Source: Liolophura sinensis
Lineage: Eukaryota > Mollusca > Polyplacophora > Chitonida > Chitonidae
NCBI RefSeq assembly: GCF_032854445.1
Contig: NC_088301.1
Location: 13,512,281-13,576,280, forward strand
Direction: 5' to 3'
DNA length: 64,000 bases
The translations under genes and the position numbers were made by a program. A model generated the notes under the pieces. That model made no database searches, had not been told where the DNA came from, and worked only from the letters and a program-made list of their open reading frames with translations. Position 1 is the first letter of the stretch, and each line of letters begins with the position of its first letter. This document shows, piece after piece, positions 1-64,000 of this stretch.

Positions 1-239
1 GAACCATCATCTGATGAACCCTAGCCCTCTCCGGGAAAGTCAGGCAAAGATGTACTGACCACATTTCCTTGTGACTCCCGGGAAATGTCACAAAAAAACA
101 TCTGTACGTGCCAAATTTCTATGAAAGTAAGGTACTTCAGTTTCCTCACTCTCTGTGTCATACTCGGTGAACTTGCGTGGCATGGCATTCTTCGAAGTTT
201 GTTTCAGTTTTCTCCGAACCTCTTTTACTGCTGCTCCAG

Positions 240-594
240 AAGAATGCGACATCTTCATGTCGAAGTGAACAGCTTTAGTGGCCCGCCTCCTGGGACAACA
301 TGGTAATTAACTTCACTTAGTCTTTCTAAGAATTTATAAGGTCCTTTCCACTAGCTGGGTCGCCTGGTTTCACATGTTTGTCTCGGAGCCAGATCGCATC
401 ACTGGGTCTGCAAGTACCATCTTTAGAGTTCCTGTCGTAGTATTGTCTTTGCCTCTTCTGGGATGTCGCAAGTTGTGTCCTTGCCAGTCTGTATGCCGTT
501 TCCGACCTAATTGGAGGCGACTGGCCAACTCGGTCTGGCTGATATTCTCGGTGTTATCTGGTCTACCCAACATAATGTCTTGAGGTAACCTCAT
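240..594 (-). pseudogene. gypsy integrase C-terminal region relic
   Basis: The frame from 594 downward begins with the residues MRLPQDIMLGRP, matching the segment after the integrase catalytic core of gypsy elements, where a 'LP-D-x-M-G-P' stretch is usual. Further down (about 300-270) a frame reads NYHVVPGGGPLKL, like the end of the integrase tail, in a different register. The frameshift between them shows decay. Confidence 0.5.
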
Positions 595-913
595 TTCCCG
601 ACCGAACGCGAGCGCAAACCGAGTTTCCCCGAGTCGGAAGGTGAACGGTGAAGCGATATGCCATCAGACCTGCGGGCAAGTGCTCGTCCCAGTCTATACC
701 GTTTCCACTAACCAAAGCTGTCACCATGGACTTGATGGACTTAATGGGCTAGTTGCCTGTCTTCTGCCTGTCCACTGCACTGTGGATGGTAGGCTGTTGT
801 TCTTGTTTTTTTCAGTGTCCAGATTGCTCATTTCCTTGAAAATGGTTGACTCAAAGTTCGACCCTCTTTCATAATGAGGAGTCTCTGGTGTACAACATCT
901 TGTAACCTACTCA

Positions 914-1393
914 TTAACGAGGATCCGTGCACATGTCTGCCTTCTGATTACGAAGGCACCACGCTCCTAGCCACTTAATAAAGGCGTCTTGGGCGACCAG
1001 GATGTAGATATTACCTTTCTTTGAACATGGGAAGGGACCAACTATGTCGATGTGGACTCTCTGGTTTGGACGTCCTGTAGGAATTGATTGAAGATATGCC
1101 TTGTTTTGCTTTGAGGGTGATTTGCACTTCTGACATTTGACGCGATCTGCAAAACCTCGTGACTGTGGCTTTAAAATGGCCTCCAAAATCGGCGACGGAC
1201 ATTTTCGTGTGTTCCGTATTCCTAGATGAGCACCTGCATACCCGGCACGAAGTTTCTCAAGCATTGGCTCTATCATGAACACTGGCAAGACGAGTCGATG
1301 TTTGTCCTCCCCCGATGTGTCACTGGATCTTTGGAGTAGATATCTGTCGCGAATGGCCAGAAGCTCGGAACCTGTCCAAATGGAGCGCGTCAA
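914..1393 (-). pseudogene. gypsy integrase zinc finger and core relic
   Basis: This open frame holds a degraded H2C2 zinc-binding domain (an H in AGAHLGI, then CQKC) followed by the start of the catalytic core with HIDIVGPFP, whose Asp is the first residue of the D,D-35-E triad. The later part of the core is missing or out of frame. The frame has no ATG and begins at TTG, so it is a gene fragment, not an ORF with its own start. Confidence 0.75.
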
Positions 1394-1682
1394 TTAACTG
1401 CAACGCTTTAAGTCTTCCGTCGTTGGTTTTCCTTGAGCTGTGCGAATGGCTTCCAACACGGGTGCTATGTCAGGGTCGTCCTGTTGAGCTTTAAGAATGT
1501 CTGGCGTCTTTAGACTGAGTACATCTACTGGTAGGTTTCAGTTTGGTACACAAGACACAGTTTTCCCTTTTGACTGCTTTCGGTCCGTCTGACCACATGA
1601 TGACACTCGCCATGCTGCTTCAATCAATGAGGTTTTCTGGATAACGCATCAGCGTTCTCGTGGTTTCTCGCGTGGAGGGAGT

Positions 1683-1988
1683 TCAGAAGTGTAGAAGCCA
1701 TTTCAGTGCCATGTGATCTGTGCGCACAGTGAACATTTTCCCCAGAAGGTAATATTGGAAGTGTTCAATGAATGTCACTAAAGCCCATATTTGACGTCTA
1801 GTAGCGCAGTAGTCGAGTTCTCCAGGCTGTAGCGCATGGCTACCGTAGGCTATCACACGCTCTGAACCATCTTTCTGTCGCTGTGACAAAACTCCTTCAA
1901 TTGCAGCATCAGTTGCGTCAGTATCCAATACAAACACACCGGCGCTACCTCCCAAGACTGGATATGCCAATATGGTTGGTTTTGTCAA
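1683..1988 (-). pseudogene. gypsy RNase H domain relic
   Basis: The frame contains FVLDTDATDAAIEGVLSQ and, further on, FTVRTDHMALKWL. These are the hallmark blocks of Ty3/gypsy RNase H: the first catalytic Asp in D-T-D-A-T and the final TDH. The domain is nearly intact over about 100 residues and is the best preserved piece of this element. Confidence 0.85.
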
Positions 1989-2106
1989 ACTGGACTTAAG
2001 TTGGTCAAATGTTGTTTGCTGACTTGAGGTCCACTGAAAGACTGTCCTCTTACGGGTCAGAATGTACAGAGGTTCTGCAATTTGTGCAAAGTCCGGTACA
2101 AAACGT

Positions 2107-2500
2107 TTATAGTACGTGGCGAGTCCCAGAAAACTTCTGGGAGTTCGCTAATGTTCGTTGGAAATCACGTTCGCCAATCACGTACTTACTCAGTCTTTCC
2201 TGGATCCGTCTAGATGCAATTGTGGCAGACACGATTTTGAAAAGTTTACACTTTTCGGCTTTCAACTTCAGATTTGCTTTTCTTACGTGTTGAAACACCG
2301 AGAAAAGCCTGTCCAAATGTTCGTCAAAGTTGAATGCAAACACAAACAAAGACGAGGCAATATCTCCATCTGATAACTTGCCATTCAAACTGTCCTCGAT
2401 GTGTAACAAATGCGGTTTTACGGCAGTCTAATGGCTTCATGCTGGTTTGCCAGTAACCGCTAGCCAAATCACGACAACAAAACCACTTGGATCAACTCAG
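2107..2500 (-). pseudogene. gypsy reverse transcriptase relic
   Basis: In one frame (about 2,500-2,400) the RT block DLASGYWQ is followed by KTAFVTHRG. In another frame (2,409-2,107) FDEHLDRLFSVFQHVRKAN and LKLKAEKCKLF follow. Both are typical of gypsy RT palm and thumb segments. The YxDD active-site box that should precede FDEHL is not recognisable, and the two halves are frame-shifted. Confidence 0.75.
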
Positions 2501-3312
2501 TGCCTCGAGTGTATCGTTGATTCTGGGCTACTCCATGAACTAGTTGAGGGTTTGATGAAAACGTGCTTTAGAAATTCATCAGTTATTTTCACCAGTGCTT
2601 CCTTTTTGTGCGGATGTACACGTCGGGGTGGTTGTTTAATTGGTTCTGCTGTGCCTGTGTCGACTGAGTGTTCAACAAGTGATCTTCGACCGATGTCCTA
2701 CTGATCTTGTGAAAAGACATCTGTATACTCAGAATATAAGCCCAATCAGTCGATCTCTGTCTTTATCTGGTATATTTATCTTAATTTTACAATTTTGAGC
2801 TTTTCTACAAGACTGTCCATTTTCTCAACATTGCTTTTACGTTTATTTACAACACATGTCACATTCAGGTTAACAGTGTTTATAGACTCCAGCGGATAAG
2901 ACTAGCCTGTCACTTGTCTTGGTTTCAGTTGTGCAGGCTGGTTTGAAAACTTTGAAGTTCTAACAGGTATAGAGTTATTGTCTGGAGTCACAATAGAGTG
3001 AGTCAGGCGAACCGGAGAACACACGCCACTTTTCTCTTGAAGGATCCCTGGTGTGTGTCCATTTCATCCCGTCACATCTTGTACCTTTCCCGTCAGTAAT
3101 ACTTCCTTTCCCACTCTGAATAGAAACTTTATCCTCAGCGACAGATTTGTGGCTGTTTCTGATGCCGTCTCAAGGGTATCTGGGCGTCCCCGATTGTTAG
3201 CATGCACGTATCAAACGATATCTTGCATCCTTAAAAACTGAAAAAATCACTACCTAGCAAGCAATCTTTATTAAACTCCACTGTAACCATCTGTGATAAA
3301 TGTTGACACCAC

Positions 3313-3525
3313 CTAAGCGTAGTTGGATGTCGGCTGAGCTTGATACACGTAAACACTCTCCGGATGCTGTGTGAAATGTAGTGGGCAAATGTCCACAGGT
3401 CCGTTCCCATGGACAGTGGGTGGACAAGATGACCTCACGGTCAAAATTTTAGTACCCATATTTATCTTATAGTGTCCCACAGTTTTACACCTTGAGAATT
3501 TAGGTGTAAACAGAAACTTTACCAT
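3313..3525 (-). pseudogene. Possible gypsy protease-region relic
   Basis: A 70-residue minus-strand frame lies between gag-like and RT-like relics, where the aspartic protease belongs. I cannot see an intact D-[ST]-G active site. Assignment rests on position only. Confidence 0.2.
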
Positions 3526-3799
3526 ATGTGGTAACTTCCCTGTGTATACTCAGACTCTGTGGAAACATGTAGATCTCAAGAAAACTCGCCACTAGGAGTT
3601 GCTAAAAGTCCAACGGTTTTTCAACCTGTCTGTGTACCTGCCATTATTTGTCAGTAAGGTTGATAGGTTATTCGTGTGTAGATTGTAGATGTAGAAAGTA
3701 ACCCACTACGTTTAGAAAATAGTTCATAAGGATTGCGTCGTGTTGTGTGTTTTATTTTATCAGTAATACCTAAGACATGGACAGTGTTATAACCAAGAA

Positions 3800-4857
3800 C
3801 TACGCAACATCAATCACAAGCTTAAGGCGTGGGAAGATTGTTGCCATTATACGAAGGGATCCCGTAACCTTCTCTGGGACCATCCACTTTTGCGCTATGC
3901 CTGTCACATATAAGCTGGAGTCATGTAACTCCTCCTGTCCACTGTATTCCACTGACATATTGCTGTTTGGTTCACTCTGTGAAATCCTTGAGGCATTTGC
4001 TGGTTCCCGGGAAACGACACGCCCCTGGTGTCTCCAAGTTTCATTTCCCGATAGTTGTGGGAAGTCACGCTTAAAGTCACCTGGCTGATTGCAACAGACA
4101 TGATTATTATTATTATTAGACTCAACAACTTGACTCTCCAACTGTGTCATCCAAACCTTCATGCCATTCATTATTTCCACAAACTGTTGAATTTCACCAC
4201 CAGTGTTCGGTAGGTTGGGTGGATTGGATCTAGAGCTGTCAAGTTTAACTTTGGAGGTCGCGACATTTTCTTGATCAACGCTTTCCACGCTGTTGACTGG
4301 TTTTGATTTCACTCGACAGTTTCTCTGTTGGCTGAGCTTTCTTGCAGTCTCAAGCTGGCGCACCTTGCTTAACCATTGGACAGTTTAGCTGGAGCTGCCA
4401 AATTAAGCTGTTGGCTGCTTAGATCAGTAGTGTTCACTTCAATTAAAAATTGATCAGGTGCCAGCTCATCCTAGAGAACTGATGACTAACGTCCAGGTAG
4501 GCATTTCGGGTAATTTCTCCTGAATCATCTTTGTTTCTGTTCTCTCGATTTCCGTTGAAGTTTGAAATCTTTCTTACTTGTCCCTTTGTTAAATCGCAAC
4601 AGCAGGTGTAGGGTAAACTGTACGTAAGGCTATGACTCAGTTGCATATCGCTGATGGTCTAGTCTCATCAATAAATGTTGTTTTCGCTCGCGTAGTGGGA
4701 TATCCGTAAGATTGGCGCAAGTGTTGAACCTTTTCATCCAGATATGAAAATTATGCCCCATGCCATAATTCTTGGGTGCTTGAATCGTTGGTAACCGTCT
4801 GGTAGAGAGCTGGTTGCTTGTGTTAATAAGGTGGATGAATAAATGAGAATAAAGCAA
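3800..4857 (-). pseudogene. gypsy gag relic with degraded zinc knuckle
   Basis: Three overlapping minus-strand frames cover this stretch. The first (4,857-4,630) has a capsid-like W-M-K-R-F block with a Leu/Arg-rich segment after it. The last (to 3,800) contains CCNQPGDFKRDFPQL, which looks like a CCHC nucleocapsid knuckle whose later Cys has been lost (RDF instead of RDC). A run of Asn codons precedes the knuckle. Confidence 0.5.
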
Positions 4858-4989
4858 AATATGTCACTTGAAAAATGCCAAATTTTACGTCAAAAAGGGT
4901 AAGTTTGATTATTTATGATGTAAGCGCCATCCGTTACTATACACAGCCAATGAAGGGCACAAAAAACAGGCAAGAGAATGTTGTACTGA

Positions 4990-6787
4990 ATGTTTATTTT
5001 ATTTATTAAGTTGTGTACCTGTATTAATTACAAACAAACAATTACAAAGACCCTCTCAGCATGAATATCTTTATGTATAATGGACATTCAAATATGAAAA
5101 CCCTCTCATACTTCAAACCCTTGCATTTAGAACAAACATGTTTTTCACCACAATATTTCTTTTTACAGAGAAGAATCCCCTAAATCTTTTGCAATGAGTG
5201 AAACTCACTTAACTTTATATAACACCTACTTGAAAAATAACTGATTTCAACATATTTATTTGATTGGTGTCCAATGGGAGACATGGATTTTAAATATGCC
5301 CGTGGCCAGTTTTATTCATAGCTGTAGGATATGTCCCCACTTTCCCAGGAAAAAATTGATATAAGTAATCAATCACAAAATTGTATATCCTATACCAGAA
5401 ATGTTTAAGTGGAAACTACATACCTTAATATGAATGAATGAATGAATATGACAGCCACTTTGGCAATACTGCAGTCATATATACATTTATATACTGTAAG
5501 TAAATAATCTATTGTAATGCTAGAGCCCACGTTGCCAATTCTAATAAAGATTGTATACCGGGTATAAACAAATATTATAGAATAGCAATATTACATTCCT
5601 TTATGCACTTTGCAAATATAAATACTGAGTATACAATATAAGATAAGCCAGTCATGTACATAAAACTTGAATAGCTCCCACACGTTACCAACAGAGGAAT
5701 TTTTAGATTGAACTTCTTTGTCGCTAAACATTAAAAAAGTTCCACTGTATCACAGGACTTCTTGAAAATAAGGTAAGAGGTAAAGTCAAAAAGAAATAGG
5801 CATGCTTTCTCAAACCTTTCTCTGATATATAATGCATTATTCTATTTTAACTAAAATATTCAACATATAACCACAATATTTGAAACATTGTAACCCTGTT
5901 TCTATTGGCTATATTACGCCAGTTGTTTCTCGAGTGCCTAATGAAGTGGAAAGGCCAATCCAGTCCATGTCAAGTGGATGCAGAGATATGAACAGTGTAG
6001 AGAGCAGAGCTGTGAGGAGTTTGACTGGTATCATCCTCAGACCATGCAGCTCCACTGTTCCATACAAAAATTTTACAATTGACCTACATTTGTTGTAATT
6101 AAAAAAATAATCAGTTTAAATAGTAATATTTTACATGAGATAATGGCATGAAAATTATACACACAAAAATTAATCCAAGACCGCTTAAATATTTAACTTT
6201 CCACAAACGACAATGAAGTGCACATACACCTATGTCTCACTGAACTATGTAACTATCCCACTGCTCTTCGCCCAAAATACATATTCAAAACCCGAAAAAT
6301 ATGTATAACAATACGTAACAAAAAATAAATTAAATACAACTGATTCATATATACATATATATATATTTGTATATTTATACACAGACATAATGTAAGTTAA
6401 AAAGATATTTACAAGCTACAGATTTCCCAAGGTATACATACATATTGATGTCCTATATAAATCATCTTGCTACAGGCAGCTTTATGTCAATATGCTGTAA
6501 TTTTCCATCCTTTCCACATGTTTGCAAAGGAGTTTATCCAAGCATATTCCGATGATATAATTCTGAGAGACTGATAAAATTATACTTTTTGTGAAGCCTG
6601 AAAATTGGCCAATCCAACTCAAGCAGTTTTGGAAAAAACAATTGTTCATAAATTGCACTGAAAGTTGCTCTTTCATATACGAAAAGGTTGAAGAATTAGG
6701 GTAACATCTGAAAAACACACACACACATTGTGATATATACGCTCCCCCACTCACCCCTAATAATAATTAATATTAATACTGAGCTGG
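4990..6787 (-). other. BPNT2: Probable BPNT2 3' untranslated region, AT-rich
   Basis: No coding sequence is visible between the retroelement and the BPNT2 stop codon. On the minus strand a cluster of AATAAA signals lies at 4,993-5,003, and another sits at 5,312-5,317. The 3' end of the transcript could fall near either. The region is strongly AT-rich, with a (GAAT)n run near 5,435, a (TA)n tract near 6,348 and (CA)n near 6,715. Extent is inferred and needs RNA data. Confidence 0.35.
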
Positions 6788-7074
6788 TTATCTGTTCATG
6801 CTGTCTGACCTCTTCTCTTTTTTCTTTGTATTATCCATTATGCCCTCCAGCTTCCTCACATAAGTGTCATGGTTGTACAATGTGGCTAACAGCCCATGTT
6901 CATTTTTCGCATTTCCAGATGCAGAGTAATCAATGGTGTTCCCCTTGAGGTCGGTCATCCGGCTGTCCAACGCGCTAAGGATTGCATTGCCGGCGCAAAT
7001 GTCCCACTTCTTTATCAGCGTCACATGGACGTATGCATCGACTTCTCCTTTCACCAAAGCCAATGTCTTGTAAC
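6788..7074 (-). CDS. BPNT2: BPNT2 exon 5 (stop)
   Basis: It encodes residues 255 (part) to 349 and the stop. The acceptor is CATTTCAG|GT. It contains [19 protein letters not shown] with the catalytic-site Asp of WDxxAG, then GLLAT and a basic tail. The stop position agrees with the family length. Confidence 0.95.
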
Positions 7075-10000
7075 CTGAAATGTGCATGTACATGTTGGTC
7101 AAATCCTGTCCACATACGTAGTACTAACACTAAATGAGCGATGCACAGAATTTAAGGTGATTTACAGTGTCTGTGATGTTAGTGATGACCGCAATGTGAA
7201 GTACAGTGTTTGTAGTTGGGGTTTCATAATGTCTAAATAATTAGTGATCACAGTAACGTGAAATACAGCGTATGTAATTGGTGCTTCATAATGTCCAACT
7301 AATTAATGATGACGTTAATGTAAAGTAGAGTGTCTGTAGTTGGTGTTTCATAATGTCAAACTAATTAGTCAAGAGAGTAATGTTAAGTACAATGTTTGTA
7401 GTTGGAGTTTGATAATGTCAAACTAATTAGTGATGACAGTAATGTAAAGTACAGCATATGTAATTGGTGTTTCATAATGTCCAACTAATTAGTCAAGAGA
7501 GTAATGTTAAGTACAGTGTTTGTAGTTGGAGTTTCATAATGACAAACTAATTAGTGATGACAGTAATGTAAAGTACAGCATATGTAATTGGTGTTTCATA
7601 ATGTCCAACTAATTAGTCAAGAGAGTAATGTTAAGTACAGTGTTTGTAGTTGGAGTTTCATAATGACAAACTAATTAGTGATGACAGCAATGTAAAGTAC
7701 AGCGTATGTAATTGGCGTTTGATAATGTCAAACTAATTAGTGATGGTGTAATGTAAAGTACAGTGTATTTAGTTGGTGTTTCATAATGTCCAACTAATTA
7801 GTGATGGCAGTAATGTGTAGTGCAGTGTAGGTAACTGGAGTTTCATAATGTCAAACTAATTAGTGATGACGTAAAGACGTAAAGTACAGTGTATGTAATT
7901 GGAGTTTCATAATGTCAAACTAATTAGTGATGGTAGTAATGTAAAGTACAGTGTATGTAGTTGGTGTTTCATAATGTCAAACTAATTAGTGATGGCAGTT
8001 ATGTGAAGTACAGCGTAGGTAACTGGAGTTTCATAATGTCAAATTAATTAAAGATTTCAGTAATGTAAAGTACAGCGTATGTAATTGGAGTTTGATAATG
8101 TCAAACTAATTAGTGATGGCAGTAATGTAAAGTACAGTGTATGTAGTTGGAGTTTCATAATGTCAAACTAATTAGTGATGACAATAACGTAAAGTACAGT
8201 GTATGTAGTTGTTGTTTGATAATGTCAAACTAATTAGTGATGGTGTAATGTAAAGTACAGTGTATTTAGTTGGTGTTTCATAATGTCAAACTAATTAGTG
8301 ATGGCAGTTATGTGAAGTACAGCGTAGGTAACTGGAGTTTCATAATGTCAAACTAATTAAAGACGGCAGTAATGTAAAGTACAGCGTATGTAATTGGAGT
8401 TTGATAATGTCAAACTAATTAGTGATGGCAGTAATGTAAAGTACAGCGTATGTAGTTGGAGTTTGATAATGTCAAACTAATTAGTGATGGTGTAATGTAA
8501 AGTACAGTGTATTTAGTTGGTGTTTCACAATGTCAAACTAATTAGTGATGGCAGTAATGTAAAGTACAGTGTCTGTGGTTGGTGTTTCATAATGTCAGAC
8601 TCATCTATTGATGGTAGTAATGTAAAGCCAGCTAAAAATAAAATGGCTCAAGCGCTGTGAGCAGTGCAGCCCAGCTTGTGGCAGTTAGATTTGAACACAT
8701 ATCTTTAGTGGTCAAAAACTTAATTTGTGGCCTAATCAGAGGGGGCTCCTCACAATTTGTGTTTCTTCAATTTTACTTCTGAAAATTCTGCCATAACATA
8801 CCAGCACCACCAGCAGGAACGACAATGGTTTTCTCTCCAAACGCTTTCTTCGCGACCTCCTCCACTTCCCCTTTATGTGACCTTGACACTATGATCTTAG
8901 TCTGGTCATTCTCATCAATTTTCTTCTCCTTAGATTTCTTCAGATTTTCTGAGTGACCATATCCAGCCCATGCCCAAACTGGTAAAAAAAAAACAGAATT
9001 AGGCAATCAGTTAGTAATACAAAGGATGCATACACTGCAGTCTAATGAATGAATGCTTGGTGTTTAATGTCATACTTAACAATTTTTCAGTCATATGATG
9101 ATGAGAATTCCTTAGGCGTATGCACATAAACTGCGATTTCTTGTGGCAGGGCGAGTCCATGCCGCCAAAGTGCTCATGCCACAGCATCATGCCGAAGACA
9201 TCAAACATGACACTCCACTCAGTCACATTATCCTGACACCAGGCCAACAAGTCTTGTCTCCTTGCTATAATCTCTTAGTGCTGAGTGCCAAGCCAGGCAA
9301 CAGCATGTGACACTTTTAAAGTCTTTGGTATGACTCAACCTGGGTTTGATCCCGCGGTCTCCCCACTCCAAGATGGGTGCTCAAATCATTAAGCCACAGG
9401 AGTTGTACCACCACAGATATATACACAAAATATACATCAAAATCAAATCAGCACCCAAATTCCATCAGAATGCATGATAGTCATCCATTAGCGCCATAAT
9501 GACTGTTACCTGTTTCTTTCTCAAATGGACGATGTATGACCCCAATGGTCGGTTCCCCCTTTATCGCCACACATACCATTGTTGTCACATATTGGGTCAG
9601 GTTTTCTGATAACACACAAAGTATCAAAGGTTTAAGAAGTTCATTTATTATCATACTTCTCACATGATGGTCCACCTGAAAAATGTACCTGGTTAACCAC
9701 AACCTACAATGTGGTGCAAAATGGCAAAATTGCCAAAGCCTATGTTTAATACTTTATTTTGCATAATTATTTTATATTTAATTTCCTTTTCAAAATCAAA
9801 AAATTTTGAAAACCATTGGCATACTGCTTCTCATGAACATACATATATGAATATTGATTCATCTGACTGTTCTTTAAAGGCAAAGAGTGAGTGATTGATT
9901 GAGTGAGTGAGTACTTGGAGTTTAACTTCGAACTTAACAATTTTTCAATCATATGACGGCATAATGACGCCGAAGGAGTCCTTAGAGTGTACGTAATGTA

Positions 10001-13000
10001 GCTCCTTGTTGCAGGACGGATTTGCTCGATTGCTCTTTTATCTAGTGCTGCCTCACTGAGACCACTTACTGAAGGGAGCCCTACCCAAGCAATTAGTGCT
10101 ACGGGTCAACCAGTTGTTGCACTATCCCCTTAATGCTGAACACCAAGAAGTTTCAACTTCCTCTTTTAAAGTCTTAGGTGTGACCTTACCCAGGAGTGAT
10201 CCTGGATCTACCGCTCCCGAAACGGATGCTCTACCAACTTAGCTATGGGTCCAGTAATAAAGGCAATGAAAACATTAAAATTAATTAGATGAAAGACCAT
10301 TAAAAACTCCACCAGGAAACAGTTGGATTTATTTTTTCACAGTTTGCATCTGAATATTTTATTCTGTGATGGCCTTTTCTGACCACAGTGGGACCAGTGA
10401 CATCACATAAAGTTTTTATAATTTAACACACATTAAACTGCTACATATCATCATTCAAAATTCACATGCATATATCTCTATGGATGCCTTCGCTGATTTG
10501 ACCTTGAAACGAATTATTTCAGGCAAAAAGTATAGATGTGACGTCACTGATACCTTCTGGATCACAACAGATCACCACAGAATCTGATCTTTTAACACAA
10601 TTTTACTCTGTTAGACAAATTCTAAAAAAAATAAATCCAACAATTTTCTTGAACAGTTTGTAATGGTCTTTCATCTGATATATACTTTATTTGAGAGAGG
10701 TCTTTGCCTTTAACATGTTACTCAAGAATTTTTGTATATCATGGGGGTCAGTCCTGTGGGTGAAGGAAACCACAGCGGATAGGGGAAACCACAGTGGCTA
10801 TGGTAATCCACAGACCTTTATCAAGTTACTAACAAAATTCCCCCATGATGATGACGCCTGCCATTCTGGTAGAAGTATTGGTACATGGGCAATTAGGGTG
10901 TGTTTTTCAAGAAAGGCCAAAGCGGGGACTGAACCCCTATGTTGTTTGCGATGTCTAATGGTTGTAATTGTGAACCTTACCACGGACCTACCCTCCAGGC
11001 TACAGAAACATGCTGATTGGTTAACAGCGCAGATTTCTTGGGTTAAACCATACCATTTTGTCACCCTTTACCTAAAATTCACCACAGCTTAGACATAGCC
11101 TGGACTGGACTTGTTTCTCATACCAGCCAATCAGAAACGATTCTGTATCCCCTTTAATATTAAGAACCAATGTGTAATGTTACATAGACTACACCCCCCC
11201 CCCCCCCCAGCACTTCCCTAACACACAGAGAACCCGTTCCCCCACCTGTGTACTCCTGTGTGGCATCCAGAGGGTCAATCCAGACAGCAATGTCACTCAC
11301 GGGGATCTGTTGATCACTCTGTATCAACCTTTCCACCTCAGCCAGCTTTCTTGTCACGTCCTTCACCCTCTCCAGGCTGATTGGAGCTGTCTCATGCTCC
11401 TCAGATATCACCTGTAAATAGCATGGCATTTCTTTGGTAAATTCAGCCATTATCTGTGGAATTGTTTTGTTTTCCCCTTTGGAGATAAACTAATGGAAAA
11501 CAACAAATGGAGTGTCAGTGGGTTGAGTGCACCTGGACTACATGAAAACTTTTTTTTTCTTTTTGGACTATAAAATGTAGTCAAATGCTTGAATTGTAAG
11601 GCGAGCCATATACTACTTTAGGACTAAATGATGTCAGAATTTTTTTTTTCCTTACACTCAAACACAATATTTAATTATGTTAGTACAGCTGATTGATGTG
11701 TATGGAAGGACACTAGACTAGTATAAAACTTCACAAGGATTCTTCTAAAAGTGAAAACAACACATCACTGGCATTTGACACTCTCAATACCATCCAGAAT
11801 GCTATTTTCTTGTTTTTGACAAGAGAATAGTACAATGTTGTGTGCATCCAGTATAACATTACACCACGTGTACACTGCTGCAGGGTATTCATGACAATAT
11901 TGATTTATTTATTTGATTGGTGTTTTATGCCGTACTCAACAATATTTCACTTATATGATGGCGGTCAGCAATATGGTGGGTGGATACCGGGCTCGGAAAC
12001 CCACGACCATCCACAGGTTGCTGCCAGACCTTTCCACATACTTTATGGCTGTAAAAAAAAGTTGTTCCATGAAATATGCAAGAAGACATTTGTATACATG
12101 TACACGTGTTACAAGCCTTTAATGAGGCCACTTGTTTGGATCGAGCTTGTCAAGAGGATTCTCAAGAGCAGACTGGTTTCCTTCCACCAATAATTACATT
12201 ATCTCACTAAAACATTCTTGAGACGAGCTTAAAACACAATCAACATAAATTTCAAATCAGATGTAGTTGAAGAATTGTCTGACAAGTATGAATGCTACAC
12301 ATGTATGTTTCTTTCAGCTTTAGCGGCCTACACAGTATAACAGCTTTTTAATTATTGATCCCTGAACACCTGACTCCTTTCCCTTCTGTTACAGTGAACA
12401 GTGGGACCCTAAAACTTCTCAGTTACATCGTCATGGTGTCTTCTAGATCTTCTCTTTTAAACAAATTTCAGATACATGCATATGTGTCTAATTATCCGTT
12501 CGCTTGGAGATTTAATGCTGCTCTAAAAAATTATCTGATGGGGTTTGAAATTAAGGCTGCCTGGATGCAGATATGTACCCAGATAAAAGCCAATGCCCGC
12601 ACAAAAGTTTACCTGTGCAAACTTTTTGTGGATATGGGTGCATCAGTATACCCACAGGTAAATTCTGTCGCAATTTACAAATGCTCAGACAGTTACCACA
12701 ACAACACCACCTGTTTTTTTAAATGGAGTCTCTGATTTTAGTTTGGGGCCATCCTCCGCCAAACCAAATTTTAGCCTAACCTAATGTCAGAGCATCCCCG
12801 GACTACTTCCGTTCATGGTGCTTTGCACAATCATGACACTGGCAAAAGCAACAAGGTTTGCGTCTAAAACACAAAATCTGACCATAGTTGGATTTTGAAG
12901 GTGACACCACTGTGGCCGGTGAGAGAGTGGTGATATTTTGTTCCTATCAACCATAGCAGCGATGTAGGGAAAATTTAATGGGGAAACATGCTTCATTAGT

Positions 13001-14572
13001 GTTAATGCTTGACCGTGCATGCAACTGTGTTGATACCTGGGCTAAACTGAAATGTGGAGAGGTAAAATTTCACCACTGAGCTGGGTAGTTTTTGCGACGA
13101 TGGCACATAGGTTAGTTCAGTACCCACTGTGGCTGGTCCAGGTACATAATTATGAATTACATTGGTACAAGTTGCCCAGTGCTCCTAGTTCATTAGCCTA
13201 CTTGTATATAAAGCTAAAAGAGGTACACAAGTAACACATGCAGTATTGCAGTACAGTACTGCAGCACAATAATCTGCTGCCCTCCTGATTTGATGTATTT
13301 ATTTTTTTACTTGATTGGTGTTTTATGCCATACTCAAGAATATTTCAATGATTCAAGACCGTGGACATCTGGGCATTTGCCGTTTTACTTGTGACAACAC
13401 GCATACTTGCTCAAATACGGAAGTGAGTGAGTGAGTGTTTGGGGTTTAACGTCGTACTTAACAATTTTTCACTCAAATGACGATGAAGGAGTCCTTAATG
13501 TGCATGTACATGTAATGTGCCTACTTGTTGCAGGACGTATTTCCACCACTCTTTTATCTACTGTTGCCTCACTGAGACGGCTTACCAAAGGTAAGTAAGC
13601 TGACCCACCCGAGCCATTATACTGATATGGGTCAGCTACAACTACCTCTTTTAGAGTCTTAAGTGTGACCCGACCCAGGATTGACCCTGGATCTACCGCT
13701 CCCAAAGCGGACGCTCTACCAACCATGCCATGGGGGCCGGTCATACGGCTGTGAAAACATTGTCTAAATAACATGGGAGTTAATACAAAACTTTGTTGAT
13801 ATTCACAATTTATATGTGCTGTGCACATTGTTCTGCTGCCTTGCATACAATAATTTCTCATTATTTTCAGCCATACTTCCCTAAATATCGTGTTGTTCAC
13901 TTCCCTATACCTTCTTTCTGTCCGCTTGCCGCTGACTCGTACCAGCGAAGTGTCCCAATGTCCGCAGTCTCAAATACAACAGCCAGTATCATGGTGGGAG
14001 GTAACCGGGCAGAGCCCAGAGGAAACCCCAGACCATCTGCAGGTTGCTGACCAACCTTCTTACGGAGAGGAAGCCATCATGAGCTTGAGCTGGAGCTGGA
14101 CTTGAACTCACAGCTACCACACTGGTGAGCGGCTCCTAAGTCGTTGCATCGTGCTGGCGTGCTAACCACCTCGGTCCTCTCCTGATATAAAGATTTAAGC
14201 TAAACCTTAATGATTATGTTCACATCTAAGCAAGACAAGCATACTAACCCTTAATCCAGGGAATGCTTTTAACATCCCGTACATTATTGCACGATGCGAT
14301 TCCATATCCCCTTGTGTCAGCATTTCCTTGGCTCCTTCGGCAGTTTTTCCTTTCACCTTTTGGCCCAGAGATCCCCCTGTTCGAATGGCATACACGCTGT
14401 CACCTCCACGTTTAGCAAGTTCTATACTGACTGTTAAAAGTTCTTTCATGCTAACTCTTTGCTCTTCTCTACTAGACAACGGCAAACCAAATAAATACCA
14501 CCAAAGACAAATCATGACAAAAATAGCACCGATAACCCCAAAGGGGTTCATCCTGACGTTTACCGCTGCCAT
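6788..14572 (-). CDS. BPNT2: BPNT2 (IMPAD1/gPAPP): Golgi 3'-phosphoadenosine 5'-phosphate phosphatase, 5 exons
   Basis: Exons in transcript order are 14572-14249, 11411-11246, 9605-9510, 8978-8802 and 7074-6788. Intron phases are 0,1,1,1, every junction is GT-AG, and the CDS totals 1,050 nt (349 residues plus stop), close to the 359-residue human protein. It belongs to the lithium-sensitive inositol-monophosphatase superfamily and hydrolyses PAP to AMP in the Golgi lumen, removing the by-product of sulfotransferases. Visible features: a single N-terminal membrane anchor at about residues 12-30 (type II topology expected); E112-E113 (metal ligand region); WIDPLDAT at 152-159 with D154 and D157 as metal ligands; and WDICAG at 278-283 with D279. 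The C-terminus is Lys/Arg-rich. It lies head-to-head with UBE2W, 227 bp apart. No frame break is seen, so the gene looks functional. Confidence 0.96.
7160..8628. repeat. 62-bp minisatellite filling BPNT2 intron 4
   Basis: About 23-24 head-to-tail copies of a unit near 62 bp fill most of this 1,727-bp intron. Each copy contains a recognisable TTTCATAATGTCAAACTAAT block; spacing was checked at about 7225, 7287 and 7349. Units differ in a patterned way (AGTCAAGAGAG, AGTGATGGTGTAATG and GTAACTGGAG variants), forming higher-order repeats of 124 bp and about 250/500 bp. The array stops about 85 bp from exon 5 and 170 bp from exon 4. Confidence 0.95.
8802..8978 (-). CDS. BPNT2: BPNT2 exon 4
   Basis: It encodes residues 196 (part) to 255 (part). 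The acceptor follows a long pyrimidine tract (TTTACCAG|TT) and the donor is GCTG|GTATGT. It holds the IVSRSH block and VPAGGAG, typical of BPNT2. The middle is Lys/Glu-rich (about residues 206-222), a variable surface loop in the family. Confidence 0.95.
9043..9412 (-). mobile_element. tRNA-headed SINE, family B type, in BPNT2 intron 3
   Basis: On the minus strand a tRNA-like head with a B-box-like GGGATCAAACCC leads into a body containing TGTGACTGAGTGGAGTGTCA. The end is CTGAAAAATTGTTAAGTATG followed by (ATTC)n. The body shares GACGGCATGGACTCGCCCTG-type sequence with a copy near 27.37 kb. Orientation matches BPNT2. Confidence 0.75.
9510..9605 (-). CDS. BPNT2: BPNT2 exon 3
   Basis: It encodes the end of codon 164 and residues 165-195, including YVTTMVCVA and GVIHRPF, both strongly conserved in BPNT2. 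The acceptor is TTATCAG|AA and the donor ACAG|GTAACA, phases 1 and 1. Joined to exon 2 it restores [13 protein letters not shown], matching the human QEYTEDLRKYVTT. Confidence 0.95.
9886..10254 (-). mobile_element. tRNA-headed SINE, family B, near full length
   Basis: On the minus strand a tRNA-like head (TAGAGCATCCGTTTCGGGAG) is followed by a body with GAGGAAGTTGAAACTTC and TCTCAGTGAGGCAGCACTAG. The end is GAAAAATTGTTAAGTTCG with (CACT)n. Copies at 13.42, 20.53 and 30.29 kb share head and body. It lies in BPNT2 intron 2 and abuts the inverted-repeat element at 10,257. Confidence 0.85.
10257..10713. mobile_element. Long-inverted-repeat non-autonomous DNA element, copy 1
   Basis: The ends are inverted copies of each other over about 85 bp, sharing AAAGGC at the tip, then AGATGAAAGACCATTA and GTTGGATTTATTTTTT. 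A second copy sits at 31,776-32,258. The right tip reads TTAA; the left tip reads ATAA here but TTAA in copy 2. No ORF of transposase size is present. TTAA flanks recall piggyBac-type insertion, but the tip sequence is not a classic piggyBac end, so the superfamily is open. Confidence 0.75.
11194..11245 (-). promoter_or_regulatory. G-run cluster at the BPNT2 intron 2 donor
   Basis: In the transcript, the first 52 bases of intron 2 contain G runs of 5, 3, 3 and 15 (the last is the C15 tract at 11194-11208 on the plus strand). Intronic G runs next to weak 5' splice sites are known hnRNP H/F-type enhancers, and four runs could also fold as a G-quadruplex. The function is inferred. Confidence 0.35.
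11246..11411 (-). CDS. BPNT2: BPNT2 exon 2 (metal-binding motif)
   Basis: It encodes residues 109-163 and the first base of 164. The acceptor is TTTACAG|GTG. It carries the SEEHE acid pair and [12 protein letters not shown], the core metal-binding motif. The donor is ACAG|GTGGGG, phase 1, a weak U1 match followed by several G runs. Confidence 0.95.
11903..12048 (-). mobile_element. Family A tRNA-SINE, 5'-truncated
   Basis: The plus strand shows the reversed 3' tail (TTTATTTATTTGATTGGTGT) followed by GCCGTACTCAACAATATTTC and body sequence with CCCACGACCATCCACAGGTT. The tRNA head is missing. Confidence 0.85.
13295..13355 (-). mobile_element. Family A SINE 3'-end fragment
   Basis: Only the tail is kept: TTGATTGGTGTTTTATGCC and ACTCAAGAATATTTC on the plus strand. 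Confidence 0.7.
13423..13742 (-). mobile_element. Family B tRNA-SINE, near full length
   Basis: The plus strand begins with (GAGT)n, then GTTTAACGTCGTACTTAACA, and ends with the reversed tRNA-like head (CCCAAAGCGGACGCTCTACC). It is closely related to the copies at 9.9, 20.5 and 30.3 kb. Confidence 0.85.
13975..14180 (-). mobile_element. Family A tRNA-SINE lacking its 3' tail
   Basis: The reversed body (GCAGAGCCCAGAGGAAACCC) and reversed tRNA head (GGACTTGAACTCACAGC B box, GTGCTAACCACCTCGG A box side) are present, but the GAATATTTC tail is absent. It ends about 70 bp from BPNT2 exon 1. Confidence 0.8.
14249..14572 (-). CDS. BPNT2: BPNT2 exon 1 (start, membrane anchor)
   Basis: It encodes residues 1-108, starting at a true ATG (14572-14570). 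The order is a short cytosolic N-terminus, the hydrophobic anchor [19 protein letters not shown], then the family block [15 protein letters not shown]. The donor is AGG|GTTAGT, phase 0. The following residues resume as FPGLR|VISEEHE, matching the human order. Confidence 0.95.
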
Positions 14573-14799
14573 GCTGGAACTTTGATGCCGATATGCTTCT
14601 ACTAGCCGCGAAGCGTATTTGATTTAAGTTTTGATCAATATTTTTAAAACACTGCAAAATTATTTGAAAAACGGGCCTGTTTACATATTTAAAGTCAAAT
14701 AGGAATATTTACTGTCTCCTTCTAACACAAACAGAAGTAGACTAATAAAGAATAAAAATACGAAACGCTCGCAAGAAATCAAACGCTGGAGAAACAAAT
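14573..14799. promoter_or_regulatory. Bidirectional promoter interval between BPNT2 and UBE2W
   Basis: Only 227 bp separate the two divergent start codons, so both 5'UTRs and core promoters must fit here or overlap the first exons. The sequence is mostly AT-rich with scattered CpG (near 14,600 and 14,760-14,790) and no TATA box at a usual distance from either ATG. TSS positions cannot be read from sequence. Confidence 0.65.
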
Positions 14800-14814
14800 A
14801 TGGCTTCCATGGAG
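14800..14814 (+). CDS. UBE2W: UBE2W exon 1 (five codons)
   Basis: It encodes MASME, followed by the donor GAG|GTTCGT, phase 0. The start is chosen because MASM matches the conserved UBE2W N-terminus and joins in frame to exon 2 (KRLHKEL). It is too short to find by ORF length. Confidence 0.9.
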
Positions 14815-17800
14815 GTTCGTTACACTTGTTCAATGATGTGAATTACTTCTGTTTGTCTAGTTTATTCTTTGAGATCAACTGAATTATACTTGTACTGATA
14901 CTGATGCCGGTTTTTCAACAAGTATTCTCACCACTGATGTTTCACATTTATCATTGAAACATTTTAAACAATTGAGATTACCTAACTGTCAAAGTGAAAC
15001 GCTAACACGAACAAAACAAAGAGGGTCACAGCTGATTGCGTTTGAGTTGGGATCCTGTAACTTTAATCTGTCAGGTCATTTTCTTTAAGAAATAATTTAG
15101 TGGAGCCGAAGTATCGTGGAAAACATAATAGATTCCGCCATCATTTCTTCTTCCTTTTTGTGAATTAATTACAAGTTTGTGAGACTGGTTTTATAGCCAG
15201 ACTGGTACAGCCTTGACAGCTGTCGTAAATGGATTTAAAGACATTCTACTTTCACCTTGTTTGGACTCCCATCATGACTAAGTTTATTATTTGATGGGTG
15301 TTATTTCACATATACGACCGTTTTGGTGTGGGAGAAAACAGGTCAGAACCCAAGGGAAACCCACGGAAAACCCACGACCGTCCCCAGGCTGCTAAAACAC
15401 CTACCCAAGTATGACCGGAGAGGAAGCCAGCATGAGCTGGACTTGAACTTACAATGACTGCATTGAGACATTCCTGGTTCATTGAACTGGCAGGCTATCC
15501 ACCTCTGTCACAATTCCACTCTCTTAGAAGTTAAATAACTGTACATGGACAAAATTTTTTCATGTGACTGACTTCCTGATATCTCTTTAACAAAAAGTGA
15601 ATAGAAATTTTGTATGACTGTTGAGATTGATTCTTTAAAGCACATTTCATTAATCAAGAAAGACTGTGTTTCTTCTGTTCCTTGGGTGCTTATTAATGTT
15701 AAATGGTCTAGTCTCCTTTGACCAAGGTTTGGATTATCATGATGTGTACATGTATTTGAATACTGTCAAATATTTGCAGAAAAGACTTCACAAAGAATTA
15801 CAAGCCTTGACCAAAGATCCACCAGCTGGCGTACAACTGGATGTAGACACAATAAGCAGAAATTTATCTCTGTAAGTATGGATCTATACAGATGTAGATG
15901 CTGTAGCATTCTGCTTTGTGGCATGTAGACTTCTTATTTCAAATGCATCAGTGTGAACCTGTTGTTCATGACCAGGATTTATGATGTCATATATGGTATC
16001 ATAACTGCTGACAACATGTATAACACTGACTAATAATGTATTCTTTATCATTGTGTAAGTGAAATATTCTTGAGCACAATGGAAAACACCAATCAAAATA
16101 ATGTATCCTATTAATTGATGCAATTCATTAAGCTTCAACATCAAGTTTGTGGGTTTTTTATTAACATTTTTTCAAGAAAGCTTTATACGTCCTGGACTCC
16201 TATCACAAGGTGAATGAAGTGTGCTAAGAAAAGAAAAGGAATTTGAAATCTAATCTTGGAAATCTCAGCATAGCTATAGTATTATAGTCCATACAGTGGT
16301 ATTATGTATTAGGCCATAGTATATGTGGTCACCAGAGGTTGAAGAAGACAAAGTAGCGTCATTTCCATATCTAAACCTTGCTACATTTACATGTACCTTG
16401 AAAATTTTAACTTCAGATGGCTTGTAGACTTGGAAGGTGCTCCAGGGACGTTATATGAAGGGGAAAAATTTCAGTTGCAGTTTAAATTTGGACCTAGGTA
16501 TCCATTTGAATCACCTCAGGTAAAAAATGTGTTAAATACTGTATTTAAAATCACCTGGAATTGCTTGGATTTTTTCACTAACTAATAATCCAGTAGTAGT
16601 ACAGTTCTTGCAGCAGGGCAATTAGTTTGTGAAAAATTCCATGCAATTATAAATGATTTACTGTGCATGTTTACAAAATAAATTTCATTTCCATCAATGT
16701 GTTTTAATAGGGGAGTTTCGAGATCAAACTCTTCACATATGTTAGCCAAATATTATTGATCACATTTAGTATAACATGGGCATGGGCACCTGAAGAAAGT
16801 TTGACAAAAAGTAGTTTAGAGTACAGACGAACAATAGAGATAATGAAACACCTGAACATTTGTGAACTTAAGAAGTTTCTGTTTGTACTCTAGAACTTTT
16901 CCCTTAAATAAATGATGGTATATGATCAGTATTATGGAAGGAGGAAATGGGAGTTCCTTGGGTAAATCCTTGGCTTTTAGCAAGTTATTGGTGATCTAAT
17001 GATATATTCGTGTTCAGTATTTGTCATTGAACCACAGTCTGATAAGTAAACATAAGTGGGCTGTAAAAAGGTATTAATTATAAAGGCTTATAGCCAAATA
17101 CCAGCTTCATCCTAATACGGAGCACTTTTGACTGAGATAAAATATTTCTCTGCACTATGTAGTTGAAATCTTCCACATTTTGAACAACTGGAGCTGATTC
17201 CACAAGCTATTTCTGATTTTAGTCAAAATTTAAAACCACTTCACAAATGCTTAGTGTTTAGTACTGCAAAATTTTGACACATTTGTGTTCTTGTCACATT
17301 TATTAGGTGGTCAAAATCTGAAGTTATAGAATCTCAAAATGCTCTAAAATCAGAATTCAGCTTTTGACTTGAGTCAGAAATGGCTTACTGCTCTGTGGAA
17401 TCAGCCCCTTTGTCCTGAATGCTCTTACAGATTTGCTCTGTCTCTATGGTAATTTTATTGTATGTTATCGTGTGTTGTAGGTTGTATTTATAGGCACCAA
17501 CATCCCAGTTCACCCTCATGTGTATAGTAATGGCCATATATGTTTGTCCATCCTGACTGAGGACTGGTCTCCGGCCCTCTCCGTCCAGTCCGTCTGTCTC
17601 AGTATTGTTAGCATGCTGTCCAGTTGTAAAGAAAAAGTAAGCCAATTTCTTATTCAGCTTTCATAAACTGAAAATACCCCTTAGAACACCAGTGTAGACA
17701 GCTTACCCTAATTCTTCTAATTTTTGGGACAGATATTATTAGGCTTGAAAGTAGAATATTACATTTCTTTACAAGCCTTTTAGGAAAGTAGTGATATGAG

Positions 17801-20800
17801 TATGTTGGTGATTAGATGGTCTAACCATGTGAGGAAAAAGAAACTCAGTATTCCTGCTACCATTACATATATATTGGCTAAAATGAGCAAGTGTCCCAAA
17901 AATGAGAAGAAATAGGGTGGTGGTTAGAGAGTGTCTTCCTTGAAGTTGGAAGACCTGGGATCAAATCCATGTAGGGTTGTACGAGGGACTTCAAAAACAT
18001 ATATGCTGAGTGCCACCAGATGATTCCTTGTCTTCATATGACTGGCAAAATTGTGTATAAGTACGACCTAAAACCCCAGGCATACATACTTATATAGTAC
18101 ACCAGCGATTATACTGAGCGCATACTTCTTCAAGATGGCCACTAGTGACATGGAACCTGGTAGTGCTGTGGGAGTAGCTACTGATACATAAGTTTTACAC
18201 TGACCACTGGAATTTAACGTGTACAGCAATGAAGTATTTGTTGGGGCCTCTGTGGCTCAGTTGGTTAGCGCGCTAGTGCAGCATATTGACCCAGGAGTCT
18301 CATACCAATGTGGTCGCTGTGAGTTCAAGCCCAGCTCAGGCTGGCTTCCTCTCCGGTTGTATGTGGGAAGGTCTGACAGCAACCTGCTGACGGTCGTGGG
18401 TTTCCCCCGGGCTCTGCTCGGTTTCCACCCACCATAATGCTGGCCGCCGTCATATAAGTGAAATATTCTTGAGTACGTCGTAAAACACCAATCAGATAAA
18501 TAAATAAATAAATGAAGTTTTTGTTAGAATGAATGAACGAACAATTGGGGTTAATCGGCCTGTTTGAATGGTATATTTAGGTGTATGGTCATAATTCAAC
18601 TTGGCATGAAAATAAGTTCAGTTTTAGCACAGTGCAAATTAAATTACACTTCTACATGTGTAAATTTGCTGATTTTGATAATATTCGTAATTTCTGTTCG
18701 CAAAAATGTTAGTGCCTACTTAAAAGGATACCAGATTGACACTGACACTGATTGGGTGAAAGAGAATAGCTAAGTTCGTTCTTCGTGTATGATTTTGTTT
18801 ATATGACATAATAACAGTTTCCGCAGAAAAAACCATTCACAAGGCCTAAAATATTTTCATCTTGTGCTCATAAGTTGCTTATATTACAAATTTTTCAGGC
18901 ATTTATATAGCGTTCTCTTTTCACAATGATCCCAAAATTTGAGGTAGTTTACATTCAGTAAGCCAATCAGCTTTGATTCTGTCTCCCTGTAAAGTGTTTG
19001 ATGGCAATATGATAAACAGTATCAGTGGTGATGTCCTGATAACCATCACAATCATTTGTAAGGTATGCGTGATGACAACAGGTGGCGCTGTTATAAGTAT
19101 GTCTGTGGTGTATTTATGACCTTCACAATGAATGGACACAGCTGCTACCCATATACCAGGTGTCAGGTGTTTTTTTTTTTACTCTCTTTATTATTGATTT
19201 TTGTGGGATTGGTAGCCATACATGTAGTATGTAGTTCATTTTAACCATTCATAAACAGTTGTTAAAATATCATAGTGTTGGAAAGCAGGTCAAGTTTTTT
19301 TATTTGCTGGACAATGAGCATTAAAACACATAAGCTTTAGTAACTAATCCCAATTGTCCCACAATGCTGCCAGGGTCAGCTTTGTGTAGTTCTGTACATA
19401 TCATTAATAGTGTCATCTTTGTAACCAATGAATATCAGAACATCAGTAAAAACATACTATTTGTTGGGTGTAACCTGGCACTTTGTGTACTTCTAAAGTT
19501 TTTCTTGAGATTTTGGTGGGTTTTTGGTTTATTTTTCTGTCCATGTTAATTTAAAAATCCCTCTGTTTTTCATTAACCAGAATAAATAAGAAAAGATCTC
19601 CCGACCGATCAGTCCTGTGTTTGTGATAAGGCCGGGCTATGCCTAATAAAGAGTTTTCCAGGATGGCCTCAGTATTGAAAAGTAAAGGCCATGTTATTAA
19701 AATCAGTGTATATTTATAATGACATCAATACTAAGTACATATCAGGCACTAAATTTTTGTACAGGTAATCAAAGCATATTGTTGTAGGGCAACCAGGGAA
19801 CAGTGTTTGACTTTTGGGAGTACAGCCTCATTTGTCGCTGTTCATAAACAATAGGTGGCGCTCTGTGTTATCGCATGACATCAAAAGGGAAATTATACAT
19901 TATAACATTCTGAGTCATAATTATTTATTCTGTAACTTTGTTTACGTGTTGTATAAGCCGTAAGACGGTCATGTGCGGTTATAATCTTGTCAGAAGCACG
20001 CCTATGTACCTGTACAGTTACACATGATTTGTTTGTTTCAGAAAAGACCACCAGACAATGCTTTTTATGTGAAAACATGCAGCAAGAATCCCAAGAAAAC
20101 AAGATGGTGGTATCATGGTGAGAGCGTTCATTAATTTAAAACGGGTTTAACTTTCCAATTAAAATGTATTGTAGTGGCCTCATTGACCCAGGAGCCCCTC
20201 ACCAAAGCGGTTGCTGTGAATTCAAGTCCAGTTCATGCTGGCTTCCTCCCCAGCCGTATGTAGGAAGGTCTGTCAGCAAGCTGCGGGTGGTTGTGGGTTC
20301 CCTCGCGCCCTGCCAGGTTTCTTCCCATCATAATGCTGGCTGCTGTCGTATTATTCTTGAGCACAGCATAAAACACCAATGAAATGAATAAATAAATAAA
20401 TAAATAAAATGTATTTTGATCACCATTTCTATTGATCTTCATTTCTATAAAGTAACATAGTTACAAATTAACCCATCAGCTGTGGAGAAGGGATGATTGT
20501 TAGGGGGAAAACACCTTCATTTGCCACCGGCGCCAATAGCACAGTTGGTGGAGCATCCGCTTCGGGAGCGATAGATTCAGTCCTGGTTTGAGTGACACCT
20601 AAGACTTTAAAAGAGGAAGTTGTATCTTCCTCACTTTACGTTCAGCATACTGGCTTGGGCAGTCACAGGGCAGCTTGCTTGCCACCGGTAAGTCGTCTCA
20701 GTGAATCATCAATAGATAAAAGAGCAACAGAAATCCCTGTAATAAGGAGGCACATTATATACACTCTTAGGACTTCTTCGTCATCATATGATTGCAAAAT

Positions 20801-23158
20801 TGTACAATGTTAAACCCTGCGCACTGACTCACTCACTCAATGATGCCAGTCTCACACAAATAGTCACATTTGTTCTATGCCTGGTTAGTCCAGTATAAGT
20901 TGTCTCCCTTTGGTTTGATGTCGCTAATTCCAATGGCTAGTATTAATATACATGAATTTATTTTGACTGGCAATGTGATCAGCTCTAAGTTACCATTCAA
21001 ATGGAAAGTAGAATGTCACAATGACTATCACAATGACTATCGCAATGTACCATTAAATACAGAGTACTAATTGTTTACTTTGGTTATATGAATTCATTTG
21101 GTATTAATGGTTACGTAGTACTAATTGACACAATAACAAAAATCAGGGGCACTTGATACATTTATAATGTAATATATAATGACAGTTTTACTGTCTCTTA
21201 ACACACAGTTTTGGTGACAATTAGATTTGCATTTTTGTATTAAGTGGTATGTTATTTTTAACGTGATTCAAGGAAATTTTCTTGTATTACATTTTTTCCT
21301 ATGGACAATTCACCCAGTGGTCACTTTCCCCATTGGACAATTCACCCTAATTATATGACCAGAAAATGAACACATATTTTTTGTTGTAATGTGAGATAAT
21401 CCATTGCATTTTATTACTCTATCCCACACATGACCTTGCTGTATGGGATAATAGTTGAAACAGGTGAAATTTTCCTGTTTTAGCTTGGCTGTACATTGGC
21501 ATTATGTGCTGTATTGATGGGTTATAAATTGTGTAAAAATATGTGCATCTGTATTATTTTGCTTTTATGGATTTGAGATGGAAAATTTTTGTATTTGTTT
21601 ATGTACATTATTTATTACTTGATTGTTCTTTCAAGCCATTTTCAAACATTTTTCACTTTTAAGTTGATGGTCAGTTTTATGTTTGTGTCTGTGTGTCTAG
21701 CATAAATCACCAACCATTGGCAAGTTACTGACAAACTTTTCCCCACATGTGATATACATGCCATATGGTTTCAAAACTCCAACTCTCTGGCTGTAAGTGG
21801 GAAGGCCTGCAGCAACGTGCAAATGGTCATGGGTTTCCCCTGGGCCTTTCCTGGTTTCCTTCCACCATAATGCTGGCTGCCACAATATAAGTGAAATATT
21901 CTTGAGTACGGCGCAGAACACCAGTCAAATAAATAAATAAATTCATACGACTTATTCTGCTAACTTATATCAGAAATAACAATACATTTTTTTTTTTTTT
22001 TTCATTTTTTTTGGTGTTTTTTGTCTTTTTCTGTCTTTCTTGTAAGATATAAAGATTTATTTTCAGATTTATAATTCAATTGGTGGTGATGCTAAATTGA
22101 TAAAGATTTGACCTCCCTTAGATCCAGGCTAATGTCGACAATTGCATGCACCAGATCACTGATATTTGATAACATCTACGTAACCTGATACCATTATTGG
22201 TTTTGAGAATCCTCTGGGAACTAATATTCTCACAGATTGTTCAATAACAACAGCACATATGTTGGGGACCAGACTGGGCCCATGTACATTTCATTCGGTT
22301 CAAAGAGCCCCCTCCATGCCCCCACCCTTCCCCTATGCCTTCCCACAGTGGAAAATCAATACACTGCAGTTTGCCCTGGGAACCCGCCAGCCAGCCAGCC
22401 AGCCAAACTACCATTGATCAAGGATTGGCTTGAACTGGAACACATCAGACTTACACCACCATACACTGTATCATCAAAATGAAAACACAGTAGCTAAATA
22501 TAGGTTATGCATTCAGGAAATTCAATCTTTCAGCCTCAGAAGGCTTTATGTTAACATTTACTTTGTAATTAGTCCTCTTTGCAGAAAAGTGTCCTGGCTT
22601 ATGCTAAGGTTCTTGAAATAGCTTAGTCGACAGTTCATCTGTTGAACATCGACAGTGGCAAATGTGACATATGGCAGACAGAGTCATTCTGATTTGTCTG
22701 CTCTTAAATGAAACGAACAACAAAATCATTACCTGTAGGACACCTTCATGGTGTTCATGGGGGCCATGTTGAGGCATTCTACTTTCAATTAGAATGGTAC
22801 TAGGTAACAAAGATGATTGTAATTCTCTGACCTAGTAGTTGTCGTAGTTGTGTGCTATAAGTGTGTTGGAAGTTCTAAGAGTGGCTATAGTCCAGAGTTT
22901 GGTTGTAATCATAGATGTGGTTATAATCATAAGAGTGGTTATAATCATAAGTGTGGTTGTAGTCCAGAGTGTGGTGTAGTCCAGAGTGTGGTTGCAGCCC
23001 AAGTGATTGCTGTCATTATTGTGGCTGTGTTAATGGGGCGTGATTGGGCAGAAGCATGTTGCTAAATGCATTAAGGCCATTCCTAATGTTAAACATAGAT
23101 CTTTATTTTGTCCCCACTCAGTCCTCTCTTATGTTTTGTTGCAGATGATTCTGTGTGA
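14800..23158 (+). CDS. UBE2W: UBE2W: ubiquitin-conjugating enzyme E2 W, 6 exons
   Basis: Exons are 14800-14814, 15780-15871, 16417-16519, 17481-17636, 20042-20117 and 23145-23158, with phases 0,2,0,0,1 and GT-AG at each junction. The CDS is 456 nt, encoding 151 residues, exactly the human length. UBE2W charges ubiquitin on its active-site Cys and transfers it to the alpha-amino group of substrates with disordered N-termini, priming chains for other E2s. The sequence starts MASMEKRLHKEL, has the [16 protein letters not shown] core, the family's [11 protein letters not shown] in place of the usual HPN, active-site C91, and ends [14 protein letters not shown] (human ends WWYHDDTC). The basic, Trp-containing flexible C-terminus is the part known to confer N-terminal specificity. 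It is head-to-head with BPNT2. No breaks are seen. Confidence 0.97.
15283..15512 (-). mobile_element. Diverged family A tRNA-SINE in UBE2W intron 1
   Basis: Reversed body CCCACGACCGTCCCCAGG and the head side GAGGAAGCCAGCATGAGC with a B box in GGACTTGAACTTACA are visible. It is more diverged than other copies and lies antisense to UBE2W. Confidence 0.8.
15780..15871 (+). CDS. UBE2W: UBE2W exon 2
   Basis: The acceptor is TTTGCAG|AAA. It encodes residues 6-35 ([17 protein letters not shown]...) and two bases of codon 36, forming helix 1 of the UBC fold. The donor is TCT|GTAAGT, phase 2. Confidence 0.96.
16050..16108 (+). mobile_element. Family A SINE tail fragment in UBE2W intron 2
   Basis: It retains TAAGTGAAATATTCTTGAGC and AAAACACCAATCAAA, the 3' signature of family A. 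Confidence 0.65.
16417..16519 (+). CDS. UBE2W: UBE2W exon 3
   Basis: It completes codon 36 and encodes residues 37-70 ([20 protein letters not shown] to RYPFESPQ), the beta-meander of the UBC fold. The acceptor is CTTCAG|A and the donor CAG|GTAAAA, phase 0. Confidence 0.97.
17190..17408. mobile_element. Small inverted-repeat element (MITE-like) in UBE2W intron 3
   Basis: The left end GGAGCTGATTCCACA and its continuation TTTCTGATTTTAGTC have inverted counterparts at the right end (CTGTGGAATCAGCCCC, GACTTGAGTCAGAAA). It is 219 bp, has no ORF, and ends about 70 bp before exon 4. The superfamily is unknown. Confidence 0.65.
17481..17636 (+). CDS. UBE2W: UBE2W exon 4 (active-site Cys)
   Basis: It encodes residues 71-122, including [15 protein letters not shown] with catalytic C91, then [14 protein letters not shown]. 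The acceptor is GTTGTAG|GTT and the donor AAA|GTAAGC, phase 0 on both sides. Confidence 0.98.
17913..18090 (+). mobile_element. Short tRNA-headed SINE, family B-like
   Basis: A tRNA-like head with GGGATCAAATCC is followed by a short body and an ending TATGACTGGCAAAATTGTG and AAGTACGACCTAAAACCCC. The tail resembles family B but the body is shorter and distinct. Confidence 0.6.
18242..18515 (+). mobile_element. Family A tRNA-SINE, full length
   Basis: The head GGGGCCTCTGTGGCTCAGTT carries the A box, and GTGAGTTCAAGCCCAGC the B box. The body has GTCGTGGGTTTCCCCCGGGC, and the tail GAAATATTCTTGAGTACGTC precedes (TAAA)n. It lies in UBE2W intron 4, sense orientation. The head is tRNA-derived but lacks a mature tRNA 3' half. 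Confidence 0.92.
20042..20117 (+). CDS. UBE2W: UBE2W exon 5
   Basis: It encodes residues 123-147 ([10 protein letters not shown]...[10 protein letters not shown]) and one base of codon 148. The acceptor is GTTTCAG|AAA and the donor ATG|GTGAGA, phase 1. Reading through the donor would end at GESVH and a stop, which the family does not show. Confidence 0.96.
20172..20410 (+). mobile_element. Family A tRNA-SINE, A-box region deleted
   Basis: The B box (GTGAATTCAAGTCCAGTTC), body and (AAAT)n tail are present. The head is shortened between GTGGCCTC and ATTGACCCAGG, which removes the A box. It begins only about 55 bp after UBE2W exon 5. Confidence 0.9.
20526..20840 (+). mobile_element. Family B tRNA-SINE, full length
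   Basis: The head GGCGCCAATAGCACAGTTGG is tRNA-like, with GATTCAGTCC as a B-box remnant. The body has AGACTTTAAAAGAGGAAGTT and CGTCTCAGTGAATCATC, and the tail ends in (CACT)n. It lies in UBE2W intron 5. Confidence 0.9.
21785..21942 (+). mobile_element. Family A tRNA-SINE, 5'-truncated
   Basis: It starts within the body (GTGGGAAGGCCTGCAGCAAC) and has a complete tail TAAGTGAAATATTCTTGAGT with (AAAT)n. Confidence 0.88.
22870..23005. repeat. Short 18-bp-type tandem array before UBE2W exon 6
   Basis: About seven degenerate copies of an 18-bp unit such as GTGGTTATAATCATAAGA alternate with GTGGTTGTAGTCCAGAGT forms. It ends about 140 bp upstream of the last acceptor. Confidence 0.75.
23145..23158 (+). 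CDS. UBE2W: UBE2W exon 6 (terminal, 14 coding bases)
   Basis: The acceptor TTTTGTTGCAG|AT in phase 1 completes Asp148 and adds Asp-Ser-Val and TGA, reproducing the family's DDTC-type ending as DDSV. It is recognised only through the homologous C-terminus and phase. Confidence 0.9.
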
Positions 23159-23169
23159 CAGAGAAGGGG

Positions 23170-23175
23170 AATAAA
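23170..23175 (+). terminator. UBE2W proximal polyadenylation signal
   Basis: AATAAA lies 11 bases after the UBE2W stop, with a (GT)n tract at about 23,225 that could serve as the downstream GU element. If used, the 3'UTR would be very short. Confidence 0.4.
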
Positions 23176-23548
23176 GAAACTTGTTTCCTGATGACCAAAT
23201 AAGCTGTGATGTCATTCTTTAACTCTGTGTGTGTGTGTGTGTTGTGGTATTTTGTGTGTGATTGAGTGGATAGTGTGAAAGTTCAGGTGACAATACAAGA
23301 ATACAATGGATTCTCAAGATCCAGTGGAATAATTGGTGCAGATTTTAGTTACTGGTATGTTACATTTTTAGATAGGTGTGAGACTTTTTTTTTCTTTTTT
23401 TTTCTGTCTTTTTTTTTTCCCATTGTTTTAAAAATATACAAATCTACACTGAAAGTGATAATTTTTCCTTTGTTGCTTGTTATGTTTTTCATTTGCCCTA
23501 GATTTCCTGAATGCTAATCCGTGTGATGAGCCATTGTACTTCAGCTAG

Positions 23549-23612
23549 TTCCTTGTTTTACAAGGAATTAACTGACCATTTTCCTTGTTTTACAAGGAAA
23601 TAACTGACCATT
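23549..23612 (+). repeat. Tandem pair of hairpins, 32-bp repeat
   Basis: TTCCTTGTTTTACAAGGAA occurs at 23549-23567 and 23581-23599, each followed by [TA]TAACTGACCATTTT. Each copy folds as an 8-bp perfect stem with a 3-base loop. Confidence 0.85.
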
Positions 23613-24144
23613 TTATAATTTGCTGGGGGGTGGCAGAGTTCTACAGATGTGAATAAAATCTGAGAACTTAGTTTTCTCCATATACTGATGGCACATCTCA
23701 AACATGACACATCTGTGCAGTATAAATACAAAAAATATTTCATGTTGTTACTAGACACAGACAATTTTTATCTACCAATTTTGCTGACATCATTACTTCC
23801 TGCCACCTGTGTTACTTAAATTTTTTTTACAGATGTTTCCCCACATACATATACCTGTGTAATGATGTACTTATATTCATCAGTGTTGGTGTTATTTATA
23901 AAGCAATATGTTACATAACAAAAAAGGTAAGCATTTTGACTGTGCCATCCATTAATATGTAAACTATTTTGAAAACACTTGGTGATATGCTGCTAAGGTG
24001 CATTGCAAATGGACAGTTTTTTTTTTTCCTTTTTAGTATGCATATAAAAGGTTCACTTCTATAACAAAAACGTAGTTGGGGGCTTTAAATATGAAGCTCT
24101 GTGTCGATAAATTCTGAAAATTTCACACATTCCTTGCCACTCAG

Positions 24145-24248
24145 ATGAGGACTTGATGTCGGGGGGCAGCGTTGCATTTATAGATGGGCCTCACCCCAGA
24201 ATGAAAAGGTCAGATGGATTAACGGTGCTTACAAGTAACAGTGCTATG
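24145..24248 (+). CDS. Candidate alternative exon downstream of UBE2W
   Basis: A 104-bp open segment is flanked by a good acceptor (CTTGCCACTCAG|AT) and a strong donor (ATG|GTATGT). Its acceptor phase (1) and first codon fit UBE2W exon 5, giving ...WWYH followed by DEDLMSGGSVAF and PHPRMKRSDG in place of DDSV-stop. No downstream partner exon was found and the protein sequence is unfamiliar. It could be a chance match or belong to another transcript. Confidence 0.25.
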
Positions 24249-25872
24249 GTATGTCACCATATTTTAAAAGGGCTAGTTCTTTGTTTTTCATTTCCCTCGC
24301 AAAAGAAGTTTATTCACACAGTCATAACTTTATGTTCATTTGTCACTAGTATGTCTGCCCTCCTGGGGGGAGTAGTAGTGTGTTGAACTGGGTTTATACG
24401 CTTTGTCAGTGGTACCTATTTTGGTCTACCCTAATTCCTCAACCATTTTGCATTTGAAAGAGCAACTTTCAGTGCTATTTAATATGCACATTTTTAGTAT
24501 ACATAACTACATTGGTAGGGTTGGCCAATTTCAGGGCTTTACCAAAGTATAATTTTATCAGTCTAATGCCTCCAAAATATGCTTGAATAAACACCTTGCA
24601 AACATGCAAAACGGTTGACCGATTACAGTAGTCTAAGCAACTTTTCAATTCCACGTGTTCCCTGGAATTGGCTGTAATTGATTGTTTTCGGTTGATACAT
24701 TTTAACCAACTAGTGTTTCACTAACATACCAAGACTGCGGAGATATATACATTTCTCAGTTTTATTTGTGAACATTCCAGACCTCGGCAATAGTGAGACC
24801 TTGTTATACTTTAACACTAGTCAGAGAGGAAAGATAATGTCAGAGATTTTAGAAATAATATTGCTTGACATTCGTTAAGGGTGTTTTATACATTGGTTTT
24901 TGCTCTTCGAAAATATTCCGTTTGAAGCGCACAGAAAATGTAGAAATATGATATTGGTAGTAACAGTGCAAGAAAGATTAGATTTGTCACCTTGCTTTAT
25001 TGCAGTAAAACATTTGTGATAACAAATTTAGTTTATGTTTGATAAGGGTGGTTTGCTGAGTGAAAGATGCTGCTTCGGCACATAATGCATGTTTATTTGA
25101 GAGGGGTTTATTTGTTCATGCTCAAGTCTGTATATATTGACAGATGCTGGAAAAAATGTCATGACAAGCTCTGGGCGTCCAGAGCAAGTTTTTCTCACTT
25201 TTAGAGTGTTATACTGTTACTTGTATATGCAATTTCTTGATTTACATTATTGCGCCTTGTTGACATTGTTAATGGTGGATAACACATATTATAGGGACCT
25301 CACTCTTAGCGTAAAGAAACCCACAGGATATCACATGAGCATACAGTACTGGCCTTAGGTTTAGACAAACCGCTTTTCCCTTATTAATTTTTCCCCTTTC
25401 ATGAAAGTCTATATCTTACTTAAATCATTATTAAGGCATTGTTGCACTTCACTCTGTTCACCCCACATGGAGTATAGGCTTACTCTCTGTGGTGAATTTG
25501 CTTTCTCTTGACATTCATTCAGTACATCATTACTTATAAAGCATGTTTAAAATTTCCTTATTGCTGAAGTTTCCAGTCTGATACATGTATGTACTTGCGG
25601 CCTGTCAACATTTACTGAATAAAATTGCCAACCTTTGTGTTGAGTATCGGCCTGTATTATTTATTGGAAACTTCTAGGACAGAACTGGTTTTATCAACTG
25701 GTGGAAGTTATAAACTCATCTTGGTGCTCTTAGTTGAAAAGGTACTAAACATGTAAAGAGAAAGTGTGCTATATCAAGATCTGTGAAATGTTTAATGTCC
25801 ACATAAATTGAAGTGGCTATATTGTCCATGCATTGTCCTCATTTGTATATAGAGTGGACAAGTGTAATTTAT

Positions 25873-25882
25873 TGTAAATAAA
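25873..25882 (+). terminator. Distal poly(A) signal overlapping a Pumilio-type site
   Basis: TGTAAATAAA contains UGUAAAUA (Pumilio response element consensus) and AATAAA in overlap. TG/T-rich sequence follows at about 25,905-25,925. It is a plausible distal end of the UBE2W transcript. Confidence 0.4.
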
Positions 25883-26064
25883 CATTGATTCTCCTTTTCC
25901 TGGACTCTTGTGTATTTTGTCCATGTTGTCTGGTGTACATGTGCAATGCCCAAGCTGTCTGGATTCGCCAGTAACAGAAGGCCTACAGTAGAGCGCCAAC
26001 CTGTCATCTGAAGGGTGGCAGAATTCTGTGCTTATGATGAGCCTTCGTGCAGCAGTCCATAAAT

Positions 26065-26200
26065 GTAAAATGACAAATTACACAGCAGTCCTGCACGTGT
26101 GACGGCCGTAAGATGGGCGAATTACACGTCAGTCCTTCATGTATGACGCCCGATGACCAAATTACACAGCAGTCATACATGCAAGATAGCCGATGGAGGC
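26065..26200. repeat. Degenerate 42-bp tandem repeat
   Basis: Three or more units start near 26071, 26113 and 26154, each with a version of AAATTACACAGCAGTC followed by CATGTATGACGCCCGATGA-like sequence. Confidence 0.7.
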
Positions 26201-26466
26201 ACGAATGACGCGGTATTACATGTGGTATGACCAAATGACTGCCATACACTCTAGTTAGTGTGCGAGGGCCCAAGGATGACCAACTGAGTAAGCCGTTGTC
26301 CGTGTATGCAGGGAATTTGAAGGTACTAAACTAACGTCATTGGCCGTTTTTTGAGGCCTTGCCGAACTTTGCGAACCACAAATATTGGATGCAATTATTT
26401 TAGCGTCGTGTTTGCTCTGATGAAGGTGGAAGGGTATTCCGGTTATGATGTAACAAACATACTTTC

Positions 26467-26668
26467 ATTACCTTTCACACCCTGAAGCCTCGGGTGAAAC
26501 CTCGAACACTTGTTCTGTATTAGCTACCCGTATTGATTGCACAAAGACGCACACCAATTTGTTTTTGATGATAACACTGACCAGTGCTATGAATTCATTC
26601 TGGGAATGAGGTTTGGACTGGTGGTTCAGATTGTTCACGGAACCAAAACTTGCTATTGTAGATGCCAT
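26467..26668 (-). CDS. Possible first coding exon of an unidentified minus-strand gene
   Basis: A frame beginning AAAAACATGGCATCTACA (good initiation context, ATG at 26668) runs 67 codons to a plausible donor, GAAAG|GTAATG (phase 2). It reads MASTIASFGSVNNLN... ...EVSPEASGCE with a mildly hydrophobic middle. I recognise no family and found no matching second exon to the left. An extension upstream of the ATG uses only GTG. It may be fortuitous. Confidence 0.25.
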
Positions 26669-27112
26669 GTTTTTAACTCGCGAATATAACACGCGACAAA
26701 TATTACCCTGTTCATATTAACTGTTTGAATGAAGTTTTGGAAATAAAACTACATTATTTTTACGGTATCCACATCAGAATGTCCATATGCGCTAGATCAC
26801 ACCTGAGAAAGTTCGTCCGGTCGTTTACCTCGGGCGCTCTAGTTTCTTTCACCCACGAAATGGCACAGTGTTTGTACTCGGTAAACAACAATAACATAAC
26901 AATACTATGTGCATATATGTAAGTCACATGGAGAAAGTTTGTCACATATCTTGCCAAAGGTCAGTGGTTTATCCCGGGCACTCCGGTTTCCCTCATCTTT
27001 AAAACTGATCTGGTCAGGTTCCCCTTGTGCGATAATACGTCAAATTAAAACCACTGAGCCAGTGAGGTTACCCGTTTCGAATCCATGAAGCTCTTGCTGT
27101 TTTGACCGCAGC

Positions 27113-27440
27113 TTTAAGTCAAGAAATTTGTCAGTGTCTTACTCCGGACACTTCAGTTTCCTCCACGATTAAACCTGACCACCGTCATATAAATGGAAAA
27201 ATTGTCAGCACAATGTTATAAACAGCAATCAGTGAACCGGGTCGGGTCACACCAAAGACACTGCGAGGTTAGAACAAGGAAACATGACTGGTTGGCCCAG
27301 TATCAGTATAATGTGACTGGGTGGTGTGTCATGTTTGAAGTCTGCGCCATGGTACTTAAATGGCGGCGGCACTTTGACGGCATGGACTCGCCCTGGTACA
27401 AGAAGACACAGTATAAGCACAACACAAGCATATATACGAA
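27113..27440 (+). mobile_element. Diverged SINE cluster
   Basis: TTACTCCGGACACTTCAGTT and AACCTGACCACCGTCATATA (family C pieces, also seen near 26.95, 46.4 and 59.2 kb) precede a block with TATAATGTGACTGGGTGG and GACGGCATGGACTCGCCCTG shared with the 9.1-kb SINE. The 120-residue frame across it is a by-product. Confidence 0.5.
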
Positions 27441-29279
27441 TCAGTCAGTCATTGTACTACGTTTACGTGTGCACACGTGTTTCATGGTAATGCTCGTCAG
27501 AGCACTCCGTTATATATACGTTGTGTTTGGTCCCGAACACAAATGCATGTTTTAAGGTAAACTCGAGTCTGGCTGACCATATGCTATGCTCTGGGAAGAT
27601 TAAACTTTGAACACAAACTCTTTACTGCGGAACAATATGTAGGCTTACCAACCACAATTTGCGTTCTTTCCTGTTTTGTATTTGAATTTTATGACTTAGA
27701 TCTTAAGTTACTTAATAAATGCGAGACGCAGTGCCAAACGCTGCCCGCCCACTCCCCAACCCCTCCGCCCAGTCTCGATATGTCTGTTGGCTCGACACCA
27801 ACCGTGTCCAGCGAACTGACAAACACCATATATAGAGCCCCCTTGGGAACACAGCCTCAAACAATGGTTGTAGAGTAGAACAGACCAGCACATCGATCTC
27901 CAGCGCAGTCTGTTTTATCTAAGCCCAACTTTTTGGACAATGTTGACATAACTGGTGAGCGCCGCTGTCAGACCTTTTTTTGAGGGGAACTTCCATGACA
28001 TGGGCGAGACAGCTGGGATTCCGAATCCCTGGCCAGATCATGCGTTTAGATCCGTTTGAGACTGATCCCAGACACCTGGGTTTGGATTACTCTTGGGGAA
28101 ACTCATGGGCGATTCCGGCTTTTAGCATATGTCAATATTTGGGCACCATGAGATAATACGGTATAATACTGTGTTCTATAATATTTGCCATCGAATGCGT
28201 ATAGTCTGAGAGCTAGGCTGTACATGAAGGACGTTACATTTACAATTCAGTCCCTTCAAAGGATATAGTGCCGTTCCTCAATTTTTCTGAGCTTTGTTTA
28301 CCGTTGTCTCAAAAATGAACAACATAAAAAAAACAGTATTTAAAATTTAAATAATTGAATCTTAAATGACAGGAAGGACTGTGCTATGTTAGAAGGCGCT
28401 TATAATTTGTAGCAACTTGAACGACATGTGCACATAAAATATGTGATGCAATATTAATTGCATCGCCATTGAGGCCGGTTCGGTGTTCAAATCCAGCATC
28501 CGCAAGCCCGACCGTGAACTGCTTGTGGGTGATTTTCTAGTAACGTACACAGCTGCGGGGGTTCACAGTTTGACACAAACGAAATCAGATAATCTCAGAG
28601 GAGCTTGCTATGGATGAAGGTAAAGGAAACTTCCAGACAGTAAGATTTAAAAAGCGGTATACTGCTTTAATTAATTAAATAAGAAGCACAAAGAACATCT
28701 CTTCTTTTTTTTTTCGATTTTCTTAAGCATGACATATAGAACTGAAGGCCGATATCATGAATTCATGCCTTTACAATTAAGTGACGGCCATTAAATCTTG
28801 ACAAAATTCCTGAGTGCAAACTGAGATGGACAGAATACAAGCATACAGTGTTCAAACGCTTCAAAGTAAAGTGAAGAAAAGGTTGATCTGTATTCTAGAC
28901 TCGAAGAAAAAAAAGAACAATTCTTTGTAAATTGATATTGGCTGCACAACATATTGGAAAATGCATAAGAAGATTCATGTAGTGACGGCATGAGATCATC
29001 ATTTTGGCTGTAATGCCCGCCTAATGTATATCAATATTTTTGTATTCTGATGTACACGAGCTTTGCAAATAAAGTTATGGTCTGAAAGCAATAATTTTGA
29101 GAGTACATTTTTCAGAAAGTTGCAGCAGATTTCCATTCTGGAGTTCTTCTGTAAAGAATAGGAACATTGGGTAACAGTCTACCGCTTAAGACCACAGTTT
29201 TCATGTAATTTTTTTTTTCAACTCCGACTGTCCACCTTGTTTAAGTAAATACTCATTCTTCACCCTAGAGCCGGAAATG

Positions 29280-29407
29280 TTTGGTCGGTGATTCATCCCT
29301 TGCGCGCGGCCATCTTGGATTGGACCGCCAATCACCATCTGCCAAACTCCCCCTATGGGGATAAGCCGGCTCTCACGCCATCTGCGGCTCGCGGGTGCGT
29401 CTGTCAT
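29280..29407 (-). promoter_or_regulatory. CpG-rich promoter-like patch with YY1/NRF1/CCAAT-type motifs
   Basis: CCAAGATGGCCGCGCGCA on the minus strand combines a YY1-like AAGATGGC core with an NRF1-like GCGCGCA. CCAAT pentamers (GGTCCAATCC, and CCAAT on the plus strand within the same 20 bp) lie close by. A 68-codon ATG frame (29407-29201) starts here. The local CpG density is well above its surroundings. A transcript is inferred, not shown. Confidence 0.3.
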
Positions 29408-30289
29408 TGCAGAGAAAGAACACAGCCTCCGCCTAAGTCAACTGGGTGTAACAGAAATTAATCAAGCGCACCTTTGCGAAAATGAAATAAGCCTGTTTGA
29501 AAGCCTGACTGGTAATTAGACAACTACACCAACAGTGTGGAGAGAACTTTTAAGTTAACAAGTTTTTACATCGTTAACACCCTAAAATTATGTATATGTA
29601 GGCTGTGGGCGGTCGTCAAGTGTTAGGCGGTTGTCTGTCAATCGCAATGACATGAAGCACGGGTTCAATACCGATCTTGGACAGGGAATCTGTATATTAC
29701 CCCGCAGTAATAATTGTTCGTGGGGTCCCATTGACAACAAGCGATTGAGGACACACACATATAGCCGTTTACTTAGTCTAAACTTCGCTTTATGATGTGC
29801 ATATCTGTACATGTACGTCACACAAGTGCATGGGAAAATATGTATGCATCAGAATGAAGACGACATACAGTGGCAGAGACGGGTCGTTGGAATTCAGGGC
29901 AAGCAAACCGGTTACTCAACAAACGCCATGAGGACTAGTTTAGGAGTTCTTCACTAGACGGATTTGAACTCATACCCCATTGCTCGTTCAGCGCGGAGAC
30001 ATATACACCGACATATCTATGTTATAATGCCATCTACCAATGGCATATATTTTCGCCTAGACCTAAGTTGTTACCTGACGCAGCTTTACCTTGCATTGTA
30101 CACCTCCATTAAAGAAACTATACCGGACATTTTTGGCAAAAAATCGATCACCGCAAATCCAGTCGAATTTTTGCTCTATATAAATAGTTTTATTTCAGCT
30201 TTGACACGTCAGAGCACGCGTTACCGCTTAAAATCGGCAATAAAGTTAGTAAAAACTTGAACTCACAGCTACAGGCTCCTGTGTCATTG

Positions 30290-30450
30290 ACCGGCGCCGA
30301 TGGTCCAGATGGTAGAGCGTCCGCTTCTGGGGCGGTAGATCCAGGGTCAGTCCTCGGTCGGGTAAGGCCTAAGACCTAAAAGAGGAAGTTGTAGCTTCCT
30401 CACTAGGCTTTCAGCGTTTAGAGGGTAGTGCAGAGATTGGGTATCCTAGG
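30290..30450 (+). mobile_element. Family B tRNA-SINE, 3'-truncated
   Basis: It carries the head GGCGCCGATGGTCCAGATGG and GTAGATCCAGGGTCAGTCC (B box), then TAAAAGAGGAAGTTGTAGCT. The (CACT)n tail is absent. Confidence 0.85.
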
Positions 30451-30897
30451 CCGTGAGTTCAACTCTCACTGGGGCGATATTCCCACTGGTGTTGGAGTAG
30501 TTCAATTTCTGTGTCTCAGATTTAATACTGATTTTACATTTTTTTCCCTCTTTCAGATTTAATTATGGCTATCAAACTAATAGTTCAAGAAAGAGTTGAA
30601 AAGGTTTTTATGTTTGGAAGAGATGGGGCAACACGCCGCTCTGGATGGTGCGCGACTTCTGGGACACCCTGTATATTGAAAGGACGAAGAACTGGGTCGT
30701 GATAAAGCTTACTACTGCTACGATAGGTGCTTTATACCATTTGTACTGGATTCAGAACATTTATTTACTTTAACGCTAAACTCAACAAAGTTTCACTTAT
30801 ATACACTCAGAAAATTAATCTGTTTATTTTAATACAAAGTATGTTGTCTGAGTGATGCTAAGAATGTATTCTGTTATTATAACAGACTTATACTGTG

Positions 30898-31166
30898 TTT
30901 ATTTATTTATTTATTTGATTGATGTTTTACGCCGTACTCAAGAATATTTCACTTATACGACGGCGGCCAACATTATGGTGGGAGGAAATTGGGCATTGCC
31001 CAGGGAAAACCCACGACCATCCGCAGGTTGCTGCAGACCTTCCCACTTACGACCAGAGAGGAAGCCAGCATGAGCTGGGCTTGAACTCACAGTGACGGCA
31101 TTGGTGAGAGGCTTCTGGGTCATTACGCTCCGCTAGCGCGCTAACCAACTGAGCCACGGAGGCCCC
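30898..31166 (-). mobile_element. Family A tRNA-SINE, full length
   Basis: The plus strand runs from (TTTA)n through GCCGTACTCAAGAATATTTC to the reversed head TAACCAACTGAGCCACGGAG. The A and B boxes are intact, and it is the least diverged copy in the window. Confidence 0.93.
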
Positions 31167-31775
31167 ACTTACACTGTGTTATATGCAACATAATACCCGT
31201 TAGTTAAATGGAACTTTTGTGAATTAATAGAATATATGTGTTATATTTAACAGAATAATCTGTTGCAGTAGCAGAATACATTGTAACATGAGTCAGGCTG
31301 CAGATTTTCTGTTAAAATTAAGAGATTAATTTTTTGAGTGTATACGATGGCGAATAGGTTCACGAGAGCACGCGGTATAAACCACGAACTTCTCGGAAGT
31401 AAAATATGCACAGCATATATTGGTGGAAGACAAGTATCTTGAACAACCGTTAGATTGTACCTGGGATTACGATAGACGTCCGTCTTGTCCCAGATTACAT
31501 CGCGTTTTGCCATCAAGGCCGTCAGAGCGGAGGAATCTATACATTCCAGGTCCGAACCCGGGATTGAACCCACGCCCCGTGTGTCCTGGCAATTGAAAGA
31601 TATCCAGAACAATTGACTGGTAGGACAGATGGTATAAAATCATGCAGCAGGTTAACTTCTAAAATTGCTTCTAATGCTGCCCTTCTCTGCTTAGAAAGTG
31701 AATAAAAGTATGTAGTGCATAGAGTGAGACGACATTTTTTTTAAATTCCATTTTAAGTCTGCGTCATCCACCTAC

Positions 31776-32258
31776 TTAAATGCAAAGAAAACACTAAAAT
31801 GAATTATGTATCAGCTGAAAGATCATTAAAAACCATCCAGGAAAATACTTGGATTTTTATTCATTTATTTATTATTTTTTTGACAATTTGTTTAATCTAA
31901 TAAAATGCATTTGAATATTTTATTCTGTGGCGGCCTTTTCTGATCACAAAGGTACCAATGACGTCAGACTTAAGGCACATTAGAATGCTAAATTTCATCA
32001 TTTAACATGCATAGACATATAGATCTATGAATGCATTCGCCGATTTGACCTTGAAACTATTTATTTCAGGCCAAAAATATAGATGTGACGTCATTGACAT
32101 CTTTCCTGCATCAGAACAGACCACCGTAGAATCTGATCTTCTAGCACAATTTTACTCCGTTAGAAAAATTCCCCACACAATAAATCCAACTATTTTCCTG
32201 GACGGTTTTTAATGGTCTTTCATTTGATATATACTTCATTTTAGAGTGGCGCCTTTAA
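31776..32258. mobile_element. Long-inverted-repeat TTAA-flanked element, copy 2
   Basis: It is homologous to 10257-10713 along its whole length, with a short insertion of TTTATT-type repeats. TTAA stands at both tips (31776-31779, 32255-32258). Terminal inverted repeats of about 85 bp share GAAAGA[TC]CATTAAAAACC. There is no transposase ORF. Confidence 0.8.
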
Positions 32259-32649
32259 GCCCACCGTACGTCATCGGTTTGCGCATCATGCCTACGTGTG
32301 CATAGACCTGTGTGTACAAAGGGCCCAGATTGCAGTCCCAAAGAATACTAACATCAACCGTTACGGTTAAATTATATTTGCTCTGAACTTGTGAATCACA
32401 CCATAGTTATAAATTGAAAGCCTTGATATGGAGTCCGAGGGTCAATGGTCTTGGCTCAAGGTTGCACAGTCCTTCTGTTAACAGCTCTGTGCAGAACCTC
32501 ACTCTAGATGATGACAGGAATGCTGCTAACAGGGTAGAAGGGCGGAGGGGTCGGGGTGGGGTGTTGGTGGCGAGGGGGGTCATTTTACCTTATAACGCGC
32601 TCACACTAGTGGATTGAAAATAGGACAGGCGCCATTTCTTTTCGACTTT

Positions 32650-32965
32650 CTGTACACGACTTTTAAAATAGACTTGTTATGTTTCCACTTAATATCGAGT
32701 TTGACAACTCGAGTTTGACAACTCGATACCACAAATCGCATCGTGTGAACGCGACTTACGAGACAGACTTGCTCTGTTTCCAATCTGCTCTATATCGAGT
32801 ACGACAATTCCGTACGACAAATCGCGTCACATGAACACGACTTATAAAATAGACTGCCTCTGTTTCCAGCCTGCTTAGTATCGAGTTCAACATGTCGACA
32901 CGACAAATCGCATCGTGTGAACGCGACTTATGAAATAGATTTGTTTTTTTTCCAGTCTGCTTAGT
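32650..32965. repeat. Degenerate tandem array of about 87-95 bp
   Basis: Three and a half units begin near 32655, 32750, 32835 and 32922 with ACGACTTA[TC][AG]A-like sequence. Each then carries TAGACTTG, CTGTTTCCA, a TATCGAGTT block and ACGACAAATCGC. Short palindromes (TCGAGTTTGACAACTCGA) lie inside the units. A family A SINE tail follows directly. Confidence 0.75.
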
Positions 32966-32969
32966 ATCG

Positions 32970-33069
32970 ACTCTGCCCTGTTTCCTCCCACCATAATGCT
33001 GGACGCCGTCGTATAAGAGAAATATTCTTGAGTACGGAGTAAAACACCAATTAACTAAATAAATAAATA
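32970..33069 (+). mobile_element. Family A SINE 3' fragment
   Basis: CTGTTTCCTCCCACCATAAT through GAAATATTCTTGAGTACGGA to (TAAA)n are retained. Confidence 0.85.
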
Positions 33070-35088
33070 TCTGGAACGCCGGTTTCTTCCGTCCATAAAC
33101 CCGACCACTATCTAAAATGACCTAAAAATTCGACCACAAAAGAACAGTTTTGGAGGAAAATAAATGTCATGAGATATTAATTCTGTTACTAAAATTTACA
33201 TTTTCCCAGTAGGATATCATCCTATCTTCAAAACTCCTCTCAAACACCTTTGTACAATCAATAGAACCCCCAGAATCTAGAAAAATGAGCGACTTAGTCA
33301 TGGACGAAATTTTAGGCCATTTAGGGTATGTGAGAAATTCTTGATCACGGCTTGATCACGAACATAATTATGACTATCCATACACCCACATGGCTTTGTC
33401 GAGGACCGACCGAAACCGAGAATTGAAAGAAACACACTTCATATTTCAAGTTTTTGATTTTGAAGGCTTTAATGAATTAATAGTTGGAAGGAATAAATAT
33501 TAACTCTGGAATCTGATTTCGTAACCTGTACAACCATTGGCTATGTACAACGCAACACACGCCAATCCGCACGTGCGTTAGAAGTGCAGTCGGTTAACAA
33601 TCCACGCACATACATTCATCCTAACAGAGCAACCTATATATAAATAATACTCAACAAACAGTGATGTGGAAACACCCTATACATGTTCACAGTTCTCCGC
33701 TAACATATTTGTACAAGACTTAACAAAAAAAAATAGTAGTTTGTATAACACTTTGCAGCCAGGCATTATAATTGAGTTACACCTTGACGTACAAAATAAA
33801 ATGATATACTTTTTTTGCAAGAGTTAAAACAGTTAACACAATGAACATACCATACAGTCAAACTGGGCATTAACATCCGCAGTGAGTGTGAAATACAGAC
33901 CAGAGGGGCAAGCAAAAGACAGCAAATGTTTTATATTTCATTCAATATTAAAATGGCAACCATCAAACACTTCGACATAAAATGATTGCAAGATTCTGGC
34001 CAATCTTTACAACGCGACATAATGGGATAAGGTTATAGCATTGTGCGTAAAGTAATATAGGTTTGACACCAGCCATGTGTCAATACGTTCGGTGGACATC
34101 CGTTGTATTGTACATGCATATACACTGTGATAATAGGTAGAACACGTCGTCATTGTACATTGCTAGATGTTTGGTGGAAAAACTCCCCACGTTTACATAA
34201 CTGCTAAGGATAAGTAAGCTTTTAAGCCTGTGTTTTAACTTCAGTATTTAGTCTATATATAGTCGCGACATCAACTAAGGCATAAACAAAAATAAGCCAT
34301 TTTAAAGTTTCATTATAATGGTTAAGTTTTGCCGAATGGAATAAAACAATCGATGGACTTGTCTTCACATAGCAGTTTTGGCTCTCCACAGTTTAAAACC
34401 CCTGTTTACACAAATAACCCTCAAAGTATTGAAAGTAAGACAAAAGGCTTTTATGAAAACGTTCTCTGATAAAGTCAGGATTCTGGAGCAATCATTTTTT
34501 GAAGCATATAGGATAAGGTAAATTGTTGACTATATTTAGTACCGGTATAGTAAAGCTAACAGCTTGGAACACTCTGAGTAATGAGATTAAATCTACGTTG
34601 ACGTAAATTCCCTCATAAATTGCAGGTGCCAACTAAGTAAGTCAAATAAACTCGTCAACAAATGGTAGCACAGTTTAAGTATGCATGGAAGACAAATCTG
34701 ACCACTGGGCTTCACGAGCCACGTCCCTTTCCTAAACACAAGGCTCTTCAGATAACTAGAAGCAAAACACGAGATCAGCACCAAACTCGCAAGACATTGC
34801 CAAATCGATTAGCGTTAAACTCGCGTTCTCAAGTTCACGAGACGGAGCACGTCAAGCATCACGTGGTGAGAGATTCCTAAAACTCAAACTTATTAAAAAT
34901 CCATAAGAAACCAGCGGTTTTTCTTGAGTTCCACGAAGTCCGACGCGAGAGCGTAATTTGCAGTATCCAATTTCCACACAATAACATAATGGTCGCCAGA
35001 AAAGGCCAGTTTTCATTACCACAGCGTTTTAATTCAGTAAAAAGAAACAAACAAAAGGATTCAGCTCAAAAACGTAAAGCTGACGTGA

Positions 35089-35267
35089 CCAGCTCTCTAC
35101 AAAAGGAAGCAAATCTTGTAATCTATGGGTCCGCACTGCCCTCTGTCGGGTTGAATCACAATGCCGGCTTTAATTATTCCTGGTCACTTGCGTTGTTATT
35201 AACGTAGGTACACGGCACTACTGTTCAAGATGAGGTACAAGATTTGCTTCTCTTTGTAGAGGGCTGG
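35089..35267. repeat. Inverted repeat with 33-bp arms
   Basis: The left arm (35089-35121) and right arm (35235-35267) are near-perfect reverse complements; both contain GAAGCAAATCTTGTA in the same reading. The arms enclose about 113 bp. It may be a small inverted-repeat element or a hairpin-forming transcript. Confidence 0.75.
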
Positions 35268-35879
35268 GTAGCCACCTGGGGCTAGGCCTACCCCATTGTT
35301 GCTACAGTTTCAGGCAAGCTATGTCGCAACAGCTATAAGGAGACTTTAAACTTCCGGCTATTTGGCCGCCAAAGTCTATTCTTTTAAATTTTACTGGTAC
35401 AGTTCAACGCAAATTTTCTTAGAAAAGATGTCTGACACGTGAACACAAGTCTATCTGCTACCGCTTGAACGCGTGGTTTCCTCTTACATGCATTAACCAC
35501 TTATAACATTTACGAAGGCCTAACGTTTCTGATCAATCAGAAGAACCTGCATGCTATATGATGCGCTAATGTTAACCAGATATACGCGTGGTGTCGTATG
35601 GTGTGAGTCGTACCACAGTGTATACTATGCTTCTTCACTCACAAACAATGGCAGTTATTCACCGGGTGTAAAAATTATGTCAGAAGAGGAAATTATAGAT
35701 TGTTACAGCTATTTACACTACGCTGCCTTGTCGTTAAAGATGAAACATCTGCAACAGTACAAACGATCGAGAAACGATAACCCAAGGAAAATGTTCGTGT
35801 TAAAATGTATACTTTGCGGACTTAGAAAGAGTAAGTCGCGTTCAATGTACAAACGACTACTGTAGTGATCCAGTTCATG

Positions 35880-36340
35880 GATGTAGAGAGATAAGTCGCT
35901 GTATATAGTAAGGTATGTGATCCGTGTCATATCGGATCACCACAGTGATCACGGTGTACAATAGTGAGGTGTGGTACGGTATATAACGAGATTTGTGATC
36001 CCTGTAAAACTGAACTGGAGTCGGCTGTAATACAAAGAAGCACCAGACTGATGAACCAGATCACGGCATACAGGAAGATCATCCCATTTCCGAGTCATGC
36101 ATATTGGGGTGAAGTCGGTCTGAAATACTGAAACCACCACGGTAATGAACCTAATCACGGTATAAAGTGAGATGTGCCACGGTATATAACGATATATCCG
36201 ATCCGAGTCATACTGGGCTGGAATCACACTCAAATCCAAAACCACCATAGTGTTGAACCAGATCACGGTATATGCAGTGAAAAATGCCGCCTTATACAGT
36301 GAGCCATATGACCTGTGTCATAATGAGCTGGGACATTAAA
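35880..36340. repeat. Degenerate tandem array of about 110 bp
   Basis: Recurring blocks GATCC[GC][TA]GTCATA, AACCA[CG]CACGGTAATGAACC, AGATCACGGTATA and GCCACGGTATATAACGA appear at spacings of about 80-111 bp, most regular in the last three units. The array is strongly diverged. Confidence 0.6.
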
Positions 36341-39300
36341 GAAGCAGCGAAATTTACCCTGATTAACCTATAAAATGTTCAATTCATTTTTACAGTACGC
36401 TACAGGAGCAATATATGTGATTGTATATATGAACGTCATATTTAAATCACCACTGCGTACATGGAATATTAGAGTTTTGAGAGAGAAACAATAACACTCT
36501 AAATACTCTTATACATAATAGAGGAAGTGATCATTATTATTCGCGTTGACGATTTTCATGACAAAGCCTAAGAAATTCATCAAACTTGAATGTTTGTACA
36601 CTTAAGTATTTCAACTTTAAAGACCTTCAAAATGGCGGATCAAAGGTTTCCGGTTCTATATTGTACATATAACCATCATTCAACAGTTTTCAACTTTATA
36701 ACAAAAAACAAAAAACGTTTCCAATGATTACCACATACTTTGCTGTCTTCAAGAGGTTTATACTTTGCCTGTTTCACACACATGGGTTGTTTTTTTTTAC
36801 GAAGTACATTCAGTGTTGCCAATGCATTTCAGTGCGTTGTAAATCTGTTCACATATACATGTCTGAAGTATTTATATTTACTGATATTAGACTAGAGAAT
36901 TGTGTCCATTTTCAGTATCAACACGGGGATAAAAATAGCGATACCGAGTCCAATTGTACAGATTTTCACATAAGCATCCAACAATGAAGTGATAAGGAAC
37001 AGAACAGAAGAAAGCTTCCATATCATAAACAGCGGAGTAAATCATATAAAAAAGGGTTAAGAAGTCGGTGCCAGTCGTTAATGTAAAAACGTTACACGCA
37101 AAAGCGATGTATAAAGACTAGCCCGTGTTGACTCAGGTTTTGTTTTATATGCAACACGAAAACAAATATTTTGTAGCATTCTCAACACGGATATACGGAT
37201 GTGCCTCAGTACTTTGAGCAGTTGTGAAGGAGCATACCATCACCTGTGCCAGGAAGTGCCAATTTGCTTGCTTTCTGTTCTCAGTTATCTCGCACAGCTC
37301 TTATTTTAGGACACATGCCCAGTGACAGAAGAGTATCATTCATGTAAGACGACACGAAACTGAACGTAAATTATGGGGTTCCCCGTGCATCCCTGAAGAA
37401 GTCAAGCCACTTCGAAACGACGACTATAGCTCGTGGAACTAATTTACGTTTGCACAGCACTAAAATCAAACCAATAATCCAAGCGGATTCACGATTTACA
37501 CAAAACAATTAGCTTAACGGTTTTGGTATACAAATAACAACTTGCATATATTAATTATTAACTTTAAACTCCTCAGATGGTAACATTATCGGTGAACACG
37601 GTATGAACGTATGTGGAACCAGTGAGGCCGTTCATCGTGAATAACTAGACCAGCTCGTTAACGAGAATCTTCGAGATACACTACATCCTTACACCACAAG
37701 AATGATCACGTTATAATACTTAAAGTTTTGTCCATAGTCACTATTAAGTGGGCTCTGCCGTGATGATGATATATGTAGGATTCATCCTCCCAAATGGTAG
37801 CCTACAAATGGTCAACACGTTAATCCTGCATGCCAGTATGAAGGATTATCCCTGCTCCTATACCCAGGTGACACGTTTTTATTCAAGCCTCTGTGACAAT
37901 ACAGGTCTCCAATATCAATCCTACTCTAGCATATGAATCTGAAGGATTCCTCTTGTATCATACACAGGATAGTTCACCCGTGTCGTTGTGTACAGTACGT
38001 GCTCCATCACGGTCTACTCCTCATGTGAAGACACTGCCTGTAAACCGATACCATATATGCCCATGCTTACGATATAATTATACTTTGACATCTCAGTGAC
38101 GAATAAAGATTAAGTTTTCGGAAACACACTGTTGTAGTGTGAAATCTCATTTAAGCATCCGTGCTCCATGGTTAAAAGTTGAAGTTGAAAATTGATAAAT
38201 TTGACCACCATAAAATGCTCTTTCACAGCAATTCCATTAGAGCCCAGATATTGTTGAATACAATAAATACAGAGTTTAATCCCAGAATAATCGTTCCCGC
38301 GAGTAAAGGGTGACGAATCGTGTTTATCACAGACCGAACACTTTCACCATGACGTCAAAACACACTTGTTAATAATCCATGGGTGGGGGCCTAGAGAATG
38401 ATTGTCATTGGTCATTTCTTGATTCTGTTGGGGTCGTATATGCCAGCAGCAGCAGTTCCAACACTTTGCACTCAGCGTTGCTTTTGCTTATCAGGAACGA
38501 TGGGAGAGATTCAGTTCATTTGAATAAACAGCTTTCAGTCACGTCACGGTTCTCTGTGAGAGGCGCATAAACTAACGGAAGCCCACTGATGTCTAAGAAT
38601 AACGTGCCTGATGAAAGACGACTGTGGAAATCTGGAGAGAGAAGAAAAAAGCACAACGGTAAAACATTTTTAGATTTCATTTCGTTAAACTGAGAACGAA
38701 GCAAAGACTTTCGAATCAATATACACTCTATCAAATACCTTTTTTTCTTTTTGAAATAAATTTGAATAAGATGGCTCAATTAATTCTAAAGCGGAGGGAG
38801 CGGTTATACAACCAGGTGCTGAGGTATCTGCTGTTCATACCATATACATTACATCATCTATGTAATCAAATTTATGCGGATCCACGAAGCTCAGTCAAGT
38901 TTAACAATCCATTAAAAAAAACATTCACAGTGATTTGCAGTGTCCTGAGTGGGAAGAACTTTTCGACTCTGAAGTTTAAGTGACACACAAACAAGGTTAT
39001 TGATTTTAGTGACAATCCTTCTATAACAGCCAGGAATGAAGGACATTCAGCTGTTTCCAAGCGATCCAAGCTAACGTTGAAGCAAAGCAATTAGCAGACA
39101 ATTTTCGTGAGTTTCTTCCAAGACTGAAAGGTCAGGCAAGCTTGTCAAAACGATTGTGAAACTGCCAGTGGAAATTGCACACAGAAAGGGGCTGTTTGAA
39201 ATTAGATCCCAGTGTTCTAATGAAGCCTATTCCACACTAAGACGGCGCGGCGTTATTTAGATAGAGGTCCAATCATCAAGACTAGGCAACCCTAGTATTT

Positions 39301-40584
39301 GGTAAAGGCAGTCTAAACAAAAATTGTCTCTAAGAATAATTAGATAACAAGAGACATGCTTAATTATAAGAGCTTGCTTCGCTAAGCCATTCCCCAAGGT
39401 GTTGCAGAGGTTTCTGGTGATTTAGTTGTATGATAGAGTATTAGGCAGTGCAAAATGTAAACATTTGGGTCTGGAATGCCACATCATATGATCATAAAAT
39501 CATATCAAACCTTAAAGTGCTGAAACGTAAGCATGACAAGTCTTACAAGTTGCCCTAAAGAATGAGAGGCACGACATCAACAAATACAACCTTGAAGTTT
39601 TTAAAAAATATCGAACACACACATTAATAGATATTAGCCAAGAATTACCTTGCAAAATCATCAGTGGAAGAAAAACGTCCAAACCAAAAACTTGATCACC
39701 TTCAAACAATATACGTGAACGCGAGAGGAATCTTTAAACTGATTACCACATGGAAAATAAACCCAAAATTATATACTAGTAGTTGATTGCTGTTTTAATA
39801 TTTTTTCAGATGTTTCAGATAGGCGATGTCGGTCAGTGTTTTTGCTGGAGGAAATCTGAGTGCCCTAGGCAAACCATTGAGCTTTGGCACGTACAAACAT
39901 GCACATAATGCGGGTGTAAAACAAATGATGTTGAAATAACGTTAGACTGCGCTGACGGTTACATGAACGTCGTCGATCAGTTATGGGTGGATTTAAGATC
40001 CAACACATTCGATGTCCCTTCTCGTGACAGGGCTACTTTTCATCCCATTCCCGGTGAAAGCAAGTGTGACCTCATAATGTCACGCGAAGACTGAACATTT
40101 TCAACCAATGCCTGGGGCATCCGGTTGAACTATTTGCAACAATATTGCTTATGATTGGTCAGTTGCGTGTTCTTGATTGACAGTTAGGAAAGGTCCATTG
40201 TTAGGAAGGCCTCACATGCAGTAACGGCGGGGGAATGAGCAAATTCCCCGTCTAAAGGCACCAGGAGTGTCCCAACGATTGAAAGATAAGCGGTTCCATA
40301 ACCACAAGACCACGGCCAGCTCCCTGAAATAAAAAATAAAAGACCTTGACCCTAATCTCGTTTGGATGAACGGAAGCGAGTTGGACACACTAAAATACGT
40401 CACGCTGTGCTGGTATCAGATATGTTTCCATCTGTGACCACTCCGCCTATAGCTTCCGCAGGGCAAGCTAAATCATGGTCGGTAAAACTAAACTCGTGTT
40501 GATTAGTCAGCCATCTTGATTTTACACCCAGTGTTGGTGTTAAGAATGTTCTGGTCAAGTGTAGGTGTACAAGTAGATTGGGTC

Positions 40585-40643
40585 GGATAAGTGAAATATT
40601 CTTGACTACGGCGTACAACACCAGTCAAATATATAAATAAAAC
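40585..40643 (+). mobile_element. Family A SINE tail fragment
   Basis: ATAAGTGAAATATTCTTGAC and ACACCAGTCAAATATATAAA are retained; no head or body is present. Confidence 0.75.
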
Positions 40644-42709
40644 AAATAAGATCTGTAATACGGACTAATTTATGAACTCTTAGAGTTAACACGGTGTAGA
40701 ATCACACTGTCGTTGCTCTGGTTTCACTCTCAGTGCTGTGGCTAATTTTCTAAAAAAGCTATTTCCTTGGATTCGAACTTATGACTGTATGGCTTTTCTG
40801 ACGTCTTCCTCAAAGAGGATTGTTTCTTTTGAGAAACAGTAATTTACCTATATATCCATGCATGTAAAATGTTTGAGCTGACGTCTCGATGTCAGAGCAA
40901 TCAGTACCATCCTATTTTATTGAATATGATCTTTGTATTCTGATAAAGGTTTGTCTCGTTACACTCAACCTTGTAAATTATATCGAGATAATGAAACTGA
41001 AACTCACAATCACATAAAATTACTGATCACTTCCCAATAAAAAGTAGTAAAGCAGCTCAGAAGTAAATAAGTGCTAATAGTTATTTTCTCGTGTTCTCGG
41101 GGGGAAAAACCCGGGTGGGCGATTGTCCTTCCCTCTTTTGACGTCATTAGCATTCCGTGAAGAGCTCATCTGATTTATTAATAAAATTCTACAATTTTTC
41201 GTACCGTTCGACTTTTTAAACGAAGCTAAGCTTTTGTAAGTCAGGGCAAAACCTGTAGAAATGTATTTGGAAGATTAGATACTACACAGCCACACAGGGA
41301 CTATTATATGCAGGTCTATACTTTCCTGCTATACTCACAACGTCGATCTGTTTACGCACGGTCTCACTAAATCTATATAGTTTATGTATCTGAAGGGCCC
41401 AATAGTTGATAATGCACATGGCCATTGATCCCGCACTTAAACTTCCTGCAGCCTGTCACAGACTGATCAAAGTCAGCCACGGCGCTTACCGCCTCTCTCA
41501 TCCCCAGCACCAAGTATATACGGTTGCCATGGAGATCATGTTAGCGCGAGCTTCAGGGGCTCCTCGATCTTGCGATCGAAGGAAAATAGGTCAAGTTATT
41601 CGGACCGAGAAAAGAACTGATGCAGCGGGTCGCACAATAGTGTGGTCGCGTTCGCGATAAACAAGGTGTTCTGGAGACTGCTGTATGTGGATGTGTAATG
41701 ACCGCTCAATCACTAACTTCAACGTATGAAGGGATAAGAGTAACCAATGCCTACCGGTTTAACAAACATGAGGAAACTTCGACCAACCATGATCACAGAA
41801 ACATGAAAGGTTGTCGTTAGCAACATGGGAAAATGTTACTTATCTGTCTTTTCTGGATACAAAGAAACTACAGCAAGCAGAGTAAATGAAGAGCAGTGAC
41901 GACACTGTGGACGTTGGCTAGTGCCTTATGATAATACGTAACCAATGAAAAACGGCTTCTTGTCAGTTTAGCTCAGTTACCATTTTATTCCAACTGTTCA
42001 TGATAATGCTTTAAAAAGCAGCAACTTACACATCCTCTAGCAGCAGAATTAGGCTTTAAAAAGGTATTTTTGTTAATAGAAATTTATTCACTTGTCTTGA
42101 ATTATGCTTGCGCCAAATGTTGTGTTGTCATCACATTTACTACGTATGATATAATCGAAGATTGCAAAACAGTCTGTCGAACTACTACTGCTCTATTGAG
42201 GAGGGAGACTGTAGGTAGTGTCATGTCTGGTGTCTTTGGTATCATGTCATAGTTAGCCAGCATTGAAAACATGACGTCACCACAGCCCTTCTCCTCGGAG
42301 ACACCGTGGTGACGTCATTAAAATAATGCTGAAAACATGTATAGCTATTTATGCGTGCAATATATTTAATATTTAATTTAGTAAGCTTAATAACAGAAAA
42401 CGTTTGTGATTTTAATAAGGAAATCCAAACCGATTATTCAGAGTAAACTATTCCCATGGGAAACTGCCATATCGTGGTATTACACACTTCTCCATATTTT
42501 CAAGGGTCTTAGATGACGATAACTCTTGAGCCAGTTTAGAGCTGTCTTTACTCTCTAGGCGCTACAGTGTAGAAAAAATGTGGCACAAATGCTCATTCAC
42601 ATAAGTACCAACACACCCACAGTGACATGTGTATGGGTGGTTACAAAGTTTGTGTAGCACTGACATGCATGTCACTGCGCATCGGTAAATTTACACACAG
42701 TCGTTTTTA

Positions 42710-42724
42710 GAGGGTATATAAAGG
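42710..42724 (+). promoter_or_regulatory. TATA-box-like site
   Basis: GAGGGTATATAAAGGATC is a strong TATA match, with a TCATT initiator-like stretch about 20-30 bp downstream. No convincing gene follows, only a short frame that stops after ten codons. Confidence 0.2.
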
Positions 42725-43552
42725 ATCCTCATTTCATCATTTAGATCCATGTGTTCTAAAGGAAAAAGGCGTTGCTAATCATTTTTCTTGTTATTCATCG
42801 ATTTGATATGTACACAAATGTTTTCAATGTTTCATATTTTGTTTTAGCAACACGAGGTGATGCGTTTAAGGCCCATTTTGTCTAGAGCCCAGGACTACGA
42901 AGAGTAAGACCACTTGTCGCTGCTGATTTCTATGTGACGAGCGCTGAACGATGAGAAAGCTTCTGTCCGCTGATCGATTCGCCCAGATAAAATGGACACC
43001 GTCAACGAGGCGTTGTTCGGGTCAGATATGCGCTTAATTAACGTCTTTGGTAGATCTCCCAGTGACAACTAAACAATTCTCCCCAAACCCATCTAAGCTT
43101 TGGCCACTGTAAATGCCTCTTAACCCTGAGCTTCAAATGCCCAGTCGATGTGATGGATGGATACTCCCTTGTCTCTTCCCGATGGTCCAACATTTCTTAT
43201 CAGACAGACACCGTCTGACCCTAAATTTCCTCCCCTAATGTCGTCCATGAAATAACCTGTCCCTCGTAGCTATGTGGAAGCCTGCTCAGGAATTCGTCCA
43301 AAACCCACCTAAAGATTCCACATTTTCTTTTCTTGTGAGATGGCACATAATAAAACTCATTTGAGTCGACAAGGTCATAGTGCATATATATACTACGAAA
43401 AATTCATTACAAAATATCGTCATTGCGGCTTCTCGTCATATTGATTCTTAAAACGTGGAACTTAATACTTCGCTCGCAACAGGTGTGCCTTTTGGGTAGG
43501 GCGACGTTGTCAATAAATAGAGATCTAGCAGCCGCTCTTTATAATGGCTTGT

Positions 43553-43818
43553 GGGGCCTGCGTGGCTTTGTTGGTTAGCGCTAGTGAAGCGTAATGACCC
43601 AGGAGCTTCTCAACAATGCGGTCGCTGTGAGTTCAAGTCCAGCTCATGCTTGCTTCCTCTCCGGCCTTACGTGGGAAGGTCTTGCAGCAACCTGCAGATG
43701 GTCGTGGATTTCCCCCGGGCTCTGCCCGGTTTCCTCCCACCACAATGCTGGCCGCCGTCGTATAAGTGAAATATTCTTGGGTACCACGTAAAACACCAAT
43801 CACATAAATAAATAAACA
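43553..43818 (+). mobile_element. Family A tRNA-SINE, full length
   Basis: It has the head GGGGCCTGCGTGGCTTTGTT with B box GTGAGTTCAAGTCCAGC, the body GTGGATTTCCCCCGGGCTC and the tail GAAATATTCTTGGGTACCAC followed by (TAAA)n. Confidence 0.92.
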
Positions 43819-46389
43819 AATTATACTGGCTTGTCGTTAACTATAGACCTGAAGGAAAACTCTACCTCGAGGCACTCACTTAACGATTCCTTTTTTGTAT
43901 AGCAGTCATAGACGTTCATTCATTATACAAGTGATTCTTAGAGCCGACATCACTTTTAAAATACCGAAACAAGAATTCGATTTGCAACTATAGGTATTTC
44001 TTCAGAAATGTCGGCCACAAGCCATGCCGTATAGAAAATGGCTACTAATTTTGACCTAAATCAGGCTGGGCCAAGACTATAGAGGAAATCAGAGTAAATG
44101 TAACAAAGCCATCACAGCAGACAGTAAAAATCAATTCCTTTGCGGATGATTTGCGTTTGCAAAGTAATTTGATGCATAAACATAAATTCTAAGATATTAT
44201 GAAACAGTCGTGCATCGCAATCATACATCTACCAAAGCATAGCATAAATTCATTTAAGTACAGTCTGACACGATGCCAAGTACACGATGCCAAGCATCTG
44301 ATGATGAAAAGCAGACTCCTCAAAAAATGTCAAACTATGATTCTTTAAGAAGTTGTTATACAACCTTGACCTTGACCCTGAATTTTCTGATTCGATTGGC
44401 ACAATAAATCTTTGAAAATACTGAAGCAGTTACTGAGGGTAAATCTTGGGAAACGAATCAATAGAAATCATCGTAACGATGCCAAAAAAACTTCATACTT
44501 GAAATCCAGCCCAAGCCAAGGTTTAAACAGGGCCCAAAATGAGCATATGTTAATTCGAGATCACTCAATACAGAGATCACGAGGACAAAAGGGTAGATTA
44601 GCGTGAATCCGCGAAGTCTTAACTTCCTGTCTGACGAGTGTCAGAAAACCCTCTGCCATCAATGAACGACATCACTGGTTCCGTTGGACGCCAACGCTCT
44701 CCGGATACAGCGCCAATGGGCTTGAATTTGGGACAATACGCCACCAATTTACATTCTTGACCATTCTTGAAGATCGCAAAATGGACATTCTTGTTTCCAT
44801 ATTTAGGTGGCGACGAGAGTTCTACTTCCCATCAATGTACATGAAGAAGAATAAAGTGAAGACTTGGCTTCACGGTCTCGGCAACCATCATCTTGCCTTC
44901 TCAGATAAATCTATTCCATTTCATTATCCTAAGCTACAGCAACGGGGCTTGAGAGAGAGTGATGTATTCTGTGCCAAGAAACCTTCGACTAGAACATTTG
45001 CAAAATCACCGGAAGATTTTTAGAAATATCCGCATTAGTGAAATCCGCAAATACTCGTGTTTTGTTGGAAGAAACTGGGTCAGATATTGATGGTCTGGCT
45101 CATTCATAGAAGCCATTCCTTGCCAACCATCGACGACATCACAGGAATAATTCAATTTTGAAATGGCGTACATGACAAGCTATCTCGCCTTCCTGTCAAA
45201 CACCTTCACGTCTCCAGTACAGCCATCCCATTACTTTGTAAACTGTATATACGAGATTGAGTTACGCATTTCGGACACAGACAGATAGATGGACGCATAT
45301 AATTGTGCATGGCAAAGTTTCAAGAAAACGTCCAATCTTAAAGCCTTCGCTACAATCTACCCCCATGTGTCAGCAAGGCAATTTCGCACAAACTACAGGT
45401 TCCTTCAACGTGGACTACAGGTTCCTTCTTGGCACTGAATGACGATCCATAATGTGAAGGCAATAATTAACGTTGAAAGGAGCTCTATAAATGAAAGCGC
45501 ACACCAAGGGAATAAAAGCACATCGTATAGACATGTATGGAAACGTACGTTAGTTCGTTTTGCCTAGAAGATGGGCAGATTTTATATGTTTCCGAAGATG
45601 TAAAACGAACGAAATCATTAGGGTATGTCAAATATAGTCACCACTATACATGGAAAAATAAATAGAGGGGACATCACTTTAAGCCCTATACAATTCCTTT
45701 ATATCATTAAACATATATTTGTCAGAATCTTTCGTATGCGGGGAAAATTCCACAATAAAGACAGACATTCAGATAACTGAATCAACAAGTACGGGTGCAA
45801 TCAGCTTATAGTTTATAAACTACAAGGGCTTTTTTCAAACATGTCCTGACCATCATCCTCTGTTTTTACATCAACGGGCTCGATTTTTGGAGTTATTGAG
45901 ATGTTTAGTGAATTCTGTGGAAAGTCAGCGTCCATTACAGGCGAGTCATACCATCAGCTTCATCCCAGTATTGATATCGCGAACTCAGCATTATAATTAT
46001 TTTAGGCCAAATCACAGCTGTAATGCAGCCTCTATATTGGTTCCAGCCCGGTTTTACAAAACTGTCTTTATTAATACCGACAAACCATGTTGTTACTCTG
46101 CTCTAGATATATTGATTTTGAGGCCAAAGCAGTGAATTCAAGTTAAAATCAATAGGGTGATCTGCTTTCAATCATTTTATGATTATGGTTTCTGGAATAT
46201 TGAATAATGCTTTGCATTATTATGTACGATAATATTCTACTAACGTTGTCCAACTGAAGAAAAAAACATACGAACTTGATGAGACGACCGTACCTGTACC
46301 ACTGTACTGGTAGGAAATATACCCACTCTTCGTTGCAAACCACAACCATACCGAGCTTTACATTAGAGCGAGGCCATCAACAGGTGAAT

Positions 46390-46530
46390 GGTGTGTGACG
46401 TGCCTGGAGAAGGTCAGCGGCTTACTCCGGGCACTCTGGGTGTTCTTTACGCCGCGTATAAATCTGACCGCCATAACATAAGAGGAAATTTGTTAACGAA
46501 ATCAATCAATTAATCAATCAATCAATTTAC
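46390..46530 (+). mobile_element. Family C SINE-like fragment
   Basis: GGTCAGCGGCTTACTCCGGG, then ATAAATCTGACCGCCATAAC, then an (ATCA)n tail. The same block series recurs near 26950, 27130 and 59240. Confidence 0.5.
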
Positions 46531-47949
46531 AAAATGTATGAGCGATTTTAACCTGTGCGTGGGATAACTGGCATCTTTCCAGACACGGTCTTGCATACAG
46601 CTTAAAAGCCGACCATCTGGCGCGTTTAGAGGAACAGTTTGTGACCGCCATTACAGAGACGAACAGGTAAACCAGGCGTCAGTTATGTAGCATCACGAAA
46701 TCTCTTACGGCGGCCTAATTAAAATCAGCCACCAACATCGACAGCTGTCACCAGAAACGGCTCATGTGTAGCAAACAGATTAAAGAGATCAAACTAACAG
46801 CCACGCTAGGTGGACGCCACTAATTTGTCGGGAGATCGGGGGCACGGTTTAGTATACTGAAAGAATTAAACCTATCGCAGTGGTTTTTCTACCTACATAG
46901 AGGAGTCCACAAAAACTAAGGGGAGGGGCAAGTGCAACAGGCCTAAACGTCAAACGCGACTGCTGTATACCTTTGGGTAACCATAACAAAATTGGCACGT
47001 TCAGTTCCGCCATCGTTAATTATTAACATTAATACCTATCACGGAAAATATAATTTAAAAAAAAAACATACCAGCCATTAAGATGGAGGCCTATCTTAAT
47101 CCCAGATGTAACTTGTCACTTTCAGGAATTTTCTCTAATTAGTTCTGAAGATATGAGCAAATTACCAACAACTCGACCTGCATACATGCATGACCCTGAC
47201 CTTATCAAAAATGGGGCATAACAAGCTAATTTTATAGATATTATATCCCCCGCTAAATATACATAACTTTCGTATCGATTAAACGGGTTTTAGACTTTAA
47301 TCTGAGTGCCTGTAAACTGAAAAATTCGTTTAAATGCAAAAACCTGGATTCGACTGATTTTCCTACTTGACTTAATGGTATATAAAATAAACTTGAACGC
47401 GCAAGTTTACCAAAAGCGGGCAATATTGGGAGCAGTAGTACAATGGATAGCAACGACCAATCAGAACGAAGGAAAAAATTAAATCGAAAAAAAAATATAT
47501 AACTGGTTTATAACTTGACCTAAGATCTCGCATACACAAGCATACATGAGATTCATGATTCTCCTCCAAGAAGTTTTCCACATATGAACAACTGTGGATT
47601 CACAGGAAAAGCGACACCTTTATACCCCTGCTATTTTAGAGTGTGGCATAAAAAAACATGTATTGCACAAAAAATAAGCACTCAGATATAAGTAGCATAA
47701 AACATATAAAGATATCTTTCAAAAATATTATTATATCTTATTGTATCAAATAGCACAGATGTTTCTATATATAAGCGTATATTAGGAAGAACCACATGCC
47801 ATATTTCGTATGTACAGAAGGAAAATACGATAACAATTTTGATTTATTTTGACGTGAAACACTTTAAGTCAAATTTATGTAAAAAAAATGATGTAAAAGC
47901 CAAAACATTACTATTTTTTAAATGAACATCACGTTTGCAATAAAACTGA

Positions 47950-48245
47950 CCACTTTTAGAATAAAAATTAACAAGTTGTTATAATCCCACTGACTACCTT
48001 TGGAATAATCCCTACTTTCGAAATAAAATATTACCATTAATGAAATAAACCAAAAAATTTCAAAAAGTTACCAGTTGTGAAAGAAAGTGCTTTCTTTATT
48101 TCAAAATTGGTAAATTTGTATTTCAAAAAGTAATTAACATATTTATGTCAAAAGCGGCACACATATATATCAAAAGTAAAACATATTTACAAAAGTCAAT
48201 TCTTATTTCAAAAGTTATTCAAACCTGGAACGTATTTCAAAATTG
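47950..48245. repeat. AT-rich imperfect inverted repeat
   Basis: The left half repeats GAAATAAA-type motifs and the right half repeats TTATTTCAAAA. They meet at a small palindrome near 48083 (GAAAGAAAGTGCTTTCTTT). The overall pairing is imperfect. Confidence 0.5.
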
Positions 48246-48545
48246 ACTTCTACAGAATCTTCTAGTCATTCAGGCTGGCTGTGTGGTCTTGGTTGCAGAG
48301 GTGCGGAGGTGAAAGATCGACAACAAAATCTTGGAGGCTATTTTTGTACATCACTGCTTCTTGTACGCTGACAATCACCTTTAATGACGACCAGTTCCTA
48401 CTTATTTCCTGATTTTTAAACAGCCAGACAATTTCACGATAGAATAAGCTTACATTTAGCTCAATACATCGACATCTCGATATTTCAAACAACGCTTGTG
48501 AACTCGTCTACGGGGAACCTCAAAAAGATCGATCTTTTTTTTTCT

Positions 48546-48905
48546 TCAAAAAATCCCTTTAAATCTACGCAACAGTATAGCACAGCAATGATTTAGCGGG
48601 AGAGGTTTGCGTTGACCCTCGAAAAGACTCGTAATGGTAGTTCCGTAATTGAAGGAGATGCTTTGGGGGGAGTTGATAAATGAAGACAACTGTGAGATAG
48701 GCCAAACCCATTCGTAATTCCCAAAGTCCCTACACAACGTCAAGAGGACGGCTGCATATCGCAGTAACTCAGCTTGGATTTCCTGCTTCACACCATTAGT
48801 GCTTGGGTTGGGAAGAGCGAGGTATGATTGGGGTGTCAGGGGGAGGAAATCCAGATCGACAGATTGGACTATACTGAACAACTCCGGCTCATGGATTGAC
48901 AAACT
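48546..48905 (-). other. Open frame, possible exon, unassigned
   Basis: A 118-codon frame follows a possible acceptor (CTGAATTTAG|GAG). It has no ATG at its start. Splicing from the strong donor after the Shab stop (49348/49347) would not place it in the Shab frame. It could be part of a spliced 3'UTR or chance. Confidence 0.15.
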
Positions 48906-49121
48906 CTCCTAAATTCAGATAAATGTAAGACCAGGATTCAGTGTCTTGGAATTTTTAAATTCAGATAATTTGAGGTAAGTAAGGGAGGCTTACAAAAATA
49001 CATTGCCAGATCGAATAAGTTTGCTTTACTTGTTTATTTGCTTTTGGCGAATCAAACAAAACAAAGTGACACTCGAAGGGAGAATCAAATTGTTGAGTTC
49101 TTAATCTAGTTAAAAAGATCA

Positions 49122-49279
49122 GCGACCAGTTTCACATAGCGACACTTTTTTATCGTACAAGTAAGACAATTTTTTATCATACGTTTGTCGTACGCTATTT
49201 TGTACGTCACTATGATCGTACCATTGCCCTATATATGCGATTATCGGATTTGTACGACATCTTTGTGAAACTGGCCCCT
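49122..49279. mobile_element. Small inverted-repeat element (MITE-like)
   Basis: The left end CGACCAGTTTCACATAGCGA and right end TCTTTGTGAAACTGGCCCC are inverted copies, and both halves contain GTACGACA/TGTCGTAC. It is about 158 bp with no ORF. It lies just past the Shab stop exon. Confidence 0.7.
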
Positions 49280-49339
49280 GGTGTTTAGCCAGATTCATCC
49301 CTTCATTCATTTATAAGGCAAAAAGGTAGAGACAGTAAG

Positions 49340-49350
49340 AAACTCACCTG
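49340..49350 (-). other. Consensus 5' splice site 29 nt after the Shab stop
   Basis: CCAG|GTGAGTTTC (cut between 49348 and 49347) is a near-perfect U1 match. It suggests a spliced 3'UTR. At under 50 nt from the stop it should not trigger nonsense-mediated decay. Confidence 0.5.
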
Positions 49351-49376
49351 GATATGACTGGAGATGAAACTGACTA

Positions 49377-50212
49377 CTACTGGTACGTGATGCTGTCAAT
49401 GTTGGTGTCGTGACCCTCTTTTACGTCGTCCGAGTTCGACGGCTTGTCCAGATTATTCATTATATTGTCCAAAGAGAGATCTTTTTGCACCGGGGCTGAC
49501 ATTATATTGTTTACATCCTCCTTTTCGATGATGTAGTACTCAGGAGACGACTTATCATCACAGTTTTCGGTATCTTGATCCGTGTGATAACTGTCGTCTG
49601 CTAGATCCATTTCCGAGTCACGTGACAGGGACGCCGGTTCGTCTGGTGTACTGGCCTTCGTCAGACTCTCCAGATCATTATCTGAAGGACTCGAGTCAGA
49701 TTGCCACAGTTCCTTCTGCTCTAAGTTATCGAGTTCTTTGATCGTTTTAATGGTGTCCGGACTGGCCATGCTATCGCTGAACGCAAGTTCTTCGAACATG
49801 TCGTTTGGTGGAGGCTCGTTCTGCGCCGAGGAACTGTCAAATCGTATCGGTGGAGTCGTTGTCTTTCGTGGAAACTTCGTGGCCGTTGTCTTGACGGGGA
49901 GATGGGTGGGTTTTGACGGTGATCGAGTTATCTCTCCGCAATACACGTCGCCATCTTGGCCCCAAAACTGGTCAAATGGTTTGCTGAGCAAAGCGTCGTG
50001 TTTGGAATCGTCCTGGTCATCGGACAATTCCTTTGGGGCGTCGTTCACCAGCAAATTCTCTATCTCCTCCCTGTCGATTGCATCCTTTTTTAAAATTGAT
50101 TTTTTCTTTGGTGGCGGCGGGTCTAGGATCGACGGACTGGATTTTCGGAGGATTGGTACCAGCAATTCGGAGCTCTGGCTCGTGTTCAATGAGCGTGTAC
50201 TCCAGGTGTTTC
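49377..50212 (-). CDS. Shab: Shab terminal coding exon
   Basis: The acceptor is TTGTTTCAG|GA; phase 1 joins the previous exon to give ...[12 protein letters not shown]. It encodes 277 residues: a Pro/Lys block ([12 protein letters not shown]), then a long acidic Ser/Asp/Glu-rich tail ending NIDSITYQ. Two TAG stops stand in tandem. No known domain is recognised. A frame-shifted 94-codon reading and a 171-codon antisense frame are shadows. Confidence 0.75.
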
Positions 50213-53200
50213 CTGAAACAAGGAGACAAGTTTTTACACACAAAGGGCCATGACAACCAATTGGACTCTCCCGGTGATATATGAATCCAAAACAGTCCCA
50301 ATTATTAAAAACACAACGTCCCGTTATTTAAATGGACTTTCACTCTGACTAGAACAACTTTGCTCTTTAAGCTTTGGTGTACTCTTAAGTTTCTGAAATA
50401 TCTGAACAAAAGACTGAAATACAGTGCAAACGTATTACACTGAAGTACGACCGTCATACTCATTTTGTGATGAAAAAATCTACAAGGTGTAACTAAGTTC
50501 CATTCCGCTCCACACACCATACTCGTCACACTCAAAAGTGAAAGTTTTAAATTTCACACAAATTGTTGTCAAGACTATAAATCTTAATAATTGTCCACTA
50601 TAACGTTTTGAGGAACATGTATACGGCATGACCTGTCCTTGTTTCGTGATGGCGTCGTGACGTCATTGGTGGTTTCCTGACAGTCCTTGCTTGTTTTTTT
50701 AACATCCTTGTGCAGGCTCCAGGATCACGATTCTGTCTTTGATTTCAGTCAAATGTAGCCTTAAGTAGCGTTTAAGTTCAATTCTAAGTTCAGGAATAAT
50801 ACAAGTTAAGACTAAGATGGCCTCATGATTCTTGGGTCAGATGAATGATTGACAGCTACTATGACGTCACGACCTTCCCAAATCGAAGGGTAACACGCCA
50901 TGGCGTTTTGAGCAAATTGCAGATTTTCCAGATTTGTGCAGTTTATTTCTCGCCGAATTGCCAGGCTAACAATTGCATTCACGTATACAACATAACAGAA
51001 AAAATTTAAAAAGTCATCATTATTTGCTTATACTGATAACTTTCAGTTTTTAGCCACAAAACTTTGCAGTTCACCTATAATGCTCTTAATTTCACTGTCG
51101 GCACACATTTTTCACCAGTATTACGTGTCTAATTCTATAAATTTAAGAAACAGCCCCAGTTCTCTTTCTCTTTCTAATACAGTGGCACATTTGCCATACT
51201 TGTACTAAAATATTTATACGACGTCACATTTATGGTGCGAGGGTTAAAACAGATATTTTGGCTAGTAGCAGACGAACTTTTCCACTTGTCACGCACAGAT
51301 GTTCATCTTCTGAGCGAGCGAAATGTGTGCGCCATATTGACGGGAAGCCAATCTACAAGATTTCCTGCAAGACGACTTAAATGAACCTGCGACGGATTAT
51401 TGCCGACAAGACTTCCAGAGAACGGTGGGTCTCCTAAAATCAGTCTTATCGCTGCCGTTTCAGTCAAATATACTTGAATCCAGTACAAGTGAAAAAATAC
51501 ACTCGGCAATTGTTCCTATATGATTTCACAACAGCGCCATACAATAACGATTCTCTTTCATAGAAAGAAAAGAAAGTGTAGTACATGTAGAGGCAAATTT
51601 TGTGAAAGACTACCAAAAACAGTGTTCTAATGTATCACCAAAATACAAATAAAAAAAATGCAAAAGAAAAGAGAAAACAAAGCGTGGCTGATATGGGGAT
51701 TTACTGGCAATGAACCTCCCAAAACATTCACAGCATTCTAAGATGCTTAATTAAATCATTAACGATTCTTACAATAGCATACACGGATATGTTTACTGAA
51801 CTTATTTATTACTTATAATTTCTGCTCTGCCTGTATTGTGATATTCTGATAGTCGCTTTCAAAGTATAAATACGAAGGATAAACCATGGGATTAGCACTG
51901 GGCTTGCTACTAAATAGGTGCCCAGATGTATACGCGACATGGTTACACGGGCTCATATCGTCAAAGGTCACGATACACCGGAAAGAGATTCCCCTGATCA
52001 GACTGTCTCCCCTACTGCAATGAATTATTCACAAAAGTCACCTACCAAAATAATCTGGCAGCTTTCCAAGCCTTGCCAGACGTATTTCTTCTCTAACCGT
52101 TTATCCAAATGCACCATACATAAAACGTCGATTGACTATTGGTGCTTTACTTCAGCATTACCTCCAAATTGTACTTCCGGTCATAGTACATCCTCTTGAA
52201 TATATTTTTGTCATTGAAAACATACTGCTTTTTCGATTTAACCACCAAAATGACTGGACTACATACAAAAGTATATAATGAAATAATAGTAATATTGATG
52301 AAAAATGGCACCCTGAAAACAAATGGTGTACCAAAGGTAAAAACAAGTATCAGTGAACCATCAGAATAAAGAAATGACAAAACTGTATTTTGGAGTCATT
52401 TCCTTACCACATGGCTTTGCTTACATTTCGATTGGAATGGTCTGAAGAATAGCTCAAAAGCCAGATCCTGTGCACCAAGAATGCACATTCCACACTAGCG
52501 TCCCCTTTGTCTGGAAGGACCAAGTCTGCTTAGCAGACCATTTGTCCTGTTTCCGGGGAGACTGGTACATGTTTAGCTCTGGTATTTTGTGATGGTTTGA
52601 TTAACGGCTCTGGCTTTTGACCTCTTCCAATAATGATCTGAACATAAATTCTAAACGTCGATGACATTGGCCATTTCGTCTTCGGCCAGTTCCTCTTTAC
52701 GTTCCTCCTTTGTTCTTGTGATTGGTTACATGTATATTACCTTGTTAGAAACCCATGATAAAATACGATTGGCTAACTGTACGTGTTCAAGCGAGATTAT
52801 TGCTGATTGGCTGTTTGGCGTGACAAATGTGAAAGGATCGTGAATCAGTGAGTGAGTGAGTGAGAGACTTAAGCGTAGGGGTGCCTTTGTGCATGGGAGG
52901 TATATAACGGAGGGTGATCTGAGGGGAGAACGTCATCTAAATACCTGCTTTATTGCGGCACAAAATATAGGCAAGGGAGAGAGTGATAGGGTTGAAGCAC
53001 TACTACATAGGGCAATGAGCGAGGTCACAGTGCCAGGGTGGTGTGGTAGTCGACACTAGTTGACTGACTGACTGACTGACTGACAGCTTACAAAAGGCAG
53101 ATGGAAACAAGGCCCAAGAAAACATCCAATATTACGTCCACAAATGACATCCACAACGCACGAGTAAGGAGCCCATGTCAGGTGTTAGTCCGGTGTTCTG

Positions 53201-56200
53201 TGACAAATTCATAAAGGATTTTATGGGTTCGTCTTTCACCACAGCGACAAACCCACAAGATAAAAGCGGCTTCTCATCACCATCACCGGTAGATGCATGG
53301 TTAGCAACATGACGGGGGCGGCATGCAGAAGACAAGCCCATGTAGATCTTCCACAAGTAATTGATTTTTTTTTTTATGTTTCTCCACAGATGACTGTCCA
53401 GTGAAACAACGCGTGGACGATTAACAATATTTACTTTTTTTTCCTTTTAAGACCACACATTGCTCCAAAGTGCACTTCGTGTAATTACTGCGGATGTCAA
53501 TCTATTGCAGCTACTGGCGACGAATCGAAACTAGCCACACCAAATTGCCCTTGGCTGACGGTACATGCTAAGCTCAACCCCTGTGTAGTGATTCAACTCA
53601 CCTCAAATCAGCAGTGGACTTTCATCTGGAAGAAAATAGGTCGTAGAATAATTAGAACAGTAGTCATGCCTAAACCGAAGTGCTTCCAACTTAATTCGCA
53701 TATCTGGAATCCAAGTTAAATTACCAAACCAATGGCAACGTTGTCTGCATGATTGCATTGCTAATGGTTATACGTGAATGACTCAATCGTGATTTTTTAT
53801 CAGGTTTTTAATTTCTTCTAAAAGGCTGTATTGGACAATTGAACGCAGTTGGATGACTAATTAAAATTTGAGATTAAGTTGAGAATGTTAAAGAGAGGGT
53901 GATATTTAGATACACTTAGTTATTACAGTATATCTGCCTAATGCATCTTACACCTAATTTCTGTGAGTCGGAAATTTAACAAGGTTACAATTCAGAAAAC
54001 TCTTGTGTAACTTACGCATTATCGCTCTTCAATAAAACAAAAAGTTATGTGAGCGTACAAAATACTTTTCTGTCATTATACTAAAGTGACTTTCACATAA
54101 ATTTGCTCCCTGTAACCCTTGAATTCATTCTGTGTGCGAAGAGAAGAGACTAGCTTTTATCTGAATGCCGGAACGTCACAAAAATATATTTATCGCAACC
54201 AATCAAAATTAAGATATCTGGGGCACAAACTGTTAGGCGTATACTTGTATTTGCATCATACCGCACTGTATTTGAATCTCTTTCAGAAATGCTCTCAGAA
54301 CTTAAACAAACTCTCTGATATCTTTGTTAAGATAGACAGAAATCCCAAAGTTGTGGTAGGCATCTCATGCGGCATGAGGCCTTTCCGGCCTGCATCCGTT
54401 CCGCATGCCTGAAGCCAGCCCGATGTAGTCACCGCACAACCTTCGGGCTACCAATGCAAAATGGCGGCGGCAAGACTCAATCAAATTATCGGCTTATTTG
54501 CGGGCCGTGTAGACTCGCGCACTCGTCTATCGGTCTGATATTTTATCTAGCTACAACTAATCCAGTCCGTTCTCGATTAATTCCTGTATGAATGAAATGC
54601 CTTATGAACCAGTCCATATACGACCAGAAAATGAGGTTATTTCATTTATGTGAACATATAATTGAGAACGACAACTTATTCTACGAAGACTAAGTGCATC
54701 TGACCACGGCAAAGTGGATACTGACACACGGGGGCGTTGGAACCATTACATAAATAATACATGACAGTTTTATACGGCAATTTACGGTTTTCCGGAAACA
54801 GAATCCTCCCCAAAGAATGAAGGGCTATGTACAGGGTTTTTGGTTTCGCCAGTCTCGGTATCATAAATGATATACGTCCGTTACACAAGATCGAACCATT
54901 AACATGGTGGCTCCCTACAATTGTAAAGATTTGATCCTTTGTCGGTAGAGGATCAAATTAAAGCAAATTCCGGACTAAACCCAACATGAATTCTAACTGC
55001 TATGTAAGCCAACATACAACTGATCGACGACAATTATTTATCTATTTATTTATTTATTCAACCGGTTGGTGTGTTATGCCGCAATGAAGAAAATACCTAC
55101 GATAATAGAACGGTTCCAAAGTTAGTTTCCATATACCGGGCATGCTTACTCCAGACTTATGTATTAAAAATACTTCTCTATCGAACTAGTGTACTTTTTT
55201 TAGAAAACTTTCTGCTTGCTCTTGAAGATCGGATACAAACAGTACACATTTTACTCGTAATTGTTTCAGTCGGTTGTGGCGGTCGTGAATTTCTCCATAA
55301 ACTTAAACTTCGTCGGTTTAGATTTGAAAAAATACAAATACAGTATGATTTACACAAATTGATGGCGATAGGGGGGTTACATTTGAAACACTGTTTAAAA
55401 TCACTAGCGGTTATAGAACTCAGGCAAAAGAATTTACATGTGAATCATAAATATATTTCCTAAATGTATAGAGTACAACTATAAAAAGCCGGACGTGTAA
55501 TCCACCCATTTCCGATCTTCCACAAGTGATTGAAAATATAAGCTTATAGGAAAATTGGATACATATACCGTGCTGTTCGCATTAATGTAGGTCGAGTAAC
55601 TGCCACAACAAGGGCGGAGATATGATAGCCTGTTATTATTTCAGCTATGCCCAGTGGGAAAACTCTTAATTGCGTTTTGATAACATCTATAATGGGGCGC
55701 CGTTGCAAACCATCGAGATGTAAACCCGGTACTCCCACTATGCAGCCTGAGAGGCTGTTTAAATGCAGACACAGAGCCAGCTTTTTATGCAATATTGCAA
55801 AGCAATCGGCATCTGCTCAGGAATCGATGAGGAGCCAGTGAGCGCGATACCGCCGGAGAGCAGGTCGCTGATGACACAAAAAGCGCGCAATGATTATATC
55901 ACATGTAAACATGGCAGAGAGGAGGAAACAAGAGCAAAATTGGAATATGAAATATTGTGATGACAGGTGTACAGGGTTTACCTGTGAGTGCGTGACGACA
56001 ATCACGCGAGTATAGGCATGCAGACAAGCGGGTTGCTGTGGCGCACCTCTAAAGTTTGTCTAAGGGCTAACTTAGACTTTAGAATACGACTGTGGAAGAT
56101 TAGATTGAAGTTAGAGTAAAAAAACACATGTAAGTCAGTCAAAGGCCTATCCATTATCTATTAGTTACAGGGAAACTGTTATTCAAGCTTCACGGCTTGG

Positions 56201-59200
56201 CTGTAGTGATGGTTTTATATCTTGTTTGATTGGCGTTTTATGCCGTACTCAAGAATATTTCGCTTATATACAACGACAGCCAGCATTATGGCAGGAGGAA
56301 ACCGGACAGATCCCTGGGAAAGCCCCGATCACCCGCAGGTTGCTGGAAGACCAAACCTTCTTTGTTTAGAATCTTGTAATCGTGCCAGGCACAGGGCTCA
56401 TGATTCATATTCGGTGCAGAATATGCATATCTGGTTAGGTAATCCGACGGAAATACACCCGATCAGCAAGTCATCTCCATAATCCATGCAGTCTAGACTA
56501 CACGCATTCGTGGAAGAATGACGTCGTTTGTTCGCATCTATGTCTTGCTGACTTGCTTGTGGTTTACAGCCAGAAAGGATTGTCTATAGACTATACATGT
56601 TAAATTTGATCATACTGTCCTGCGTTGGGTATGTACTTCGTGCTAAACGACATGATTATAATGAATCCTTAAACATGCAGCCCTTTCCCTATCATTTTTA
56701 TTTACTAATTATGTTTTGAATGTGTCATAATTTCATTTTGTACGCGCATACGCAAATCCATGAAAAGCTGCTACCTCACCAATGGAATATAACATGACAT
56801 AGTATTTTCGGTTCGTCAGCATATACTTCTCTACCAATATTATGGTCCTATAAATTGGCCATAGCAACGCGCGTTACGCAACGCATTTACTCTGGTGACA
56901 GATGCCTTCATTATTCGTATATGCATCTGTACAGGCTCTCATCGAAGGTGATGCAGACGCGTAAAGGGCATCATGCCAATATTCGATCGTACTGCACACC
57001 TGATCTTTGTCGGTGTCAGACAACAGAACAGCAGTGACCTTGATGCCGGGTCCACAATTCAATATTCGTGCCAGAACCCTCAGCTACATGTCAACATTGT
57101 GCATTAACACAGCCACAAGGCACAAATTCCGTTCCACGGCCAGTAGCCGATAAAGTCATAGAAGACACAAGAGTCGGCGAAGTAATTACGCTAAAATTGA
57201 TAGTTTCTACACCTAAACGTTATTTCTATTATAGTTGTTTTTGTAAATCAGTCAGCTGACGAGGCTGTTGTCAACTGACAAGTCATGAATATACCATAAA
57301 TACATTGTGAAAATACATGGTCTAGCAAGTTTTTAATTCAAGAACATTTTTGGACGTTAGCAGGATATCGGATGAAGTGTACGATGCTTAAACCTGTACG
57401 TACTAAGTATCAGTGGCTTACACAGAGGCTGTAACTTACGGGAAATGTAACTGTCATAAAGAGACATGCTGCGTTGCATCCAGTTCGTAGAACATGCCTC
57501 TGGTTACTTGCTATTAAATATACTCCTTCCAAAAAAATTAAACTAGCTAGAGAAGTGAGTCTATCTAAACGCTACTTTACCAGCAAAATGTTCAATTCCA
57601 CATTAGTAACAAGTCTTGATTTCCACATAATAAACGAAGCTCTTTGATCAAAACTTACTAATAAAACCCTCTAACCCCAAATTACCAGTAAACCCTTCCA
57701 CCTCCATCCTCCAATACCACTCGAATACAACGTATCACTAGACACGCATATCTATACTCCCCTAAACACTGACACAATCTCCACAAAGAAACGACATAAA
57801 CAGCATAATTATTGGCACTGCAATAGTTCACTCAAACATGCTTACATAATGTAACTGAGCACCTACCTGACTTTGGATTTGCTACAAGATGGTAGTGGGC
57901 CAGTCTCCTCCCAGTGGCTGGGCTACTGTGAAGACGACTAGCCAATGACGTGGCTTTGCGGAACTTAGACTTAACTTTAGCGGTGGCCTGTGATGCTGGC
58001 GAATGAAGGTTGTCTGTTGAACGGAAAGTCCATTCTATGTCCCCGTCCACGAATCGGGGATGTTTGACGTGAGACATGGATTTGTGGCGCTTCAGTGAAG
58101 ACTTTTGCTTTTGTCTATCCCGATCCCCGCTGTGAAAAATCGGGGCCGAACTGTAACCACTACTAGTTTTTGCACAATCTGAGTTGCCATATTTCCCTCT
58201 GGGTGACCGAGGGCATTTGCCCGCAGCTGAGGTAGAGGTTGCACGTTGCCATGTAGCAGTAAACCCTTCGTCCAAACGTTGCACAATTTGTTCGGAAGGT
58301 CTCTTCACGGCGCCCCCTGTCGCCGATCTACATGGGCGAGTTATCTGCCTTGGCGAGGAGGTCGGACTGTCTCTCTGTTTTTCCGCTGGACTATCAAGAT
58401 CATTAATAACATCATCATAGGTGGGTAATTCACGCACAGGCTCGTCTAGTGGATTTACGTACAAATTTTGTTTCGAATTTTCTGCTCCGTGTGAAGGAAT
58501 AGATGGGCTGTTCTGAGGATGAGTTAAACAACTAGTGTAAGTGTCACTACTAGCGGTGCTGCTTTGCCGACCTAATGGCTTCATTTCTATGCTGGACTTG
58601 CGTTTCTCCAACAAATCATTCTCGGCTATCTCCATGAACGGTCCCAGCTCCTGCCAGAACAAAACAAGCACCAGACACGACCAAATCAAATGTGGAAATG
58701 GGTCATCAGAAACAGCATCAGTATTAGCAGTCTCAACATTAATCGTAATAATAAAGACAATGCCTATTTATGTATAAAAAGTTAACACCTACATGTATTT
58801 ATCCATCTTGGAATCCTGTTTTAACGACGAACGGAAGAAAATGCGTAAGCATGAGTGCAGAAAACCGTGCACAGCCCACTGGTAAACATAGTAATTAGCA
58901 AGGCACCTGATCAACCACCTGATCAACCTCCTAACTTTAGGGTTAAACCGAGCGAGCCACAGTTGGATTCGAAAACGCGGCATCTTCAGTCGAGGGCTAT
59001 AGTAGACATGACCCAGGCGTTCTAGACTGCCCAGCCATCAAGAAGCCAAGTAAAGTTGATACAAAATATATTTAGTAAAATGGAAAAGAACTAAATTTTT
59101 TAGCACACTGCACATATTAATGTATTTCTTTGTCGTAACACCCACGTCAGCTAAAACAGTTAAAGTGCTCGCTGGCATGACCAATGAGGCTGGCCGTGTT

Positions 59201-61057
59201 TGAATCGACTTGACGTTGCACCTTTGTCAGGAAGTTCAGCAGTTGCGATGTTTTACTTTGGATACTCCCGTTTCCTCAACCTTCAAACCTGATTAGCTTC
59301 ATATAAATGAAAAACAATCGCAAATTAAATATATGTATGTATGAATTAACAACGAAGAAGACTGCACAGAAAAAAGTGTTTCATACTTACTTACCTGTCA
59401 TCAGAAGCTAGAGAACGTATGAATGCAATTAATAATCACACAGTATCGGGTTAACTTATAAATATGTTAACAGTTATTAAAAATTGGCACTCAGTGAAAA
59501 GAAACGTGTCGTTCAACATGACAAACGACACCACATTATTCAGTTGTGCACAACAATGCGGTTCCATTTCACGCGCAATGGTAACTCGGGTCCAAGCTGG
59601 ATTGATGAAATGCTCTTTTGCAAGGCATGGGTAATACGTTACTGGTTTGTCCACAAAACGTCATCGCAAAAGTTTGGAAGAACAGTAGTCTACACTACAC
59701 AAAAGTTCCCCATTCTCAAATATGACAATGCAATTACCAAGATTATGTAATAAATGTGATTTGTCTCGTAGGTCAATAATGGGTTGAAGTATTAAATAAT
59801 ACGTCGATTGTGGGCGTAACTAGGAGAATAGAATCGTGCAAGTCATAAGCTAAGGCCTGTTGATCAGTTAGTCAGTCAATGTAGCAACGTAGGTTGTTTC
59901 CAAAGCGTTGCTTTCCAGAAACATGCAAAGGTCAAAGGTCGTCGTTTGCCTTGGCATGTTGAACCTACCTGTATGTTACTGTTCAACATGGCTGGCTGCA
60001 TGGCAGTCATTCGCTGCAGGGATTCCTCGTCTACGTCCAGTAGGTTAGTAGTGCTGGGGTTAAGTGGAGAGTCGTGCAGGCCACAAACCTTACCCTCTGA
60101 GCAATCCGACCCCTGGACAGGTCGCTGAGGCGCCACGTTCATCTTCACCACACATGGCGCCGGGCTGGTACACTTACTGTCGTTGCTCTGACAGTCGTAG
60201 TTGTCTCCCCTTGGAGCATCCGAGTTGACGTCCATCAGGTCAATGCTGCGGGCGAAGGCGTCTCTCAAGTTCACTGAGTGGAAGGAAACTATACTGCCGT
60301 TCCGCTTAGCTCTGTCCAAAGCTTCACGTCGCTTCAGCGCTTTCTCTCTACGCATCTGATCCTTATAGAACTCAGCAAAATTGTTCACTATGATTGGAAT
60401 CGGCAGAGCAATAACTAGCACGCCACATATACAACACACACTACCGACAATTTTCCCCAGTACCGTCTTAGGGTAGATGTCCCCATATCCCACGGTAGTC
60501 ATGGTAATAGCTGCCCACCAAAAGGTCTCTGGGATACTGGAGAAAAGAGTTTCATGTTCGTCTTTTTCAGCAAAATAACACAAACTCGAGAACAACAAAA
60601 TCCCGATCGCTAAAAACATCATGAGAAGTCCAAGCTCCTTGTAACTTCTTTGCAATGTGTACCCAAGGGACTGCAATCCCGTGGAATGACGAGCAAGTTT
60701 TAAAATTCTGAGAATCCTCATAATACGGAAAATCTGAACGACTCTGCGAACATTTTGAAACTGTGAAGTCGTGCTCTTGTTCGTCTCAGTTAGTCCTAGT
60801 GATATGAAGTAAGGTAAAATGGCAAGAAGATCTATGATATTCAGAGGTCCTTTAAAAAATTTCCATTTGTTAGGCGAGGCCCAGAATCGGAGCAAGTATT
60901 CCAAGCTAAACCAACCTATGCATACGGCTTCAATAATAGCCAAGTGAGGGTTATCGGTAGATTCGTTATTGTCTTGGCGTTGAATGTCCGGAATTGTATT
61001 AAGTGTCAGAGCTACTGTGGATAGGACGATGAACAGGACCGATACGATTGCCAACAC
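49377..61057 (-). CDS. Shab: Shab/Kv2 voltage-gated K+ channel, S1 to C-terminus (3 exons; N-terminal exon outside window)
   Basis: Exons in transcript order are 61057-59969, 58650-57867 and 50212-49377, with phases 0 (entering), 0 and 1, all GT-AG. The visible product is 902 residues from S1 to stop; the T1 tetramerisation domain should come from an upstream exon. Kv2 channels carry delayed-rectifier K+ current in neurons and muscle, and cluster at ER-plasma-membrane contacts. Diagnostic features: S4 with seven basic residues, TVGYGD filter, PIP (not PVP) in S6, and the Kv2-specific proximal tail [11 protein letters not shown]...DAFARSI. Orthology is to Drosophila Shab and vertebrate KCNB1/KCNB2. 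The two tail exons are assigned by splice phase, position and a PRC-like motif, and are less certain than the channel core. Confidence 0.93.
52845..53085 (+). repeat. Segment bounded by (GTGA)n and (GACT)n
   Basis: A roughly 180-bp unique-looking stretch lies between a (GTGA)4 run at 52847 and a (GACT)6 run at 53060. Tetranucleotide tails are typical of SINE ends in this window, so this may be an unfamiliar SINE-like unit. No tRNA head was recognised. Confidence 0.3.
56224..56352 (-). mobile_element. Family A tRNA-SINE, 5'-truncated
   Basis: The reversed tail (TTGATTGGCGTTTTATGCCG, TACTCAAGAATATTTCGC) and part of the body are present. Confidence 0.85.
57867..58650 (-). CDS. Shab: Shab exon: C-terminal tail with PRC/FFAT-like motif
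   Basis: It encodes 261 residues after the acceptor TTCTGGCAG|GAG; the donor is TCAG|GTAGGT, phase 1. The tail is Ser/Arg-rich and probably disordered. Residues 31-43 of the exon (58560-58522) read [13 protein letters not shown], aligning with the vertebrate Kv2 PRC motif (SMSSIDSFISCAT). An LPTY (LPxY, Nedd4-type) motif follows in ELPTYDDVI. Phase compatibility with both neighbours supports membership of the gene. Confidence 0.85.
58522..58560 (-). other. PRC / FFAT-like VAP-binding motif in Shab tail
   Basis: [13 protein letters not shown] matches the Kv2 PRC motif SMSSIDSFISCAT at S1, S4, D6, S10, C11 and T13, with Y for F at position 8. In mammals this phospho-FFAT motif binds VAPA/VAPB and tethers ER to plasma membrane. 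Function here is inferred. Confidence 0.6.
58651..59968 (-). other. Shab intron between core and tail exons, 1.3 kb
   Basis: No coding sequence is seen. A duplication ACCTGATCAACC lies near 58910, and a family C SINE-like piece (TACTCCCGTTTCCTCAACCT, ACCTGATTAGCTTCATATAA) lies near 59265-59305. Confidence 0.5.
59969..61057 (-). CDS. Shab: Shab exon: membrane core S1-S6 and proximal tail
   Basis: It encodes 363 residues starting [14 protein letters not shown] after the acceptor TTTGTAG|GTG. Approximate segments: S1 1-21, S2 38-60, S3 71-90, S4 102-123 (R104, R105, R111, R114, R117, K120, R123), S5 140-163, filter TVGYGD 188-193, and S6 201-226 with PIP at 219-221. The first codon is GTG, an internal Val, not a start. 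Vertebrate KCNB genes have, to my knowledge, an intron at the same place before S1. The donor is CAG|GTAGGT. Confidence 0.97.
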
Positions 61058-64000
61058 CTACAAAGCGTGAATAGAAAAGTAGAAATAACAGCAAAAAAAT
61101 ATAATAGTAATAATAATACTTCGAATAAAACATGTATCATATTAGAATATTTTAGGGTAGATATCAAGAGATGGGAAAGTTTCAGAACTTGCTTGCTGAA
61201 ATATGACTGTCGTGGTGTGCAATGGTGTCTTAAAAGGGTTTAGGCGCGTGGAATTTGGACCAGGTTTGAAGCCCAAGGAATGTGCCACAGAGGGATTGTG
61301 GGAAGGGACTGTCAGTTCAATCGACATACTAAAGGCGGATACAGCGGCACATCCAGGTGGCGCTTTAGAACAAATCAGGGGAGGTAATACACGATGACCC
61401 AGAGGAGAGTTGAGACGAGAGAAGGGGAGGGGGAGGGGGATAACACATGGGAATTCGATAATCTCGGCCAAGACAGAGAGAAAAAGCATCAGTAGTGTGT
61501 TGTTGTATACATCTGTAACTTGGGGGTTACACTAAGCATGCTAATTGTTGCGCAGCAGGTCCCGAAGTATAGAGTAAACAACATATGCGACACACAGTTT
61601 GCATAGGTTATCACAGAGTGACGAGGAAAAGCCCGGTGTGTAAATAACAAAACATTGTAGCACGCTGAAAGAGAGAACATTCACCAACAGCAGACATGGG
61701 AGAAGAGAGAACACGGTTAGTACAAAAACAAGAACACAAACGAGAAACGAAACTCATCATTTGCAAAGGTTAAGAATCACTTTTGGGTGTTTACGAACAA
61801 AAATAGGGTGGGGATTCCGTACCGTATAAAAACTAATTTATTTTGTTCTTTATCTACAGATATATATAGCAAATTCTTTTGTTTTATTTTCAGCAAGGCT
61901 AAATTTTTCACTTGGTTAACTTTCGAATCTTTTGAAATTCTTGGCGTTGTAGAAAGTTGTTTATATTGAATCATGCGGAATGTCGTGTACGTGATACACA
62001 ACATGGGAATACCACATAACGCACAACGTCATCCACATTCACATGCTACATTTAAACAAGCAACAAACAAGAATAATGACAAGATGCTGTTAGTGAATAA
62101 AATATTAGAAAGGTCTGATTTTCTTTTAAAAAAAATGAAAAATAAAATAAAAAAATACTAGCATATTTTTCCCCTAAGTGTTTAGATATTACGGGTTGTA
62201 AAAATGTTGAAAACTACGATGGCAAGGAATGTTCAATAAAACTACTAAATCTGCTTAAACTGATATCTGTTTATTTTTTTATATTATAGGATAATGCGTT
62301 TATCCTATACAGCAATTTATCATTTGCTACGTGTTCACGGTGAAGCAAAGAATTACTGGCTTGTTAATAAGTAATGCAAGTAACTGGACGTGATATGAAT
62401 TGTAAGAATTAATAACAATTATGTAACGAGAAGAAAACAATCCATAATTACTGGAATGGCGATACCACAGATGTGCTTTCCAGTTACAAGAATAATGAAT
62501 TGTTTCCAAATCTATAAATATTTATCCTCCTGAAAATGGTGCCATAAGTAAATCAATGATCTCAATTAGCGTGGAACAGACACGTTGAATATGTATGTAC
62601 GATCGGAGATTCCGGCCCTAGGCGATTTCAATATTTCTTACAAAGGGGCCAAACTCTGCTCACGCCATGGGAATTGGACTACCGAATGAATGTGCATGTC
62701 CCAATTAATTCTAGTTATGCTGCCGATCCACTGGGAACTCATAGAGCAAATGGCGGCAATCAGATGCAGATTCATACAAAAGCAGCAACTGTAAATAACC
62801 ACATCAGAGGGTGATCACTTACGGCGTCATGGCATTTGGATGCAAAACATAAGAAAAACATTTAACTTCCGCCCATCAACTCTTCTTGTTATAAAATAAC
62901 AACTTTTTTTCTGAAATTCCGCATTTTTTGTGAAAGCAATTTTCTGTTCATATTATTCCAATTAAATATTTACATAAGGCTTTTTCTTCAAACAAAAATG
63001 AAGTGGAAGACTAATTCTAGTCTTCTCAGAAACTTAAATCGACAAGATTGCAATATGCATGCCTTGAGAATTGCAAATTCCACGCAGCCAATTAGAGTTC
63101 AAACACATTACATTAAGCTTTAGACACTGTTCCGGTCCAGCCTCTATTGGTTGACTTATTAACATGATGGTTCATAAAATTACTCACAAACCGTATCATA
63201 AATCTGTTAAATTTTTTTGATGTTGTTTTGTTTTTTGAAGTTGTATGAAAGCGTAATACAGTAATGAACCCTTTGTTACTGTTTCGCCGAAAACCAAGCC
63301 ATCTACAAGAACAGATGTCAAATGGAAAGTCAATTTTCTTGCCCGGGTTTCCTTTGACAGAGTTACGTGTATATTTCCATAAAACTGGGTGATTCAGGCC
63401 AGTCTAACGGCAACTTGACATTGGATAGCACATTTGTATAAGATAAGAATGATGCAGTCTGGAATAATGAATACCACTGCGATGTAGTTAAATTTCATAT
63501 TTAATTAAAACTGCTATATATAGGCTGTAAATCTTGTTAAAGTGCTGATTATTTATAACCAACAAAATTATCTCCAGTAAACATATACCTGTCGCACAAT
63601 GCTCATGTGGTACTGCAGTATCGAGTAAAGTAACAACATATGAGAAGCACATGGATTTTTTTTGGGGGGGGGGGGGGGGGGTAAGAATTACTTTCCAAGC
63701 AGGTTATTCTTGTTATCATGAACCAAAAAACAATGTCATCTGAAAAGGCACGGAAAAACAGCTTCGTCCATCAAAAATAGGTTACATCTCATTAGCATCC
63801 AGAAGACTATTGTCTTTATGAAAACATGTATCATATACCTATCTGTCTACGGCATTCGATACAAGCCAGGTTTTGAACAAACAAGAGGTTTTGTAGCAGA
63901 CGATGACGTCAGCACTCTTTCTGGGGATGTGATAGCGAATGACAAGGTGGTATTGTTCAAAACTGATTATTTTTTTTGAACAGTTATCATGGAGTAGGAT
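61058..64000 (-). other. 5' flank or first intron of Shab, no exon seen
   Basis: The Kv2 T1 domain should precede S1 but no frame here resembles it, so this is most likely intron. It has a G-rich tract near 61425-61440 (runs of 4, 5 and 5 G), a T8-G18 homopolymer junction at 63656-63681, and AT-rich sequence otherwise. Confidence 0.55.

Follow-up and report, generated by a model that had tools for sequence, protein, structure and literature searches.

A candidate phospho-FFAT motif resembling the core of the Kv2 PRC in the predicted tail of an invertebrate Shab channel

Results

Features of the locus

The window, by which we mean the whole stretch of 64,000 nucleotides that was analysed, has a G+C content of 0.396 and a CpG observed/expected ratio of 0.72. 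Pieces of an LTR-retroelement pol region lie in separate frames on the minus strand at 914-2147. Of these, 1683-2144 matched the RNase H-like domains of reverse transcriptase (3.2e-24), and 914-1390 gave a weak match to an integrase core that stayed below the cut-off (1.8e-05). On the same strand, 6788-14623 holds several exons of an inositol-monophosphatase-family gene, which we take to resemble the gene of the Golgi PAP phosphatase (BPNT2/IMPAD1). The Pfam family Inositol_P was matched at 6788-7123 (1.9e-11) and, below the cut-off, at 11160-11489 (0.0077), and was not matched at 14207-14620. A satellite-like array at 7179-8627 (62-bp unit, 23.4 copies, 84% matches) separates exon-like pieces of this gene.

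Most of a Shab (Kv2) gene also lies on the minus strand of the window, and its exons can be joined into a partial protein of 902 residues; we call it invertebrate on the strength of the preliminary description and of the appearance of the sequence. The core exon (59969-61057, minus strand) encodes S1-S6, the pore and the first part of the C-terminal tail, and ends at a phase 0 donor (ATACAG/GTAGGT, the slash marking the exon-intron border). The exon matched Pfam Ion_trans (9.1e-57), and its best match among PDB sequences was human Kv2.1 (9.2e-138), to which it is 77% identical across the core. Among the 43 PDB sequences matched at E up to 1e-30, Kv2.1 chains (9.2e-138 to 5.1e-137) were followed by Kv1.2-Kv2.1 chimeras (4.5e-80 to 6.6e-79) and by Kv1, Shaker, Kv3 and Kv4 (1.2e-69 to 8.1e-54), placing the S1-S6 core nearest to the Kv2 subfamily. 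A preliminary description of this DNA had called the gene a Shab, and these matches bear that assignment out. No T1 domain was matched by Pfam in the 20 minus-strand open reading frames of at least 40 amino acids listed for 61058-64000, where three chance-level hits only were obtained, and the first (T1) exon probably lies outside the window.

The stretch at 60380-60493 of the minus strand, which codes for the end of the pore and S6, matched the Rfam family RF00485 (K_chan_RES, potassium channel RNA editing signal) with 70.2 bits, where the gathering score is 51. As an editing hairpin the match was rejected: many of the consensus pairs are broken, and 126 of 200 shuffled sequences fold equally well (fold z 0.36). 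The match probably reflects coding homology.

Predicted tail exons

Two further minus-strand exons were predicted for the tail. Exon A (57867-58650; 261 codons and one base) has the acceptor TTGTTCTGGCAG/GAG in phase 0 and the donor AAGTCAG/GTAGGT in phase 1, and lies in a stop-to-stop open reading frame of 311 amino acids (57832-58767), which is longer than the longest frame (215 amino acids) found when 60 windows of 64 kb with matching dinucleotide composition were simulated. Since the donor of the core exon and the acceptor of exon A are both in phase 0, the core and the motif described below can be joined in frame, consistent with the earlier placement of the motif in a Shab tail exon. Exon B (49377-50212), the predicted last exon, has the acceptor CTCCTTGTTTCAG/GA in phase 1 and a stop codon at 49377-49379, within an open reading frame of 316 amino acids. 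Its acceptor, at 50212, is 7.7 kb beyond the donor of exon A (57867) and is compatible with it in phase; on strand, phase and splice signals, exon B would belong to the Shab gene. The encoded sequence of exon B is rich in acidic residues and in Ser/Thr.

Neither tail exon matched a Pfam family, and a comparison of exon A with PDB sequences returned no Kv2.1 and one chance match, to a carbonic anhydrase (E 2.4). By composition, 65-71% of the residues in the tail parts are disorder-promoting. The G+C contents at the three codon positions of exon A (0.50/0.52/0.45) exceed those of the adjacent intron (0.39/0.40/0.39) without the low second and high third positions of the core (0.48/0.39/0.53) and exon B (0.50/0.39/0.58), which counts against the gene model.

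A stretch matching the core of the Kv2 PRC

Exon A encodes, at 58522-58560 of the minus strand, 13 residues consisting of a six-residue flank (STASSD) and a seven-residue core (TYTSCLT), and the minus-strand translation agrees with the position given in the preliminary description. We compared these residues with their human Kv2.1 counterpart, SMSSIDSFISCAT, the letters of which were confirmed in PDB 9o10_B (residues 584-596), and with the mammalian Kv2.2 counterpart, STSSIDSFTSCAT (PMC9213790 Table 1). The reported gapless match to Kv2.1, with six of 13 residues identical and F replaced by Y at FFAT position 2, was reproduced; the stretch is nearer to Kv2.2, with eight of 13 identical.

The significance of these matches was assessed by the best ungapped BLOSUM62 score within the predicted tail of 644 residues, in comparison with 20,000 shuffles of the tail. 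The Kv2.2 score of 44 (runner-up tail site, 23) was equalled in none of the shuffles and the Kv2.1 score of 32 (runner-up, 15) in 18 of them; when shuffling was confined to the block of 101 residues around the stretch, the corresponding numbers were 0 and 3 of 20,000. Identities alone are a weak measure for Kv2.1: six or more occurred in 1,936 of the 20,000 shuffled tails, and eight or more to Kv2.2 in 11 of 20,000. Among the 62,446 stop-free 13-mers from all six frames of the window, the Kv2.2 score is unique (the next is 28) and one other 13-mer, a chance peptide, has the same Kv2.1 score. The proximal tail thus contains a match to the core sequence of the PRC.

The position of the stretch also resembles that in Kv2.1. 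Its first residue lies 141 positions beyond the N of NGSIVS, compared with 142 in human Kv2.1 (442 to 584, counted by hand from the alignments, as were all human positions). If placement along the tail were uniform, a fit within one residue would have a probability of roughly 3 in 632, estimated by hand. Counted from ARSI[DE]xMD, the distances are 125 and 129. We regard the position as supporting and not decisive, because the anchor was chosen afterwards and the other anchor differs by four residues.

The likeness ends with the 13 residues. The whole PRC comprises 26 residues (573-598 in rat, 577-602 in human), and the best place in the tail for that of human Kv2.1 is still the site of the 13-mer, with an ungapped score (19) that was equalled in 4,040 of 20,000 shuffles and is not significant; at the 13 PRC positions outside the 13-mer no residue is identical to human Kv2.1. 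The surrounding tail had been described as unalignable, and this was confirmed: a gapped local alignment of the two tails was equalled in 153 of 500 shuffles, one of the proximal parts was equalled in 97 of 2,000, and neither pairs the two motifs. The residues IEMK, encoded in exon A at 58579-58590 (minus strand), resemble the IDMR directly upstream of the 13-mer in human Kv2.1; this candidate needs a gap of six residues and was not counted. Because neither the 26-residue PRC nor the tails matched significantly, our claim is of a conserved core of 13 residues and not of a whole PRC. The proposed match to the vertebrate PRC/phospho-FFAT therefore stands in part: the 13 residues and their position make homology likely, and we infer from the sequence that the 13-mer is orthologous to the core of the vertebrate PRC.

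Likeness to phospho-FFAT motifs

The FFAT search pattern of Mikitova and Levine, as given in the available part of PMC3261905, has F/Y at position 2, [FYCILMVWH] at position 3, D/E/S/T at position 4, A/C/S/T at position 5 and D/E/S/T/G/N/Q at position 7, following an acidic residue. The core T1-Y2-T3-S4-C5-L6-T7 agrees with this pattern at positions 2, 4, 5 and 7 and is immediately preceded by D. With an aromatic residue at 2, S at 4, C at 5 and an acidic or phosphorylatable flank it has the form of a phospho-FFAT; with S in place of D/E at 4 it is not a conventional FFAT. T3 falls outside the pattern as there published, and the predicted tail contains no strict site; Kv2.2, an experimentally confirmed VAP partner in PMC9213790 (Table 1), likewise has T at this position. 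When position 3 was relaxed, two sites were found in the predicted tail, the motif and TFRSTDN, each with S at 4. The charge potential of the flank, by the rule in the same available part of PMC3261905, is 3.0 for the motif, 3.0 for Kv2.2 and 2.5 for Kv2.1.

We also scored the tail with a profile derived from 10 phospho-FFATs of proteins other than Kv2 (PMC9213790 Table 1, in which one of them, CaSR, is marked unconfirmed). Of the 33 candidate sites in the tail, the motif scored highest (12.51, followed by 5.29), a score equalled in 89 of 5,000 shuffled tails, and the human PRC (12.07) was the top site of the human Kv2.1 tail. The profile is a weak one: when each of its 10 motifs was left out in turn, their scores ranged from -3.76 to 17.59. 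A generic phospho-FFAT core with a flank charge of at least 3 occurred in 65 of 5,000 shuffled tails, and the case is therefore carried by the 13-residue match and its position, and not by FFAT-likeness alone.

Discussion

Proposed function and its alternatives

We consider it reasonably probable that the motif is an orthologous phospho-FFAT, which binds VAP when phosphorylated and so tethers the endoplasmic reticulum (ER) to the plasma membrane. In mammals the counterpart stretch is the VAP-binding site (PMC9213790, section 5; PMC6380216 and PMC10645748, available parts). By this mechanism, kinases would phosphorylate S4 and the flanking S/T residues, and the phosphorylated peptide would dock on VAP, a protein of the ER, at its MSP domain. 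In VAP complexes, F2 occupies one hydrophobic pocket and residue 5 another, and phospho-S4 contacts K50 and K52 of VAPA (PMC7610837, available part); in the window's channel, Y2 and C5 would occupy the two pockets and phospho-S4 would lie on the basic residues. A K50 mutant of VAPA blocks the binding of phospho-FFATs (PMC7610837), and phosphomimetics fail in most cases (PMC10460453). Four such motifs per channel tetramer would hold the ER against the plasma membrane and gather the channel into clusters at these sites. Phosphorylation of mouse S590 (rat S586), at FFAT position 1, drives the macro-clustering of Kv2.1 (PMC10645748, available part), and the corresponding residue of the motif, T1, is phosphorylatable. 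By analogy, T1, Y2, S4 and C5 would each be chemically able to fill the mammalian roles.

An unlikely alternative is that a disordered, Ser/Thr-rich tail contains a stretch similar to the PRC core by chance, or that an FFAT-like motif evolved there independently. The prevalence of disorder-promoting residues, the ease with which six identities or a generic phospho-FFAT core with a charged flank arise on shuffling, the chance peptide that ties the Kv2.1 score, the flanks that do not align and the frequency with which the 26-residue score is equalled are all as this alternative would have them. Against it stand the Kv2.2 score, which no shuffle reached and no other 13-mer of the window shares, and a position that differs from the human one by one to four residues, depending on the anchor.

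The motif could also be homologous but kept for a role other than VAP binding, as a phospho-switch of gating or surface expression or as a site for a basophilic kinase and 14-3-3. The RQSS at its start (GRQSST overlaps the beginning of the motif) and the residue at position 3 are compatible with such a role, which we nevertheless judge improbable: the conserved positions, namely the aromatic residue at 2, S4, the small residue at 5 and the acidic or phosphorylatable flank, are those that VAP reads, and the mammalian counterpart binds VAP. Shab tail splice variants are common, translation of the core exon could continue past its donor for 30 codons before a stop and the codon-position G+C of exon A is unlike that of the core, but that exon A is outside the main channel mRNA, as part of a minor isoform or misjoined here, so that most channels lack the motif, is very improbable in view of the phase-matched consensus sites on both sides, an open reading frame longer than chance and a spacing that nearly equals the one in human Kv2.1.

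Age of the tether

Returning to the reading of the motif as an orthologous VAP-binding phospho-FFAT, the tether may be older than vertebrates, as judged by comparing a single invertebrate gene with the sequences from mammals. In rat Kv2.1, the Cav1.2-association domain (CCAD; 478-486, with W484 and W486) lies in the proximal tail between the core and the PRC (PMC8609631, available part). No counterpart was found in the window, where no Trp occurs between ARSID and the motif. If tethering is shared, the recruitment of Cav1.2 may be a vertebrate addition, or may have been lost here. We lean slightly, at close to even chances, towards a history in which VAP-mediated tethering of the ER to the plasma membrane would be a non-conducting role that Kv2 already had in the last ancestor shared by this invertebrate and vertebrates, and in which CCAD-mediated Cav1.2 recruitment would have followed in the vertebrate line.

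The classic isoform of Drosophila Shab, with 985 residues, is not known to carry a motif of this kind; its absence there, if true, would imply loss or isoform-specific use in flies. Searches of viral_contigs and genome_contigs, which are not collections of animal genomes, with the core, the tail exon and the core alignment as queries returned no other animal Shab; the single match, with 23% identity, lay in a contig of a Bacteroides MAG (L001). The available part of PMC11325356 describes the PRC as an evolutionary addition to the Kv2 tail, with no date given there, and the paper that it cites (Jegla 2012, PMC3519636) does not mention the PRC in its main text. Among the matches listed from the literature, in the available parts of main texts, we found no PRC/FFAT of an invertebrate Shab and no 13-mer peptide, which does not establish absence from print; the available parts of PMC10948934, PMC6839919 and PMC10460453 contained nothing on invertebrate Kv2 tails.

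Mammalian Kv2 channels double as tethers between the ER and the plasma membrane, and with a candidate motif in an invertebrate the age of this tether becomes testable. If the motif is conserved in invertebrate Shab channels, the tether would be pushed back before the vertebrates, which would explain how a short stretch survived in an otherwise unalignable tail, and invertebrate neurons would offer a place to separate the conducting from the tethering roles.

Comparison with known motifs

The closest known systems are the PRC phospho-FFATs of mammalian Kv2.2 (STSSID-SFTSCAT) and Kv2.1 (SMSSID-SFISCAT), which bind VAPA/B at ER-plasma membrane junctions. The motif of the window shares with them the channel family, a nearly equal spacing between the pore module's end and the motif, eight and six of 13 identities, respectively, the residues S at 4, C at 5 and T at 7, and a flank charge potential equal to that of Kv2.2. 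It differs from them in having T for S at position 1, Y for F at 2, L for A at 6 and HP for DF after the core, and in lying in a separate exon. Beyond the 13-mer, neither the outer half of the PRC, which has 26 residues, nor the remaining tail aligns.

Other phospho-FFATs (PMC9213790 Table 1) are those of MIGA2 (SLTSED-SFFSATE), PTPIP51 (STGSSS-VYFTASS), VPS13D (TQFSDD-EYKTPLA) and STARD3 (GALSEG-QFYSPPE), with which the motif shares the aromatic residue at 2, S/T at 4 and an S/T or acidic flank. PTPIP51 and VPS13D are precedents for Y at position 2 (PMC9213790). These four are unrelated proteins and have A or P at position 5, whereas Kv2 and the motif of the window have C. We assign the motif to a known kind, the Kv2 phospho-FFAT, and what appears to be new, as judged by core sequence and position, is a candidate member of that kind in an invertebrate Shab.
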